The notes below the pieces were generated by a model. The model searched no databases. It was not told where the DNA came from and worked only from the letters and a program-made list of their open reading frames with translations. Shown in pieces: positions 1-64,000 of a stretch of 64,000 nt of DNA (its first letter is position 1; every line of letters begins with the position of its first letter). The DNA comes from Lutibacter oceani. GTDB lineage: Bacteria > Bacteroidota > Bacteroidia > Flavobacteriales > Flavobacteriaceae. The DNA is taken from assembly GCF_003384935.1 (NCBI RefSeq), contig NZ_QTTQ01000011.1:124001-188000 (forward strand), in the 5' to 3' direction. The translations under genes were made by a program, and so were the position numbers.

Positions 1-677
1 TTAGTGAAAAAGCTATTTTAAATAACAATATAAAAACAATTGGATATTTTAAAAACTTTATTGAAAGTGAAGCTATTGATCCAAAAATAAAAGCTGATTT
101 TTTAACAAGTATTGAAAAGATAAAAGCAACAGGAATTAAGGTAAAAGCATTGGATTTCTTTAAATCTGATATTTTAGTTTCAACATATTATACATTGGCA
201 ATGGCCGAAACAGCTTCAAATTTATCGCGTTTAGATGGTACTAATTATGGAAACAGGATTGAAGCAGAAAATTTAATTGAAACATACGCTGTAACACGTT
301 CTGAAAACTTTTCAGAAGAAACAAAACGTAGAATTGTTGGTGGTAATCAGGTTTTATCACAAGGTTTTTCTGATGAAATTTATTTAAAGGGATTGGCGTT
401 AAGAGATCAGATTTCTGAAAATTTCAAAAAAGATTTTGAAGAAGTTGATATCATTTTATCACCAGTTACACCAAGCACTCCACCTAAAATTGGTGAAAGT
501 TTAAAGGATCCACACGCTATGTATTTATCCGATGCATATACCGTTGGATTTAGTTTAGGGCAATTACCTACGTTAACAGTACCTCAAGGAACTGCAACGG
601 GCTTGCAAATTACAGCTGCAAAAAACAATGATGAACTTGTATTGAAGTTTGCTAACTTCTTAAAAGAAACAATATAA
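1..677 (+). CDS. gatA: Asp-tRNA(Asn)/Glu-tRNA(Gln) amidotransferase subunit A, 3' part
   Basis: This is the C-terminal 224 residues of GatA; the gene runs off the left edge and its reading frame is open from base 3. GatA is the amidase subunit of GatCAB. It hydrolyses glutamine and passes ammonia to GatB, which amidates Asp-tRNA(Asn) or Glu-tRNA(Gln). Visible family features are the stretch DIILSPVTPSTPPKIGE and the C-terminal segment VGFSLGQLPTLTVPQG. The Ser-Ser-Lys catalytic part lies outside the window. An internal TTG at 150 is not a start, because the frame is open and GatA-like upstream of it. The stop codon overlaps the start of the next gene by one base (TAATG), so the two are translationally coupled. 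The identification rests partly on that neighbour. Confidence 0.88.
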   Translation, partial: SEKAILNNNIKTIGYFKNFIESEAIDPKIKADFLTSIEKIKATGIKVKALDFFKSDILVSTYYTLAMAETASNLSRLDGTNYGNRIEAENLIETYAVTRSENFSEETKRRIVGGNQVLSQGFSDEIYLKGLALRDQISENFKKDFEEVDIILSPVTPSTPPKIGESLKDPHAMYLSDAYTVGFSLGQLPTLTVPQGTATGLQITAAKNNDELVLKFANFLKETI

Positions 678-3600
678 TGGAATTGGAACAATTAAATGCG
701 GCCATAAAAGCCCACGATTTAGAATTGGTAATTGGATTGGAAACACACGTTCGATTAAATACCAAAACCAAGTTGTTTTGTTCTTGTCCAAATCAAGAAA
801 TTGAAACACCAAACACAAATATATGCTCAGTTTGTACTGGGCAAATGGGGGTTTTACCAGCTATAAATAAAGAAGCAATTACAAAAGCTATTTATTTTGG
901 TAAAGCAGTAGATTCTTCATTTGAAAATGAAGTAATATCTTGGGATAGAAAACATTACGAATATCCAGACAACCCTAAAAATATTCAAATTACCCAGTTT
1001 CATAACCCAATAATTCCTGACGGACACGTTTCTTGTTACCGTAATGATGGTTCTCAATTTACAGTGAATTTAACGCAGGTTCATATTGAAGAAGATGCTG
1101 CTAAATTAATGCACGAGAAAAAGATTTCTTTGGTTGATTTTAACAAAGCTGGAGTGCCATTAATTGAGATTGTTACAGAACCTTGTATTCGTAATATTGA
1201 AGATGCTTCAACTTACGCACAATACATTCAACGTATTGTTCAAAATTTAGGAATTTCAGAAGCAAACCTTGAAAAAGGCGAATTTAAATCGGATGTTTCG
1301 GTGTCTTTACGTAAAAAAAGAAGCTACGATTTAAATCCACGTACCGAAATAAAAAACTTAAATTCGTTTAAGTTTATGGTTGATGCTTTAAAGGAAGAAA
1401 TTGAAAAACAATTCAATTATTATGTTGAACATAAAGAGTTTAGACCAGACCAAACCACCGTTTTGTGGGATGCCGATTTAAAGCAAACCAAAACAATGCG
1501 TAAAAAAGAATTTGAAGCAGATTACCGTTTCATTTCTGAACCAGATTTACCTTTTGTTAGCATTAAAAACGAAATTAAAGCTATAAATGTAGATTCTAGC
1601 GCTTTACCTTTTGCTGTTGAAACTATTTTAATTAAAGGAGGTGTTTTACCACAAGATGCAAAATTTTTTACTGCAGATGCTGTCCGCTCTAAAGTATTTA
1701 TGGATATAAATAAGGTGTTAAAAGATCCTTCATTTGTTGCAAAAACGTTAGTAAATAATATAAAACCTGAAGATTATGCAGCTATTAATAGCATTGAAAG
1801 TTTAATCGAAATTTTTCAATTATTTAAAGCTGAAAAAATCACAGCTGTTTTGGCTCAAAATGGAATTACTGAATATTTAAAAGACAGAACTTTTGATTAT
1901 AAGCAGTATTTTGAAGAACATACCATTTCTGAAGAGCAAATTACAGCAGCTATTCAAACTGTTATTTCAGAAAATGAGGCGATTGCTAATGATATTAAAT
2001 CTGGAAATCAAGGAAAAGCGGGTATTTTAGTTGGTAAAGTAATCGGAATTATTGGCAAAGGAGCTTCTGGAAAGGTAATTAGACAAGGAATTCTAGAAAT
2101 ACTTTCAGCTAAAAGTCAAAAGTTGAACGCTGGGAGTAGTGAGCAGTTAAAAGCAACTAGCGAACAGCAAAAAACGAAAGTTGAAGACGAAACGCTTCCA
2201 CAAATTCCTATTATAATAAAAGACACTTATAGAACTCATAAAGCTTCAGAAATTTCAGAAAAAAACATTTCAGAAAAAATAACGTTGGCAGGTTGGGTTT
2301 CTAGTGTTAGAGATCACGGTGAATTAATTTTTATTGATTTACGTGATTCTAGTCAAGAAATATTTCAAGTACGTTTAAGTAGAGAGTCATTTCCTAATTT
2401 AGACGAATTGGTAAAATTAAAACCAGAAACTGTAATATCAGTTACTGGAGTAGTTGTACAGCGTAATGAAGACGATTATAACGCTGGTTTAAGAACTGGA
2501 AAAATAGAGTTAGAAACTTCAGAATTAGATATTTTAAACCTTTCTAAAACATTACCTTTTGAAATAAAAAGAGCTACTAAAACAAGTGAAACCATTCGTT
2601 TTCAATACAAGTTTTTAGACCATAGAAATGATGCGGTTAGAAGAGCCATTGTAAATCGCCACAAGGTAATTAAACTATTACGTGATATTTTAGATGAAGA
2701 AGAATTTTTAGAAATTGAAACTCCAATTTTAACTGCTGGAACCGATGAAGGAGCACGTGAGTTTATAGTTCCTACACGTAAACAACCAGGTTCTTTTTAC
2801 ACTTTACCACAAGCACCTCAGCAGTTTAAACAAATGCTAATGGTTAGTGGTTACGAAAAATATTTCCAAATTGCACGTTGTTTTAGAGACGAGGATTCCA
2901 GGGGAGATCGTCAACCGGAATTTACACAATTAGATATTGAAATGGCGTACGCTAGTATGCAGCAAATTATTGATTTAAACACAAAAATGTTTAATGAAAT
3001 AGTGAAAAAAATATATGGTAAAAAGTGGATTTTACGTCCGTTTGAAATTCTTACTTACAAAGAAGCTATGGATAATTATGGTTGTGACCGACCAGATTTA
3101 CGCTATGGCTTAAAAATGCAAGACATTACACACATTGTAAAAGACACACAATTTCAAGTATTTAGCAAACCTATTGAACAAGGAGGAATTGTAAAATGTA
3201 TTAAGGTTTCTGCAAAAGAACAAGGAAATAATCGTATGTCTAAAGGTCAAATTGAAAACCTTACAGCAATTGCACAACAAAATGGTTTAGGCGGATTGGC
3301 ATATATAATTGTTAATGAAAATGATTTACAATCGCCAATAATTAAATTTTTAGGTGCTGAAATTGCTGCTGGAATTATTAATGAAACAAATGCAGAAGTT
3401 GGTGATATTGTATTTTTCTCTGCTGCAGATTACGAAACTGCAAACAAAGCTTTAGATGCTGTTCGCCAAGAAATGGGTAAAATTTTAGGATTGATAAATC
3501 CAAAAGAATTATGTCCGGCTTGGGTGGTAGATTTCCCAATGTTTGAAAAAACCGATGAAGGCAGGTGGACATTTACACATAACCCGTTCTCTATGCCTGC

Positions 3601-4006
3601 AATTTACGATTTAGAAAAGCACATAAATGGAAAAGAAGACGAAATAGGAAGTATTATTGCACAACAATACGATCTTATTTTAAATGGTTACGAAATTGGT
3701 GGAGGATCTGTACGTGCTCATAAAGCTGAAATTTTAGAAGCAACTTATAGAAATATGGGGTATTCTAAAAACGAAATGATAAAAAGTGTTGGCGCTATGT
3801 ACAAAGCGTTTCAATACGGAGCACCACCACACGGAGGAATTGCCTGGGGAATTGACCGTTTAATGATGATTTTAGAGAAAAAAGCATCTATTAGAGAAGT
3901 TATGGCTTTCCCTAAAACAGGCACCAGTGATGATTTACTTTTTGGAGCTCCATCTAAATTATCTGATAAAAAAGTTGAAGAACAAAATGTGAGGGTGATT
4001 AAATAA
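677..4006 (+). CDS. gatB-aspS: GatB-AspRS fusion: amidotransferase subunit B joined to aspartyl-tRNA synthetase
   Basis: One uninterrupted 1109-residue frame carries two enzymes. Residues 1 to about 477 are GatB: VIGLETHVRLNTKTKLFC, the zinc cysteine pairs C35/C37 and C50/C53, the segment EADYRFISEPDLP, and the C-terminal YqeY-like tail ending near GKVIRQGILEIL. A polar linker (about 478-533) follows. Residues about 534-1109 are a full bacterial-type class II aspartyl-tRNA synthetase: OB-fold anticodon domain (ITLAGWVSSVRDHGELIFID), motif 1 near 665-685, motif 2 with FRDEDSRGDRQPEFTQLD (Arg737), an inserted GAD domain (about 815-930) and motif 3 GIAWGIDRL (Arg1061). GatB alone is usually about 475 residues and AspRS about 590, so neither half is truncated. 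His547 is at the position where discriminating enzymes such as E. coli AspRS have Leu and non-discriminating ones have His. The inferred role is to make Asp-tRNA(Asn) and amidate it within one complex with GatA. Confidence 0.93.
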   Translation: MELEQLNAAIKAHDLELVIGLETHVRLNTKTKLFCSCPNQEIETPNTNICSVCTGQMGVLPAINKEAITKAIYFGKAVDSSFENEVISWDRKHYEYPDNPKNIQITQFHNPIIPDGHVSCYRNDGSQFTVNLTQVHIEEDAAKLMHEKKISLVDFNKAGVPLIEIVTEPCIRNIEDASTYAQYIQRIVQNLGISEANLEKGEFKSDVSVSLRKKRSYDLNPRTEIKNLNSFKFMVDALKEEIEKQFNYYVEHKEFRPDQTTVLWDADLKQTKTMRKKEFEADYRFISEPDLPFVSIKNEIKAINVDSSALPFAVETILIKGGVLPQDAKFFTADAVRSKVFMDINKVLKDPSFVAKTLVNNIKPEDYAAINSIESLIEIFQLFKAEKITAVLAQNGITEYLKDRTFDYKQYFEEHTISEEQITAAIQTVISENEAIANDIKSGNQGKAGILVGKVIGIIGKGASGKVIRQGILEILSAKSQKLNAGSSEQLKATSEQQKTKVEDETLPQIPIIIKDTYRTHKASEISEKNISEKITLAGWVSSVRDHGELIFIDLRDSSQEIFQVRLSRESFPNLDELVKLKPETVISVTGVVVQRNEDDYNAGLRTGKIELETSELDILNLSKTLPFEIKRATKTSETIRFQYKFLDHRNDAVRRAIVNRHKVIKLLRDILDEEEFLEIETPILTAGTDEGAREFIVPTRKQPGSFYTLPQAPQQFKQMLMVSGYEKYFQIARCFRDEDSRGDRQPEFTQLDIEMAYASMQQIIDLNTKMFNEIVKKIYGKKWILRPFEILTYKEAMDNYGCDRPDLRYGLKMQDITHIVKDTQFQVFSKPIEQGGIVKCIKVSAKEQGNNRMSKGQIENLTAIAQQNGLGGLAYIIVNENDLQSPIIKFLGAEIAAGIINETNAEVGDIVFFSAADYETANKALDAVRQEMGKILGLINPKELCPAWVVDFPMFEKTDEGRWTFTHNPFSMPAIYDLEKHINGKEDEIGSIIAQQYDLILNGYEIGGGSVRAHKAEILEATYRNMGYSKNEMIKSVGAMYKAFQYGAPPHGGIAWGIDRLMMILEKKASIREVMAFPKTGTSDDLLFGAPSKLSDKKVEEQNVRVIK

Positions 4007-4007
4007 T

Positions 4008-4048
4008 AATATTTAAAAGGGGACTAATTAGTTCCCTTTTAAATATTT
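4008..4048 (+). terminator. Intrinsic terminator after the GatB-AspRS gene
   Basis: A near-perfect inverted repeat begins two bases after the stop codon. The arms are AATATTTAAAAGGGGAC and GTTCCCTTTTAAATATT, with one G:U-type mismatch, around a short TAATTA loop. The T-rich right arm serves as the U tract. Confidence 0.75.
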
Positions 4049-4060
4049 CAATAATAAGTT

Positions 4061-4441
4061 ATGCAACAATTTACATTATTATTTGCCAGCATTTTAGGAG
4101 GCTTCGCTGTAATATTCGGTGCTTTTGGAGCACACGCTTTAAAAAAGATATTAAATGAAGATCAATTAAAAAGCTTTGAAACTGGAGTTAAATACCAAAT
4201 GTATCATGCAATTGTTTTACTATTAATCGGGTTTAATTTTAATTTAGAAACTACATCAGAAAAATACATGGTTTACAGTTTTATGTTAGGTATTATTTTA
4301 TTTTCCTTTAGTATTTATGGACTTGTAATTTCTTCCGCCAAAAACAAAAAGTTACAGTTTTTAGGTCCAATTACACCTCTTGGTGGTTTGTTGTTGGTTT
4401 GTGGCTGGTGTTTACTTTGCTACTCTATTTTAAATATGTAG
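4061..4441 (+). CDS. DUF423 family small membrane protein
   Basis: A 126-residue integral membrane protein with the DUF423 (YgdD-like) signature. The N-terminal helix contains GGFAVIFGAFGAHALKK and is followed by a polar segment (FETGVKYQMYHAIVLLL), then three more hydrophobic helices ending with GGLLLVCGWCLLCYSI. Length and helix layout are normal for the family. The biochemical function is unknown; the protein sits in the inner membrane. It follows the terminator of the gatB-aspS gene and is followed by about 120 bp of non-coding DNA, so it is probably transcribed alone. Confidence 0.85.
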   Translation: MQQFTLLFASILGGFAVIFGAFGAHALKKILNEDQLKSFETGVKYQMYHAIVLLLIGFNFNLETTSEKYMVYSFMLGIILFSFSIYGLVISSAKNKKLQFLGPITPLGGLLLVCGWCLLCYSILNM

Positions 4442-4563
4442 GTTTAAAGAAACTCATTAAACAAAAAGAATTTCACAGTTGTACCACCTTTGCAATGACA
4501 TCACAAACAATTATTATTGCCATATTTTTTTCGTAGTTTTACTTTTAAACTAATTTATCTTTA

Positions 4564-6495
4564 ATGAAAAACTCCACCTTAAAAGCAATTACTATTATAT
4601 TGCTACTATTCCTTGTTTTTAGTTGTAAAAAAAACAATCCTTCTGAAGTTGCTTCAACAGAAACAAACTATGTTCAAGAAAATTACGATAAAACAGAAGT
4701 AAATATAACAATGCGAGATGGTGTTAAATTATTTACTTCCATTTACACACCAAAAGATAAAAGTAAAACCTACCCTATTTTATTACAACGTACACCTTAT
4801 AGCGTAAGACCGTATGGTGAAAATAAATACAAAACCCGCATTGCTCCAAATAAGCATTTAATGAAAGAAGGAAATATAATTGTTTATCAAGATGTTCGTG
4901 GGCGCTGGATGAGTGAAGGCACTTATGATAATATGCGTGCTTACATTCCGAACAAAAAAGATAGCACTTTTGTTGATGAAAGTTCTGATACCTATGATAC
5001 CACAGATTGGTTGGTAAAAAATGTTGATAATAATAATGGAAACGTTGGTACTTGGGGAATTTCATATCCTGGATTTTATAGTACGTATTCTACTATTGAT
5101 GCGCATCCTGCATTAAAAGCAGCTTCCCCACAAGCGTGTATTGGAGATTTCTTTTTTGATGATTTCCACCATAACGGCGCTTATTTATTAAGCTATTTTA
5201 GAGCAACTTCATTATTTGGAACACCTAAAGACCAGCCAACAGATACTTCGTGGTATAAAATACCCGACTTAAATACAAAAGACCAATACCAGTTTTTTTT
5301 AGATGCTGGTCCGCTTAGTAATTTAGATCACTTTTTTGAATATGAAAAATTAGACAATCCTGCGTTAAAAAATAGTGATGCTACTGGTGATTTCTTTTGG
5401 AAAGAGTTAAAGGAACACCCAAATTACGATGCCGTTTGGCAAAGCAAGGGCATTATACAGCATTTAAAAAATGTTAAACCACATGTGGCAACTATGGTTG
5501 TTGGTGGTGAATTTGATGCTGAAGATTTATACGGACCTTTAGAAACTTATAAAACTATTGAAAAATACAATCCAGATAATTACAATACCTTGGTTTTTGG
5601 ACCTTGGAGTCACGGACAATGGGCGAGCACAAAACCAATAAATAGTGTTGGAAATTATTATTTTGGTGATTCAATTTCAATAAAATTTCAAGAACAAATT
5701 GAAACAAAATTCTTCAATCATTTCTTAAAAGGTACAGGCGATAAAAATTCAGGCTTACCAGAAGCTTACGTGTACGATTCCGGTAAAAAAGAATGGGATT
5801 CATTCGAAAACTGGCCTCCAAAAAATTCAGAAAAACAAACTTTTTATTTAGCTGATAATCAAGAATTAACTTCTGAAAAAGGAAAAGAAATTGGTATTAC
5901 TTTTATTAGTGATATTAAAAAACCTGTTCCTTATTCTGAAGATGTAAAAACCGTTTTCACTCCAAGAAAATATATGACCGATGACCAGCGTTTTGCTGCC
6001 AGAAGAAGTGATGTATTAGTTTTTGAAACTCAAATTTTAGAGGACGACTTTACTTTAGCTGGAGATATTTTGGCTAAATTACAAGTTGCAACTACTGGAA
6101 CTGATGCCGACTGGATTGTTAAAATTATTGATGTTCATCCATCAGATACAGAAGAAAATAATGATGAAATGCAAAACCATTTAAAAATGAGTAACTATCA
6201 CTTAATGGTACGTAGCGAGGTAATGCGCGGAAAATTTAGAAATAGCTTTACATTTCCAGAGCCTTTTGTCCCAAATAAAAAAACTGCTGTAAATATTAAA
6301 TTACAAGATGTTCATCACACGTTTAAAAAAGGACATAAATTACAAATTCAAGTGCAGAGCACTTGGTTTCCTTTAATTGATTTAAATCCGCAAACGTATG
6401 TTGGCAATATTTTTAAAGCTAAAAAAGAAGACTTTAAAACACAAACACATACCGTTTTTACATCTTCAAATATTGAATTTACAGTATTGAAATAA
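4564..6495 (+). CDS. CocE/NonD family serine hydrolase, lipoprotein (X-Pro peptidase-like)
   Basis: A 643-residue alpha/beta hydrolase of the CocE/NonD (X-prolyl dipeptidyl peptidase S15) superfamily. The N-terminus is a lipoprotein signal peptide with lipobox LVFSC (Cys21), so the enzyme is probably anchored in the membrane facing the periplasm or outside. The N-terminal part has the family pattern MRDGVKLFTSIYTP and YQDVRGRW. The likely triad is Ser167 (GTWGISYPG), Asp318 (VVGGEFDAED) and His350 (GPWSHGQW). The C-terminal third (about 470-643) is the jelly-roll domain that closes the active site in this family. Members cleave acyl or peptide bonds including esters, beta-lactam side chains and dipeptides; the substrate here cannot be told. 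The start is the first ATG and gives a complete signal peptide. Confidence 0.88.
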   Translation: MKNSTLKAITIILLLFLVFSCKKNNPSEVASTETNYVQENYDKTEVNITMRDGVKLFTSIYTPKDKSKTYPILLQRTPYSVRPYGENKYKTRIAPNKHLMKEGNIIVYQDVRGRWMSEGTYDNMRAYIPNKKDSTFVDESSDTYDTTDWLVKNVDNNNGNVGTWGISYPGFYSTYSTIDAHPALKAASPQACIGDFFFDDFHHNGAYLLSYFRATSLFGTPKDQPTDTSWYKIPDLNTKDQYQFFLDAGPLSNLDHFFEYEKLDNPALKNSDATGDFFWKELKEHPNYDAVWQSKGIIQHLKNVKPHVATMVVGGEFDAEDLYGPLETYKTIEKYNPDNYNTLVFGPWSHGQWASTKPINSVGNYYFGDSISIKFQEQIETKFFNHFLKGTGDKNSGLPEAYVYDSGKKEWDSFENWPPKNSEKQTFYLADNQELTSEKGKEIGITFISDIKKPVPYSEDVKTVFTPRKYMTDDQRFAARRSDVLVFETQILEDDFTLAGDILAKLQVATTGTDADWIVKIIDVHPSDTEENNDEMQNHLKMSNYHLMVRSEVMRGKFRNSFTFPEPFVPNKKTAVNIKLQDVHHTFKKGHKLQIQVQSTWFPLIDLNPQTYVGNIFKAKKEDFKTQTHTVFTSSNIEFTVLK

Positions 6496-6536
6496 AAAAT
6501 ATGACTATACGTTTTGTATAATAAAGACTATTTTAA

Positions 6537-6626
6537 GTCATGCTGAATTTATTTCATCATCTCGTAATATTTAAGAGTTAATAATTTATAAATAAACCGC
6601 TAAAACAAGTTCAGGTGATGAACTTT
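6537..6626. repeat. Degenerate intergenic inverted-repeat element
   Basis: The gap between two genes holds an imperfect inverted repeat. The left arm starts GTCATGCTGAATTTATTTCA and the right arm is about GCTAAAACAAGTTCAGGTGA; the centre is AT-rich. From memory, elements of this type (with CATGCTGAA and its complement) are scattered between genes in many Flavobacteriaceae. It has no coding capacity and no visible target-site duplication, and may be transcribed as a hairpin. Confidence 0.45.
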
Positions 6627-6647
6627 TTATAATTAAAAATTAAACCA

Positions 6648-7787
6648 ATGAAGAAATCCTATTTATTTTTTAGCATAATTATAATTTCGGTAATTTCAAT
6701 TTCATGCAAAGAAAAATCAACAGAAAAAACAGCGCTTCAAACTTCAAATAACGCAGCAGTATCTTTTAAGGTTGATACTATTGTTAACGGATTGGATGTG
6801 CCCTGGAGCATGGCTTTTTTACCTGATAGTTCAATGCTAATTACTGAACAAAAAGGGGATTTAGTTCATTTTAAAAATGGTATTAAAACCATGATTAAAA
6901 ATGTTCCTGAGGTTTATTTTAATGGACAAGGTGGTTTATTAGATATTGAATTAGACCCTAAATATACAGAAAATGGTTGGTTGTATTTATCATACTCTTC
7001 AAATATTGAAAATGATAACAATGGAGGAAATACAACAATTATGAGAGCAAAATTAGAAGATTCCAGTTTGGTTGAAACTAAAGTTTTATACAAAGCCACA
7101 CCAAACACAAAACGCAGTGCACATTTTGGTTCACGTATTGAATTTGATAGAGAAGGCTATTTGTATTTTTCAGTTGGTGATCGTTTTGATCGTGATGTTA
7201 ATCCACAGGATATTACTAAAGATTGTGGCAAAATATATAGAATTAATAGTGATGGAACAATTCCAACAGACAACCCATTTTACAATACCGAAAATGCAAA
7301 AAAAGCAATTTATTCATATGGACATAGAAATCCACAAGGAATGGTATTACACCCTGAAACTGGGAAAATTTGGACGCATGAACACGGACCCCAAGGTGGT
7401 GATGAAATAAACATACTTAAAGCTGGAAAAAACTACGGTTGGCCAAAAGCTTCATATGGTATAAACTATAACGACACTAAATTTACAGATGACACTTCAC
7501 TTCCCGGAATGGAAGATCCAATACATTATTGGGTTCCTTCAATTGCACCAAGCGGAATGATGTTTGTTACAAGTGATAAATATCCTGAATGGAAAGGAAA
7601 TTTATTAGTTGGTTCCTTAAAATTTCAATATTTAAATAGATGTGTTTTAGAAAATGACAAGGTAATTAAAGAAGAAAAATTATTAGAAAACATTGGCAGA
7701 GTGCGTTATGTTCGCCAAGCACCTGACGGCTTTATTTATGTTGCTGTACAAAATATTGGAATTGTTCGTTTAACACCAAGTAAATAA
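6648..7787 (+). CDS. PQQ-dependent sugar dehydrogenase-like lipoprotein
   Basis: A 379-residue six-bladed beta-propeller of the soluble glucose/aldose sugar dehydrogenase family. It opens with a lipoprotein signal (ISISC, Cys20). Typical features follow: GLDVPWSMAFLPDSSMLITE at the start of the propeller, RSAHFGSRIEFD, the conserved WTHEHGPQGGDEIN, and a C-terminal blade ending VAVQNIGIVRL. Characterised relatives oxidise aldoses with pyrroloquinoline quinone and calcium. No PQQ biosynthesis genes are in the window, so cofactor supply is unknown. It converges on the minus-strand nor cluster with only 5 bp between stop codons and no obvious terminator. Confidence 0.87.
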   Translation: MKKSYLFFSIIIISVISISCKEKSTEKTALQTSNNAAVSFKVDTIVNGLDVPWSMAFLPDSSMLITEQKGDLVHFKNGIKTMIKNVPEVYFNGQGGLLDIELDPKYTENGWLYLSYSSNIENDNNGGNTTIMRAKLEDSSLVETKVLYKATPNTKRSAHFGSRIEFDREGYLYFSVGDRFDRDVNPQDITKDCGKIYRINSDGTIPTDNPFYNTENAKKAIYSYGHRNPQGMVLHPETGKIWTHEHGPQGGDEINILKAGKNYGWPKASYGINYNDTKFTDDTSLPGMEDPIHYWVPSIAPSGMMFVTSDKYPEWKGNLLVGSLKFQYLNRCVLENDKVIKEEKLLENIGRVRYVRQAPDGFIYVAVQNIGIVRLTPSK

Positions 7788-7792
7788 CACTC

Positions 7793-8038
7793 TTAAAGTA
7801 ATATAATTATTATTACAAAAAATAAAAAAACATACATTAAAACAGCTGCTTTCCAAAATACATGTGCTTTTTTTAATTCCATAAAATAAAATGAAACTCC
7901 TAAAAATTTAAGAATAGACAAGCTTAAAATAATTATTGCTGTAAATGAAATACTCAAAGTTAAATTAGCTACTAAAGCGACACTTACTGTTAGTACAATT
8001 AGTACAATCCAAACCTTTAATAATATTTTTTTTTTCAT
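7793..8038 (-). CDS. Small cytochrome oxidase subunit IV-like membrane protein (NorF-like)
   Basis: An 81-residue protein with three predicted membrane helices, matching the cytochrome c oxidase subunit IV/CyoD-like family (FLGVSFYFMELKKAHVFWK is the typical central loop). It is the last gene of the nor cluster, one base after the subunit III-like gene. In other denitrifiers a small NorF protein sits beside NorE, and this gene holds that position. It is probably an accessory or assembly factor of nitric oxide reductase rather than part of an aa3 oxidase, because no oxidase subunits I or II are nearby. Confidence 0.7.
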   Translation of the reverse strand: MKKKILLKVWIVLIVLTVSVALVANLTLSISFTAIIILSLSILKFLGVSFYFMELKKAHVFWKAAVLMYVFLFFVIIIILL

Positions 8039-8039
8039 T

Positions 8040-8621
8040 TTAAAAAATTAAATAAACTACTGGAAAAAGAAGTAACCAAATTAAATCGCACATATGCCAA
8101 AAGGCAGCACTTGACTCAAAATCTTCAACTGAATTTGAAGATTTTTGTTGTTTAAAACCAATATAAATATTAAACAAAATAACCAAGCCTACAATTACAT
8201 GAATTACATGAAATAATGTTAACATCCAGTAAAATGAGAAAAAAGTATTGTAGCCAATTGTATAACCGCTTTCAATTTTAAAATAATACTCAACACTTTT
8301 TAAAACCAAAAATAAAATTCCTCCAAACATTGTCAATCGTAAAAAGTAAGTCGTTTTTTTGATATTATTTTTCTTAAAACTTTTAACAGAAATTGCCATA
8401 AAAAAGCCACTTGTTAATAAAAACACTGTATTAACCGCACCAAAAGTTGAGTTTAACAACAATCTGGAATTATGAAAAACTTCAGGTTCATATTTACTAT
8501 AAAAAACCATTGCAATTAATGCCATCCCAAAAGTAAATAGTTCTAAAAAAATAATTATCCATAATAATATCCCTCCAGGCGGATAGTATAATTTATTTTT
8601 ATTTACAGTTATGGTTTCCAT
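8040..8621 (-). CDS. norE: Cytochrome c oxidase subunit III family protein, NorE-like
   Basis: A 193-residue membrane protein with five predicted helices of the heme-copper oxidase subunit III family. Landmarks are FLTSGFFMAISVKSF, the segment FHVIHVIVGLVIL with its two His, and a C-terminal WHMCDLIWLLLFPVVYLIF that matches the conserved W-H-D-W-F end of subunit III. It directly abuts norD with no intergenic base, which marks it as NorE, an accessory protein of NO reductase, rather than a subunit of an aa3 oxidase. Its biochemical role is not settled in the literature. Confidence 0.8.
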   Translation of the reverse strand: METITVNKNKLYYPPGGILLWIIIFLELFTFGMALIAMVFYSKYEPEVFHNSRLLLNSTFGAVNTVFLLTSGFFMAISVKSFKKNNIKKTTYFLRLTMFGGILFLVLKSVEYYFKIESGYTIGYNTFFSFYWMLTLFHVIHVIVGLVILFNIYIGFKQQKSSNSVEDFESSAAFWHMCDLIWLLLFPVVYLIF

Positions 8622-10391
8622 TTAACTTTGATGTTTTATTTTTTCATACAGTTGAACCATTGATTTTAAAAGTTCCACTGGAGTTGTTAATATTTGATAG
8701 TGATTTTGCCCAAACATTTGGGGCAAATAGTATTTGGCTTGTGCTTCAATTGCTAAAGCATACGAATTTATATTTCGTTCATTCAACTCTCTCAGTGCCT
8801 GTTTCACATCATTTATTCCATATTTTCCTTCGTACTTATCGTAATCATTTGGTTTTCCATCTGAGAGTAAAATAACCCACTTATTTTTAGTATTTCTTTT
8901 GTCTAACATAGCACCAGAATGACGCAAAGCTGCTCCAATTCTTGTATAACCACTTGGCTCAATAGCACCAACTTTAAATTTTGCTTTATTCCAATCTTCA
9001 TCAAAATCTTTAATTGTCATGTATGAAGAGTGGTTTCTGGTTTTAGAATGAAAACAATCAATAGAAAAATCAATATTAAATTCATTTAAAATTTCACCAA
9101 ATAAAATTGAAACTTGTTTTTCAACATCAATCACTCTGTTCCCTGCTGCATAACCATCACTTGACAAACTAACATCTAACAGTAATAAAATAGATAAATC
9201 TTTCTCCTTTTTTCTTTTTGATATATATATATTTTCTGAAGGTGTATGTCCGGAATGTAAATCAACAAACAAATCTGTAATGGCATCAATGTCAAACTCT
9301 TCACCTTGAGATTGTCTGCGCTGTTGTTGAAATTTATTGTTGACTGTGGTTAACATTTTACGTAAACCAATCAGCGTTGACCGATGATCCTTTAATGTTT
9401 TTTTGTAATAATTAACATCGTTTTTTAATAGCGTTTTTGGGTATACTTTACAAAAATCTTCCTTATACTTTCGTTTGGAAAAATCCCATTCATCGTATTT
9501 TATATGATAACCTTTATTATCAATTTCTGCACTTTCTGAAACTGTTGTATTTTCAATAAAATCTGCTTGATAAACAGAGTGTGCAGTATCATCAACCCGA
9601 ACCGTATATTTCATATTAACATCATCCAATGCGTTGGAATGATCATCTAATTCATCTTCTCCATCAAAATCTTTAAAATTCCCGCCAAATTCTTCTGCTG
9701 TTTCTACTTTTTCAAATTGATGTTGCAAAACTGCATCTTCTTGTTGTTTAATATCTACTTGAACGGAAATTATTTCTTCAACAGCATTGGATTTTAAAAT
9801 TGTTTTGGGTTTATCTTCTTCTACTTTTTTTACATTCTCTGTAAAATTCTGTAATTTTTCTTCTGAAGATTCTTCGGGATTATTTCGCATCCATTTTCCG
9901 TAAATGAATGAAAAATCTTTAGGGATGTTATTTTTTTGCTTTTCTGAATAAAATTTAACTAATTTATTATGGTATTTTTTTGAAATAGGAAATTGCTCAA
10001 ATAATAATTCCAAAACTTGAAATGAATTTTCTTCACTCTTTTGTTGAGACTCTAATAAATCGTGCTCTAAATTATCATTCCAATTTAAATTTAAATTCTT
10101 TTGAACCGATAAGTATAAAATTCTAAATAAATAAAATGAAATATTCTCTTCTTGTGAAGGAAACTCTACAAAATGGGTTGGAAGAAAATAGTTGTTATTT
10201 TTATAACCACCTTCTCTTTCCGCTTCATAAATTTCAATAGAACTCCCAGTAATTGCTCTTGATAATATAGTTAATCGTGGTTTAATATCTATTAACGAAA
10301 CCGAATGTAAAATACCTTCTTGCTTTTTTTTATTTCTCTTTTTAAAGAAATATGCAAGTTTGGTAAATATGTATTCATCTGGTTCGAACAT
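8622..10391 (-). CDS. norD: NorD-like protein with C-terminal von Willebrand A domain
   Basis: A 589-residue soluble protein of the NorD/CbbO type. The N-terminal half is charged and variable. The C-terminal part (about 390-589) is a vWA domain with the metal-ion-dependent adhesion site motif DVSLS (in LLLLDVSLSSDGYA) and the further motif VILLSDGKPNDYDKYEG. NorD works with the AAA+ ATPase NorQ, probably to remodel or insert the iron of the NO reductase active site; this is known for the family, not shown here. The order norQ-norD-norE is classical. A 154-bp spacer carrying repeat-like sequence separates it from norQ. Confidence 0.88.
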   Translation of the reverse strand: MFEPDEYIFTKLAYFFKKRNKKKQEGILHSVSLIDIKPRLTILSRAITGSSIEIYEAEREGGYKNNNYFLPTHFVEFPSQEENISFYLFRILYLSVQKNLNLNWNDNLEHDLLESQQKSEENSFQVLELLFEQFPISKKYHNKLVKFYSEKQKNNIPKDFSFIYGKWMRNNPEESSEEKLQNFTENVKKVEEDKPKTILKSNAVEEIISVQVDIKQQEDAVLQHQFEKVETAEEFGGNFKDFDGEDELDDHSNALDDVNMKYTVRVDDTAHSVYQADFIENTTVSESAEIDNKGYHIKYDEWDFSKRKYKEDFCKVYPKTLLKNDVNYYKKTLKDHRSTLIGLRKMLTTVNNKFQQQRRQSQGEEFDIDAITDLFVDLHSGHTPSENIYISKRKKEKDLSILLLLDVSLSSDGYAAGNRVIDVEKQVSILFGEILNEFNIDFSIDCFHSKTRNHSSYMTIKDFDEDWNKAKFKVGAIEPSGYTRIGAALRHSGAMLDKRNTKNKWVILLSDGKPNDYDKYEGKYGINDVKQALRELNERNINSYALAIEAQAKYYLPQMFGQNHYQILTTPVELLKSMVQLYEKIKHQS

Positions 10392-10545
10392 TATTAATAG
10401 TTGTTGGTTGTTGGGTTTTAGTTGATGGTTACTTGTTGTAAATTAATCACTTTAACTTCGCTCAGTGACCAGTTAAATTTTGACTTGATTAGATTGTGAG
10501 ACATACTTCGACAAGCTCAGCATGACATCTTTAGGATGCTAATTT
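10392..10545. repeat. Intergenic repeat-like sequence between norD and norQ
   Basis: The spacer holds G/T-rich direct repeats (TAGTTGTTGGTTGTTGGGTT) and then two segments that look like parts of a dispersed intergenic repeat, CTTCGCTCAGTGACCAG and CTTCGACAAGCTCAGCATGA. From memory the second occurs many times between genes in Bacteroidota genomes. It is the complement of the type of arm seen at 6537. No open reading frame or transposase is present. Confidence 0.5.
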
Positions 10546-11325
10546 TTATATCATTAGATTACATAAATCTTTTAAAGCTTCAACTACATCTAAATCATCA
10601 GTTAAAGGTTCAACAATTGCAACTTCAACAGATAAACGTTTAGGCAATCCACTATGAATTAATTTAGCGGCATCAACTAATAAACGTGTTGAAACAGTTT
10701 CTGCCAAACCTAACTCAGTAAGATTTCTAATTTTGGTAGCAATATTTACTAGTTTTTTAGCAATCTCAAGTTGAATTCCTGTTTCATTTACCAAAATATC
10801 TGCTTCAATTATAGCATCAGGATAGGCAAAAGCAGCTGCAATAAATCGCTGACGTGTTGAAGGCTTTAACTCTTTAAATCCTTTTTGATAACCTGGATTA
10901 AAGGATGCAACCAGCATAAAATCATTATGTGCTTTTACAGTTTCACCTAACTTATCAATAAACAATTCTCGTCTATGATCTGTTAACGAGTGAATTGCCA
11001 CAATAACATCAGGTCTTGCCTCAGCAATTTCATCTAAATAAATAATTGCTCCTTGTTTTAAAGCAGTTGTTAATGGCCCATCAGACCAAATAGTTTCTGC
11101 TCCTTTTATAATATATCTACCAACTAAATCAGTTGAAGAAGTCTCTTCATGACAAGAAATAGTAATTAATTTTTTATTCAATTTATAGGCCATATACTCA
11201 ATAAATCTTGATTTTCCAGTTCCTGTTGGCCCTTTTAATAAAAAAGGAATTTTGTTTTTATAAGCGTGTTCAAAAACTTCAACTTCCTTCCCTACTTGAT
11301 GATAATATGGTGCTATATTTTCCAT
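10546..11325 (-). CDS. norQ: NorQ/CbbQ family AAA+ ATPase (MoxR-type)
   Basis: A 259-residue AAA+ ATPase. Walker A is GPTGTGKS (residues 32-39), Walker B is AIIYLDEIAEARPD, and sensor 1 is in FMLVASFNPGYQKGFK, followed by STRQRFIAAAFAYP with the arginine finger region. This matches NirQ/NorQ/CbbQ proteins, which with NorD activate NO reductase, probably by helping insert non-heme iron. It lies downstream of norB behind a hairpin with a T tract, so it may be expressed at a lower level than norCB or have its own promoter. Confidence 0.92.
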   Translation of the reverse strand: MENIAPYYHQVGKEVEVFEHAYKNKIPFLLKGPTGTGKSRFIEYMAYKLNKKLITISCHEETSSTDLVGRYIIKGAETIWSDGPLTTALKQGAIIYLDEIAEARPDVIVAIHSLTDHRRELFIDKLGETVKAHNDFMLVASFNPGYQKGFKELKPSTRQRFIAAAFAYPDAIIEADILVNETGIQLEIAKKLVNIATKIRNLTELGLAETVSTRLLVDAAKLIHSGLPKRLSVEVAIVEPLTDDLDVVEALKDLCNLMI

Positions 11326-11344
11326 AAATATTATTTTGTATATT

Positions 11345-11411
11345 AAAAAAACCAGCGCAATAAGCTATTTATAAACAGTATGGAATGTTAACAAAAATTT
11401 ATTTGCGCTGG
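11345..11411 (-). terminator. Hairpin with T tract between norB and norQ
   Basis: Nine-base perfect arms, CCAGCGCAA (11352-11360) and TTGCGCTGG (11403-11411), enclose a 42-nt AT-rich loop. On the minus strand the distal arm is followed immediately by TTTTTTT, as in an intrinsic terminator. The loop is unusually long. It lies directly after norB and would separate norCB from norQD and the downstream genes. Confidence 0.55.
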
Positions 11412-11439
11412 AAATCAATCTAAAAAACTAATACTAATT

Positions 11440-12777
11440 TTATTTATTAATATTTAAAGCTTCATCAGTTGGTTTACCATGCTTGTAAAAATCAATAATA
11501 TAAAGTACAATACCTGTTGTAAACAATGTTGCACATAATATTAAAACAACAAAATGAATGCTAATTTCTTTTTGAACTGCCATAAACTCCATTCCAAACT
11601 TACGCTCTAAATATACTTGAGCAACACCTGCAACACCAAAGGCAACAGTCATTCCAATCATTCCAATATTTGCCAACCAAAAAGCTGCTCTTCCACGTGT
11701 ACTTTCATATAATTTTCTACCTGTTAAATTTGGCAAACTGTAACTTATAATAGCCAAAACAATCATTGCATAAGCTCCCCAAAAAGCTAAATGTCCGTGC
11801 ATTGCAGTTACTAAAGTACCGTGTGTATACAAATTTGTTTGAGGTAATGTATGCGCAAATCCTAATAATCCAGCTCCAACAAACGACACAATCGCAGAAC
11901 CTAAAGTCCAATATAATGCTAATTTATTTGGGTGTTTTTTCTCACCCTTTCTATACATATTTACTGCAAATAATGCCATTGCTAAAAATGCTAAAGGTTC
12001 TAATGCTGAAAATATTCCGCCAACAATTAACCAAATTTTATTAACTCCTATATAGTAATAATGATGTCCTGTTCCTAAAACTCCAGACAAAAAAGTTAAA
12101 CCTACAATTACATACAACCATTTTTCAATTACTTCTCTATCTACACCTGTAAGTTTTATTAATAAGAAAGATAAAATACCCCCCATAATTAATTCCCAAA
12201 CACCTTCTACCCATAAATGAACAACCCACCAACGGAAAAATGAATCTGTTACCTGACTGTCAAACTGTAACATTCCTGGTAAATACAATAAAGCAGCAAA
12301 TAATAACCCCATTGAAAGTACCAATGCTGTTGTAGTTCTTCTTTTCCCTTTGAATAAAGTAGTTAAAATAATTCCTAAAAAAAGCAAAACATTAACAACA
12401 ACTAAATAATCCAAAGGTCTTGGAATTTCTAAAAACTTTCTACCTTCCCAGTAGTTAAAATGGTATCCAACTACTGCAATTACACCAACTAAAGCTAAAC
12501 TGATTAGTTGGACATATGCCAATTTTACACTTACTAATTCTTTTTGTGCCTCTTCAGGAATAATGTAATAAGCGGCTCCCATAAAACCAGATAATAACCA
12601 AACAACTAATAGATTTGTATGCACAGCTCTAGCTGTATTAAAAGGTATTAAATCGTGTAAATTATCAAATCCTATACGGGCAAACCCCATTATAAAACCA
12701 TAAGTTATTTGTAATACTAATAATAGCATTGAAAGGGCAAAAAACCAATATGCTACTTTTTGTGATTTATATTTCAT
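11440..12777 (-). CDS. norB: Nitric oxide reductase large subunit, cytochrome c-dependent type
   Basis: A 445-residue polytopic heme-copper superfamily protein that reduces two NO to N2O at a heme b3/FeB centre. All six metal-ligand histidines can be placed against the Pseudomonas enzyme: His53 and His329 (heme b), His327 (heme b3, in TAMHGHLAFWGAY), and His187, His238 and His239 (FeB; VHLWVEGVWEL and GTGHHYYYIG). The glutamates typical of NorB, Glu191 and Glu260 (SALEPLAF), are also present. It lacks the N-terminal extension of quinol-oxidising qNor and is paired with a NorC gene 10 bp upstream, so it is a cNor that takes electrons from cytochrome c. Confidence 0.96.
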   Translation of the reverse strand: MKYKSQKVAYWFFALSMLLLVLQITYGFIMGFARIGFDNLHDLIPFNTARAVHTNLLVVWLLSGFMGAAYYIIPEEAQKELVSVKLAYVQLISLALVGVIAVVGYHFNYWEGRKFLEIPRPLDYLVVVNVLLFLGIILTTLFKGKRRTTTALVLSMGLLFAALLYLPGMLQFDSQVTDSFFRWWVVHLWVEGVWELIMGGILSFLLIKLTGVDREVIEKWLYVIVGLTFLSGVLGTGHHYYYIGVNKIWLIVGGIFSALEPLAFLAMALFAVNMYRKGEKKHPNKLALYWTLGSAIVSFVGAGLLGFAHTLPQTNLYTHGTLVTAMHGHLAFWGAYAMIVLAIISYSLPNLTGRKLYESTRGRAAFWLANIGMIGMTVAFGVAGVAQVYLERKFGMEFMAVQKEISIHFVVLILCATLFTTGIVLYIIDFYKHGKPTDEALNINK

Positions 12778-12787
12778 AATTCTTAGT

Positions 12788-13249
12788 TTAGTTGTTAATT
12801 TTATCTTTTGCTAAAGGTGATACTATACGATCAAATCCATTTAAATCAATTTCTCCAATCCATTTAAAAAAAGCAATTACATCCATAGCTTCTTGCTCAG
12901 ACATACCATAAGCCACCATTTTTCTGCCATTAGGTTGCCATGGTGCCTTTGACATTAAAATACCTTTGATTATTTCTTCGCCATTTTCATTGTATTTTAA
13001 ATTTAATCTATCAACAACTTTTGTTAATTCTGGAGCATAATAAGCTCCTTCACCTAATATGGTATGACATCCCATACAATTATTAGACTCCCAAATTTCT
13101 TTACCTCTAACCACTTCTGCAGTAAGGTTTATATGGTTAGTTTGATCTGTACTTTCTGATAAAGAGTACACGGTGAGTCCTATAAAAATAAGAAACGTCA
13201 CTAATGTTCCTCCTAAAAAGAAAGCTCTTGCTTGTTTTTTAGATAACAT
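12788..13249 (-). CDS. norC: Nitric oxide reductase cytochrome c subunit
   Basis: A 153-residue membrane-anchored c-type cytochrome. One N-terminal helix (about residues 9-30) anchors it; the periplasmic domain carries one heme site, Cys58-Met-Gly-Cys61-His62, with Met111 (GRKMVAYGMS) as the likely axial ligand. NorC passes electrons from soluble or membrane cytochrome c to NorB, which is encoded directly downstream. The upstream region carries a CRP/FNR-type site, a -7 element and an inverted repeat over the -7 element, so this gene is probably the first of the nor transcript. Confidence 0.95.
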   Translation of the reverse strand: MLSKKQARAFFLGGTLVTFLIFIGLTVYSLSESTDQTNHINLTAEVVRGKEIWESNNCMGCHTILGEGAYYAPELTKVVDRLNLKYNENGEEIIKGILMSKAPWQPNGRKMVAYGMSEQEAMDVIAFFKWIGEIDLNGFDRIVSPLAKDKINN

Positions 13250-13310
13250 GTTTTACGAATTTAATTGGTTAATTTTCATTTATAAATATATTAAGACCTT
13301 TTTATCTTTT

Positions 13311-13361
13311 ATATAAATACAAATTTATATAATTATGCATATATTAATATGATAAATGTCA
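13311..13361 (-). promoter_or_regulatory. norC promoter with CRP/FNR-type site and overlapping dyad
   Basis: Reading on the minus strand, TGACATTTATCA (13361-13350) fits the CRP/FNR core TGAY-N4-RTCA. A perfect -7 element TAAATTTG lies at 13327-13320, its centre 32 bp downstream. Using the usual placement of that element, the site would be centred near -40, an activating position. The -7 element is also covered by an inverted repeat with arms ATATAAAT (13311-13318) and ATTTATAT (13323-13330), a possible operator for the adjacent Rrf2 regulator. These are eye-found motifs in AT-rich DNA. Confidence 0.55.
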
Positions 13362-13378
13362 GTATTTTATAATTTTAT

Positions 13379-13840
13379 TTAGGAATTTATTTCTGTAGAA
13401 ATATCTTTAATAGTTAGTTTTCTCCCTTTTGAAACAATTTCTTGGGAAAATTCCATAATATTTTTATCTCTAAATTTTCCAAGTATACTATTTTTAAAAG
13501 GTTCAACAATAAAATGTACAGGACAAGGATTTGTACCATCACATTCAGACAACCCCAAAAAACATTCATTAATTCTGTTTAAACCATCAATATTTTCAAT
13601 AATATCAAGGACATTTTTCTTCTGATTTTTTTTTGTTAAATAAAAGCCTCCATTTGGGCCTTTTGTTGAAGAAATAATTTTTCCTTTTACCAATTGTTGA
13701 AATAATTTTGCTAAAAAAGGGCTTGGAACATCTATACTTTCTGCAATTACTTTAACACTAATTTTTCTATTCTCACTTGCATGTTCAGCTAAATAAAGAG
13801 TAGATAAAATTGCATACTTACTTGCGCGTGATAACATCAT
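13379..13840 (-). CDS. Rrf2 family transcriptional regulator with Fe-S cysteines (NsrR-like)
   Basis: A 153-residue Rrf2 protein. The N-terminal winged helix starts MMLSRASKYAILSTLYLAEH and includes the wing STKGPNGGFYL. Three cysteines lie in ECFLGLSECDGTNPCPVH, spaced C-x6-C-x5-C, close to the Fe-S ligands of NsrR and IscR. Its place 129 bp upstream of norC on the same strand suggests a nitric-oxide-sensing repressor of the nor genes. This is inference from family and context, not from a recognised operator. A small dyad (AATTTCA, 6 nt, TGAAATT) at 13855-13874 lies just before its start and may be autoregulatory. Confidence 0.85.
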   Translation of the reverse strand: MMLSRASKYAILSTLYLAEHASENRKISVKVIAESIDVPSPFLAKLFQQLVKGKIISSTKGPNGGFYLTKKNQKKNVLDIIENIDGLNRINECFLGLSECDGTNPCPVHFIVEPFKNSILGKFRDKNIMEFSQEIVSKGRKLTIKDISTEINS

Positions 13841-13896
13841 AAAACTAATTTTTCAATTTCATTTTGGTGAAATTAATAAAAAAAGAGTAAAAAGTA

Positions 13897-15273
13897 TTAT
13901 ATTTTTTCAAATTTAACTGTAAAGTGTCTCATAATAGGTGCTTCATCAACAATATTGTAACCCGATTTAGCTTCATTTCTTGAATCGTAAATATTTTTTA
14001 GCGAAGCTGCTACATAATCCATGTGATTATTTGTATATGTTCGTCTGGGAATTGCCAAACGAACCAATTCTAGTTCAGGATACCTGTTCTCTCTAGTAAC
14101 AGGATCTCTATCTGCCAAAACCGTACCTATTTCAACACCTCTAATTCCACCTACAACATACAGTTCTATTGCTAAAGCTTGAGCACGGTACTCTTCTCTT
14201 GGAATTGTTGGAACAAATTTATTAGCATCCAAAAATATGGCATGTCCACCAAATGGTTGTTGAACAGGCACACCAAAATCAACTAATTTTTGTCCTAAAT
14301 AAGCAACCTGTTCTACCCTACTCTCTAAATAATTAAATTCAGTTGATTCGTTTAACCCAACAGCTAAAGCACCCATATCACGTCCATTCATTCCTCCATA
14401 AGTAATAAAACCTTCAAACATAATATTAAATACAGTTGCCTGTTTAAAAACTTCCTTATTATTTAGTGCAATAAAACCACCCATATTTACCAAACCATCT
14501 TTTTTAGCACTCATCGTCATTCCATCACCATATGAAAAAACTTCTTTCACAATTTCTTTAATCGTTTTATTTTCATAACCCTTTTCTCTTTTTTTTATGA
14601 AATAAGCATTTTCAGAAAAACGAGCAGCATCAAAATAAAGTGGAACACCATATTTTTTACAGAGTTCTGAAACTTCTTTTGTATTTTTTATTGAAACCGG
14701 CTGACCACCAGCACTATTACAAGTAATTGTTAAAATAACAAATGGAATTTTCTCTTTTGGATATTTTTTAAAAACTGTTTCCAGTTTATTTAAATCAATA
14801 TTTCCTTTAAAAGGATGAATTACTGAAGTATCAAAAGCTTCATCAATTGTACAATCAACAGCAGTTGCTTTTCTAAACTCTATATGTCCTTTCGTGGTGT
14901 CAAAATGTGAATTTCCAGGTACAATATTCCCTTCTTTTACCATTGCAGAAAACAATACATTCTCTGCTGCTCTACCTTGGTGGGTTGGTAAAAAGTACTT
15001 GAATCCGGTAATTTTTTTAACTGTTTTTTTTAATTTTTTGAAGGATAAAGAACCTGCATAACTTTCATCACCAATCATCATTTCTGCCCATTGCTGGTCG
15101 CTCATAGCGCCTGTTCCTGAATCTGTTAACATATCTATAAATACATTATCAGAAGCTAAATTAAACAGGTTGTAATGTGCTTTTTTAATCCAATTTAATC
15201 GTTGTTCTTTTGTAGAACGTTTTAATTGTTCTACCATTTTAATTTTATATGGTTCTGCATATGGTAAATCCAT
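13897..15273 (-). CDS. tnaA: Tryptophanase (L-tryptophan indole-lyase)
   Basis: A 458-residue PLP enzyme of the beta-eliminating lyase family, which converts tryptophan to indole, pyruvate and ammonia. Landmarks are IDMLTDSGTGAMSDQQWA, PTHQGRAAENVLF, NSAGGQPVS, DAARFSENAYFI and the PLP lysine in TMSAKKDG (Lys257-Lys258, the second being the Schiff-base Lys). Tyrosine phenol-lyase is the close alternative. The RGVEIG segment and the C-terminal MRHFTVKF (His450, where the phenol-lyase has Phe) favour tryptophanase. It is divergent from ccsBA across 349 bp. The product indole can act as a signal in bacteria; nothing here shows that use. Confidence 0.9.
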   Translation of the reverse strand: MDLPYAEPYKIKMVEQLKRSTKEQRLNWIKKAHYNLFNLASDNVFIDMLTDSGTGAMSDQQWAEMMIGDESYAGSLSFKKLKKTVKKITGFKYFLPTHQGRAAENVLFSAMVKEGNIVPGNSHFDTTKGHIEFRKATAVDCTIDEAFDTSVIHPFKGNIDLNKLETVFKKYPKEKIPFVILTITCNSAGGQPVSIKNTKEVSELCKKYGVPLYFDAARFSENAYFIKKREKGYENKTIKEIVKEVFSYGDGMTMSAKKDGLVNMGGFIALNNKEVFKQATVFNIMFEGFITYGGMNGRDMGALAVGLNESTEFNYLESRVEQVAYLGQKLVDFGVPVQQPFGGHAIFLDANKFVPTIPREEYRAQALAIELYVVGGIRGVEIGTVLADRDPVTRENRYPELELVRLAIPRRTYTNNHMDYVAASLKNIYDSRNEAKSGYNIVDEAPIMRHFTVKFEKI

Positions 15274-15622
15274 AATAATATGATGTTTTAAATTTAAAAT
15301 AAAGGTTGAAAGTAATAACTAATAAGTAGGACCTATTTAATAAAGCATTCTGGACGCTTTATATTTAAATAGATATTATTAAAGAAAAAAATGTTCATTA
15401 AAATAGTTATATCAACAAAATTACGAATTTTTCATTTTTAACAGTCAAAAATCCAAAATATTTGAAGATTTTTTAATGACAATAGTCATTAATTGTAATA
15501 AAAGTTACACTTAACTTTGTACCTACAATTTTAATTGAATTAATAAATGAATTATAGCATCGCTATATGACATTTATCATTATTTTTGCACAAGATTTAT
15601 TTTTAATAATAAAACCATTGAA
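15274..15622. other. tnaA/ccsBA divergent intergenic region, 349 bp
   Basis: No protein or tRNA gene is evident. On the minus side, a -7 element TAATTTTG (15423-15416) with a TTTG at 15449-15446 could drive tnaA with a leader of about 135 nt. That leader includes an imperfect hairpin (15333-15371) and a possible 21-codon reading frame (15398-15333) without tryptophan. On the plus side lie the ccsBA promoter (15477-15519) and a second CRP/FNR-like site TGACATTTATCA (15568-15579), followed at once by TATTTTTG (15581-15588). Confidence 0.5.
15477..15519 (+). promoter_or_regulatory. ccsBA promoter with CRP/FNR-type palindrome
   Basis: TGACAATAGTCA (15477-15488) is a symmetrical TGAC-N4-GTCA site. 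A perfect Bacteroidota -7 element TAACTTTG lies at 15512-15519, with TTG at 15493-15495 as a possible -33. The site centre is 33 bp upstream of the -7 centre, the same geometry as at norC (32 bp) and at the second citrate synthase (33 bp). The leader would be about 100 nt long and contains a further site of the same type. Confidence 0.6.
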
Positions 15623-18600
15623 ATGAACAAAATTCTTTCACTTATTTATTCTACCCGATTAATGGCAATTTTATTTTTAGTTTTTGCCATGGCTATGGGT
15701 GTTGCAACCTTTATAGAGAACGATTACGGTACCGAAACAGCAAAAGCTTTAGTTTATAATGCTTGGTGGTTTGAAGCAATCATGATTTTGTTTGCCATAA
15801 ACTTTTTTGGTAATATTTTAAAATACAAATTATATAGAAAAGAAAAATTAGTTGTACTTGCTTTTCACCTAGCTTTCCTTTTAATAATAATTGGAGCAGG
15901 AATTACAAGGTATATTAGTTTTGAAGGTATAATGCCAATTAAAGAAGGTGCTGTTAGTAATAATTTTCTTTCAGAAAAAAATTACATTAGCATTATCATT
16001 AATGATGGTAACGAGCAAAAAACACCTGTACATCATCCAATTTTACTCTCTGCTTTAGGAAGTAATAACTATAGCTATAATACAGATTTTAAAGGAACCG
16101 ATGTTTCAATTAAATTAACAGATTATATTCCAAATGCTTCAAATGTTTTTGAAGAAGTTGAATCAGGAGATAATTATTTACTAATAGTTGAATCAGGTGG
16201 TGGCGGAAGACACAACCATTACATAAAGCAAGGTTCATCTGAAGTGGTTCATGGTGTTTTAGTTGGATTTGATTCACCTGCTAATAATGTAATTGATTTT
16301 AAATCTGTTGATGGTAATTTAAAAATTAAATCTGCAGTTGAAGGTCAATTTTTTAGAATGGCAGATAATTTTGAAGGTACCATTGCAAAAGATTCTTTGC
16401 AAAACTTTTCACTTTTAGCAGTTCATTCAGTTGCAGGATTGCAATTTGTTGTTCCAAAAGGACCAATTAAAGGGGCATACAAAACGGTTTCCGGTGATAA
16501 AGATCAAAATTCTTTAGCTCAATTAGAGTTTGATGTAACCACAAATGGAGAAACAAAACATGTAAAACTTAGTGGTGGTAAATTTGCAATTCAACCACCA
16601 ACACAATTTTCTGTTGGTAATTTAAATTTTAGAATGAGTTATGGTGCTATGCAAATGAAACTTCCATTTAGCATAAAATTAAATGATTTTCAACTTGATA
16701 AATATCCTGGTTCCGAAAGTGCAATGTCTTATGCAAGTGAAGTAACTGTTATTGACCCGAGTGAAACTTTTGATTTTAGAATTTTTATGAATCACATTCT
16801 AAATTATAAAGGTTATAAATTTTTTCAATCAAGTTATAATATTACTTCTGAATATGAAGAAACCCACCTATCTGTTAATCATGATTTTTGGGGTTCAACT
16901 ATAACATATATTGGATATTTCTTGTTGTATGCTGGTTTAATTTTAATCTTATTTATGAAAAATACAAGATTTGATTTCCTTAGAAAAGGGCTTCAAAAAA
17001 TAAGAAAAAAGAAAGCAACATTAACAGTACTTGTATTATTTTTAATTTCAAGTGTGGCGTTTTCACAACAGCACAATCATTCATTATCTGAAAAACAAAT
17101 AGATTCAGCATTAATAGCCAATAAAATTGATGTATCTCATTCCGATTTATTTAGTAAACTAATTATTCAAGATGCTGGTGGTAGAATGAAACCTATTCAT
17201 ACCTATGCTTCAGAATTATTACGTAAAGTTAGTAAACACGATACTTACAAAGATATGAACGCCACTCAAGTGTTCTTATCAATTCAGCAAAATCCTAGGT
17301 TGTGGTTTCAAATACCAATTATTTATGTTGAGAAAGGAAATACAAAATTAAGGGATATTATTGGTATTCCACACGATCAAAAATATGCAACACTTGCAGA
17401 CTTTTTTGATACAAAAGGAATGTATAAAATTGCTGAGCACCAACAAAAAGCTCAAAAAACCAATATAAAAAGTAAGTTTGAAAAAGATGTAATTAATGTT
17501 GACAGAAGAGTTAATTTATTTTATTCAGCAATTACAGGTGATGTTCTTAGAATTTTTCCTATCCCAAATGATATTAATAATACTTGGATTTCACATAACG
17601 ACTTAAATAAGGCTAGTTATAAAGGTCAGGATTCTATTTTTGTTCGTCAACTTTTACCTGTTTATATTAAAACTTTGTCTGAATCAACTTCAACAAATGA
17701 TTTTACAACTGCGAATCAACTTCTTAGCGGAATAACGGATTTTCAAAAGAAATATGGTAGTGCCGTTTACCCTTCTGAAGATAAAATTAATTTAGAAATT
17801 GCTTATAATAAATATGATGTTTTTAGAACCATTTATAGCTATTATATGTACATAGGAACCTTGATGTTCTTATTTGTAATTTTTCAAATTTTCAATGCCA
17901 ATAAAGCAATTAATTACTTAATTAAAGGTAGTATTGCTATTATTATAGGTTTATTTTTGATGCATACCGGAGGTTTAATTGCACGTTGGATTGTAAGCGG
18001 AAATGCACCTTGGAGTAATGCTTACGAATCTATGATTTATGTAGGTTGGGCAACTATGCTCTTTGGGTTAATTTTTGGAAGAAAATCATCTATGACCATA
18101 GCAGCAACAGCATTTTTAACTGCATTTATTTTAATGGTTGCGCATTGGAACTGGATGGATCCTGAAATTGCAAACCTTCAACCTGTATTAAATTCATACT
18201 GGTTAATGATTCACGTTTCAATAATTGTAGCAAGTTATGGTCCTTTTGCATTAGGTATGATTTTAGGTTTAATTTCATTAATTCTTATGATTTTAACATC
18301 TTCAAAAAACAAAAACAAAATTGGCTTAATGATTAAAGAATTGACAATTATAAACGAAATGTCTTTAACTGTTGGTTTAATAATGTTAACTATTGGAAAC
18401 TTTTTAGGTGGACAATGGGCTAATGAAAGTTGGGGACGTTATTGGGGGTGGGATCCAAAAGAAACTTGGGCTTTAATTAGTATTATGATTTATGCATTTG
18501 TATTGCATTTAAGATTAGTTCCAGGTTTAAGAAGCCGATTTGCTTTTAATGTTTTTTCAATAGCTGCATTTGCTTCAATTTTAATGACTTATTTTGGAGT

Positions 18601-18742
18601 TAATTTCTACCTTTCTGGTTTACATTCTTACGCTAGTGGAGATAAAGCAATTACACCAACTTTTGTGTATTATGCAGTTGGTGTAGTTTCAGTACTTTCA
18701 ATAATTGCGTATATTCAATATAAAAAACATTATAAAAAATAA
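15623..18742 (+). CDS. ccsBA: Fused CcsB-CcsA cytochrome c maturation protein (System II)
   Basis: A 1039-residue polytopic membrane protein that carries out heme export and attachment to c-type cytochromes. The N-terminal part (about 1-455) is ResB/CcsB: membrane helices in the first 95 residues, a large periplasmic domain, and another helix near 430. The C-terminal part (about 750-1039) is CcsA, with the tryptophan-rich heme-handling WWD motif in WANESWGRYWGWDPKETWAL (about 931-950). Between them, at about 463-483, TLTVLVLFLISSVAFSQ looks like a signal peptide left inside the chain, followed by an exported linker. Such fusions are normal in Bacteroidota and Epsilonproteobacteria. It would serve NorC and other cytochromes, and its promoter resembles that of norC. 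Confidence 0.93.
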   Translation: MNKILSLIYSTRLMAILFLVFAMAMGVATFIENDYGTETAKALVYNAWWFEAIMILFAINFFGNILKYKLYRKEKLVVLAFHLAFLLIIIGAGITRYISFEGIMPIKEGAVSNNFLSEKNYISIIINDGNEQKTPVHHPILLSALGSNNYSYNTDFKGTDVSIKLTDYIPNASNVFEEVESGDNYLLIVESGGGGRHNHYIKQGSSEVVHGVLVGFDSPANNVIDFKSVDGNLKIKSAVEGQFFRMADNFEGTIAKDSLQNFSLLAVHSVAGLQFVVPKGPIKGAYKTVSGDKDQNSLAQLEFDVTTNGETKHVKLSGGKFAIQPPTQFSVGNLNFRMSYGAMQMKLPFSIKLNDFQLDKYPGSESAMSYASEVTVIDPSETFDFRIFMNHILNYKGYKFFQSSYNITSEYEETHLSVNHDFWGSTITYIGYFLLYAGLILILFMKNTRFDFLRKGLQKIRKKKATLTVLVLFLISSVAFSQQHNHSLSEKQIDSALIANKIDVSHSDLFSKLIIQDAGGRMKPIHTYASELLRKVSKHDTYKDMNATQVFLSIQQNPRLWFQIPIIYVEKGNTKLRDIIGIPHDQKYATLADFFDTKGMYKIAEHQQKAQKTNIKSKFEKDVINVDRRVNLFYSAITGDVLRIFPIPNDINNTWISHNDLNKASYKGQDSIFVRQLLPVYIKTLSESTSTNDFTTANQLLSGITDFQKKYGSAVYPSEDKINLEIAYNKYDVFRTIYSYYMYIGTLMFLFVIFQIFNANKAINYLIKGSIAIIIGLFLMHTGGLIARWIVSGNAPWSNAYESMIYVGWATMLFGLIFGRKSSMTIAATAFLTAFILMVAHWNWMDPEIANLQPVLNSYWLMIHVSIIVASYGPFALGMILGLISLILMILTSSKNKNKIGLMIKELTIINEMSLTVGLIMLTIGNFLGGQWANESWGRYWGWDPKETWALISIMIYAFVLHLRLVPGLRSRFAFNVFSIAAFASILMTYFGVNFYLSGLHSYASGDKAITPTFVYYAVGVVSVLSIIAYIQYKKHYKK

Positions 18743-18750
18743 TTAAAATC

Positions 18751-18774
18751 GTTGCAAAAACGTAACTTTGCAAC
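18751..18774 (+). promoter_or_regulatory. Promoter with inverted repeat over the -7 element
   Basis: A perfect 8-bp inverted repeat, GTTGCAAA (18751-18758) and TTTGCAAC (18767-18774), flanks and overlaps a -7 element TAACTTTG (18763-18770) 22 bp before the start of the next gene. It could be an operator or a hairpin at the start of the transcript. No T tract follows, so it is not a terminator of ccsBA. Confidence 0.45.
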
Positions 18775-18792
18775 CTATTAAAAAAATTATCA

Positions 18793-19308
18793 ATGTTTAA
18801 TAAATATATAAAATTAGTAATTGCAGGAGGTATTTTAGTTTGGTCAATTTTTCAATTTGTTGATGGAAACATCATGAATGGAATTTCATTAGTATTATTG
18901 GCAGGTATTTTTGTACTGTTTTATTTTAAAAATGAGTTTATTTTATTGGCTTTTCTACAATTAAGAAAACAAAATTTTGCGGGAGCAAGTAAATGGTTGT
19001 CATATATTAAAAATCCTAGTAGTGCTTTAATTAAAAAACAAGAAGGCTATTATAATTTTTTACAAGGAATTATGGTTTCACAAACAAACTTAACTCAAGC
19101 AGAGAAATTCTTTAAAAAGGCTATTAGTTTAGGTTTAAATATGAAGCATGATATTGCAATGGCTAAATTACAATTAGGAGGAATTGCAATGTCTAAAAGA
19201 CGTAAACGTGAAGCTACAATGTTAATTAATGAAGCTAAAAAATTAGATACGCAAGGAGTTTTAACTGATCAAATTAAAATGATGAAAGATCAGCTTAAAA
19301 AAATATAA
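18793..19308 (+). CDS. Small membrane protein with TPR-like C-terminus, function unknown
   Basis: A 171-residue protein. Two hydrophobic helices (about residues 7-24 and 30-48) are followed by a soluble helical part in which YNFLQGIMVSQTNLTQAEKF and FFKKAISLGLNMKHDIAMAK resemble tetratricopeptide repeats, then a basic segment (MSKRRKREATMLINEAKKL). It probably sits in the inner membrane with the repeats in the cytoplasm. It has its own promoter-like sequence after ccsBA and a strong terminator behind it. I do not recognise a named family; similar short proteins occur in flavobacteria as conserved hypotheticals. Confidence 0.65.
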   Translation: MFNKYIKLVIAGGILVWSIFQFVDGNIMNGISLVLLAGIFVLFYFKNEFILLAFLQLRKQNFAGASKWLSYIKNPSSALIKKQEGYYNFLQGIMVSQTNLTQAEKFFKKAISLGLNMKHDIAMAKLQLGGIAMSKRRKREATMLINEAKKLDTQGVLTDQIKMMKDQLKKI

Positions 19309-19320
19309 GTTTTAGTAAAG

Positions 19321-19357
19321 CATAAAAAAAGCGCAACTATGTTGCGCTTTTTTTATG
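19321..19357. terminator. Bidirectional intrinsic terminator
   Basis: The perfect stem GCGCAAC/GTTGCGC with loop TAT is flanked by an A run on the left and a T run on the right. It lies between two convergent genes and can serve both. Confidence 0.9.
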
Positions 19358-19368
19358 CTTAATATTTT

Positions 19369-21090
19369 TTATTCATTAATAATAACAGGGTTTAGTTCTT
19401 TATTATATTGAACTATGTAAACACCATTATTCTCAAAACTTCCAAATAATTTTTTATTATAATTAAAAGTTCCTGAAATTCTTGATGATTTACCTGCCTT
19501 TAAACCACCCTCTAAACTTTCATCACTTGCCAAACGCACTAAAGTATCATAGGTAATATCAAAACCCCTTATCGCATATTTTGAAGGATACGTGTAATTT
19601 TTAGCTCGAAAATTATTATAAAAACTTTTCACATTTACATCTTCAATTATGATAAAATCTGTTGTTGGAAAAACAAAATTTAATTGCCCCAAGAAACTGT
19701 TTTCTATATTATCAAAATTTCTCCCTTTACTAGAAGCAAATAACTGAATATTATACTCTTCAATAGTAGCTTTTAAATTATTTACTGCAGCTGCTGTAGT
19801 AACAATTTCTTCACTAATTAAAAGTACCCAGTTATTTGAATCTTCTTCTAATTTTTCAATAAATTTTTCATTATCAATAAAACCTTTATTAGATTTAATC
19901 ACAGAAACATTTTGAATAGAATCAAACGACTTTATTTTATTTACTATACGCCATAATTTACTTTGTGAAGCTTCATCCCCATCATTAATTACAATAATAT
20001 TTTCCCCTTTATAATTTTTCTTCATATAATCCAACAATTTTTCCTCTAAGAAATTAGGAGAATTAGAATCTGATTTTATCAAGTTTGCAGCAGATAACCC
20101 ATCTTGATCTTTAGAATATAATGGGGCAATAATAGGTACATTAATATTTTTAGATAACCAATATGCTTTATTGTAAAACAGAGGTCCAATAACTACATCT
20201 GTATTAGAAAAATCATTTCTATCAACAATTGTCTGTAACTTATAATTTGAATTTTGAGTGTCGAAATACCTTACATTTATTATTACACCTTTTCTTTTTA
20301 AAGAGTCTATTGCCATTTCAGCCCCCATATGAAAATCTGTAGCAATATTAAAAATAGAATTCCCTTTTAAAAGTGTACTTTCAGGGATAGAATCCACATA
20401 TTTATTTAGCTCATATGGCAACATAATCGCTATATTCAGGGTCTTTTCAAGGTTTAAATTTTCAATAAACAAACCCGTTTCAGTTAGCACTTCATCCTCT
20501 AATATTTCCGAAGTATTAATTGGTTTTATCTTTAAAATCATTCCTAATTTAAGGCCTTCAGATAAACTTGGGTTTAACTCAAATAAATCACTTTCTGTAA
20601 CTTCATATTTCTTAGTTAAATTGTAAACCGTATCATCTTTAACAACAGTATGTAAAATAAAATTAGCAGCATCATTAACATTATTTTCAGTTGTGCTCGG
20701 AATTTTAAGCTGCATCCCAATTTTTAATCCGTATTCTAGTTCAGGATTTGCCTTTTTTAAGGCATCAATTGAAATGTTAAACTTTTTTGAAATACCAAAT
20801 AAGGTTTCTTTCGGCTGAACTATATAAAAGTAGTTATCTATTTCATTACCTTCAGTAACATTTTTTCCATAATTTTTATTAGGAACGATTATTACTGTAT
20901 TTGGTCTCGGTTTTCTCCCAATATCAGGATTTAATTTTAGTAAATCTCTAGTAGAAATTTTATAATCTTTAGCAATACTTTTCATATTTTCACCTTTTTT
21001 AACAGTGTATGAAACGTATTTTTTTTGTTGTGCAACCAAATTAATAGTACACATTAATAAAATTACAAGTAAAAACTTTATTCTTTTCAT
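19369..21090 (-). CDS. LysM and periplasmic-binding (PBP1-like) domain protein
   Basis: A 573-residue exported protein. A signal peptide (1-20, ending NLVAQ) is followed by three LysM modules at about 25-71, 87-132 and 144-190; each has the usual YTVKKGENMKSIA or similar start and a NP-x-L/I turn. Residues about 215-573 look like a type I periplasmic-binding fold related to amino-acid ABC receptors (LNIAIMLPYELNKY, DVVIGPLFYNKAYWLSK, NVPIIAPLYSKD). LysM binds peptidoglycan, so the protein is probably fixed to the wall with a ligand-binding or structural domain beyond it. No transport genes are adjacent. It lies 26 bp after guaA on the same strand. Function is unknown. Confidence 0.8.
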   Translation of the reverse strand: MKRIKFLLVILLMCTINLVAQQKKYVSYTVKKGENMKSIAKDYKISTRDLLKLNPDIGRKPRPNTVIIVPNKNYGKNVTEGNEIDNYFYIVQPKETLFGISKKFNISIDALKKANPELEYGLKIGMQLKIPSTTENNVNDAANFILHTVVKDDTVYNLTKKYEVTESDLFELNPSLSEGLKLGMILKIKPINTSEILEDEVLTETGLFIENLNLEKTLNIAIMLPYELNKYVDSIPESTLLKGNSIFNIATDFHMGAEMAIDSLKRKGVIINVRYFDTQNSNYKLQTIVDRNDFSNTDVVIGPLFYNKAYWLSKNINVPIIAPLYSKDQDGLSAANLIKSDSNSPNFLEEKLLDYMKKNYKGENIIVINDGDEASQSKLWRIVNKIKSFDSIQNVSVIKSNKGFIDNEKFIEKLEEDSNNWVLLISEEIVTTAAAVNNLKATIEEYNIQLFASSKGRNFDNIENSFLGQLNFVFPTTDFIIIEDVNVKSFYNNFRAKNYTYPSKYAIRGFDITYDTLVRLASDESLEGGLKAGKSSRISGTFNYNKKLFGSFENNGVYIVQYNKELNPVIINE

Positions 21091-21116
21091 TGAGGAAATT
21101 TAATTAAGGTAGGATT

Positions 21117-22649
21117 TTATTCCCACTCTATTGTTGCTGGTGGTTTAGAACTAATATCATATACTACTCTATTAACGCCTTTTACACCATTTATTATTTT
21201 ATTTGATGTTTTTTGTAAAAACTCGTAAGGTAAATTAACCCAATCTGCCGTCATTCCATCAGTAGATTCTACAGCTCTTAATACAACAGCTTTTTCATAG
21301 GTCCTTTCGTCTCCCATTACGCCTACTGAATTTACAGGTAGTAACATTGCTCCAGCTTGCCATACACTATCGTACAAACCGTCATCTTTTAATCCTTGAA
21401 CAAAAATATGATCCACTTCTTGCAACATTCTAACTTTTTCAGCCGTTATATCTCCTAAAATTCTAATACCTAAACCTGGCCCAGGAAAAGGGTGACGTCC
21501 TAATAATTCATCATCTATTCCCATTGATCTTCCAACCCTACGAACCTCATCTTTAAAAAGTGTATTTAATGGCTCAACAATTTTTAATTTCATAAAATCT
21601 GGTAATCCACCAACATTATGGTGCGATTTAATAGTTGCAGAAGGTCCACCAGTTGCAGAAACCGATTCAATAACATCTGGATAAATAGTTCCTTGTGCTA
21701 ACCAACTTACATCTTGAATCCGATGTGCTTCATCATCAAAAACTTCTATAAAAACACGTCCTATAATTTTACGTTTACCTTCAGGGTCTGATTCTCCAGC
21801 CAATTCTTTCAAAAAACGTGCCGAAGCATCTACACCTTTTACATTCAACCCCATGTGCTTGTATTGCTCTAACACATTTTCAAATTCATTTTTACGTAAC
21901 AAACCGTTATTTACAAAAATACAGTACAGGTTTTTCCCGATTGCTTTGCTTATTAAAGTTGCAGCAACCGTTGAATCAACACCTCCTGAAAGTCCAAGTA
22001 CAACTTTATCATTCCCTAACTTTTCTTTTAATTCTGCAACCGTAGTTTCAACAAAAGAATCAGGTGTCCAAGTTTGTTGCAGACCAGCAATATTTACTAA
22101 AAAATTTTTTAAAATTGTTAAGCCATCTTTTGAATGGTATACTTCAGGATGAAATTGAATTCCATAAGTAGCTTCTCCTTTAATTTTAAAAGCAGCATTT
22201 TTAACATCGTGCGTACTTCCTATAAGTTCAAAATTACTTGGTAAATTTACAATGGTGTCACTATGACTCATCCAAACTTGACTACCTTCACTTACATTTT
22301 CAAAAAATAAATCGTCTTTTTTTATATAGGATAAATTTGCTCTACCATACTCTCGTGTATTAGATGCTCCAACTTTACCCCCAAAATTATGTGCCATAAA
22401 TTGCGCTCCATAACAAACGCCTAATAGTGGAAGTTTTCCTTTTATTGCTGATAAATCTGGATGTGGTGCATCTTCAGCTCTTACCGAAAACGGACTACCT
22501 GATAAAATTACAGCTTTGTAATCTTCAACTTTAAAACTTTTACTGTTGTAAGGAAAAATTTCACAAAAAATGTTTAATTCCCTAACTCTTCGAGCAATCA
22601 ACTGCGTGTATTGCGAACCGAAATCTAAAATAAGTACTTGATGTTGCAT
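21117..22649 (-). CDS. guaA: GMP synthase (glutamine-hydrolysing)
   Basis: A 510-residue enzyme that converts XMP to GMP with glutamine and ATP. The N-terminal class I glutamine amidotransferase domain shows [18 protein letters not shown], the nucleophile Cys in [13 protein letters not shown] and the His-Glu in QFHPEVYHS. The ATP-pyrophosphatase domain begins with the P-loop [14 protein letters not shown]. The C-terminal dimerisation domain ends with KPPATIEWE, the family's usual end. I take the ATG at 22649; a TTG two codons upstream falls inside a TATTTTTG -7-like element and is not a credible start. It is divergent from gyrB. Confidence 0.97.
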
Positions 22650-24905
<2,256 letters not shown>

Positions 24906-24939
24906 TTTGAATTAAAAATTATTACATAATTTATTAATA

Positions 24940-24978
24940 AAAAAAAATCGGAGTTAATTAAAACTCCGATTTTTTTTT
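24940..24978. terminator. Bidirectional intrinsic terminator after gyrB
   Basis: Stem ATCGGAGTT/AACTCCGAT is extended by A and T runs on either side, with an AATTAA loop. It serves gyrB on the plus strand and the polyamine operon on the minus strand. Confidence 0.9.
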
Positions 24979-25017
24979 ATTTCAGATATGTTCTAAAAAA
25001 CTAAAATCTACAAATAC

Positions 25018-25320
25018 TTAATAATCATCTGAACTTTCATCAGGAATGTCTTCCATATCACCAGTATCAGTATCATCATAAACATCATCAAAATTATCTT
25101 CATCTGCATCATAATCTTCCATTGTTTCCTCAAGCTTTAGGCTGATTTTTACCAGATAAATGGTATCTTCAGTACGTACTTCAACAGCTCTTATGGTTTC
25201 ATCTTTGGCGTTCTTAAAAGTTATAATATCTCTATAACCGTAACCGCTCGGAAATTTTTCAACTAATAAATCTAAAATATCACTAGTTAATTTACTATAG
25301 TCTACAATTACTCTTTTCAT
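25018..25320 (-). CDS. Small acidic protein at the end of the polyamine operon
   Basis: A 100-residue protein. The first 65 residues look folded (MKRVIVDYSKLTSDILDLL, then FPSGYGYRDIITFKNAKDE and a beta-rich YLVKISLKL). The last 35 are almost entirely Asp/Glu with Ser/Tyr (DYDADEDNFDDVYDDTDTGD). It begins three bases after the DHS-like gene, so the genes are coupled. The start ATG is the first available and gives a sensible fold. I recognise it only as a conserved flavobacterial hypothetical. The acidic tail could bind polyamines or a basic partner; that is speculation. Confidence 0.75.
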   Translation of the reverse strand: MKRVIVDYSKLTSDILDLLVEKFPSGYGYRDIITFKNAKDETIRAVEVRTEDTIYLVKISLKLEETMEDYDADEDNFDDVYDDTDTGDMEDIPDESSDDY

Positions 25321-25323
25321 AAG

Positions 25324-26298
25324 CTACATGTCTAACAAATATGCAAAAATTAAAGGTGCAACAATTGTTGCATCTGACTCAATGATAAATTTAGGAGTAT
25401 TAATATCTAATTTTCCCCAAGTTATTTTTTCATTTGGAACTGCACCTGAATAAGACCCATAACTTGTTGTTGAATCGGAAATCTGACAAAAATAACTCCA
25501 AAATGGTGTATCAGTTCTTTCCATATCTTGATACAACATTGGCACTACGCAAATTGGAAAATCTCCTGCTATTCCACCACCAATTTGGAAAAACCCAATT
25601 CCATCCTTCGAATTTTGAGTATACCAATCTGCTAAGAAAGTCATATATTCAATTCCAGATTTCATGGTGCTAGCTTTTAACTCACCTTTTAATACATATG
25701 AAGCAAAAATATTTCCCATAGTACTGTCTTCCCAACCTGGAACAACCATTGGTAAATTAGCCTCTGCAGCTGCAATCATCCAGCTATTTTTTGGATCAAT
25801 TTCGTGGTACTGATCTAATACTCCTGAAAGTACTAATTTGTACATAAACTCGTGTGGAAAAAAGCGTTCCCCAGCAGCTTCAGCATCTTTCCAAATTTTA
25901 AAAATATGCTCTTGTAAGCGTCTAAAAGCCTCTTCTTCCGGAATACATGTATCAGTAACTCTATTTAATCCTTTCTCTAATAAATCCCATTCATCTTGAG
26001 GTGTTAAATCTCTATAATTTGGAACTCTTTTATAGTGAGAATGCGCTACTAAATTCATAATATCTTCTTCAAGATTTGCTCCTGTGCAAGAAATTATCTG
26101 TACTTTATCCTGTCTAATTATTTCTGCAAAAATTTTGCCTAATTCTGCTGTGCTCATAGCTCCTGCTAAAGAAACCAACATTTTAGACCCTTTTGCTAAT
26201 TGATTTTCATACTCTTTTGCAGCATCTACAACTGTTGCTGAATTAAAATGCAAATAGTATTTTTCAATAAATTGTGAAATTGCTCCTTTAGTACTCAT
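25324..26298 (-). CDS. Deoxyhypusine synthase family protein (probable homospermidine synthase-like)
   Basis: A 324-residue member of the deoxyhypusine synthase family, taking the ATG at 26298 (MSTKGAISQFIEKYYLHF). Family marks include MLVSLAGAMSTAELG, IISCTGANLEEDI, PGWEDSTMGN, FFQIGGGIAGDFPI and the catalytic-lysine segment EKITWGKLDINTPKFIIESDAT, in which the Lys that forms the imine with the aminobutyl group is kept. Bacteria have no eIF5A, the substrate of the eukaryotic enzyme. With arginine decarboxylase and agmatinase upstream in the same operon, the simplest role is moving an aminobutyl group onto putrescine to make homospermidine, a polyamine reported in many flavobacteria. This is inference; the activity is not proven by sequence. 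Confidence 0.88.
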   Translation of the reverse strand: MSTKGAISQFIEKYYLHFNSATVVDAAKEYENQLAKGSKMLVSLAGAMSTAELGKIFAEIIRQDKVQIISCTGANLEEDIMNLVAHSHYKRVPNYRDLTPQDEWDLLEKGLNRVTDTCIPEEEAFRRLQEHIFKIWKDAEAAGERFFPHEFMYKLVLSGVLDQYHEIDPKNSWMIAAAEANLPMVVPGWEDSTMGNIFASYVLKGELKASTMKSGIEYMTFLADWYTQNSKDGIGFFQIGGGIAGDFPICVVPMLYQDMERTDTPFWSYFCQISDSTTSYGSYSGAVPNEKITWGKLDINTPKFIIESDATIVAPLIFAYLLDM

Positions 26299-27226
26299 TA
26301 TCGTCGTCATCAAATTTAGAGGATTTATTATTTGGCTCCTGGTAACCTTTCATATCATCATAATCTTCGTCATCAGCATTATCAAATTTATAACTTAACA
26401 TTTTATAGTATAATTTTGCTGCAAGAAAATCGGATGATTTTTCTTGTTCGTTCGGACAAAGTTCAACTATGTCAAAACCAACAACATTTTTTTCTTTAAA
26501 TATTTTATGCAAAAACTCTAGTGTTTCATACCAAAATAATCCACCAGGTTCTGGTGTGCCAGTTGATGGCATTATTGATGGATCAAAAGCATCTAAATCA
26601 ATTGTTAAAAACACATTATCTGTCATTAAATCAATGGCGTTTTCCATCCAATAATCATCTTGAGCCATTTCATGAGCAAAAAACACTTTTTCTTCATCCA
26701 TAACAGTTTTTTCAATGGCATCCATACTTCTAATTCCAACCTGAATTAAATTAGTTGTTTGACTAGCTTCATAAACTGCACAAGCATGGTTACATGATGA
26801 ACCTTCATATTCTTTTCTTAAATCTGCATGGGCATCAATTTGCACTACAGTTAAGCTATTAAAACATTCATTAAATGCTCTAATAGAACCGATTGAAATT
26901 GAATGTTCGCCTCCAAAGAGTGTAACAAATTTATTTTTTTTAATATATGATTTTGTTATTTTATGAACTGCATCAACCATACTTTCTGGTGAAGCATTTT
27001 CTGTAACAGCCTCAGCTAAATAAATACCGTTTTTATAAACTTCAGTATTTGTTTCAATATCATAAAGTTCCATGTTTTCTGAAGCTTGCAGAAAAGCTTC
27101 TGGTCCTTTATCGGCCCCTTTTTGCCAAGTGCTTGTTCCATCATAAGGAACTGGAATTAAAACTACTTTTGAAGTTTCAATTTTACTGTTTTGTTCAGGA
27201 ATTCCTGCGTAAGTTTTTTTATTCAT
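26288..27226 (-). CDS. speB: Agmatinase (ureohydrolase family)
   Basis: A 312-residue ureohydrolase that hydrolyses agmatine to putrescine and urea. The binuclear Mn site is visible: His in FGGEHSISIG, the Asp/His cluster VVQIDAHADLR, and the Asp pair in LTIDLDAFDPSIMPSTGTPEPGG. GTPEPGG with this neighbourhood favours agmatinase over arginase. The last 30 residues are an acidic tail (DNADDEDYDDM, FDDDDNEY) that standard SpeB proteins lack. The gene overlaps the 3' end of speA by eight bases and the DHS-like gene by eleven, so the three are tightly coupled. Confidence 0.92.
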   Translation of the reverse strand: MNKKTYAGIPEQNSKIETSKVVLIPVPYDGTSTWQKGADKGPEAFLQASENMELYDIETNTEVYKNGIYLAEAVTENASPESMVDAVHKITKSYIKKNKFVTLFGGEHSISIGSIRAFNECFNSLTVVQIDAHADLRKEYEGSSCNHACAVYEASQTTNLIQVGIRSMDAIEKTVMDEEKVFFAHEMAQDDYWMENAIDLMTDNVFLTIDLDAFDPSIMPSTGTPEPGGLFWYETLEFLHKIFKEKNVVGFDIVELCPNEQEKSSDFLAAKLYYKMLSYKFDNADDEDYDDMKGYQEPNNKSSKFDDDDNEY

Positions 27227-28616
27227 AACCTAATATTTTTAAAAAATCGCTTGCTGTTTGTTTTTCTTTAAAAACTTTGTATTCTAATTTTCCTTCGTTA
27301 TTTTTTGAAATAATAATATGTTTTGGTTGTGGAATTAAACAGTGTTGTAGCCCTCCATAACCGCCTATTGTTTCTTGGTATGCTCCCGTATTAAAAAACC
27401 CAATATACAATGGTTTTTCCTCTTTATAAACAGGCATATAAATAGCATTAATATGCTGTTCAGAATTGTAATAATCATCGCTATCACAAGTTAAACCTCC
27501 TAATAAAACTCGCTCATAATTATCATTCCACCTATTTAGAGGCAACATTACAAAACGTTTATTTATTGCCCAACTATCTGGTAATGTAGTTATAAATGAT
27601 GAGTTTATCATGTTCCAACGCTCTCTGTCATTTTGCTTTTTTTGATATAAAACTTTATACAAAGCACCTCCACTTTCACCTACGGTATAGCTTCCAAATT
27701 CTGTAAAAATATGTGGTACTTGAACTTCAGCATCATCACAAGCAATTTTAATTTGAGAAATAATTTCATCAATCATATACTCGTAATCATAATCAAAACC
27801 TAATGAGTTTTTAATTGGAAAACCTCCTCCAATATTTAAACTGTCTAAGCTTGGACAAATACGTTTTAAATTTATGTAAACTTTTAAACATTTACTTAAT
27901 TCGTTCCAATAATATGCATTGTCTTTAATACCTGTGTTGATAAAGAAATGCAACATTTTAAGGTTTACTTTTTTGTTCTCTTTTATATCGCGTCTATAGA
28001 ATTCAACTATGTTTTTATAACCAATTCCTAAACGAGAGGTATAAAATTCAAATTTTGGTTCTTCTTCAGAAGCAATTCTAATTCCAATATTTATTTTTTT
28101 ACGAATTCCATTGGTAAGTAAATCAATTTCTTCATAATTATCAATAATTGGGATACAGTTTTTATGTCCACCAGTTATTAAACCTTGTATATTTTTTATG
28201 TATTCATCTCTTTTAAAACCATTACATAAAATATAGGTTTTATCAGTAATTTTACCGTTTCTTTTTAAGTTTTCAACAATATCAATATCAACAGCAGAAG
28301 AAGTTTCTATATGAATATCGTTATTTAAAGCTTCATCTAGTACGTGTTTAAAATGTGAACTTTTTGTACAATAACAATAATTATATTTTCCTTTATATTT
28401 ATGCTTTCGCATAGATGTTTTAAACCAAGATTTAGCCTTTTGAATATTTTCGCTAATTTTTGGTAAATAAGTAAATTTTAAAGGTGTGCCAAATTCTTCT
28501 GCAAGTTTCATAGTATCTATATCATGAAAGTGCAAGTTTTTCTTCGAATCTATTTTAAATTCTTCTTGTGGAAAATCAAATGTTTGATTTATTAAATCAA
28601 TATATTTAGTATTCAT
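27219..28616 (-). CDS. speA: Arginine decarboxylase, short PLP type
   Basis: A 465-residue fold-III (alanine racemase-like) PLP decarboxylase related to biosynthetic arginine decarboxylase. Features are YCTKSSHFKHVLDEAL (PLP lysine region), IETSSAVDID, the phosphate-binding segment LNIGGGFPIKNSLGFDYDYE, EFGSYTVGESGGALYKV, and the C-terminal LLGGLTCDSDDYYN with the active-site Cys-Asp. It is shorter than E. coli SpeA (about 630-660) and lacks that enzyme's inserted domains, which is usual in Bacteroidota. It makes agmatine for the following speB. Diaminopimelate and carboxynorspermidine decarboxylases are more distant alternatives; the operon decides for arginine. Confidence 0.88.
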   Translation of the reverse strand: MNTKYIDLINQTFDFPQEEFKIDSKKNLHFHDIDTMKLAEEFGTPLKFTYLPKISENIQKAKSWFKTSMRKHKYKGKYNYCYCTKSSHFKHVLDEALNNDIHIETSSAVDIDIVENLKRNGKITDKTYILCNGFKRDEYIKNIQGLITGGHKNCIPIIDNYEEIDLLTNGIRKKINIGIRIASEEEPKFEFYTSRLGIGYKNIVEFYRRDIKENKKVNLKMLHFFINTGIKDNAYYWNELSKCLKVYINLKRICPSLDSLNIGGGFPIKNSLGFDYDYEYMIDEIISQIKIACDDAEVQVPHIFTEFGSYTVGESGGALYKVLYQKKQNDRERWNMINSSFITTLPDSWAINKRFVMLPLNRWNDNYERVLLGGLTCDSDDYYNSEQHINAIYMPVYKEEKPLYIGFFNTGAYQETIGGYGGLQHCLIPQPKHIIISKNNEGKLEYKVFKEKQTASDFLKILGYE

Positions 28617-28644
28617 TTTTAGTATGTAATTAATATTTAAAAGA

Positions 28645-28687
28645 TAAGTCTAAATTTAGACTAATAGACATTGTAAGTCAAAAGTTT
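28645..28687 (-). promoter_or_regulatory. speA promoter with palindromic operator candidate
   Basis: AGTCTAAATTTAGACT (28647-28662) is a perfect 16-bp palindrome 31 bp before the speA ATG. It contains a -7-like TAAATTTA, and on the minus strand TTTTGAC lies about 20 bp upstream as a -33. A repressor bound here would cover the promoter. The sequence resembles operators of DtxR/MntR-type metal regulators only loosely. Confidence 0.45.
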
Positions 28688-28739
28688 ATTTATACTCTTA
28701 ATATTAAATTTAAATGATTACTACTCACAACCAAAAACT

Positions 28740-28851
28740 GATTGCAAGTTTTAAAAACGAAGCTTATAGAAGTTTTTAAATCTCTTAATTTTTCGTTGTA
28801 CTTCCCAAGCACATTACAACTTAAAAACTTCTTATTGAATAAGTTGCAATC
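28740..28851. repeat. Nested inverted repeats, possible structured RNA
   Basis: Outer arms GATTGCAA (28740-28747) and TTGCAATC (28844-28851) enclose inner arms AGAAGTTTTTAA (28768-28779) and TTAAAAACTTCT (28821-28832); both pairs are perfect. The terminal loop is 41 nt. The element lies after yaaA and before the speA promoter. It may be a 3' structure of yaaA, an untranslated RNA, or a decayed mobile element. Confidence 0.45.
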
Positions 28852-28936
28852 GAAAAAACAAATATTTTTCATTGTCACTAAAAAATAACGGGGCAAACAT
28901 ATATAAAAAAACAATACAATTTTAAAAAAAATAAAA

Positions 28937-29695
28937 TTATCTTGTAAAAACTAATTCATTTTCTGTTGAAAGGTTTAAATCGAATGCATAACCTTCTGAA
29001 TTAAAACCTTTTAAACCTTCAGCAGTTTCAATATTATTATCAATAATATAACGTACCATTAAACCTCTTGCTTTTTTTGCAAAAAAGCTAATCATCTTTA
29101 ATTTTCCATCTTTATAATCTTTAAAAACTGGTGTAATTACTGATGTTTTTAACAATTTTGGTTTAATTACTTTAAAGTATTCATTACTTGCTAAATTCAC
29201 AAAAACTTCATTATTTTCTAATTCAGAATTTAGTGCTTCAGTTACTTTACTGTCCCAAAACTGATATAAATTGTCTTTTCTTCCAACTTTTAATTTAGTT
29301 CCCATTTCTAAACGATATGGTTGCATTAAATCCAATGGTTTTAAAATACCATATTGTCCGGAAAGAATTCTTAATTTATTTTGAAGTTGCTCTAGTTTTT
29401 CTATTGGAAGTGAATATACATCGAGTCCATTATATACTTCACCATTAAATGCATATACTGCTTGACGAGCGTTTTCTAAAGAAAAAGGTAACTGCCAATC
29501 CTGATTACGTTGCCAATTTAATTCACTTAATTTTGGAGAAATACTCATTAATTTTGATAGTGCTTTCGGGGATTTCGTTTTTAAAACTTTGCTTAATTTT
29601 TCAGCTTCATTTAAAAAGATTCCTTGTGTAAATTGAGTTGTTGGAACTTTTGTTTCAAAATCTAATGTTTTTGCCGGCGATATTACTATTTTCAT
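28937..29695 (-). CDS. yaaA: YaaA family peroxide-stress protein
   Basis: A 252-residue DUF328/YaaA protein. It starts MKIVISPAKTLDFETKVP, the family's signature, and includes FNGEVYNGLD, RILSGQYGILKPLDLMQPYR and FFAKKARGLMVRYIID. Length is normal. In E. coli YaaA lowers intracellular iron toxicity during peroxide stress and binds DNA with a helix-hairpin-helix fold; the role here is assumed to be similar. It appears to be a single gene, with 105 bp of AT-rich spacer upstream and about 320 bp downstream. Confidence 0.93.
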   Translation of the reverse strand: MKIVISPAKTLDFETKVPTTQFTQGIFLNEAEKLSKVLKTKSPKALSKLMSISPKLSELNWQRNQDWQLPFSLENARQAVYAFNGEVYNGLDVYSLPIEKLEQLQNKLRILSGQYGILKPLDLMQPYRLEMGTKLKVGRKDNLYQFWDSKVTEALNSELENNEVFVNLASNEYFKVIKPKLLKTSVITPVFKDYKDGKLKMISFFAKKARGLMVRYIIDNNIETAEGLKGFNSEGYAFDLNLSTENELVFTR

Positions 29696-29800
29696 TATTT
29701 TGTAATTTCTTATTCTTAAATAATATAGTAAATTTAGTATTTAAATATATAAAATCGCAAATAATTTAATTCATTCTTACTATTTTATAATAATAAAAAA

Positions 29801-30430
29801 TTATACAAGTTTATTTATATATTGCTGCATATTTTCAATCAAAATTCCAACATGCAAACCATCCATTAACGCATGATGTACTTCCACAGAAAAAGGTATT
29901 TTTTTAACAGTATCTTCATTGTAGTACTTCCCAAATACAATTTTTGGAATACCCTTACTGCCTTCATCTCCATTTCTTGCATGTTTAATAGAAGTGAAAG
30001 AAAACCAAGGTAGTGTTGAACAATGTATAATAGCAAGTTCATTTTCCTGCGGATTAAACTTTACACCTTTTTTATGATCTTTAATTACTTTTTTACCAAC
30101 TTTATCAAACTCTAAAATTGATGATTGATATGGAAAATCACAAAACGAAAATGTATTATCATCATTTAAAATAGTAGATCCTATGTTAACCCTATCAAAC
30201 TGATAAACTTTATCATTTTTTAAGCGCAATTTAAATTCTGATATTTCATTTATACTTTTTATAGCAACAAACAAGCAAGCGAGTGAAAACGATAAATTAT
30301 GCTTTTTGCAAAAAGTATATAGGTTTGTTACATTTAAATTAACAGTAACATTAAAAAAAGGATCCTTGTAGGCTTTAAAAAAATTATATTGAGACTTTCG
30401 AGCCCAATTTTCAATATCAAATTCTTTCAT
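29801..30430 (-). CDS. Chloramphenicol acetyltransferase-like protein
   Basis: A 209-residue CAT-family acyltransferase with the diagnostic active-site run VEVHHALMDGLHVG (His185/His186 and the DG pair), the N-terminal WARKSQYNFFKAYKDPFFNV similar to the CAT strand-helix start, and LPWFSFTSIKHA. The size matches the 213-219 residues of classical enzymes. Resistance is possible, but CAT-like proteins are common in flavobacterial chromosomes with unknown substrates, and no mobile element is nearby. It follows an Rrf2 regulator by 27 bp and is probably in the same transcript. Confidence 0.85.
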   Translation of the reverse strand: MKEFDIENWARKSQYNFFKAYKDPFFNVTVNLNVTNLYTFCKKHNLSFSLACLFVAIKSINEISEFKLRLKNDKVYQFDRVNIGSTILNDDNTFSFCDFPYQSSILEFDKVGKKVIKDHKKGVKFNPQENELAIIHCSTLPWFSFTSIKHARNGDEGSKGIPKIVFGKYYNEDTVKKIPFSVEVHHALMDGLHVGILIENMQQYINKLV

Positions 30431-30457
30431 TAATATTCTTTTAAAAACTGATGGTAA

Positions 30458-30874
30458 TTAAGATCCGCAATGAAAATCTTCAAGAGTTTTATTTTCAAGT
30501 ATTTTTAGGGTGTTATCTCTTACCTGAACCATAAGTCTATTTAAACTACAATTTTCTTCATTAACGCAATCATCACACTTTTCATAATAGTTTAAACTTA
30601 CACAAGGTAACATTGCAATAGGGCCTTCTAATACCCTAATTACTGTTGAAATTTTTATTTCATTTGGTTTTTTCAATAGATAATAGCCACCTCCTTTACC
30701 TTTCTTTGAGGCTAAGATTCCATTTTTTTTAAGTGTAAGTAAAATGCTTTCTAAAAATTTTTTTGAAATATTCTCTGATTCTGAAATTTCAGAAATTAAA
30801 ACAGGTACGTTTATTTCTTGTTTTGCTAAATAACTTAGAGCTTTTAAACCGTATTTTGTCTTCATTGAAAGCAT
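30458..30874 (-). CDS. Rrf2 family transcriptional regulator
   Basis: A 138-residue Rrf2 protein starting MLSMKTKYGLKALSYLAKQE, with recognition region ISKKFLESILLTLKKNGIL and wing SKKGKGGGYYL. Four cysteines fall in the C-terminal half (LPCVSL, KCDDCVNEENCSLN), the right region for an Fe-S cluster, but the spacing differs from the regulator beside norC. It lies between two arginine-deiminase-superfamily genes upstream and the CAT-like gene downstream and may control that group. Its effector cannot be told. Confidence 0.85.
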   Translation of the reverse strand: MLSMKTKYGLKALSYLAKQEINVPVLISEISESENISKKFLESILLTLKKNGILASKKGKGGGYYLLKKPNEIKISTVIRVLEGPIAMLPCVSLNYYEKCDDCVNEENCSLNRLMVQVRDNTLKILENKTLEDFHCGS

Positions 30875-30903
30875 ATATAAAAATACAAATTATATATGAA
30901 TAA

Positions 30904-31839
30904 TTAATTCTTAGGTAAAAAAACTTCCGCCATCATACAACGGGCACTTCCACCTCCACAAGCTTCAATAGTATCTAATGAACTGTGTAGTATTTTACAA
31001 TACTTTTCAATTTTTTTAATTTGTTCATTAGTTAAACATTGATAAGCAGCACTGGACATTACTAAATATTTTTCATTATTACTACCTAGTACCTGTAACA
31101 TATTTCCAGCAAAATTATTTAACTGTTTTTCGGTAATTGAAATAATTTCTAATCCATCTTCTTTCAAATGCTTTATTACATTTTTACGTTCTTTTTTATC
31201 ATCTATACTATCTAAACAGATTACTGAAAAAGATTCTGCCAAACACATCATTACGTTTGTATGATATATTGGTAGCCTTTTACCTTCAACTGTTTGATAT
31301 GCAATAAACGAAACTGGAGTATATTCAAAATCTTCGCAAAATTCAATTAATAAATCTTCATCAGCCCGTGGAGAAATAGCACAATAAGCTTTTTTGTGTT
31401 GCCTATCTAAAGCTAAACTCCCAGTTGCTTCTAAAAATAAACCTTCTTCCTCAGCTGAACTATAATCAATAATATTATTGATTTTAAATCCATTTTCTTC
31501 AAGAATATCAAAAATATCTTCTCTTCTTTCACTTCTCCTATTTTCGGCAAACATTGGGTAAATTCCAATATCTCCATTTTCGTGAAAGGAAATCCAGTTG
31601 TTTGGAAAAATAGAATCTGGTGTATCTGATTCTTTAGTATCATTTACAACAATTACATTTACACCAATTTCACGCAGTTTATTTACAAAGTTATCAAACT
31701 CTTGAAGTGCTTTAAATTGTAAAGTTTCAGGAGTTAAATTCTCTATTACTTTTTGGTAGTAATTATTTATCGCAGTTTGTTCATTCATTCTGAACGAAAC
31801 TGGGCGAATCATTAAAATTGTATTTGTAATTTGTTTCAT
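30904..31839 (-). CDS. ctlX: Arginine deiminase-related hydrolase (CtlX-like)
   Basis: A 311-residue guanidino-group-modifying enzyme fold protein of the CtlX type, described in Francisella as a citrulline ureidase. Landmarks are IRPVSFRMNEQTAINNYYQ, DSIFPNNWISFH, EATGSLALDR, the His segment PIYHTNVMMCLAE and the C-terminal nucleophile region CGGGSARCMMAEVFLP. It starts three bases after the preceding DDAH-like gene, so the two are coupled. Together they could take apart arginine or citrulline derivatives; the exact substrates are inferred. Confidence 0.85.
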   Translation of the reverse strand: MKQITNTILMIRPVSFRMNEQTAINNYYQKVIENLTPETLQFKALQEFDNFVNKLREIGVNVIVVNDTKESDTPDSIFPNNWISFHENGDIGIYPMFAENRRSERREDIFDILEENGFKINNIIDYSSAEEEGLFLEATGSLALDRQHKKAYCAISPRADEDLLIEFCEDFEYTPVSFIAYQTVEGKRLPIYHTNVMMCLAESFSVICLDSIDDKKERKNVIKHLKEDGLEIISITEKQLNNFAGNMLQVLGSNNEKYLVMSSAAYQCLTNEQIKKIEKYCKILHSSLDTIEACGGGSARCMMAEVFLPKN

Positions 31840-31842
31840 AAA

Positions 31843-32757
31843 TTAATCTCTAATTAAAGGCATTGTTGAACATCTTAATAATCCTTCTTGTTTTGAAATT
31901 TCAGCATAAGGAATCTCTTCAACAATAAATTCGTGCTTACGCAACCAGTTATTTAGCCTAGTAAAACTTTTTTCTGAAACAACCACTTTATTGGATATTG
32001 AAAACACATTTGAAAACATTTGATACATTTCATCTTTTGAAATATGAAATAAATTTTCCATTCCAAACAAATTAACCAAATACAAATAATCTGTTTCATT
32101 TTTAAATCCTTCCTTATGTATAATCGCCATATTTTTTCCAACTGGTTGAAAACAACAATCTAAATGCAATGCATTTTCTTTTGCATTTGTATTTGATTTT
32201 ACTAAGTCAAATTCTTTAACAATTTTATTTGGAAATAAAGATTTTATAAAATTTACACCTTTCATATTTGTACGAGCTGTAATTATATCCTTATAATCAT
32301 CTCCTTTATAAGTTCCAATAAAAATGTGATTGTTCCAAAGCATAACGTCACCTCCTTCAAAATGAACATCTTCAGAAGCTCTTATAATTTTATTAGGCTC
32401 AATTTGATCAATTATGTATTGAATTGCATCAATTTCCTTTTCCCTGTCTGGTAAAATATTAGATATTATTAATTTATCGTCGACCACAAAGGCAATATCT
32501 CTTGTGAAAATCTGATTGTAATCTTTTATAGTTTTTGGCCTATATACTTTTACTTCGTATTTTTCAAAAACTTTATTTAAAGCGTCCATTTCTAATATCA
32601 TATCTCTTTCAGAAGGATATGTGCCTGCTTTAATATGTTCAATTGATTTAGGGTCATAAGCATCTTCAATTTTAGGAGTTGGTCCATTACTTTCTGCGAT
32701 TCCTAAAACAACCGCTCTAAGACGTGAAGTTTCATCTTGAACATTAAGTTTTATCAT
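31843..32757 (-). CDS. Arginine deiminase/DDAH superfamily hydrolase or amidinotransferase
   Basis: A 304-residue member of the amidinotransferase/dimethylargininase superfamily. Visible features are QIFTRDIAFVVDDKL, SEDVHFEGGDVMLW (acidic substrate-binding part), NALHLDCCFQPVGKN (catalytic His) and the nucleophilic Cys near the C-terminus in EGLLRCSTMPLIRD. The Cys-His pair argues for hydrolysis of, or transfer from, a guanidino group, as in arginine deiminase, dimethylargininase or glycine amidinotransferase; I cannot choose between them. It is the first gene of the group ending with the CAT-like gene. Confidence 0.82.
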   Translation of the reverse strand: MIKLNVQDETSRLRAVVLGIAESNGPTPKIEDAYDPKSIEHIKAGTYPSERDMILEMDALNKVFEKYEVKVYRPKTIKDYNQIFTRDIAFVVDDKLIISNILPDREKEIDAIQYIIDQIEPNKIIRASEDVHFEGGDVMLWNNHIFIGTYKGDDYKDIITARTNMKGVNFIKSLFPNKIVKEFDLVKSNTNAKENALHLDCCFQPVGKNMAIIHKEGFKNETDYLYLVNLFGMENLFHISKDEMYQMFSNVFSISNKVVVSEKSFTRLNNWLRKHEFIVEEIPYAEISKQEGLLRCSTMPLIRD

Positions 32758-32784
32758 ATTCTAAAAATTTTGCGGTAAAAATAG

Positions 32785-32814
32785 TAAAACCCCATAAATT
32801 AATATGAGGTTTTA
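32785..32814 (-). terminator. Probable terminator after gltA
   Basis: Inverted repeat AAAACCCCATA/TATGAGGTTTT with one mismatch and a short AT loop, ending in a T run on the minus strand. Confidence 0.55.
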
Positions 32815-32840
32815 ACAATAATTTAAAATATTATATTTTT

Positions 32841-34127
32841 TTATCTTTTACTTTCTTCTACAAATGGTCTTAAAGTTTCTCCTATGTAAATTTGTCTTGG
32901 TCTACTTATAGGCTCATTTCTTGAACGCATTTCCTTCCATTGAGCAATCCAACCTGGTAAACGACCTAATGCAAACATTGCAGTAAACATTGGTACTGGT
33001 ATACCAAGTGCTCTATAAATAATTCCTGAATAAAAATCTACATTTGGATATAAGTTACGAGATTTAAAGTATTCATCACTAAGAGCTACCTGAGCTAATC
33101 CCCTTGCAATATCTAAAACAGGATCATCAATACCCAAATCATTTAAAACTTCTTCTGCAGCAACTTTAATAATATTAGCTCTTGGATCAAAGTTTTTATA
33201 AACTCTATGACCAAATCCCATTAAACGGAACGGATCATTTTTATCTTTTGCCTTCTCAATATATTTTTGATAATCACCACCATCAGCCTTTATATCTTCA
33301 AGCATTTCTATTACTGCCTGATTAGCACCACCGTGTAATGGTCCCCAAAGAGCTGAAATACCAGCAGAAATTGAAGCAAATAAACCTGCATGTGATGAAC
33401 CAACAACCCTAACAGTTGAGGTAGAACAGTTTTGCTCATGATCTGCATGTAAAATAAGTAGTTTATCTAACGCATCTAGTACAACAGGATTCATTACAAA
33501 TTTTTCATTTGGTAATTCAAACATCATTTTAATGAAATTTTCTACGTATCCTAATGAATTATCGCCATAAGCTAACGGTAAACCTTCTTCTTTTCTATAT
33601 GCCCAAGCAACCAATACAGGAAACTTTCCTAAAATTTTACAAATTGCATTGTACATATCCTGTTCCGATTTCACATCAACACTTTTTGGATTAAAAGCTG
33701 TAAGTGCACTTGTTAAAGCAGACAAAACACCCATTGGATGAGCAGTCTTAGGAAAACCATCTAAAATCTTTTTTACATCTTCATCTACTAAAGATTTACT
33801 TTGAATGTCCTTATGAAATTTACTTTTTTCTTCTTTTGTTGGAAGTTCTCCAAATATTAATAAATAAATAACTTCTAAAAAATCAGATTTATCTGCTAAT
33901 TCTTCAATTGAATATCCTCTATAACGTAAAATTCCTTTTTCACCATCTAAGAATGTAATAGCACTCTCACAAGAACTTGTATTCTTAAATCCGGGATCTA
34001 GAGTTGTAACTCCACCTGTAACACTTCTTAATGTTTTTATATCAATGGAAACTTCATTTTCGGCTCCTACAATAACTGGAAATTCGTATTTAATACCATT
34101 TACTTCTAAAATCGCAATATCTGACAT
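32841..34127 (-). CDS. gltA: Citrate synthase, bacterial GltA type
   Basis: A 428-residue citrate synthase of the same type and length as E. coli GltA. It condenses acetyl-CoA and oxaloacetate. The N-terminal small domain (MSDIAILEVNGIKYEFPVIVGAENEVSID) is typical of the Gram-negative form. Active-site segments are LHADHEQNCSTSTVRVVGSS, ISALWGPLHGGANQAVIEML, MGFGHRVYKNFDPRA and the Asp region in FYSGIIYRALGIP. A perfect -7 element TATTTTTG (34167-34160) lies upstream, and a terminator separates it from the second citrate synthase, so the two are independently transcribed. Confidence 0.95.
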   Translation of the reverse strand: MSDIAILEVNGIKYEFPVIVGAENEVSIDIKTLRSVTGGVTTLDPGFKNTSSCESAITFLDGEKGILRYRGYSIEELADKSDFLEVIYLLIFGELPTKEEKSKFHKDIQSKSLVDEDVKKILDGFPKTAHPMGVLSALTSALTAFNPKSVDVKSEQDMYNAICKILGKFPVLVAWAYRKEEGLPLAYGDNSLGYVENFIKMMFELPNEKFVMNPVVLDALDKLLILHADHEQNCSTSTVRVVGSSHAGLFASISAGISALWGPLHGGANQAVIEMLEDIKADGGDYQKYIEKAKDKNDPFRLMGFGHRVYKNFDPRANIIKVAAEEVLNDLGIDDPVLDIARGLAQVALSDEYFKSRNLYPNVDFYSGIIYRALGIPVPMFTAMFALGRLPGWIAQWKEMRSRNEPISRPRQIYIGETLRPFVEESKR

Positions 34128-34216
34128 ATTTTTATTAAATTATTTTCTATTAAAGGTATCAAAAATACAAAATTTTGTAATGTTATAAAAATTTCTTTTC
34201 AGTCTTATTTAAAGAA

Positions 34217-34254
34217 AAAACCTCATTATTTTAATTTAAAAATAATGAGGTTTT
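34217..34254 (-). terminator. Terminator after the second citrate synthase
   Basis: A perfect 16-bp inverted repeat, AAAACCTCATTATTTT and its complement, around an AATTTA loop and followed by T on the minus strand. Confidence 0.9.
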
Positions 34255-34283
34255 AAGTGCTTATTTTAAAGTTAATTTGTTTT

Positions 34284-35612
34284 TTATATTTCAACTAAAT
34301 TTTCTGTATCAATACCAACCATTTTTTCTAACATTTCAGTTGTTACAGATTTTGGTCTTTCTAGTGAATAGCCCAATGCTCTATCCCAAATTATGTTAGA
34401 CAATACTCCAAATGACCTTCCTATAGAAAATAAAACCGTATAAAAGTCATATTGAGTTACACCATAATGCCATTGAACCACACCAGATTGTGCATCTACG
34501 TTAGGCCAAGGGTTTTTAGCTTTGCCATGTTCTCTTAATATATCTGGAACAACTTCATATAACGCATCAACATATTTAAATAAATCATCTTCTGGTAAGT
34601 GTTTTAAACAAAACTCACGTTGAACTGAATATCTAGGATCTGTTTTACGCAAAACTGCATGACCATAACCTGGAATTACTTGTCCACTGTTTAAGGTATC
34701 CCAAACATATTTTTTAAGTTCTTCTTTAGATGGTAATTTTCCTCCCATTTTATTTCTTAAACCTTGTAACCATCGTAAAACTTCCTGATTTGCCAATCCG
34801 TGTAATGGTCCAGCTAAACCATTAATCATTGCTGAAGTTGCATAATAAACATCTGAAAGAGAACTAGCAACTAAATGTCCTGTATGGGCACTTACATTTC
34901 CACTCTCATGGTCTGCATGAATTATAAAATACATTCTAGTTACATCATCATATGGTTTATCTTTGCCCATCATATATGCAAAATTTGCACCTAAATCAAG
35001 TGTTGGATCACAAAAACGATGACCTTTTTCAGGATGATACAGTTTATTATAAATATAGGCTCCAATTAAAGGTATTTTAGCTAATAAATTAGTTGCATCT
35101 TCATAAGTTGCATCCCAGTAATCCATTTTACTCATACCTTTTTTGTATTTTATATTAAAAAGAGACTCTCTTTCTAAACTCATAACTGCAGCTGAAAGTA
35201 TTGCCATTGGATGACTTTCACTTGGAAATGCATCAATCACATTCTTAACATACTGAGGAACTGTTCTCCTATTATTAAAGTCTATAATTACATCATCAAC
35301 TTCTTCTTGAGTAGGAATTTCTCCTGTAAGTAATAAATAATACAAACCTTCAACATAAGGCATTTCTGCTCCTTTAGATTTCGGTAGTTTTTCTAATACT
35401 TCAGGCAATGTATAACCTCTATATCTTATTCCTTCTAACGGATCTAAATATGATATATCTGTTACTAAACTTTTTATCCCTCTCATACCTCCCAAAGCCT
35501 GAGATACAGTAACTTGATCTATTACTTTATCTCCATATTCTTTTATCAGTTTAGTTGTTCTAGGTCTATGTTCTTTAATTTTTTTGTACAATTTTTCTTT
35601 TAGAGTACTCAT
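34284..35612 (-). CDS. Citrate synthase, eukaryote/mitochondrial-like type
   Basis: A 442-residue citrate synthase unlike its neighbour. It starts LKEKLYKKIKEHRPRTTKLI and carries the mitochondrial-type segments GMRGIKSLVTDISYLDPLEGIRYRG (split here by reading), LPSKEELKKYVWDTLNSGQV, IPGYGHAVLRKTDPRY and AQSGVVQWHYGVTQYDFYTV. The active-site His and Asp regions (HADHESGNVSAHTGHLVAS and GLAGPLHGLANQEVL) are intact, so it should be active. Its upstream region has a CRP/FNR-type site at the same spacing as norC and ccsBA, suggesting use under a different oxygen or nitrogen-oxide state than gltA. Confidence 0.92.
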   Translation of the reverse strand: MSTLKEKLYKKIKEHRPRTTKLIKEYGDKVIDQVTVSQALGGMRGIKSLVTDISYLDPLEGIRYRGYTLPEVLEKLPKSKGAEMPYVEGLYYLLLTGEIPTQEEVDDVIIDFNNRRTVPQYVKNVIDAFPSESHPMAILSAAVMSLERESLFNIKYKKGMSKMDYWDATYEDATNLLAKIPLIGAYIYNKLYHPEKGHRFCDPTLDLGANFAYMMGKDKPYDDVTRMYFIIHADHESGNVSAHTGHLVASSLSDVYYATSAMINGLAGPLHGLANQEVLRWLQGLRNKMGGKLPSKEELKKYVWDTLNSGQVIPGYGHAVLRKTDPRYSVQREFCLKHLPEDDLFKYVDALYEVVPDILREHGKAKNPWPNVDAQSGVVQWHYGVTQYDFYTVLFSIGRSFGVLSNIIWDRALGYSLERPKSVTTEMLEKMVGIDTENLVEI

Positions 35613-35642
35613 AATATTTTACCTTTTTAATTTATTTCACAA

Positions 35643-35685
35643 TAAATTTACAACTCAAACCATCATATAAAAGTGATATTTATCA
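35643..35685 (-). promoter_or_regulatory. Promoter of the second citrate synthase with CRP/FNR-type site
   Basis: TGATAAATATCA (35685-35674, minus strand) is an exact TGAT-N4-ATCA core. A -7-like TAAATTTA (one mismatch to TAnnTTTG) lies at 35650-35643 with its centre 33 bp downstream, about 30 bp before the ATG. Confidence 0.55.
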
Positions 35686-35746
35686 TATTTGCTTTAAATG
35701 TAACAATCGTTACGATTCTTTAAATCAGGTATTTACACATTAGATC

Positions 35747-35784
35747 AAAAAAAAAGACTGCCTAAAATGGCAGTCTTTTTTTTT
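35747..35784 (-). terminator. Terminator after eno
   Basis: Stem AAGACTGCC/GGCAGTCTT with TAAAAT loop and long A/T flanks. Confidence 0.9.
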
Positions 35785-35801
35785 GATTTAATGTTGCTTT
35801 A

Positions 35802-37100
<1,299 letters not shown>

Positions 37101-37121
37101 TTATTAAGTTATTTTCTACTC

Positions 37122-37129
37122 CAAAGTTA
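37122..37129 (-). promoter_or_regulatory. eno -7 promoter element
   Basis: TAACTTTG on the minus strand, an exact match to TAnnTTTG, about 33 bp before the eno ATG. No clear -33 element. Confidence 0.5.
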
Positions 37130-37202
37130 CGAATTTAAGATTAAAACCTATTTTATTCTAATCCTTTTATACGATAACGTTTTCGTTTTAATACAATTAA
37201 AA

Positions 37203-37235
37203 ATAGCCATTAACTTACTAGTTTAATGGCTATTA
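37203..37235 (-). terminator. Terminator after carA
   Basis: A 12-bp perfect stem AATAGCCATTAA/TTAATGGCTATT with a 9-nt loop and TTTTAATT after it on the minus strand, starting four bases after the carA stop. Confidence 0.85.
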
Positions 37236-37239
37236 TATT

Positions 37240-38346
37240 TTATTTTTTTACTGCTTTTATATTATCTATAAATTGATCAAATAAATAGGATGAATCATGT
37301 GGACCAGGACTAGCTTCAGGGTGATATTGTACAGAAAAACAATTTTTATTTGTCATTTTCATACCTGCCAAAGTAGCATCATTTAAATGAACATGTGTTA
37401 TTTCAAAGTTTGGATGATTTTCAACATCTTCTTTACTTACAACAAATCCGTGATTCTGTGATGTTACTTCCCCTTTACCAGTTAACATATTTTTTACTGG
37501 ATGATTTATACCTCTATGCCCATTATGCATTTTATATGTTGAAATTCCGTTTGCTAAAGCAATAATTTGATGTCCCAAACAAATTCCAAATAAAGGTAAA
37601 TCTCTTTTAATAATTTCCTTTGCAATTTCCTGAGCACCGATAAGAGGAGTTGGATCTCCAGGTCCATTTGATAAAAAGAAACCATCAGGATTAAAACTAT
37701 TCATTGTTTCAAAAGTTGTATTGTATGGAAATACTTTTATATAACAACCTCTTTTAGCTAAATTCCTTAAAATATTCTTTTTAATACCTAAGTCTAATGC
37801 AGAAATTTTAAATGGTGCATTCTCCTCACCAAAAAAATAAGGCTCTTTTGTAGAAACTTTAGATGCTAATTCCAAACCTTTCATATCCGGAACAGCGTTT
37901 AGTTGTTTTTTAAGAGATTCAAGATCTGTATCGGTTGAAATAACAGCATTCATAGCCCCTTTATCCCTAATATATCGTACAACTGCTCTTGTATCAATAT
38001 CTGAAATAGCCATGAGGTTTTGCTTTTCAAAGTAATTTTTAAGAGAATCTTGTGAATTTTCTCTTGAATAATTGAAGCTAAAGTTTTTACAAACTAATCC
38101 AGATATTTTTATTGAATCGGACTCAACTTCATTTTCATTTATCCCATAATTCCCAATATGTGCATTGGTTGTTAACATTAATTGACCAAAGTAAGATGGA
38201 TCGGTAAATACTTCCTGATATCCTGTCATACCAGTATTATAACAGATTTCTCCGAATGCTGTTCCATCTGTCCCTACAGATTTTCCTTCAAAAATAGTTC
38301 CGTCAGCTAATAATAATATAGCCTTTTTTCGTTGTGTGTATTTCAT
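37240..38346 (-). CDS. carA: Carbamoyl-phosphate synthase small subunit
   Basis: A 368-residue glutaminase subunit that feeds ammonia to CarB for carbamoyl phosphate, used in arginine and pyrimidine synthesis. The N-terminal domain has LLLADGTIFEGKSVGTDGTAFGEICYNTGMTGYQEVFTDPSYFGQ in pieces; the class I amidotransferase domain has FFLSNGPGDP, the nucleophile in FGICLGHQIIALA and the His/Glu in VQYHPEASPGPHDSSYLFD. CarB is not in the window. A -7 element TAAATTTG (38363-38356) lies just 10 bp before the ATG, so it may have a very short leader. Confidence 0.96.
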   Translation of the reverse strand: MKYTQRKKAILLLADGTIFEGKSVGTDGTAFGEICYNTGMTGYQEVFTDPSYFGQLMLTTNAHIGNYGINENEVESDSIKISGLVCKNFSFNYSRENSQDSLKNYFEKQNLMAISDIDTRAVVRYIRDKGAMNAVISTDTDLESLKKQLNAVPDMKGLELASKVSTKEPYFFGEENAPFKISALDLGIKKNILRNLAKRGCYIKVFPYNTTFETMNSFNPDGFFLSNGPGDPTPLIGAQEIAKEIIKRDLPLFGICLGHQIIALANGISTYKMHNGHRGINHPVKNMLTGKGEVTSQNHGFVVSKEDVENHPNFEITHVHLNDATLAGMKMTNKNCFSVQYHPEASPGPHDSSYLFDQFIDNIKAVKK

Positions 38347-38383
38347 TAATTAAAACAAATTTACGTTTTATATACTAAAATTA

Positions 38384-39061
38384 TTAAATAATTTTATTTG
38401 AATTTCTTAGAATATATTTAAATATTTCTTTAATATCATCTTCTTTTTTATAAGATAATTTCTGATCCTTAACAAAATCTTTGAATTTTTCTTGCTCCTT
38501 TTCACCCTCAATTAATTCAACAATGCTTCGTTTATTAAAATCAAACTTTTGAAAGTTACCCTTAGATTTAATTAAGTATTTATAAACGAGCGATGTGAAA
38601 GATTTTCCTTCTGAAAGATTTAGACGATTTATGGCCCCTTTGTTAACTTTAATATCGTGTTTTTTCAACAAATAAACATCCTCTTTTTCAAATAAAACCT
38701 CATAAAAAACATCACCAAATTTTTTAAATAAATGTTTATTAATTTCAACAGAATCTAAAGACGAATTTTTAAAAGAAAATAATTTTTCTCTATCAATTCT
38801 ACTATCGAATACGTTCCTTGTAACGTTAAAATTAATATTTGAAAGAGTATATGATTTTTTATTTAAGTATAAAACACCTTCATTATCCCAATTATTTGAC
38901 ATATAAATATCTTCACTTCTTTTATCGTTTAGTTCACCAATAAATTCAACTCCTTGATGAGTAACTAATCTACTTTCAATTTTTTTTATAGTAATTTGTT
39001 GAGAATATCCATTTATATATACAAAAAAAATTAAAATAAATAGTTTTGCAATTTTTTTCAT
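38384..39061 (-). CDS. Exported protein of unknown function
   Basis: A 225-residue protein with a signal peptide (1-20, KKIAKLFILIFFVYINGYSQ) and no lipobox, so probably periplasmic. The body is rich in Lys, Asn, Glu and Asp with alternating beta-like segments (VTHQGVEFIGELNDKRSED, EGVLYLNKKSYTLSNINF) and a helical C-terminus. I recognise no domain. It lies between the rplQ terminator and carA, with 37 bp to carA, and may be a flavobacterial conserved hypothetical. Its composition is even richer in A/T-coded residues than its neighbours, which often marks fast-evolving or recently acquired genes. Confidence 0.7.
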   Translation of the reverse strand: MKKIAKLFILIFFVYINGYSQQITIKKIESRLVTHQGVEFIGELNDKRSEDIYMSNNWDNEGVLYLNKKSYTLSNINFNVTRNVFDSRIDREKLFSFKNSSLDSVEINKHLFKKFGDVFYEVLFEKEDVYLLKKHDIKVNKGAINRLNLSEGKSFTSLVYKYLIKSKGNFQKFDFNKRSIVELIEGEKEQEKFKDFVKDQKLSYKKEDDIKEIFKYILRNSNKII

Positions 39062-39088
39062 AAATTATTTAACTTTTATATTTAAAAA

Positions 39089-39119
39089 AAAGGATAAACT
39101 AACAATTAGTTTATCCTTT
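39089..39119 (-). terminator. Terminator of the ribosomal protein block after rplQ
   Basis: A perfect 14-bp stem AAAGGATAAACTAA and its complement with a CAA loop and a T run on the minus strand. It marks the end of the str-S10-spc-alpha transcript. Confidence 0.92.
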
Positions 39120-39152
39120 ATTTTTTATTAACGAAATATCATTAATTATTTA

Positions 39153-39629
39153 TTACTTTTCTTCAGCTGTTCCTTCAGTTTCTGTTACTGCTGATTCAAC
39201 TGCATCAACTTTTTTAGACCTACCTCTACGAGTGGTTTTCTTAGCTTTTTTACTATTTGGATTGTATGTTGTATTATAATCAACTAACTCAACCATAGCC
39301 ATTGGAGCATTATCTCCTTGACGGTTTCCTAATTTTATGATACGTACATATCCTCCTGGTCTGTCTGCTACTTTTACTGAAACTTCTTTAAATAATTCTG
39401 TAACAGCATATTTATTTCTTAAATAACTAAATACAACTCTACGATTATGCGTAGTATCTTCTTTAGATTTTGTAATTAAAGGTTCAACAAATTGACGTAA
39501 AGCTTTTGCTTTTGCCACTGTTGTATTAATACGCTTGTGTTCAATTAATGAACAAGCCATATTAGCAAACATAGCCTTTCTGTGAGCAGTTTGTCTTCCT
39601 AAGTGATTAAATTTCTTTCCGTGTCTCAT
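39153..39629 (-). CDS. rplQ: 50S ribosomal protein L17
   Basis: A 158-residue bL17 ([25 protein letters not shown]). The conserved core is about 120 residues; a C-terminal extension, first basic ([14 protein letters not shown]) and then acidic ([15 protein letters not shown]), is longer than in E. coli (127 residues) but common in Bacteroidota. Last gene of the block, 37 bp after rpoA and followed by a terminator. Confidence 0.96.
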
Positions 39630-39666
39630 CTCTATATCTTATCTTAATTAAAACCAAGGTTTTAAC

Positions 39667-40659
39667 TTAATCTTTATCTAATTTATATTTACTTAAATCC
39701 ATTCCAAAGCTTAAACCTTTATTATGAACTAATTCATCTAATTCTGTTAAAGATTTTTTACCAAAGTTTCTAAACTTCATTAAGTCATTTTTATTAAATG
39801 ATACTAAGTCTCCTAAAGTATCAACTTCTGCCGCTTTTAAACAATTTAGTGCTCTAACAGATAAATCCATATCAACTAATTTTGTTTTTAATAACTGACG
39901 CATATGTAAAGATTCTTCATCATAAGTTTCAGTTTGTGCTATTTCATCAGCCTCTAAAGTAATACGCTCATCAGAGAAAAGCATAAAGTGGTGAATCAAT
40001 ATTTTTGCTGCTTCGGTTAAAGCATCTTTAGGTGCAATAGAACCATCTGTTGTAATATCAAATACTAATTTTTCATAATCAGTTTTTTGTTCAACACGGA
40101 AATTTTCCACAGCATATTTTACATTTTTTATAGGTGTAAAAATTGAATCTGTAAAAATAGTTCCTAAAGCAACTCCAGATTTTTTATTTTCTTCTGCTGG
40201 TACAAAACCTCTTCCTTTTTCAATTGTAATTTCGAAATCTAAAGAAACAGATTTTTCCATATTACAAATAACTAAATCATGATTTAACACTTGAAAACCA
40301 GAAATATATTTTTGTAAATCTCCAGCAGTTAACTGCTCTTGATTTGAAATAGAAATATTTACAGTTTCCCTGTCTGAATCTTCAATTTGTTTCTTAAAAC
40401 GTACTTGTTTTAAGTTTAAAATAATTTCAGTTACATCTTCTACAACACCTTTAATTGTAGAAAACTCGTGTTCAATACCTTCAATGCGAAGTGATGTTAT
40501 TGCAAAACCTTCTAACGAAGATAAAAGCACTCTTCTTAAAGCATTTCCAACAGTTAAACCAAAACCTGGCTCTAACGGTCTAAATTCGAATCTACCACTA
40601 AAATCGGTAGAATCAATCATTATTACTTTATCGGGCTTTTGAAAATTTAAAATTGCCAT
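39667..40659 (-). CDS. rpoA: RNA polymerase alpha subunit
   Basis: A 330-residue alpha subunit. The N-terminal domain (about 1-230) has [28 protein letters not shown] for dimerisation and beta contact. The C-terminal domain (about 255-318) has [22 protein letters not shown] and [19 protein letters not shown] for UP-element and activator contacts. Normal length. It follows rpsD by 22 bp in the alpha operon order rpsM-rpsK-rpsD-rpoA-rplQ. Confidence 0.97.
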
Positions 40660-40681
40660 AATTGAATTGGTATCTTTAAAA

Positions 40682-41287
40682 TTATTTAGAATATAACTCT
40701 ACTATTAATTGTTCCTTGATATTCTCTGGAATTTGAATTCTTTCAGGAACACTTACAAAATTACCTTGTTTTGTGTCTGAATTCCAAGTTAACCACTCAT
40801 AAACATCATTTCTATTTGCTAAAGCATCTTCAATAGTAACTAACGACTTTGATTTTTCTCTAACTGCTACAACATCACCTGCTTTTAAAGAATATGATGG
40901 AATACTAACTAACTCTCCGTTAACAGTTATGTGGCGGTGAGAAACTAATTGACGAGCACCACTACGACTAGGAGAAATTCCTAACCTATATACAACATTA
41001 TCTAAACGTGACTCACAAAGTTGTAGTAAAATTTCACCGGTTACACCAGTTGAAGCAGATGCTTTTTTAAATAAGTTTGAAAATTGTCTTTCTAATATAC
41101 CGTAAGTATATTTCGCTTTTTGCTTTTCAGCTAATTGAATAGCGTATTCAGATTTTTTCCCTCTACGTCTATTGTTTCCATGTTGTCCTGGAGGATAGTT
41201 TCTTTTTTCAAAAGATTTATCTTCTCCAAAGATTGCTTCGCCAAATTTACGAGCAATTTTAGTTTTTGGTCCTGTATATCTTGCCAT
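40682..41287 (-). CDS. rpsD: 30S ribosomal protein S4
   Basis: A 201-residue uS4 ([29 protein letters not shown]), with the S4 RNA-binding domain around [36 protein letters not shown]4 starts 30S assembly and represses its own operon in several bacteria. An 82-nt structured spacer precedes it. Confidence 0.97.
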
Positions 41288-41302
41288 TTTTTTTTATTAA
41301 AT

Positions 41303-41352
41303 GATAGGGATTATGAATTAAGGCTTATCCTTCGATAATCTAAAATCCTATC
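41303..41352 (-). promoter_or_regulatory. Hairpin in the rpsK-rpsD spacer, possible S4 control element
   Basis: Two-part stem: GATAGG (41303-41308) with CCTATC (41347-41352), and GATTAT (41309-41314) with ATAATC (41335-41340), separated by a one-sided internal loop. It lies just upstream of rpsD, whose product is a known autoregulator. Confidence 0.4.
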
Positions 41353-41369
41353 GGTTAAAAATTAATTAA

Positions 41370-41753
41370 TTATACTCTTCTTCTTTTTGGAGGTCTACAA
41401 CCATTATGTGGTAATGGAGTAACATCAATAATCTCTGAAACTTCAATTCCAAGATTGTGAATTGATCTAATTGCAGATTCTCTTCCGTTACCAGGTCCTT
41501 TAACATACACTTTTACTTTTCTCATCCCTGCTTCATGTGCAACTCTTGCACAATCTTCAGCAGCTAATTGAGCAGCATAAGGTGTATTTTTTTTAGAACC
41601 TCTAAATCCCATTTTCCCAGCTGATGACCAAGAAATTACATCACCTCTTTTATTAGTAAGTGATATAATAATATTGTTGAATGAAGCTGTGATGTGTGCT
41701 TCACCAACTGCCTCAACAATAACTTTACGTTTTTTAGTACTTGCTTTCGCCAT
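41370..41753 (-). CDS. rpsK: 30S ribosomal protein S11
   Basis: A 127-residue uS11. [37 protein letters not shown] (in segments) and the C-terminal [18 protein letters not shown] are diagnostic. It lines the mRNA exit region of the 30S platform. It is preceded by an unusually long 104-nt spacer after rpsM. Confidence 0.97.
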
Positions 41754-41763
41754 ATTTTTTAGT

Positions 41764-41791
41764 TTTTAGTTGTTAGCTTTTAGTTGTTAGA
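41764..41791. repeat. Two tandem 14-nt repeats in the rpsM-rpsK spacer
   Basis: TTTTAGTTGTTAGC (41764-41777) followed by TTTTAGTTGTTAGA (41778-41791). Similar TAGTTGTT-type strings occur at 10397. The rest of the 104-nt spacer is also T/A/G-rich with related TTAGAAGTTAG-like pieces on the opposite strand. It looks like simple-sequence expansion with no gene. Confidence 0.6.
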
Positions 41792-41857
41792 ATCCTAAAC
41801 ATTTCTATTTCGAACAGATTCATCTAACTTCTAATTACTACTTTCTAACGCCTTTTA

Positions 41858-42232
41858 TTATTTAGTTGCTTTTTTCTTATTAGCTACAGTTTTACGCTTA
41901 CCTTTTCTGGTTCTAGAATTATTTTTAGTTCTTTGACCTCTTAATGGTAATCCTGATCTATGACGAATACCTCTATAACATCCAATATCCATTAATCGCT
42001 TAATGTTTAATTGAATTTCAGAACGTAATTCCCCTTCAATTGTTAAAGTACCAACAGCCTCACGAATATCGTGAATCTCTTCATCAGTCCAATCTTGAAC
42101 TTTTGTACCCTCATCAACTTTTGCCGTAGCTAAAATTTCTTTAGCTTTACTTTTACCAATCCCAAAAATATATGTTAATGCAATAACACCTCTTTTATTT
42201 TTTGGAATATCAATACCTGCTATTCTTGCCAT
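41858..42232 (-). CDS. rpsM: 30S ribosomal protein S13
   Basis: A 124-residue uS13 ([26 protein letters not shown]), with the helix-two-turn-helix and the basic C-terminal tail [20 protein letters not shown] that touches P-site tRNA. Starts two bases after rpmJ. Confidence 0.97.
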
Positions 42233-42234
42233 AA

Positions 42235-42351
42235 CTATCCTTGTCTTTGTTTAAATCTAGGATTCTTTTTATTGATTACATATAATCTGCCTTTTCTTCG
42301 CACAATCTTGCACTCGGCACTTCTCTTTTTTACTGATGTTCTAACTTTCAT
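42235..42351 (-). CDS. rpmJ: 50S ribosomal protein L36, zinc-free form
   Basis: A 38-residue bL36 read directly from the minus strand (starts [20 protein letters not shown], ends [10 protein letters not shown]). It fits exactly between infA (13 bp) and rpsM (2 bp). Only one of the four zinc-ribbon ligands of the common form remains: the other two Cys and the His are replaced by Arg/Ser, Asn and Phe-type residues. It is therefore the zinc-independent paralogue type. Confidence 0.95.
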
Positions 42352-42364
42352 CGGTTTATATCCT

Positions 42365-42580
42365 TTAATATCTGTAAGTAATTCTTGCTTTTGTTAAATC
42401 ATAAGGACTCATTTCTAACTTTACCTTATCTCCTGGTAATAATTTAATATAATGCATTCGCATTTTTCCAGAAATATGTGCAGTTACAATATGTCCATTT
42501 TCCAACTCTACGCGAAACATTGCATTAGACAATGCTTCAGTAATTGTTCCATCCTGTTGTATTGCTGGTTGTTTTGCCAT
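42365..42580 (-). CDS. infA: Translation initiation factor IF-1
   Basis: A 71-residue OB-fold protein ([25 protein letters not shown], then [19 protein letters not shown] and [10 protein letters not shown]). It binds the A site during initiation. Its ATG overlaps the secY stop by one base. Confidence 0.97.
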
Positions 42581-43914
42581 TATGATACTGATTTTCTTTT
42601 AGTTCCCTTTTTCATTAAACCATCATAATGACGATTTAATAAATGAGAATTTATTTGCTGAATAGTATCAATTGCTACACCAACCATAATAAGTAGCGAT
42701 GTTCCTCCGTAAAATAAGGCCCAAGACTGAGTTAAACCAAATTTAACAACAATTGCAGGTAAAATTGCAACAATAGCTAAAAATAATGAACCTGGAAATG
42801 TAATTAAAGATAAAACCCTATCTAACATTTCTGCAGTGTCTTTTCCTGGTCTAATTCCAGGAATAAAACCTCCACTTCTTTTTAAATCATCAGCCATTTT
42901 ATTTGTAGGAATTGTAATTGCAGTATAAAAATAACTAAAAATTATAATTAAAAATGCAAACAACAAATTGTACCATAAACCAAACATATTCGAAAACTCA
43001 ATACCAACAGCTTTAATTGTATCATTTTCAGAACCAGCCATTAGTGCAGGAGCAAACATTATTGCCTGTGCAAAAATAATTGGCATTACCCCAGATGAAT
43101 TTAATTTCAAAGGTAAATAATCTCTTGCACCAGCAATATTTTTTATGTTTCCAGCTACAGTTTTTCTAGCATATTGAACAGCTATTCTTCTTACAGCAGT
43201 TACTAAATAAACACATACTAAAATAACTAAGAACCATAAAATTACTTCAATTAAAATCATTATCATACCTCCATTAGAAGCTGTAATTTTAGAAACTGCT
43301 TCTTGCATAAACGATCCTGGAAAACGAGCAATAATACCAATCATAATTAATAATGATATACCATTACCAATTCCTTTGTCTGTTATTTTTTCTCCAAGCC
43401 ACATTGCAAAAATTGTACCTGCAGTTAAAATTACCATAGAAGATAACCAAAACATACTTCCGCTAATATAAAATGCTGAAGAAGGAATTAATTGATAAAT
43501 ATTAGTAATATATGCAGGCCCTTGAACCATAGTAATTGCAATAGTCAACCAACGTGTAATTTGATTGATTTTTTTTCTACCACTTTCACCATCTTTTTGA
43601 AGCTTTTGTAAATATGGAACCGCAATTCCCATTAACTGAACAACAATAGATGCAGAGATATAAGGCATAATACCCAATGCTACGATTGATGCTTGAGCAA
43701 ATGCTCCACCTGTAAACATATCAAGTAATCCTAATATTCCACCACCACTGGTTTGATTTTGCAATGCTGCTTGAGCAACTGTAATATCAATTCCAGGAAG
43801 AGGTACTTGTGCTGCAAAACGATAAATAGCCATAAATCCAAGTGTTAGAAGAATCTTATTTCTAAGTTCTTCTATAGTCCAAATGTCTTTAATGGTTTGA
43901 ATAAATTTTTTCAT
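42580..43914 (-). CDS. secY: Protein translocase subunit SecY
   Basis: A 444-residue, ten-helix channel of the Sec translocon. The first helix starts at about residue 20 after [21 protein letters not shown], and the plug region has [38 protein letters not shown] and [19 protein letters not shown] are conserved cytoplasmic-loop segments. It sits in the spc operon between rplO and infA, as in most bacteria. Confidence 0.97.
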
Positions 43915-43927
43915 CTATATCTATTTA

Positions 43928-44380
43928 TTATAACGTTTCAGCTTTTCCCCCGACATTTTCAATGGCTGCTTTTGCAGTTGCTGTAAATTTATGTACCGTT
44001 ACATTTAATGTTGCTTTTAACTCACCATTTCCAAGTATTTTAACTAGGTCATTTTTTCGAGCCAATCTATTTTCAATTAAAATATCAAGTGTTACTACAT
44101 CTTTAATTTTACCATTATCAACCAATTCTTGAAGTTTATGTAGATTCACACCTACATACTCCTTACGATTCATATTAGTAAAACCAAATTTAGGTACACG
44201 TCTTTGTAAAGGCATTTGACCACCTTCAAAACCAACTTTTCTAGAATATCCAGAACGGGATTTAGCCCCTTTATGACCTCTTGTAGCAGTACCACCTTTT
44301 CCAGATCCTTGACCTCTACCTACACGCTTTCCTTGCGTTTTAACCGATCCTGCAGCAGGTTTTAAGTTATTTAATGTCAT
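43928..44380 (-). CDS. rplO: 50S ribosomal protein L15
   Basis: A 150-residue uL15 with the glycine-rich N-terminal arm GKRVGRGQGSGKGGTATRGH and the FEGGQMPLQRRVPKFGF segment. Binds 23S rRNA late in assembly. 11 bp after rpmD. Confidence 0.97.
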   Translation of the reverse strand: MTLNNLKPAAGSVKTQGKRVGRGQGSGKGGTATRGHKGAKSRSGYSRKVGFEGGQMPLQRRVPKFGFTNMNRKEYVGVNLHKLQELVDNGKIKDVVTLDILIENRLARKNDLVKILGNGELKATLNVTVHKFTATAKAAIENVGGKAETL

Positions 44381-44391
44381 CTATATAAATG

Positions 44392-44574
44392 TTATTTAAC
44401 TTCCTCAACAGAAATTAAGTGTTTAACTGTATTTACCATTCCAAGGATTGTTGGAGTAGCCTCATGTTCAACTACTTGATCAATCTTACGTAAACCAAGC
44501 GCCTCAAGAGTTCTTTTCTGATTTTGAGGACGTCTAATTTTACTTTTAACTTGTGTTACTTTTATTTTTGCCAT
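44392..44574 (-). CDS. rpmD: 50S ribosomal protein L30
   Basis: A 60-residue uL30 (MAKIKVTQVKSKIRRPQNQK, then TLEALGLRKIDQVVEHEATP and GMVNTVKHLISVEEV). Normal short bacterial form. Confidence 0.95.
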   Translation of the reverse strand: MAKIKVTQVKSKIRRPQNQKRTLEALGLRKIDQVVEHEATPTILGMVNTVKHLISVEEVK

Positions 44575-44585
44575 CGCTCCTTTTT

Positions 44586-45110
44586 TTATCCTTTAAATAC
44601 TTTTTCTAAAGAAATTCCTCTCTCTTTTGCAATCATACTCGCACTACGCAATTGTAATAAAGCATCAAAAGTTGCTTTAACTACGTTGTGAGGATTTGAC
44701 GAGCCCTGCGATTTTGAAAGTACATCATGTACTCCAACAGAATCAAGTACCGCACGAACCGCACCACCAGCGATAACTCCTGTACCGTGTGAAGCTGGTT
44801 TCAAAAATACTTTTGCTCCTCCAAATTTACCTTTTTGTTCGTGAGGTAAAGTTTGCTTTATAATAGGAATTCTTACTAAATTTTTCTTTGCATCTTCAAT
44901 TGCCTTTGCAATTGCAGAAGCTACATCTTTAGATTTACCTAATCCGTGACCAACAACACCATTTCCATCTCCAACTACAACAATAGCTGAAAATCCGAAT
45001 GCTCTACCCCCTTTTGTTACTTTAGTAACTCTTTGTACACCAACTAAATGATCTTGTAGTTCTAACCCGCTAGGTTTTACTCTTTCTACGTTTTTGTATT
45101 TATGATACAT
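44586..45110 (-). CDS. rpsE: 30S ribosomal protein S5
   Basis: A 174-residue uS5. The double-stranded RNA-binding part has [20 protein letters not shown] and [18 protein letters not shown]; the C-terminal domain has [20 protein letters not shown]. It influences decoding accuracy at the mRNA entry site. Confidence 0.97.
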
Positions 45111-45115
45111 ATTTA

Positions 45116-45469
45116 CTAAAATTTTAAACCTGCTTCTCTTGCAGCGTCTGCTAGAGCTTTAACTCTACCGTGATACAAAAATCCATTTCTATCAAATGAT
45201 ACAGTTTCTACACCTGATTTTATTGCTTTTTCAGCGATACTTTTACCAACTGATTTTGCAACTTCAGTTTTTGAACCTGTAGCTTCAATTTCTTTATCTC
45301 TTGATGATACAGATACTAAAGTTGTACCCGCATTGTCATCTACTAATTGAGCATAAATTTCTTTGTTACTTCTAAAAACAGATAACCTTGGTTGGGTTGC
45401 TGTACCGAAAACAATTTTTCTAATTCTATGCTTAATTCTAATTCTTCTTTCAAGCTTTGATAATGCCAT
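45116..45469 (-). CDS. rplR: 50S ribosomal protein L18
   Basis: A 117-residue uL18 ([22 protein letters not shown] then [16 protein letters not shown]; end [20 protein letters not shown]). Binds 5S rRNA with L5. Five bases before rpsE. Confidence 0.97.
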
Positions 45470-45483
45470 AATATTATAACTTA

Positions 45484-46029
45484 TTATGCAGATTTACCTG
45501 CTTTTCTTCTTAATATTTCTCCTACAAATTTAACTCCTTTTCCTTTGTATGGTTCAGGTTTACGCATTGAACGAATCTTTGCTGCAACTGCACCTACTAA
45601 TTGTTTATCGAATGAAGTTAATTTTATGATTGGATTTTTTCCTTTTTCTGAAACTGTTTCTACCTTAATCTCTGGAGCAACATCTAAAATTATATTGTGA
45701 GAAAAACCTAAAGCCAAATCCAAAACTTGACCTTGGTTACTTGCTCTATATCCAACTCCTACTAATTCTAGTTCTTTAGTCCATCCTTGTGAAACTCCAG
45801 TAATCATATTATTTAATAAAGCTCTGTATAAACCATGTTTTGCTTTATGGCTTTTACTATCAGAAGGACGTTCTACTATAATAGAACCTTCCTCAACTTT
45901 TACAGTAATATCGTCTTTAATCTCTTGAGTTAACTCTCCCAACTTACCTTTCACAGTAACTACATTATCCTTTATATCAAATGTTATACCTTCAGGTAAG
46001 GTTATCGGGTTATTTCCTATTCTTGACAT
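45484..46029 (-). CDS. rplF: 50S ribosomal protein L6
   Basis: A 181-residue uL6 from the ATG at 46029 ([20 protein letters not shown]). A longer frame starts 20 codons upstream but would overlap rpsH and is not used. The conserved C-terminal end [23 protein letters not shown] is near the factor-binding site of the 50S subunit. Confidence 0.96.
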
Positions 46030-46045
46030 CTTGTTTAGTTCTTTA

Positions 46046-46444
46046 TTAATATACGTAACATAAAACTTCTCCTCCAACATGCTCTTCACGAGCTTGTTTA
46101 TTAGTCATAACACCCTTAGATGTTGAAACTATAGCTATTCCTAACCCATTCAATACACGAGGCATATCATTTGCGCCTACATATTTACGTAGACCTGGAG
46201 TACTAATACGTTGTAATTTTTTTATAACAGAAGCTTTAGTAGCTTTGTCATATTTTAAAGCAATCTTTATTGTTCCCTGAAAACCAGCATCTTCAAATTT
46301 ATAACTTAAAATATAACCTTGATCAAATAAAATCTTTGTTATTTCTTTAGTAATTTTTGAAGCCGGAATTTCAACGACTCTGTGATTTGCCATAATTGCA
46401 TTTCTAACTCTTGTTAGATAATCTGCGATTGGATCTGTAATCAT
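46046..46444 (-). CDS. rpsH: 30S ribosomal protein S8
   Basis: A 132-residue uS8 (MITDPIADYLTRVRNAIMANHR; C-terminal VSTSKGVMTNKQAREEHVGGEVLCYVY). S8 binds helix 21 of 16S rRNA and in E. coli represses the spc operon. Here a 68-nt structured spacer lies directly upstream. Confidence 0.97.
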   Translation of the reverse strand: MITDPIADYLTRVRNAIMANHRVVEIPASKITKEITKILFDQGYILSYKFEDAGFQGTIKIALKYDKATKASVIKKLQRISTPGLRKYVGANDMPRVLNGLGIAIVSTSKGVMTNKQAREEHVGGEVLCYVY

Positions 46445-46464
46445 ATTTATTAATTTACGATTTC

Positions 46465-46498
46465 GGTTTTCCTTGCACTCTGCAAAGAACCTAAAACC
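46465..46498 (-). promoter_or_regulatory. Hairpin in the rpsN-rpsH spacer, possible S8 control element
   Basis: Outer arms GGTTTT (46465-46470) and AAAACC (46493-46498) enclose an inner stem TTGCA-CTC-TGCAA (46473-46485) with unpaired bases on one side. It lies 20-50 bp upstream of rpsH. Confidence 0.4.
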
Positions 46499-46512
46499 AA
46501 TTATTTAATTTT

Positions 46513-46782
46513 TTACCAACTAGCTTTTCTAATACCTGGTATTAATCCTTGATTTGCCATTTCACGAAAAGTTACACGTGAAATACCAAACTGTCTCATA
46601 TACCCTTTTGGTCTTCCTGTTAGTTTACATCTATTATGCAAACGTACTGGTGATGCATTTTTTGGTAGTTTTTGTAATGCATCATAATCTCCAGCTTCTT
46701 TTAAAGCTTTACGTTTATCAGCATATTTATCAACTAACTTTTGTCTCTTAACCTCACGGGCTTTCATTGATTCTTTAGCCAT
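46513..46782 (-). CDS. rpsN: 30S ribosomal protein S14, zinc-free long form
   Basis: An 89-residue uS14 ([19 protein letters not shown]; end [21 protein letters not shown]). It is the longer form without the two CxxC pairs, like E. coli S14; only one Cys remains ([19 protein letters not shown]). Three bases after rplE. Confidence 0.97.
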
Positions 46783-46785
46783 ACC

Positions 46786-47337
46786 TTAATTCTTTTTAAA
46801 TGGTAAACCTAGTTCACTTAATAATGATTTTGCTTCTTTATCAGTTTGAGCAGATGTTACAAATGTAATATCCATACCACTAATTCTATTTACTTTATCA
46901 ATATCAATTTCTGGGAAAATGATTTGTTCAGTAATTCCTAAATTGTAGTTTCCTCTACCATCAAAACCATTTGCTTTGATTCCGTTAAAGTCTCTTACAC
47001 GAGGTAAAGATGCTGTTACCAATCTATCCAAAAATTCATACATTTTCTCACCTCTTAAAGTAACTTTAGCTCCAATTGGAACACCTTTACGAAGTTTAAA
47101 AGCTGCAACATCCTTTTTAGATACAGTTGATATTGCTTTTTGACCAGATATTTTGGTCAATTCATCAACGGCATAATCTATTAATTTCTTATCAGCTACA
47201 GCAGCACCTACACCCTTACTAATTACAATTTTTTGTAATTTAGGAACCTGCATAATGTTTTTGTAACTAAATTCTTCAGTAAGAGCTTTAACAACTCTAC
47301 TATTATACTCTTCTTTAAGTCTTGGTATATAAGCCAT
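46786..47337 (-). CDS. rplE: 50S ribosomal protein L5
   Basis: A 183-residue uL5 ([60 protein letters not shown]). Binds 5S rRNA and contacts P-site tRNA. Two bases after rplX. Confidence 0.97.
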
Positions 47338-47339
47338 AA

Positions 47340-47645
47340 CTAAATTGCTTTATCAGATTTTTTAGAGAACCTAACTTTTTTCTCACCTTCTATTCTATAA
47401 CCAACTTTTGTTACATCATCTCCTTCTAGTAACATTAAATTAGAAATATGTATAGAAGCTTCCTTTTTCACAATACCTCCTTGCGGATTTTGTGCACTAG
47501 GTTTAGAATGTTTAGATATCATATTAACACCTTCAACAATCGCTCTGTTTTTATTTGGAAAAATTGTAACAACTTTCCCTTCTTCACCTTTATGATCTCC
47601 TGCCATTACTCTAACAGTATCTCCTGATTTTATCTTTAATTTCAT
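47340..47645 (-). CDS. rplX: 50S ribosomal protein L24
   Basis: A 101-residue uL24 with an N-terminal KOW motif ([20 protein letters not shown]) and [19 protein letters not shown]. An initiator of 50S assembly. Confidence 0.97.
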
Positions 47646-47660
47646 CTCTTAAATAATTTA

Positions 47661-48032
47661 TTAAAGCACTTCAGGTGCTAATGATACAATTTTCATAAAT
47701 TGTTTTTCACGAAGCTCTCTTGCTACAGGACCGAATACACGAGTCCCTTTCATTTCACCAGAAGTTCCATCTAACAATACACAAGCATTGTCATCAAAAC
47801 GAATGTATGATCCGTCTTTTCTTCTAATTTCTTTCTTCGTTCTAACAACTACTGCTTTAGAAACTTGACCCTTTTTAACAGATCCATTTGGTGTTGCATC
47901 TTTAATACTAACAACAATTTTATCTCCAATAGAAGCATAACGTTTTTTAGTTCCTCCTAAAACTCTGATTACTAAAACCTCTTTAGCTCCAGTATTATCT
48001 GCGACTCTTAATCTTGATTCTGTCTGTAACAT
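47661..48032 (-). CDS. rplN: 50S ribosomal protein L14
   Basis: A 123-residue uL14 ([20 protein letters not shown]; end [20 protein letters not shown]). Forms part of the subunit interface. Confidence 0.97.
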
Positions 48033-48034
48033 AA

Positions 48035-48292
48035 TTATTTAGCTCTTTCTAGGATTTCTACTAATCTCCAACGTTTAGATTTACTCATTGGACGTGTTTC
48101 CATTATTCTAACAGTATCTCCAATATTGCAATCATTTTTCTCATCGTGAGCAACATATTTCTTAGTGCTTAACACGAATTTTCCGTACATAGGGTGTTTC
48201 ACTTTTTTAACTTCAGCAACAACAATAGATTTCTCCATTTTATTACTCGAAACTACACCTATTCTCTCTTTTCTAAGATTTCTTTTTTCCAT
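48035..48292 (-). CDS. rpsQ: 30S ribosomal protein S17
   Basis: An 85-residue uS17 OB-fold protein ([20 protein letters not shown]; end [20 protein letters not shown]). Two bases before rplN. Confidence 0.97.
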
Positions 48293-48311
48293 CTTTTACT
48301 ACTGAATACAA

Positions 48312-48503
48312 TTATTGTAATTCTCTTTTAGTTAATTCCGTAGCCACACGTGCTACAGTTCTTCTAAGTGCTCTCAATTGCAATGGAGTTTCCAAAGGCG
48401 AAATTGAATGAGCCATTTTAAGATCTGTATAGTTTTTCTTTAAACTTCCAAGTTTCTCTTGTAACTCTTCTGTTGATAATTCTATAATTTCAGATTGTTT
48501 CAT
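48312..48503 (-). CDS. rpmC: 50S ribosomal protein L29
   Basis: A 63-residue helical hairpin protein uL29 (KQSEIIELSTEELQEKLGSL; LRALRRTVARVATELTKREL) near the peptide exit. Confidence 0.95.
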   Translation of the reverse strand: MKQSEIIELSTEELQEKLGSLKKNYTDLKMAHSISPLETPLQLRALRRTVARVATELTKRELQ

Positions 48504-48518
48504 TTTCTTAATCGGTTA

Positions 48519-48947
48519 TTAAGCGTTATCAAAATCTCTAGCTACCACAAACTTAGTTTTCACAGGAAGTTTTTGTGCTGCTAAACGTAAAGCTTCTTTT
48601 GCTATATGAGCAGGTACACCACCTACCTCAAACATTATTCTACCAGGTTTAACCACGGCAACAAAATATTCTGGAGCACCTTTACCTTTACCCATACGTA
48701 CTTCTAATGGTTTTTTAGTAATCGGCTTATCTGGAAATATTTTAATCCATAATTGTCCTTCCCTTTTCATATGACGAGTAGCTGCAATACGAGCTGCTTC
48801 AATTTGACGAGATGTAAGTAAGTTTTGTTCCAAAGATTTAATCCCAAACATTCCATTTGAAAGTTGGTGTCCTCTTTGAGAATTTCCGGTCATATTCCCT
48901 TTTGCCTTCTGTACTTTACGATATTTAACTCTCTTTGGCTGTAACAT
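48519..48947 (-). CDS. rplP: 50S ribosomal protein L16
   Basis: A 142-residue uL16 ([40 protein letters not shown]). Organises the A-site tRNA region of the 50S. Normal length. Confidence 0.97.
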
Positions 48948-48970
48948 TGTACCTTCTAAATTTTAAAAAT

Positions 48971-49693
48971 TTATTTTCTTCTACGAGTTTGTGGTCTTTT
49001 TGAATTTCCTCTCTCACCTTTTCCTTGTTGTTTTTTTGACAAACCAACTAATGGAGACAATTCTCTTTTTCCATAAACCTCGCCTTTCATAATCCATACT
49101 TTTACACCTAAACGGCCATAAGTAGTATGGGCTTCAACAAGCGCATAATCAATATCGGCTCTAAAGGTAGAAAGAGGGATCCTTCCATCTTTATAGTGTT
49201 CAGAACGTGCCATTTCAGCACCATTTAAACGACCTGAAATTTGAACTTTAATTCCTTCAGCATTCATACGCATTGTAGCTGCAATCGCCATTTTTATAGC
49301 TCTACGATATGAGATTCTATTCTCAATTTGACGTGCTATACTAGCAGCAACTAAACGTGCATCTAACTCCGGACGTTTAATTTCAAAAATGTTTATCTGA
49401 ACTTCTTTACCAGTAATTTTTTTAAGTTCTTCTTTTAACTTGTCTACCTCTTGTCCACCTTTCCCAATAATAATACCAGGTCTAGCAGTAGTGATAGTAA
49501 CGGTTACAAGTTTAAGTGTACGCTCAATAATTACAGTTGAAACACTTGCTTTTGATAATCGGGCATGTACATACCTTCTTATTTTATCATCTTCAGCTAA
49601 TTTATCACCGTAGTTTCTTCCTCCATACCAGTTAGAATCCCATCCTCTGATAATTCCTAAACGATTTCCTATTGGATTTGTTTTTTGTCCCAT
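48971..49693 (-). CDS. rpsC: 30S ribosomal protein S3
   Basis: A 240-residue uS3 with N-terminal [19 protein letters not shown], the type II KH domain around [20 protein letters not shown], and the C-terminal domain with [20 protein letters not shown]. It ends in a basic tail ([15 protein letters not shown]). Part of the mRNA entry helicase. Confidence 0.97.
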
Positions 49694-49705
49694 TTCTACT
49701 TATGA

Positions 49706-50110
49706 TTAATTGCTAACATTTTTACTTCCTAAGACTAAAGTTACATGATTAGAACGTTTTCTAATACGATGCGCACGACCTTGTGGTGCTGGTCTTAATC
49801 TTTTTAACATTCCTGCGCTGTCTACAAAAATTTCTTTTACAAATAGACCTGCATCTTCAATATTTGAATCTTCATTTTTAGATTGCCAGTTTGCAATTGC
49901 ACTTAACAATAATTTTTCAAGATTAATTGAAGCTTCTTTAGAATTAAATTTTAAGATTTGAAGTGCTTTTTCAACCTCAACTCCTCTAACTAAATCTGCA
50001 ACCAAACGCATTTTTCTTGGTGATGTAGGACAACCAGTAAGCTTAGCAAAAGCTAATTGCTTCTTCTCCTCTTTTATCTGCTGTGCTCTTATTTTTTTTC
50101 GAACTCCCAT
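49706..50110 (-). CDS. rplV: 50S ribosomal protein L22
   Basis: A 134-residue uL22 ([40 protein letters not shown]), whose loop lines the peptide exit tunnel. The N-terminal 24 residues ([17 protein letters not shown]) extend the core, as often in Bacteroidota. Confidence 0.96.
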
Positions 50111-50120
50111 GATTACCTAC

Positions 50121-50399
50121 TTATTTTTTTCCTTTATTTTTTGCACCTGCATGTCCTCTATAAGAACGTGTTGGTGAAAATTCTCCTAACTTATGACCTA
50201 CCATATTCTCAGTTACATAAACTGGAACAAACTGACGTCCGTTATGAACAGCAATTGTTTGCCCAACAAAATCTGGAGTAATCATACTTGCTCTAGACCA
50301 AGTTTTAATTACTGCTTTATTTCCTGATTCAATTTTATCTTGTACTTTCTTCTCAAGTTTATGAAAAACGTAAGGTCCTTTTTTTAATGAACGTGCCAT
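50121..50399 (-). CDS. rpsS: 30S ribosomal protein S19
   Basis: A 92-residue uS19 ([40 protein letters not shown]). Head protein of the 30S, near S13. Confidence 0.97.
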
Positions 50400-50406
50400 A
50401 TATCAA

Positions 50407-51231
50407 TTATTTTTTTCTACGTTCTATAATATATTTATTACTCGCCTTAGTCTTAGATCTAGTTTTGAAACCTTTAGCAGGTATACCATTTTTAGATCTT
50501 GGATGTCCTCCAGAAGACTTACCTTCACCACCACCCATTGGGTGATCTACAGGATTCATTACAACTGGTCTAACTCTTGGTCTTCTTCCTAACCAACGCG
50601 TTCTACCCGCTTTTCCTGAAACCAATAATTGGTGATCAGAGTTAGAAACAACTCCAATTGTAGCCATACAAGTAACAAGAATCATTCTTGTTTCACCTGA
50701 TGGTAATTTAACAGTTGCATACTTCCCTTCTCTTGCCATTAATTGAGCAAACGAACCAGCACTACGAGCCAATACAGCTCCTTGTCCTGGATGTAATTCA
50801 ATACAAGAAATAGTAGTTCCTAAAGGTATTTCACTTAACAACATAGTATTTCCAACATCAGGAGTAGCTCCTTGACCAGAAATAATAGTTTGACCAACTT
50901 TTAAACCATTTTGAGCAATTACATAACGTTTTTCACCATCTTTATATGATACCAACGCAATAAATGCTGTACGATTTGGATCGTATTCTATAGTTTTTAT
51001 TGTAGCAGGAACACCGTTTTTATCTCTTTTAAAATCGATAATACGGTATTTTTGTTTATGACCTCCACCTAAATGGCGCATAGTCATTTTCCCTCCATTG
51101 TTTCGACCTCCAGATCTTTTTTTCGGAGCTAATAAACTTTTCTCCGGCTTATCAGTAGTAATGGTGTCGAACCCATTTACCACTCTAAAACGCTGACCTG
51201 GTGTTATTGGTTTTAATTTTCTAACTGACAT
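50407..51231 (-). CDS. rplB: 50S ribosomal protein L2
   Basis: A 274-residue uL2 ([59 protein letters not shown]). The last segment holds the conserved His next to the peptidyl-transferase centre. Confidence 0.97.
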
Positions 51232-51242
51232 TTTTATCTTTC

Positions 51243-51533
51243 TTAGATATTGCTATAAAAATCAATACTTTCTCCTTCAGCTAACTGAACTATTGCTTTT
51301 TTATAAGCTCCTTTCATTGCTTGTACAATTCCACTTTTAGTGTATTTTGTATTACGCTGAACTGGGTAATTCATAGTTTTAACACTTTCAATTGCAACAC
51401 CGTAAGCTTGTTCTACAGCATTTTTAATTTCAAGTTTGTTAGCTCTTTTATTAACAACAAATGCATAACGATTAAATAATTCGCTATCATTTGTGGCTTT
51501 TTCCGTGATAATAGGTTTAATTAAAATATTCAT
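51243..51533 (-). CDS. rplW: 50S ribosomal protein L23
   Basis: A 96-residue uL23 ([40 protein letters not shown]). Docking site for SRP and trigger factor at the tunnel exit. Confidence 0.97.
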
Positions 51534-51542
51534 ATCTGTTAC

Positions 51543-52172
51543 CTATTTACTTAAATTAGATTCAATTCCTTCTAAAGACCCTTCTGAAAGAATTACTTTA
51601 TTTGCATTTAACAATTCGTAAGTACTTAACCCTGTGTTAATTACAGTTTTAACTCTTTTTAAATTACGCGATGACAAATATACATTATTATTTGACTCTG
51701 CCAACACAAATAACGATTTTTTGTTTTCTATACCAAAAGCATCTAAAACAGATGTAAAGTTTTTCGTTCTTGGAGTTTCAAAATTAAAGTCTTCTACAAC
51801 AATAATATTGTTCTCTTTTGCTTGTATACTAAGCGCAGATTTACGAGCCAATCTCTTTAAATTTTTATTTAATTTAAAGGAATGATCTTGTGGTCTTGGT
51901 CCAAAAATACGTCCACCACCTCTAAATACAGGAGATTTAATACTACCTGCACGAGCTGTACCTGTACCTTTCTGTTTTTTAATTTTTCTAGTACTACCAG
52001 AAATTTCAGCACGCTCTTTAGCCTTGCTAGTTCCTTGTCTTTTATTAGCCAAAAATTGCTTTACATCTAAATATACAGCGTGATCGTTTGGCTCAATTCC
52101 AAATACAGCATCAGAAAGTTCAACTTTTCTTCCTGTATCTTTTCCTTGTATGTCTAAAACTGATACTTTCAT
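51543..52172 (-). CDS. rplD: 50S ribosomal protein L4
   Basis: A 209-residue uL4. The extended loop KKQKGTGTARAGSIKSPVFR and GPRPQDHSFKLNKNLKRLAR are typical. L4 is the S10-operon repressor in E. coli. Its ATG overlaps the rplC stop by one base. Confidence 0.97.
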   Translation of the reverse strand: MKVSVLDIQGKDTGRKVELSDAVFGIEPNDHAVYLDVKQFLANKRQGTSKAKERAEISGSTRKIKKQKGTGTARAGSIKSPVFRGGGRIFGPRPQDHSFKLNKNLKRLARKSALSIQAKENNIIVVEDFNFETPRTKNFTSVLDAFGIENKKSLFVLAESNNNVYLSSRNLKRVKTVINTGLSTYELLNANKVILSEGSLEGIESNLSK

Positions 52173-52789
52173 TATTTCTGAATGATTACATAAGCGTTTT
52201 TATGACCAGGAACTGCTCCTTTAACCACAAGTAAGTTCTTTTCTGGAACTACTTTTAAAACTCTTAAATTTTGAACTGTTACTTTATTTCCTCCCATTCT
52301 ACCTGCCATACGCATTCCTTTGAAAACTCTTGCAGGATACGATGCAGCACCAATTGAACCTGGAGCTCTTAAACGGTTATGCTGACCGTGAGTAGCTTGA
52401 CCTACACCGGCAAAACCGTGACGTTTTACAACCCCTTGAAACCCTTTACCTTTTGAAGTTGCTGAAACATCAACAAATTCTCCTTCAGTAAAAAGATCAA
52501 CTGTTATTTGATCACCTAAATTGTGTTCCTCATCAAAACCTTGAAATTCGATAACTTTTTTCTTGGCAACGGTTCCAGCTTTCTTAAAGTGACCATCTAA
52601 AGCTTTATTAGAGCTTTTTGCCTTCTTGTCATCGAAACCTAGTTGAAGAGCTTTGTAACCATCAACTTCTTCGGTTCTGACTTGGGTAACTACGCATGGA
52701 CCTGCTTCGATTACTGTACAAGGAATATTTTTCCCATTTTCATCGAATAAGCTGGTCATTCCGATTTTTCTTCCTATTAACCCAGACAT
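52172..52789 (-). CDS. rplC: 50S ribosomal protein L3
   Basis: A 205-residue uL3 ([59 protein letters not shown]). A 147-nt spacer with hairpins separates it from rpsJ, unlike the short gaps elsewhere in the block. Confidence 0.97.
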
Positions 52790-52832
52790 ATTATTAATTA
52801 TTAATTATTATTCTATTTTTATTTAACTAAAA

Positions 52833-52857
52833 CAGGGTTGAAAATAATTCAACCCTG
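52833..52857 (-). terminator. Hairpin in the rpsJ-rplC spacer (terminator or attenuator)
   Basis: A perfect 10-bp stem CAGGGTTGAA/TTCAACCCTG with a 5-nt loop, followed on the minus strand by TTTTAGTT. A second stem, TTGAAAG-TTTT-CTTTCAA, lies at 52907-52924. Together they may control entry of transcription into rplC-rplD. Confidence 0.5.
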
Positions 52858-52936
52858 AATTTATTTTCTTTCCGTTTTTCCTTCGTCAATCGCTCCGGAC
52901 ATGTTATTGAAAGTTTTCTTTCAATATTTAAAGTAC

Positions 52937-53242
52937 TTATACTTTAATTTCTACTTCTACTCCACTTGGTAATTCCAACTTCATTAAAGCATCAATAGTC
53001 TTTGAAGAAGAACTATATATGTCTAATAATCTTTTGTAAGAACTTAATTGGAATTGCTCTCTGGATTTTTTGTTTACGTGCGGTGAACGCAATACAGTAA
53101 AAATCTTTTTATGAGTTGGCAATGGAATTGGTCCGTTTACAACAGCTCCGGTGTTTTTTACCGTTTTAACGATTTTTTCAGCAGATTTATCTACTAAATT
53201 GTAATCGTACGATTTTAATTTTATTCTAATTTTTTGACTCAT
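52937..53242 (-). CDS. rpsJ: 30S ribosomal protein S10
   Basis: A 101-residue uS10 ([40 protein letters not shown]). It also serves NusB-linked antitermination in bacteria. Here it is 17 bp after fusA, with no tuf gene between, the usual Bacteroidota order. Confidence 0.97.
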
Positions 53243-53259
53243 CGTGTATAATTTAGAGA

Positions 53260-55377
53260 TTAACCTTTTGCTTTTTCTATGATTTCTTCAGAAATATTAG
53301 AAGGACATTGTTCATAATGTGAAAATTCCATTGAAGATGATGCCCTACCTGAAGATAATGTTCTTAAAGTAGTTACATACCCAAACATTTCTGATAATGG
53401 AACATTTGCTTTTACAACTTTTGCGCCAGCTCTATCATCCATTGCATTCACTTGCCCTCTTCTCCTATTTAAATCACCAACAATGTCACCCATATTTTCT
53501 TCTGGAGTAACAACGTCAATTTTCATTATTGGCTCAAGAATAACAGCTTTTGCAGCTTTTGCAGCGGCTTTATACCCCATTTTTGCAGCTAACTCAAATG
53601 ATAATTGATCTGAATCCACAGCATGGAAAGAACCATCATATAAAGTAACCTTTAAGCTATCCATTTCATATCCTGCTAAAGGTCCATTTTTCATAGCTTC
53701 TTTAAATCCTTTTTCTACAGAAGGAATGAATTCCTTAGGAACATTCCCACCTTTAATTTCATTTACAAAAACTAAACCGGTTTCGCCTTCTGCTGCAGGT
53801 TCTAAAATAAATTTAATATCAGCAAATTTACCACGTCCACCTGATTGTTTTTTATAAACTTCACGGTGATCAGCTTTCATTGTTACCGCTTCTTTATATT
53901 CTACCTGTGGTTGACCTTCGTTTACTTCAACTTTAAACTCTCGCTTTAAACGATCAACAATAATCTCTAAGTGTAACTCACCCATTCCTGAGATAATTGT
54001 TTGACCAGATGCTTCATCCGTTTTAACAGTAAATGTTGGATCTTCTTCAGCAAGCTTACTTAAAGCCATACCTAACTTATCAACATCAGCTTTCGTTTTA
54101 GGCTCAACAGCAATACCAATTACAGGATCTGGAAAATCCATAGATTCTAAAACTATTGGATGTTTCTCATCACACATTGTATCACCAGTTTTGATGTCTT
54201 TAAACCCAACACCAGCACCAATATCACCAGCCTCGATATAATCAATTGCATTTTGCTTACTTGCGTGCATTTGATAAATACGTGAAATACGTTCTTTTTT
54301 ACCAGAACGGCTATTTAATATATAAGAACCAGCATCTAAACGACCAGAGTATGCTCTAAAAAAAGCTAAACGACCAACATAAGGGTCTGTAGCAATTTTA
54401 AACGCTAAGGCTGCAAAAGGTTCCTTTACATTTGGCTTACGAATTTCTTCTTTTTCAGTATTTGGGTTTATTCCTATAACTCCCTCCTTATCAGTTGGTG
54501 AAGGCAAATATCTACAAACTGCATCCAATAAAAATTGAACTCCTTTATTTTTAAAAGCAGAACCACATACCATTGGAATAATAGACATATCCATTACCGC
54601 AGCACGCAATGCAGCGTGAATCTCATCTTCAGTAATAGAATCTTCATCTTCCATGTATTTTTCTAAAAGAGCTTCATCATAAGCAGCAACTTCTTCAATC
54701 AGTTTACCTCTTAATTCGTGAGCCTCTTCCTGTAATTCTTCTGGAATATCAACAACATCAAATGTAGCTCCCATTGTATGATCGTGAAAAATAATTGCAC
54801 GATTTTTAACCAAATCTACAATACCTTTAAATTCATCTTCATCTCCAATATTAATAACAATAGGTACTGCATTAGAACCTAACATTTCTTTAACTTGTTG
54901 ACAAACATTTAAAAAGTTTGCTCCTTGGCGATCCATTTTATTAACGAAACCAATTCTAGGAACTTTGTAGTTATCTGCTAATCTCCAGTTAGTTTCCGAT
55001 TGTGGTTCAACACCATCTACTGCACTAAATAAGAAAACCAACCCATCCAAAACACGTAAGGAACGATTTACTTCAACAGTAAAATCAACGTGACCCGGAG
55101 TATCAATTATATTAAAGTGATATCCTTTTGCATCACTTGTTGGTTGTCCATTTTCAGTTGGAAATTGCCATTCACAAGTAGTTGCAGCAGAAGTAATTGT
55201 AATACCTCTTTCCTGCTCTTGCTCCATCCAGTCCATAGTTGCTGCACCATCATGTACTTCACCTATTTTATGTGAAACTCCCGTATAATAAAGAATACGC
55301 TCTGTACATGTAGTTTTACCAGCATCAATATGCGCTGCAATTCCAATATTTCTTGTATATTTTAAATCTCTTGCCAT
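53260..55377 (-). CDS. fusA: Elongation factor G
   Basis: A 705-residue translocase GTPase. G1 is [17 protein letters not shown], switch II is [15 protein letters not shown], and G4 is [12 protein letters not shown]. Domain IV includes [17 protein letters not shown], and the C-terminus includes [18 protein letters not shown]. It catalyses movement of tRNA and mRNA after peptide-bond formation. It is the third gene of the str operon, 10 bp after rpsG. Confidence 0.97.
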
Positions 55378-55387
55378 CTTCTATTTA

Positions 55388-55864
55388 TTAAAATCTAAGG
55401 TGAGAGAATGCTTTGTTAGCATCAGCCATTTTGTGAACATCAACTCTTTTCTTAACTGCAGCACCTTCTTCTTTTGCAGCAGCTAAAACTTCAGCAGCTA
55501 AACGCTGAGCCATTGATTTTTCATTACGTTTTCTTGAATAAGAAATCAACCATTTAATAGCCATAGACACTTTACGGTCTGGTCTAATTTGCATTGGAAT
55601 TTGAAAAGTAGCTCCACCAACACGACGGCTACGAACTTCTACTTGAGGCATTACATTACTTAATGCATCTTTCCAAATCTCTAATGATGATTTTTCTTCA
55701 TCTTGTTTCTTTTGTTCTACGATATCTAAAGCATCGTAAAAAACTTTAAAAGCTACAGATTTTTTACCATCCCACATTAAGTTATTCACAAAACGTGTTA
55801 CTAACTGATCGTTAAACTTTGGATCTGGTAAAAGAACTCTTTTTTTCGCCTTTCTTTTTCTCAT
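55388..55864 (-). CDS. rpsG: 30S ribosomal protein S7
   Basis: A 158-residue uS7 ([50 protein letters not shown] end). It starts assembly of the 30S head and is the str operon repressor in E. coli. Confidence 0.97.
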
Positions 55865-55887
55865 GTCTTTACATTAAAGTTTTTAAA

Positions 55888-56262
55888 TTACTTTTTAGGT
55901 GCTTTTGTACCATATTTAGAGCGACGTTGTGTTCTTCCGTCAACACCTGCAGTATCTAATGCTCCACGCACTATATGATACCTAACTCCTGGTAAATCTT
56001 TAACCCTTCCACCTCTAACTAATACTATCGAGTGCTCTTGTAAATTATGTCCTTCTCCTGGAATGTAAGCATTTACTTCATTACCATTTGTTAACCTAAC
56101 CCTTGCTACTTTACGCATAGCTGAATTCGGTTTTTTTGGTGTTGTAGTGTAAACACGTGTACATACCCCTCTACGTTGAGGACATGAATTTAAAGCAGCC
56201 GATTTACTCTTCTTAGTTATTTTGGTTCTTCCTTTTCGTACTAATTGCGAAATTGTTGGCAT
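55888..56262 (-). CDS. rpsL: 30S ribosomal protein S12
   Basis: A 124-residue uS12 ([57 protein letters not shown]). The lysines in KKPNSA and VKDLPG, whose change gives streptomycin resistance, are wild type. First gene of the block, with a well-formed promoter upstream. Confidence 0.97.
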
Positions 56263-56292
56263 ACTAAAATATTATTATTTATTATTTTTATT

Positions 56293-56348
56293 CTCTTAGC
56301 TTATTTCTAAGAGTGCGCAAATGTACAAATAATTTCTTGTTAATCAAA
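56293..56348 (-). promoter_or_regulatory. Promoter and leader hairpin of the str operon
   Basis: On the minus strand TTTG (56348-56345) and TACATTTG (56325-56318) are separated by 19 bp, an exact match to the Bacteroidota -33/-7 pair. A hairpin CTCTTAG/CTAAGAG (56293-56313, 7-nt loop) would form at the start of the transcript about 30 nt before the rpsL ATG. Confidence 0.75.
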
Positions 56349-56394
56349 TATGTGTATATTTTATTTTTACTATTTGTTTTTACAGATATTTATA

Positions 56395-58101
56395 ATGTAT
56401 ATTCACACTATAATTTTGAATGATTTGAAACCTAGTTTAAAGTTTACGTTATTACTACTTTCTTTTGTTTTATCTTGTATAAATAGCTATTCTCAAAACT
56501 TTGAGTTAAAAATTTATTCTAAAGACAGTATTAACAAATCTGTTATAGATACTATTGCTTACAAAACCTTGCATTTAAATAAAAAAAGTGTTTATAATGA
56601 AATAGACTCTGTATCAAATATTCTTTCTTTAAAAGGGTTTATAAATAATAGTTTCATTTTAGAAGAAAAAGATTCTTTAATTTTTTGTTCATTTAATTTA
56701 AACAGAAGAATAGATATTATTAGATTGTATTTTAATGATATTAACTTAGAAGAAAGCTTTCTTAAAACAATTTCAAAAAACATTCAAAAAAATTATTTTG
56801 AAATCCCAACTTCAAAAATTCAACTAACATTAAAACTTATTTCGTCCTATATAGAAAGTAAAGGTTATTCTTTCGTAAAAGTGTCCTTAAACAAATTATC
56901 ACTTTCAAATAATATTATTACAGCCAAGCTTAATATAGATTTATCAAATAGAAGAACTGTTGATAAAGTAATAATAAAAGGTTATACCGATTTCCCTAAA
57001 AAATACCTAACAAGATATTTAGGCTTAAAAGAAAATACCATTTTTAAAACTAACCTATTAAAAGAAACTCAGGAAAATTTAAACACCATACCATTTATTA
57101 CTCAAATAAAAAATCCGGAAGTCTTATTTACAAAAGACTCTACAACATTGTATTTATATTTGAAAAAGAAATCAATAAGTCAATTTGATGGTGTTATTGG
57201 TTTTTCAAATTCAAAAAATGATAATACATTAAAAGTTAATGGGTATATAAATTTATTTTTAAATAATATTTTTAACACTGGAGAAAGCATCCGCTTAAAT
57301 TGGATAAACAATGGTAACGAAAAAACAACCTTAAATTTAAATGTTATTACACCATATATATATAGGAGTAAAATTAGCACAAGTGGTAGCTTTAATATTT
57401 ACAAGCAGGATTCTTCTTATATTAATACAACAACTGAACTAAAAATAAAGTTCAATATGGATAGAAATCAATCTATCGGTAGTATATTTAATATTGAAAA
57501 TTCAAATATTTCATCAACTTTAAACATCAATAATTTTCAATCATTTAAAAAAACTCTTTTTGGTCTTTCATATAATTACAGGCCTTTAATTTTAGAAGAC
57601 AAAAATCATTTTTCTTTAGAAGTAGAATACTTAACTGGAAAAAAAAATACTAACCATCTAAAAAACAATAATAATAAAGCATATTTTTTTGTTCAATATT
57701 TATTCCATTTAAACCCTAAGAATAAAATTTTATTTAAAAGTACAGCCGAATTAATTAATACATCTGAAATTTCAGAAAATGAATTGTACAGAATAGGTGG
57801 CATAAATTCAATAAGAGGTTTTGAAGATCAAAGCATACTTGCTTCAAAATATACGGTAACTAACATTGAATATCAATTTCATACAAACGAAACAAATTAT
57901 TTATACACAATTACTGACTTTGCTTATACCAATAACAACTATATAAAATCTTCAAATAATTTAATCGGTATAGGTTTAGGATATAATTTTAAAAATCAAA
58001 ATACTAATATCAACATTAGTTACGCTTTAGGCAAAACAAAGATGGAAGTATTTAAATTTAATAATGCTAAACTTCATATAAAAGTTTCATATTATTTTTA
58101 A
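56395..58101 (+). CDS. Omp85-family outer membrane protein (BamA/TamA-like)
   Basis: A 568-residue protein from the ATG at 56395; an earlier ATG adds 15 hydrophobic residues ahead of a signal peptide and is less likely. The signal peptide ends near LSCINSYSQ. The N-terminal third has POTRA-like segments (NRRTVDKVIIKGYTDFPKKY, then LTRYLGLKENTIFKTN). The C-terminal 300 residues alternate as a beta barrel with the Omp85 loop signature in YRIGGINSIRGFEDQSI and end in an aromatic residue (KVSYYF). The barrel is shorter and the sequence more divergent than true BamA, so it may export or insert a special substrate. It stands alone, divergent from rpsL. Confidence 0.8.
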   Translation: MYIHTIILNDLKPSLKFTLLLLSFVLSCINSYSQNFELKIYSKDSINKSVIDTIAYKTLHLNKKSVYNEIDSVSNILSLKGFINNSFILEEKDSLIFCSFNLNRRIDIIRLYFNDINLEESFLKTISKNIQKNYFEIPTSKIQLTLKLISSYIESKGYSFVKVSLNKLSLSNNIITAKLNIDLSNRRTVDKVIIKGYTDFPKKYLTRYLGLKENTIFKTNLLKETQENLNTIPFITQIKNPEVLFTKDSTTLYLYLKKKSISQFDGVIGFSNSKNDNTLKVNGYINLFLNNIFNTGESIRLNWINNGNEKTTLNLNVITPYIYRSKISTSGSFNIYKQDSSYINTTTELKIKFNMDRNQSIGSIFNIENSNISSTLNINNFQSFKKTLFGLSYNYRPLILEDKNHFSLEVEYLTGKKNTNHLKNNNNKAYFFVQYLFHLNPKNKILFKSTAELINTSEISENELYRIGGINSIRGFEDQSILASKYTVTNIEYQFHTNETNYLYTITDFAYTNNNYIKSSNNLIGIGLGYNFKNQNTNINISYALGKTKMEVFKFNNAKLHIKVSYYF

Positions 58102-58285
58102 GAAAAGTTAAAGCATAAATATTATAATTTATAAACAACAACTAATATTAAAGTTATATATTAAAATATTGAATATTTTTTTATCTTTATATTTACTATA
58201 CACAACCTTTCCTTTTGTATATAAGTCCTATTTTAACACATTATTAGAGCTTTTTAACATATTTTAAGATTTTAACACGAAAAAG

Positions 58286-58317
58286 TTTGGAATATTAACA
58301 AATTATTAAGATTTTTG
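58286..58317 (+). promoter_or_regulatory. susC promoter
   Basis: TTTG (58286-58289) and GATTTTTG (58310-58317) with 20 bp between; the -7 has one mismatch to TAnnTTTG. It lies 27 bp before the susC ATG. The 242-bp gap behind the Omp85 gene is otherwise AT-rich and empty. Confidence 0.55.
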
Positions 58318-58343
58318 GAACAATTAATTCAAATAATTATATA

Positions 58344-61300
58344 ATGAAAACAAAGTTTAATGGTTTATTAACGCTAATATTAGCGTTGTTAGTGCAAATT
58401 ACATTTGCGCAAGAGAAAACTGTTACAGGTAAAGTTTCCGATGCAAGCGGTCCATTACCAGGTGTAACAGTTGTAGTTAAAGGTACAAATACAGGTACAC
58501 AAACCGATTTTGACGGTAATTATTCAATTAATGCTGCTACAGGTGCTGTTTTACAATACAGTTACCTTGGAATGCAAGATATTGAAAAAACAGTTGGTGC
58601 TTCTAACGTCATTAATGTCGTTATGAAAGAAAGTGCAGAGGCACTTGAAGAGGTTGTTGTAACTGCAGTTGGTATCAGTAGAAATGAAAAAGAATTAGGA
58701 TACAATGTCCAATCTGTTGCTGCTGAAGATATCAATACAAGACCAAATGCTGATATTGTAAATTCATTAGCAGGTGCAACTTCTGGTGTACAAATTGTAA
58801 GTTCAGCTGGTGATGCTGGAGCTTCTACATTTATTACCATTAGGGGTTCCGCTTCTATTACAGGTAACAACCAACCATTATTTATTGTAAATGGTATGCC
58901 AATTATTTCTGGAGGTGGAAGCAGTGGTGTTGGTGGTGTTAACACTTCAAGTAGATCTATTGATATTAACCCTGATGATATTGAATCTCTTTCAGTATTA
59001 AAAGGTGGTGCTGCAACAGCACTTTATGGTGTACGTGCTGCGAATGGTGCAATTATTATTACTACAAAAAGTGGTAAAAACTTATCTAGCAAAAAAATTG
59101 AATTCCATACATCTTATGGAATTGATGAAGTTTCTCAACTTCCAGGTATGCAAAATACATATGCACAAGGAAATAACGGAGGTTGGATAGGTGGTTTTCA
59201 ACGTTCTTGGGGTCCAAAAATTTCCGATTTAGAATATGATGGTGATGAAACTTACAAATGGGATCCAAATGGAAAATTAGTTCCTAAAGGAACAGGAAAC
59301 GGTAATCCTGCTGTAGCTTACAATCCTTATGACTTTTTCCAAACTGGAACAGTAACTAATAACCGATTAAGTATTAGTAATGGTAGTGATACTGGAAGTT
59401 TTTTCTTCTCTATTTCAAATCTTGATCAAGAAGGAATTATTCCAAACAATCAATATGGAAGAACAACTGTAAGATTAAATGCTACTACTAAAGTTTCTGA
59501 TAATATTAGTTTTGGTGCAGATTTAGCTTATACAAATTCTAGAGCCGTACAAATTCAAAAAGGTTCAAACGTTTCTGGTATTATGCTAGGTCTTTTAAGA
59601 ACTCCTCCAACATTTGATAATAGTGCTGGATATGAATTCCCTGACGGAACACAAAGAAATTACCGTAATGGTGGTGGATATGACAATCCATATTGGACAG
59701 CGAACAATATAGCATTTGATGAAGATGTAAACAGATTCACAGGTAGTGTTAATTTCAATGTAAAATTTAATGACTTCTTTAATATTAGTTATAATGGTGG
59801 ACTTGACTGGTATAACAGACGTTATATAGACCAATTTAAAATTGGATCTAGAGGTGCACCTACTGGGTATTTAGGAGAATATATGTATTATACAGGAATA
59901 TTTAACTCAGATCTTTTATTTAATTTCCAAAAAGATATTACTGAAGATTTTAATGCTAAATTATCACTTGGTAACAACTTCTATTCTACATTTGGAAAAT
60001 CTTTATTTGGAGATGCTGATGGTTTAGAAATTCCTGATTTCTACCAATTAAGTAATACCAGTACAAATACTACCTCAAGTGGTGAAAGTCAATTTAGAAC
60101 AATGGCAGTATTTGCAGATTTACAATTAGGCTATAAAAATATGTTATTCTTAGGTTTAACAGGAAGAAATGACTGGTCAACTACAATGCCAGAAAATAAT
60201 GATTCTGCATTTTACCCATCTGCAAGCTTAGGTTTTGTATTTACAGAATTAGAAGCATTTGATGATATTGACTTTTTAAGTTTTGGTAAATTAAGAGCTT
60301 CTGCTGCGCGTACTGCAAACATTGCAGGACCTTACAATACATCAAGTTATTACTATGGTGCATCAACAGCAGACGGATGGACAAATGGAGTTAATTTCCC
60401 TTACAACGGTGAAACAGGTTTCCAAGTTGGAACAGGTTTAGGAAATCCAGATCTAAAACATGAAACTCAAGATTCTTGGGAGATTGGTACAGATTTAAGA
60501 TTATTCCAAAATAAATTAGGTATCGACTTTACTTATTTTGAAAATAAAAACTCTGATTTATTAATGTCAGTTCCTATTGCTTCTTCAACTGGATTTTCTT
60601 CAGTATTTTTAAATGCTGCATCAATGGAATCTAAAGGTATTGAAATTAGTGTTAATGCTACACCAATTAAAACTGAAAACTTCAAATGGGATATTACAGC
60701 TAACTATACGCAATTTACAAATATTGTAACTGCATTAGCTGAAGGTGTTGAAAACGTATTTTTAGGTGGTTTTACAGTTCCTCAAGTACGTGCAGTTGTT
60801 GGACAAGAATACAGAAGTATTTTTGGTAATGATTGGTATAGAGATGCTAATGGTAGAATTTTAATTAATGATGATCCAACTGATTCTTACAGAGATGGTT
60901 ATCCAATGCCAAATGATGCACAAGGTATGGTTCCAATTGGAGATTTTAATGCTGATTGGACTGCAAACATAACAAATACAGTTTCTTACAAAAACTTTAC
61001 ATTATCAGCATTGCTAGATATTAAAGCAGGTGGTATGATGTATAATGGTACTGCATTTGCAATGAATTACATGGGTACATCTAAAAGAACAGAAAATAGA
61101 GAAGTATATTATACTCCAGAAGGAACAATCGATTTTGATTTAACTCCTGCAGAAAATATTGTTGTAATGGACGGTGTTTATGGTCACGTTGATGCAAATG
61201 GTAATGGTGTTTCTAGTGGTGTTGAAAATGTTACTCCGGTAGTACAGGATGAAGATTGGTTTGAAGGTAATGGTAGTAATTTTGGAGGTGGACCTTCTGT

Positions 61301-61550
61301 TGCTGCTATGGAACCTGCGGATTGGGTAAGATTAAGAAATATTACTTTATCTTATGACATCCCTAAATTCTCAGAAGTAGTAAAAGAAGCTCAAATATAT
61401 TTTACTGGTAAAAATTTATGGATAAGCACTCCATACAGTGGTGTTGACCCAGAAACAAATTTAGGTGGAGCAACTAATGGACAAGGAATGGATTATTTCA
61501 ATAACCCAGGTACAAAATCTTACTTGTTAGGTCTTAAAGTAACATTTTAA
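58344..61550 (+). CDS. SusC/RagA family TonB-linked outer membrane transporter
   Basis: A 1068-residue TonB-dependent transporter. Signal peptide 1-22 (ALLVQITFAQ). The N-terminal CarboxypepD_reg-like domain runs from about 26 to 100 (KTVTGKVSDASGPLPGVTVV, TQTDFDGNYSI). The plug runs from about 120 to 240 with GATSGVQIVSSAGDAGAST, IRGSASITGNNQPLFIVNGM and LKGGAATALYGVRAANGAII. The rest is the barrel, ending YLLGLKVTF. It should import an oligomer with the SusD-like lipoprotein encoded next. No enzyme or anti-sigma/ECF pair is adjacent, so the substrate is not predictable; peptides as well as glycans are possible. Confidence 0.95.
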   Translation: MKTKFNGLLTLILALLVQITFAQEKTVTGKVSDASGPLPGVTVVVKGTNTGTQTDFDGNYSINAATGAVLQYSYLGMQDIEKTVGASNVINVVMKESAEALEEVVVTAVGISRNEKELGYNVQSVAAEDINTRPNADIVNSLAGATSGVQIVSSAGDAGASTFITIRGSASITGNNQPLFIVNGMPIISGGGSSGVGGVNTSSRSIDINPDDIESLSVLKGGAATALYGVRAANGAIIITTKSGKNLSSKKIEFHTSYGIDEVSQLPGMQNTYAQGNNGGWIGGFQRSWGPKISDLEYDGDETYKWDPNGKLVPKGTGNGNPAVAYNPYDFFQTGTVTNNRLSISNGSDTGSFFFSISNLDQEGIIPNNQYGRTTVRLNATTKVSDNISFGADLAYTNSRAVQIQKGSNVSGIMLGLLRTPPTFDNSAGYEFPDGTQRNYRNGGGYDNPYWTANNIAFDEDVNRFTGSVNFNVKFNDFFNISYNGGLDWYNRRYIDQFKIGSRGAPTGYLGEYMYYTGIFNSDLLFNFQKDITEDFNAKLSLGNNFYSTFGKSLFGDADGLEIPDFYQLSNTSTNTTSSGESQFRTMAVFADLQLGYKNMLFLGLTGRNDWSTTMPENNDSAFYPSASLGFVFTELEAFDDIDFLSFGKLRASAARTANIAGPYNTSSYYYGASTADGWTNGVNFPYNGETGFQVGTGLGNPDLKHETQDSWEIGTDLRLFQNKLGIDFTYFENKNSDLLMSVPIASSTGFSSVFLNAASMESKGIEISVNATPIKTENFKWDITANYTQFTNIVTALAEGVENVFLGGFTVPQVRAVVGQEYRSIFGNDWYRDANGRILINDDPTDSYRDGYPMPNDAQGMVPIGDFNADWTANITNTVSYKNFTLSALLDIKAGGMMYNGTAFAMNYMGTSKRTENREVYYTPEGTIDFDLTPAENIVVMDGVYGHVDANGNGVSSGVENVTPVVQDEDWFEGNGSNFGGGPSVAAMEPADWVRLRNITLSYDIPKFSEVVKEAQIYFTGKNLWISTPYSGVDPETNLGGATNGQGMDYFNNPGTKSYLLGLKVTF

Positions 61551-61567
61551 TTAATAAAAATTCAATC

Positions 61568-62950
61568 ATGAGAAATATAAAAATATTTAATATAAAAAGT
61601 TTAGTATTAGTGTTCTCACTAATGCTAATGGGAACTTCTTGTTCTGAGTGGATTGACCACGACTTAAATACAGATCCAGATGCCCCTGCAGATGTTCCTA
61701 TGAACTTGCTTTTACCAGCAATTCAACAATCTATGGGATATAATTTAGTTGGTAACAATACCGTTAGAACAAACAATATCTGGATGCAACAATTTGATGG
61801 TACAGACCGTCAATCATTTACAGAAGCTCGATATGCTCTTAAACCTTCTGATGTAAATAATCCTTGGGGATCTATTTATACTGAAATGTTAATGAATACT
61901 AAATTATTAATTAATAAATCAAAAGCTGAAGGTAAAGAATCTCCTCATTATGAGGGAGTTGGTCAAGTTATGGTTGCTACAACTTTAGGAATAGCTACAG
62001 ACCTATGGGGTGATATGCCTTTTAGTAAGGCGTTTAAAGGAACTGAAAACGTTTTACACCCAGCATATGATTCTCAAGAAAAAATCTATGATACCATTTT
62101 CACTATTTTAGATGATGCAATTGTAAATTTAAGTAGCACTAGTAATGTACTTGATGTATCAGGAGATGTAATATATGGTGGAAATGTTAGCAAATGGAAA
62201 AAAGCTGCTGCATCTATTAAAGCAAGACATGCTTTGCAACTTTCTGAAAAAAATGGAAGTGCTGCATATACACAAGCTTTAGCAGCTGTAGCTAATGGAT
62301 TTACTTCAAATGCAGATGATATGTTAGTTCCTTGGGAAACTGCTAATAAAAATCCTATTTTCCAATTTATGGAACAAAGAGGTGATATTAGAATGGGAGC
62401 AACTTTAGTAAACATGTTGGCCGCAAATGATGATCCAAGATTACCTTTCTATGCCGCAAAAGATGGTGATGGTAATTATACTGGAAGTGAGGCAGGAAGT
62501 GAAAATACTGCTGCATCGCAACCGGGTTCTTATAATGCTGGCGCTGATGCTCCATCTGTATTAATGAGTTATTCAGAACTTAAATTTATTGAAGCTGAAG
62601 CTAAATTAATGTTAGGACAATCAGGCGCTCAAGAAGCTTACGAAGCTGCTGTTGCAGCATCAGTATTAAGAGTTACTGGTAGTGCTAATACTGCTTGGTT
62701 AGATGCTAACATAAATGGTGTAACTGCTACTTTAGAAGATATTATTGTTCAAAAATATATTGCAGGCTATTCTACAAATCAGCCGTATGCAGATTATAGA
62801 AGAACTGGATATCCTAACTTAAGTTTGGCAAATGGTGCTGTTACTGGCTCAATTCCTTCTAGATTCCCTTATGCACAAAGTGAACTAGATTATAATACTG
62901 AAAATGTACCATCTGTTGTTATTACAGATAAAGTATGGTGGGATCAATAA
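61568..62950 (+). CDS. SusD/RagB family nutrient-binding lipoprotein
   Basis: A 460-residue outer-membrane lipoprotein (lipobox MGTSC, Cys25) of the SusD-like type often paired with peptide-type SusC proteins. Features are DLNTDPDAPADVPMNLLLPA, GNNTVRTNNIWMQQFDGTD, ATDLWGDMPFSKAFKG and LMSYSELKFIEAEAKLMLG, followed by helical TPR-like pairs. It forms the lid of the SusC channel and captures the substrate. 17 bp after susC. Confidence 0.93.
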   Translation: MRNIKIFNIKSLVLVFSLMLMGTSCSEWIDHDLNTDPDAPADVPMNLLLPAIQQSMGYNLVGNNTVRTNNIWMQQFDGTDRQSFTEARYALKPSDVNNPWGSIYTEMLMNTKLLINKSKAEGKESPHYEGVGQVMVATTLGIATDLWGDMPFSKAFKGTENVLHPAYDSQEKIYDTIFTILDDAIVNLSSTSNVLDVSGDVIYGGNVSKWKKAAASIKARHALQLSEKNGSAAYTQALAAVANGFTSNADDMLVPWETANKNPIFQFMEQRGDIRMGATLVNMLAANDDPRLPFYAAKDGDGNYTGSEAGSENTAASQPGSYNAGADAPSVLMSYSELKFIEAEAKLMLGQSGAQEAYEAAVAASVLRVTGSANTAWLDANINGVTATLEDIIVQKYIAGYSTNQPYADYRRTGYPNLSLANGAVTGSIPSRFPYAQSELDYNTENVPSVVITDKVWWDQ

Positions 62951-62969
62951 TCTTTAAAAATTATAAAAA

Positions 62970-63896
62970 ATGAAAAAAATATTAAAATATATTACATTCA
63001 TGGCAGCAGCTGTTTTAGCTACTGTTTCATGTAACTATGATGACACGAATTTTGACCTGCTGCATAAAGATGTTGATTTAAATGCAACATATTATGTTCA
63101 ATTTGATAATAACACTTTAGACGCTCAAGTAGGCAGAGATGAAAATGGGAATCCTATAAATGTGCAATCAACTATCCTAGTTACACTAATGGGATTACCT
63201 CAATCTCAGGATATAACTGCAACTATTTCACATAATTCAGCCAGTACTATGACATCAGACATGTACAGTTTATCAACAACTAGTGTTACAATTCCAGCAG
63301 GGAAGACTAGTGCGTCATTTGATTTTAGCACTATTGGTCAAAATATGCCAGAATGTGAATCTGTTAATTTAATTCTAGATTTGAATGCAGGTGACAATGT
63401 AACATCTAGCGATAATGGAAGCAAAGTTAATTTCAATATAAGAAAGATTTCTCCTTCTCCATTAGCAAACGGTGTTTCTGATCTTGCAGGTACTTGGGCA
63501 ATAGGCGAAAGTTATACCAATGGTACTTATTATGATGAAGCTAGTTTTGGTGCTACATGGGACGGAACTAAATTGGTCGCTTCAGGTTTAGGTCAAGCTA
63601 TGATTGATCTTTTCTGGGGTGAACCAGTTGTAGCTGGTGGTGATTTTGACATGATTGTTTCAGAAGATGGAACAGTTACTATTCCAAGACAATATATTTA
63701 CACTACAATATATGCTGGTGCTAATTATGATTATGAAATTGAAGGCTCAGGTACTTGGGTTTCTCTTTGTGGTGAACCTCCTGTAATGAAGATCCAATAT
63801 GATATTTATTATCCTGGTGACGCAGTTGGGCTTGCTGAGACATATGCTGGGTATTTTGGCGCCTCATATTTTGGTGGTGTTTTTACCTTAAAATAA
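62970..63896 (+). CDS. Putative surface lipoprotein of the SusCD operon
   Basis: A 308-residue lipoprotein (lipobox ATVSC, Cys21). Residues about 35-150 look like an Ig-like/Calx-beta-type domain (DITATISHNSASTMTSDMYS, VTIPAGKTSASFDFS), and the C-terminal part has aromatic and glycine-rich strands (GTWAIGESYTNGTYYDEASF). Its place directly after susD matches SusE/F-like surface glycan- or ligand-binding proteins, but the sequence does not show which. It ends the operon before a strong terminator. Confidence 0.75.
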   Translation: MKKILKYITFMAAAVLATVSCNYDDTNFDLLHKDVDLNATYYVQFDNNTLDAQVGRDENGNPINVQSTILVTLMGLPQSQDITATISHNSASTMTSDMYSLSTTSVTIPAGKTSASFDFSTIGQNMPECESVNLILDLNAGDNVTSSDNGSKVNFNIRKISPSPLANGVSDLAGTWAIGESYTNGTYYDEASFGATWDGTKLVASGLGQAMIDLFWGEPVVAGGDFDMIVSEDGTVTIPRQYIYTTIYAGANYDYEIEGSGTWVSLCGEPPVMKIQYDIYYPGDAVGLAETYAGYFGASYFGGVFTLK

Positions 63897-63917
63897 ATAA
63901 TAAATTATAAGATTTTT

Positions 63918-63948
63918 AAACCACCGCAATTGCGGTGGTTTTTTTTTC
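63918..63948 (+). terminator. Terminator of the SusCD operon
   Basis: Stem CCACCGC/GCGGTGG with an AATT loop, flanked by A and a run of nine T. Confidence 0.95.
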
Positions 63949-64000
63949 TAAAAAACACTATCTATTTATAATGCCATTTAATTTTGTTTTTTGTGTTTTT

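Follow-up and report, generated by a model that had tools for sequence, protein, structure and literature searches.

A 64,000-nucleotide stretch of the Lutibacter oceani genome (G000:C3:124001-188000, hereafter the window; the genome has 3.38 Mb) raises the question of why genes for nitric oxide (NO) respiration, cytochrome c assembly and citrate synthesis carry a palindrome of the same type at nearly the same distance from a promoter box. A preliminary description of the window had proposed that a class II activator of the CRP/FNR type acts on all three functions together. Our analysis supports this proposal, in which such an activator would switch the genes on. The evidence consists of a genome-wide peak in the spacing between palindrome and box, a palindrome centre that would lie at -41.5, the same peak in three other genomes, and the retention of the sites in relatives.

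Palindromes and promoter boxes in the window

A direct sequence check found the palindromes TGACATTTATCA, TGACAATAGTCA and TGATAAATATCA where they had been described, and family-model matches bore out the gene names norC, ccsBA and second citrate synthase. The repeated geometry was reproduced as well. From centre to centre, the distance between the site and the -7 box is 32 bp for norC and 33 bp for both ccsBA and the second citrate synthase.

Upstream of norC, the CRP/FNR-type dyad TGACATTTATCA (13350-13361, minus strand) is separated by 22 bases (gap 22) from the -7 box TAAATTTG (13320-13327, minus strand), which would place the dyad centre at -40.5. The gene encodes a cytochrome c subunit (12788-13249) and shares the minus strand with norB for a subunit I of the haem-copper oxidase family (11440-12777), a norQ-type AAA ATPase gene (CbbQ_C, 10546-11325), a gene for a VWA protein (8622-10391; CoxE-like VWA match, called norD-like from its context) and a COX3 family gene (8040-8621), termed norE-like from context as well. 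Adjoining norC is a gene for an Rrf2 family regulator with a C-x6-C-x5-C arrangement (13379-13840, minus strand). This protein matched the Rrf2 superfamily over the cut-off (TIGR00738) and scored 30.9 bits with the NsrR model, for which the cut-off is 182. A different dyad, AAGATAAAAAGGTCTT (13293-13308, minus strand), lies just past the inferred norC start and is a candidate Rrf2-type operator. The adjoining regulator probably binds it and would thereby add a check for NO just past the start. With such binding, norC would need low oxygen and NO together.

The ccsBA gene (15623-18742, plus strand) codes for a ResB-CcsB/CcsA fusion that serves cytochrome c assembly. It is preceded on the same strand by the dyad TGACAATAGTCA (15477-15488) and, at gap 23, by the -7 box TAACTTTG (15512-15519), so placed that the dyad centre would fall at -41.5. 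The preliminary description had overlooked a fourth site in the window, a further copy of TGACATTTATCA at 15568-15579 (plus strand), which is nearer to ccsBA. Beside it lies a second -7-like box, TATTTTTG (15581-15588, plus strand), at a distance of 11 bp from centre to centre. The first ccsBA site would activate one promoter, and the second, overlapping another box, could switch that one off. It is possible that the two dyads form a promoter switch.

The second citrate synthase gene (34284-35612, minus strand; NF007128 subfamily over the cut-off) has the dyad TGATAAATATCA (35674-35685, minus strand) and the -7 box TAAATTTA (35643-35650, minus strand), again with gap 23 and an expected centre at -41.5. 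The other citrate synthase of the window is encoded at 32841-34127.

Six TGAYN4RTCA palindromes were counted in the window, four of them within the 8.8% outside the ORFs counted. The combination of site, gap 22-24 and TAnnTTT[AG] matched three times, against a mean of 0.027 in 300 first-order Markov copies of the window, none of which contained three; as the pattern was framed after the sites had been seen, the genome-wide test described below is the fairer one. As a separate observation, the window also encodes a protein of the deoxyhypusine synthase family (PF01916, 25324-26313), here in a bacterial genome.

Spacing between palindrome and box in the whole genome

A whole-genome scan for the motif together with its spacing, which the preliminary description had suggested, gave a sharp peak at gap 23. 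TGAYN4RTCA followed 8-38 bases on by TAnnTTTG was found 44 times genome-wide, and the reversed-pattern control was found 5 times. Gap 22 accounted for 6 of the 44 matches, gap 23 for 24 and gap 24 for 4, with 10 distributed over the other 28 gaps. The Poisson probability of finding 34 of 44 matches in the three gaps 22-24 is about 1e-38. The doubt that motif and spacing might be equally common elsewhere was addressed as a comparison with other spacings, and proved unfounded: about 0.36 matches were found per off-spacing gap versus 24 at gap 23.

Boxes with other last bases, scanned at gaps 14-32, gave 97 matches compared to 32 for the reversed control. The TAnnTTTA box followed the same rule, with 22 matches at gap 23, a single match at gap 22 and another at gap 24 (24 in all, genome-wide). 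No peak was seen in the genome-wide scan for TAnnTTTC/T boxes, for which gap 23 had a single match. A looser dyad, TGAN6TCA, was also tried and discarded. Its 22 extra matches were not clearly concentrated at one gap (5 lay at gap 23 and 5 at gap 21), suggesting that Y and R at dyad positions 4 and 9 matter.

Altogether, 58 promoters were predicted at gaps 22-24, 34 with TAnnTTTG and 24 with TAnnTTTA. From the off-spacing background, about one false match is expected among the former and about four among the latter, so that roughly 53 of the 58 should be real. The promoters use 55 distinct palindromes out of 275 in the genome, and three palindromes serve a back-to-back pair of promoters; one of these doubly used palindromes separates a 2-oxoacid:acceptor oxidoreductase gene from a ferredoxin gene. 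Most promoters (54/58) lie outside ORFs of at least 100 amino acids, the remaining 4 inside. For 48 of the 58, an ORF was identified downstream, and in 40 of these 48 cases it starts no more than 100 bp from the inferred transcription start. The sole marked preference between site and box is a T directly after the site, present in 37 of 46 gap-23 promoters. We also considered whether the promoters might be copies of one mobile promoter. This idea was dropped on inspection, as the spacers look unrelated, except for the pair C2:294 and C5:4776.

Probable class II position of the dyads

At class II promoters of E. coli, FNR and CRP bind a dyad of TGA half-sites centred at -41.5, and the FNR box reads TTGAT-N4-ATCAA. 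In Flavobacterium psychrophilum, the sigma-A box TAnnTTTG is located at -12 to -5, according to the main text of PMC9723704. When the start is placed from this box position, the dyad centre falls at -41.5 for gap 23 and at -40.5 for gap 22, and we infer on this basis that the dyads sit at the class II position. A dimer of the CRP/FNR family would bind TGAYN4RTCA centred at -41.5, sometimes at -40.5 or -42.5, and the bound dimer would recruit RNA polymerase to the TAnnTTT[GA] box at -12 to -5.

Conservation of the sites in relatives

For norC, 36 of 60 genomes were matched and 30 loci were fetched, of which three had unclear starts, leaving 27. The site is present before norC in 24 of the 27 loci with a clear start and absent from three (L191, L212 and L214). 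All 24 loci having the site also have TAnnTTNG at gap 22-24, and a class II match with the strict box was obtained for 15 of the 30 loci. Of the 27, 23 also have the AAGATAAAAAGGTCTT dyad in the equivalent position. The second citrate synthase is less widespread, as it was detected in 5 of 37 genus genomes (cut-off E 1e-100 or better), in each of which the gene is preceded by the site at a gap of exactly 23. None of eight citrate synthase homologues from other families had a site within 400 bp.

The ccsBA sample consisted of the best 80 of 587 loci. A strict match before the gene was absent from 75 of these 80 and present in only 5, and control of ccsBA as a family-wide feature was rejected on these numbers. 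The nearest named relatives, with 79-85% identity, are from Lutibacter. Both dyads are kept in all three other Lutibacter loci, with the first dyad at gap 23; the second box differs from relative to relative (TATCTTCG, TAGTTTTG). A separate site, at gap 24, is present in two loci that carry the label Tenacibaculum.

The spacing rule itself recurs in other genomes. Full gap scans showed a peak at the same gap in G032 of the same genus (32 of 61 matches) and in G160 (20 of 37) and G239 (19 of 32), which belong to two other genera of the family. At gaps 22-24, each of the 37 genus genomes, source included, has 8-42 matches, with 0-3 in the reversed control. In a survey of the phylum, at least one match was present in 181 of 296 genomes, and the counts drop outside the family, with exceptions. 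One genome from outside the class, G328, has 32 fixed-spacing matches versus 1 in the control, where most genomes outside the class have 0-3.

Genes behind the predicted promoters

The set of predicted activator sites is far wider than norC, ccsBA and the second citrate synthase. Forty genes that are first or near-first behind the promoters were scanned for families. Respiration and cofactors are represented by nosZ with a cytochrome c, ccoI with ccoS and ccoN behind it, a NuoA-like gene, nor and ccsBA, and further by genes for a DsrO-like iron-sulfur protein and a multihaem cytochrome, feoB, and hypB, the dyad of which lies within a short ORF. The targets in carbon metabolism are pyruvate:ferredoxin oxidoreductase (NifJ type), 2-oxoacid oxidoreductases at two loci, an indolepyruvate oxidoreductase-like protein, a YfhL ferredoxin, PEP carboxykinase, pyruvate phosphate dikinase, methylmalonyl-CoA epimerase, PntA, a pyruvate dehydrogenase E1 alpha-like protein and the second citrate synthase. 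Stress and regulation contribute a universal stress protein, a thioredoxin-like protein, a kinase/receiver-CRP operon (site C2:189198) and a CRP gene behind C2:690846.

Other targets are a less good fit. A respiratory regulon would not be expected to contain genes for MlaE-like and SulP transporters, a LolA-like protein and a dipeptidyl peptidase, or a restriction-modification locus, and a FadL-like porin is likewise among the less fitting targets. No family was found for 9 of the 40 scanned genes. Judged from the target list, it is unlikely that the whole set is under an NO regulator alone.

Candidate regulators

A search for the gene of a CRP/FNR-family regulator, also suggested in the preliminary description, identified seven CRP-type genes in the genome. 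One of them (G000:C2:338205-338888), divergent from ccoI, encodes an FNR-like protein that aligns with A. fischeri FNR over the whole length (phmmer, 3e-18). With the NCBIfam Fnr subfamily model it scored 91.7 bits, under the cut-off of 228. The protein matches FNR cysteines 20, 23 and 122 (FNR numbering), and the alignment with A. fischeri FNR contains no counterpart of Cys29. In 30 of 30 FNR-like proteins (L217-L246, source included), C4, C7, C53 and C106 are invariant, the fourth cysteine of this set being C53. The four residues suggest an iron-sulfur cluster that would sense oxygen, and perhaps NO.

Of 30 loci, 26 have the FNR-like gene and ccoI in divergent orientation, with a site between the two genes in 25 of the 26. 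Towards ccoI, all 25 have TTTG (24 loci) or TTTA (1 locus) at the class II distance. Most have lost the TA of the -7 box, and only 2 of the 25 are strict class II matches. That the TA is lost and the dyad and its distance stay suggests dependence on an activator. A TACATTTG box that faces the FNR-like gene follows the same palindrome at a distance of 10 bp, both in the source genome and in G032; this arrangement would suit self-repression by the FNR-like protein.

Among 73 genomes of the class, the mean number of class II matches was 11.0 in the presence of the FNR-like gene (n = 41, cut-off 1e-40) versus 4.3 in its absence (n = 32), with P = 3e-7 not corrected for descent; genomes without the gene still have some matches. 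We consider the FNR-like protein encoded divergently from ccoI the most likely main regulator. Three further CRP proteins (L005-L007) were set aside as candidates, as their recognition helices are without the E-x-x-x-R common to the other four.

The observed motif and its spacing, the mostly non-coding location of the sites, their conservation, the families of the targets and the regulator genes would most likely be explained by a family of activator-dependent class II sigma-A promoters, with the FNR-like protein as main regulator and low oxygen as the condition that switches them on. As oxygen falls, the FNR-like protein, and perhaps also phosphorylated receiver-CRP proteins, would bind the palindrome. 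NO and N2O respiration, the assembly of cytochrome c and cbb3 oxidase, ferredoxin-linked carbon metabolism, iron uptake and further regulators would then be switched on.

Alternative explanations

Chance has to be considered in AT-rich DNA, where boxes abound (the window has 124 TAnnTTTG, counting both strands) and the palindrome alone is found 275 times genome-wide with 170 matches in the reversed-pattern control. However, chance yields neither a peak at one gap in four genomes nor conservation at a fixed distance before the citrate synthase and norC. It is also contradicted by the gap distributions and by the simulation of the window, and we regard it as extremely improbable. The dyads might instead be repressor operators whose position at -41.5 is incidental. 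The second ccsBA dyad is placed as a repressor site would be, and so is the palindrome at the promoter of the FNR-like gene itself. Yet operators need no exact distance, and one gap dominates in four genomes. Moreover, no conserved -33 element was seen between site and box of the gap-23 promoters (n = 46), and the loss of the TA before ccoI at a preserved distance suits dependence on an activator. All this makes general repression very unlikely, if somewhat less so than chance.

More weight is due to a version in which the class II geometry is real and the sites are mainly occupied by receiver-CRP fusions driven by PAS kinases, alone or sharing with the FNR-like protein. Three such fusion genes exist (G000:C2:24707-25759, C3:795169-796215 and C2:186971-188011), each immediately following a gene for a PAS histidine kinase in the source genome, the PAS fold having been found, and their receiver domains have complete phospho-acceptor residues. 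Their recognition helices, GIATETxIR or GIAKETxIR, are similar to GTATESxIR in the FNR-like protein. Of the 30 orthologous fusion loci fetched, 27 have a kinase gene upstream in the same orientation. Seven of the 30 have a gap-23 promoter behind the fusion gene, including G111 and G291, which are without an FNR-like orthologue at the 1e-40 level. Against these points, the seven promoters are confined to the ten nearest orthologues, most of which also have a universal-stress-protein homologue downstream; the other 20 loci have none, although one has a gap-24 match further downstream. In addition, the presence of a receiver-CRP protein failed as a predictor of the number of sites in the 73 genomes, with means of 8.2 and 8.0. 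On balance, we consider the fusions rather unlikely as main occupants and prefer the FNR-like protein in this role.

Relation to known systems

Class II CRP/FNR regulons are already known as a kind of system. The present one has variant features, namely the Bacteroidota box, a different fourth cysteine and the receiver-CRP fusions. It shares with FNR and CRP of E. coli the dyad of TGA half-sites, with an expected position at -41.5, an FNR-like regulator and targets in low-oxygen respiration. Unlike there, the TAnnTTT[GA] box replaces the -10 and -35 elements, the dyad is without the flanking TT, and the third cluster cysteine of FNR is absent, with C53 invariant instead. The fixed spacing suggests that class II activation keeps the -41.5 geometry on a Bacteroidota polymerase with a different promoter box.

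In the FixL-FixJ-FixK cascade of rhizobia, a PAS histidine kinase, a receiver protein and a CRP/FNR-type unit target cbb3 genes. The same kinds of components, and cbb3 oxidase genes as targets, are found here. The receiver and the CRP unit are joined in one protein, in contrast to the rhizobial system, and the PAS domain here was recognised by its fold. The PAS kinase and receiver-CRP pair would be a cascade resembling FixL-FixJ-FixK with its last two proteins fused.

Tentatively, and with rather less confidence than in the promoter family itself, we propose that the FNR variant and the three receiver-CRP fusions might converge on TGAYN4RTCA-N23-TAnnTTT[GA]. Direct oxygen sensing would be merged in this way with kinase signals, and a large part of the energy metabolism that Flavobacteriaceae use at low oxygen would be run from it, in some Lutibacter including the second citrate synthase beside ferredoxin-dependent oxoacid oxidoreductases, pyruvate phosphate dikinase and PEP carboxykinase. 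If so, this set of carbon genes might run the TCA cycle in a ferredoxin-linked form, or even reversed, without oxygen. Seas, sediments and sewage harbour large numbers of flavobacteria, some of which reduce N2O. A worked-out rule for their switch to respiration without oxygen was not found in the open-access literature searched. One site at one exact distance would make the low-oxygen regulon readable from the DNA sequence, by a simple rule that can be tested. In open-access main texts, we found no description of the spacing rule, of a Lutibacter regulon, or of receiver-CRP fusions at such sites.

Regulons of DNR, NnrR, HcpR and NsrR, with FNR-type regulators of nor and nos genes, are described in the open-access text of PMC1274295. 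The DNR motif given there, TTGATnnnnATCAA, resembles the present dyad. Unlike in those regulons, as this text presents them, one class of sites here also covers central carbon metabolism and electron transport. The same text states that the HcpR2 regulons of most Bacteroides hold only hcp. A CRP/FNR meta-regulon of an anammox community (PMC8510549) likewise predicts CRP/FNR targets in a Flavobacteriales genome. As far as its open-access text goes, the CRP/FNR homologues concerned are assigned to MalR, and no evidence is reported for control of denitrification by the family in those organisms. For F. psychrophilum, the main text of PMC9723704 contains neither 'Crp' nor 'Fnr'. The sigma-A motifs SM1-3 described in it have the same TAnnTTTG box as the promoters here, and the cbb3 oxidase of this species is induced by oxygen limitation according to the same text.
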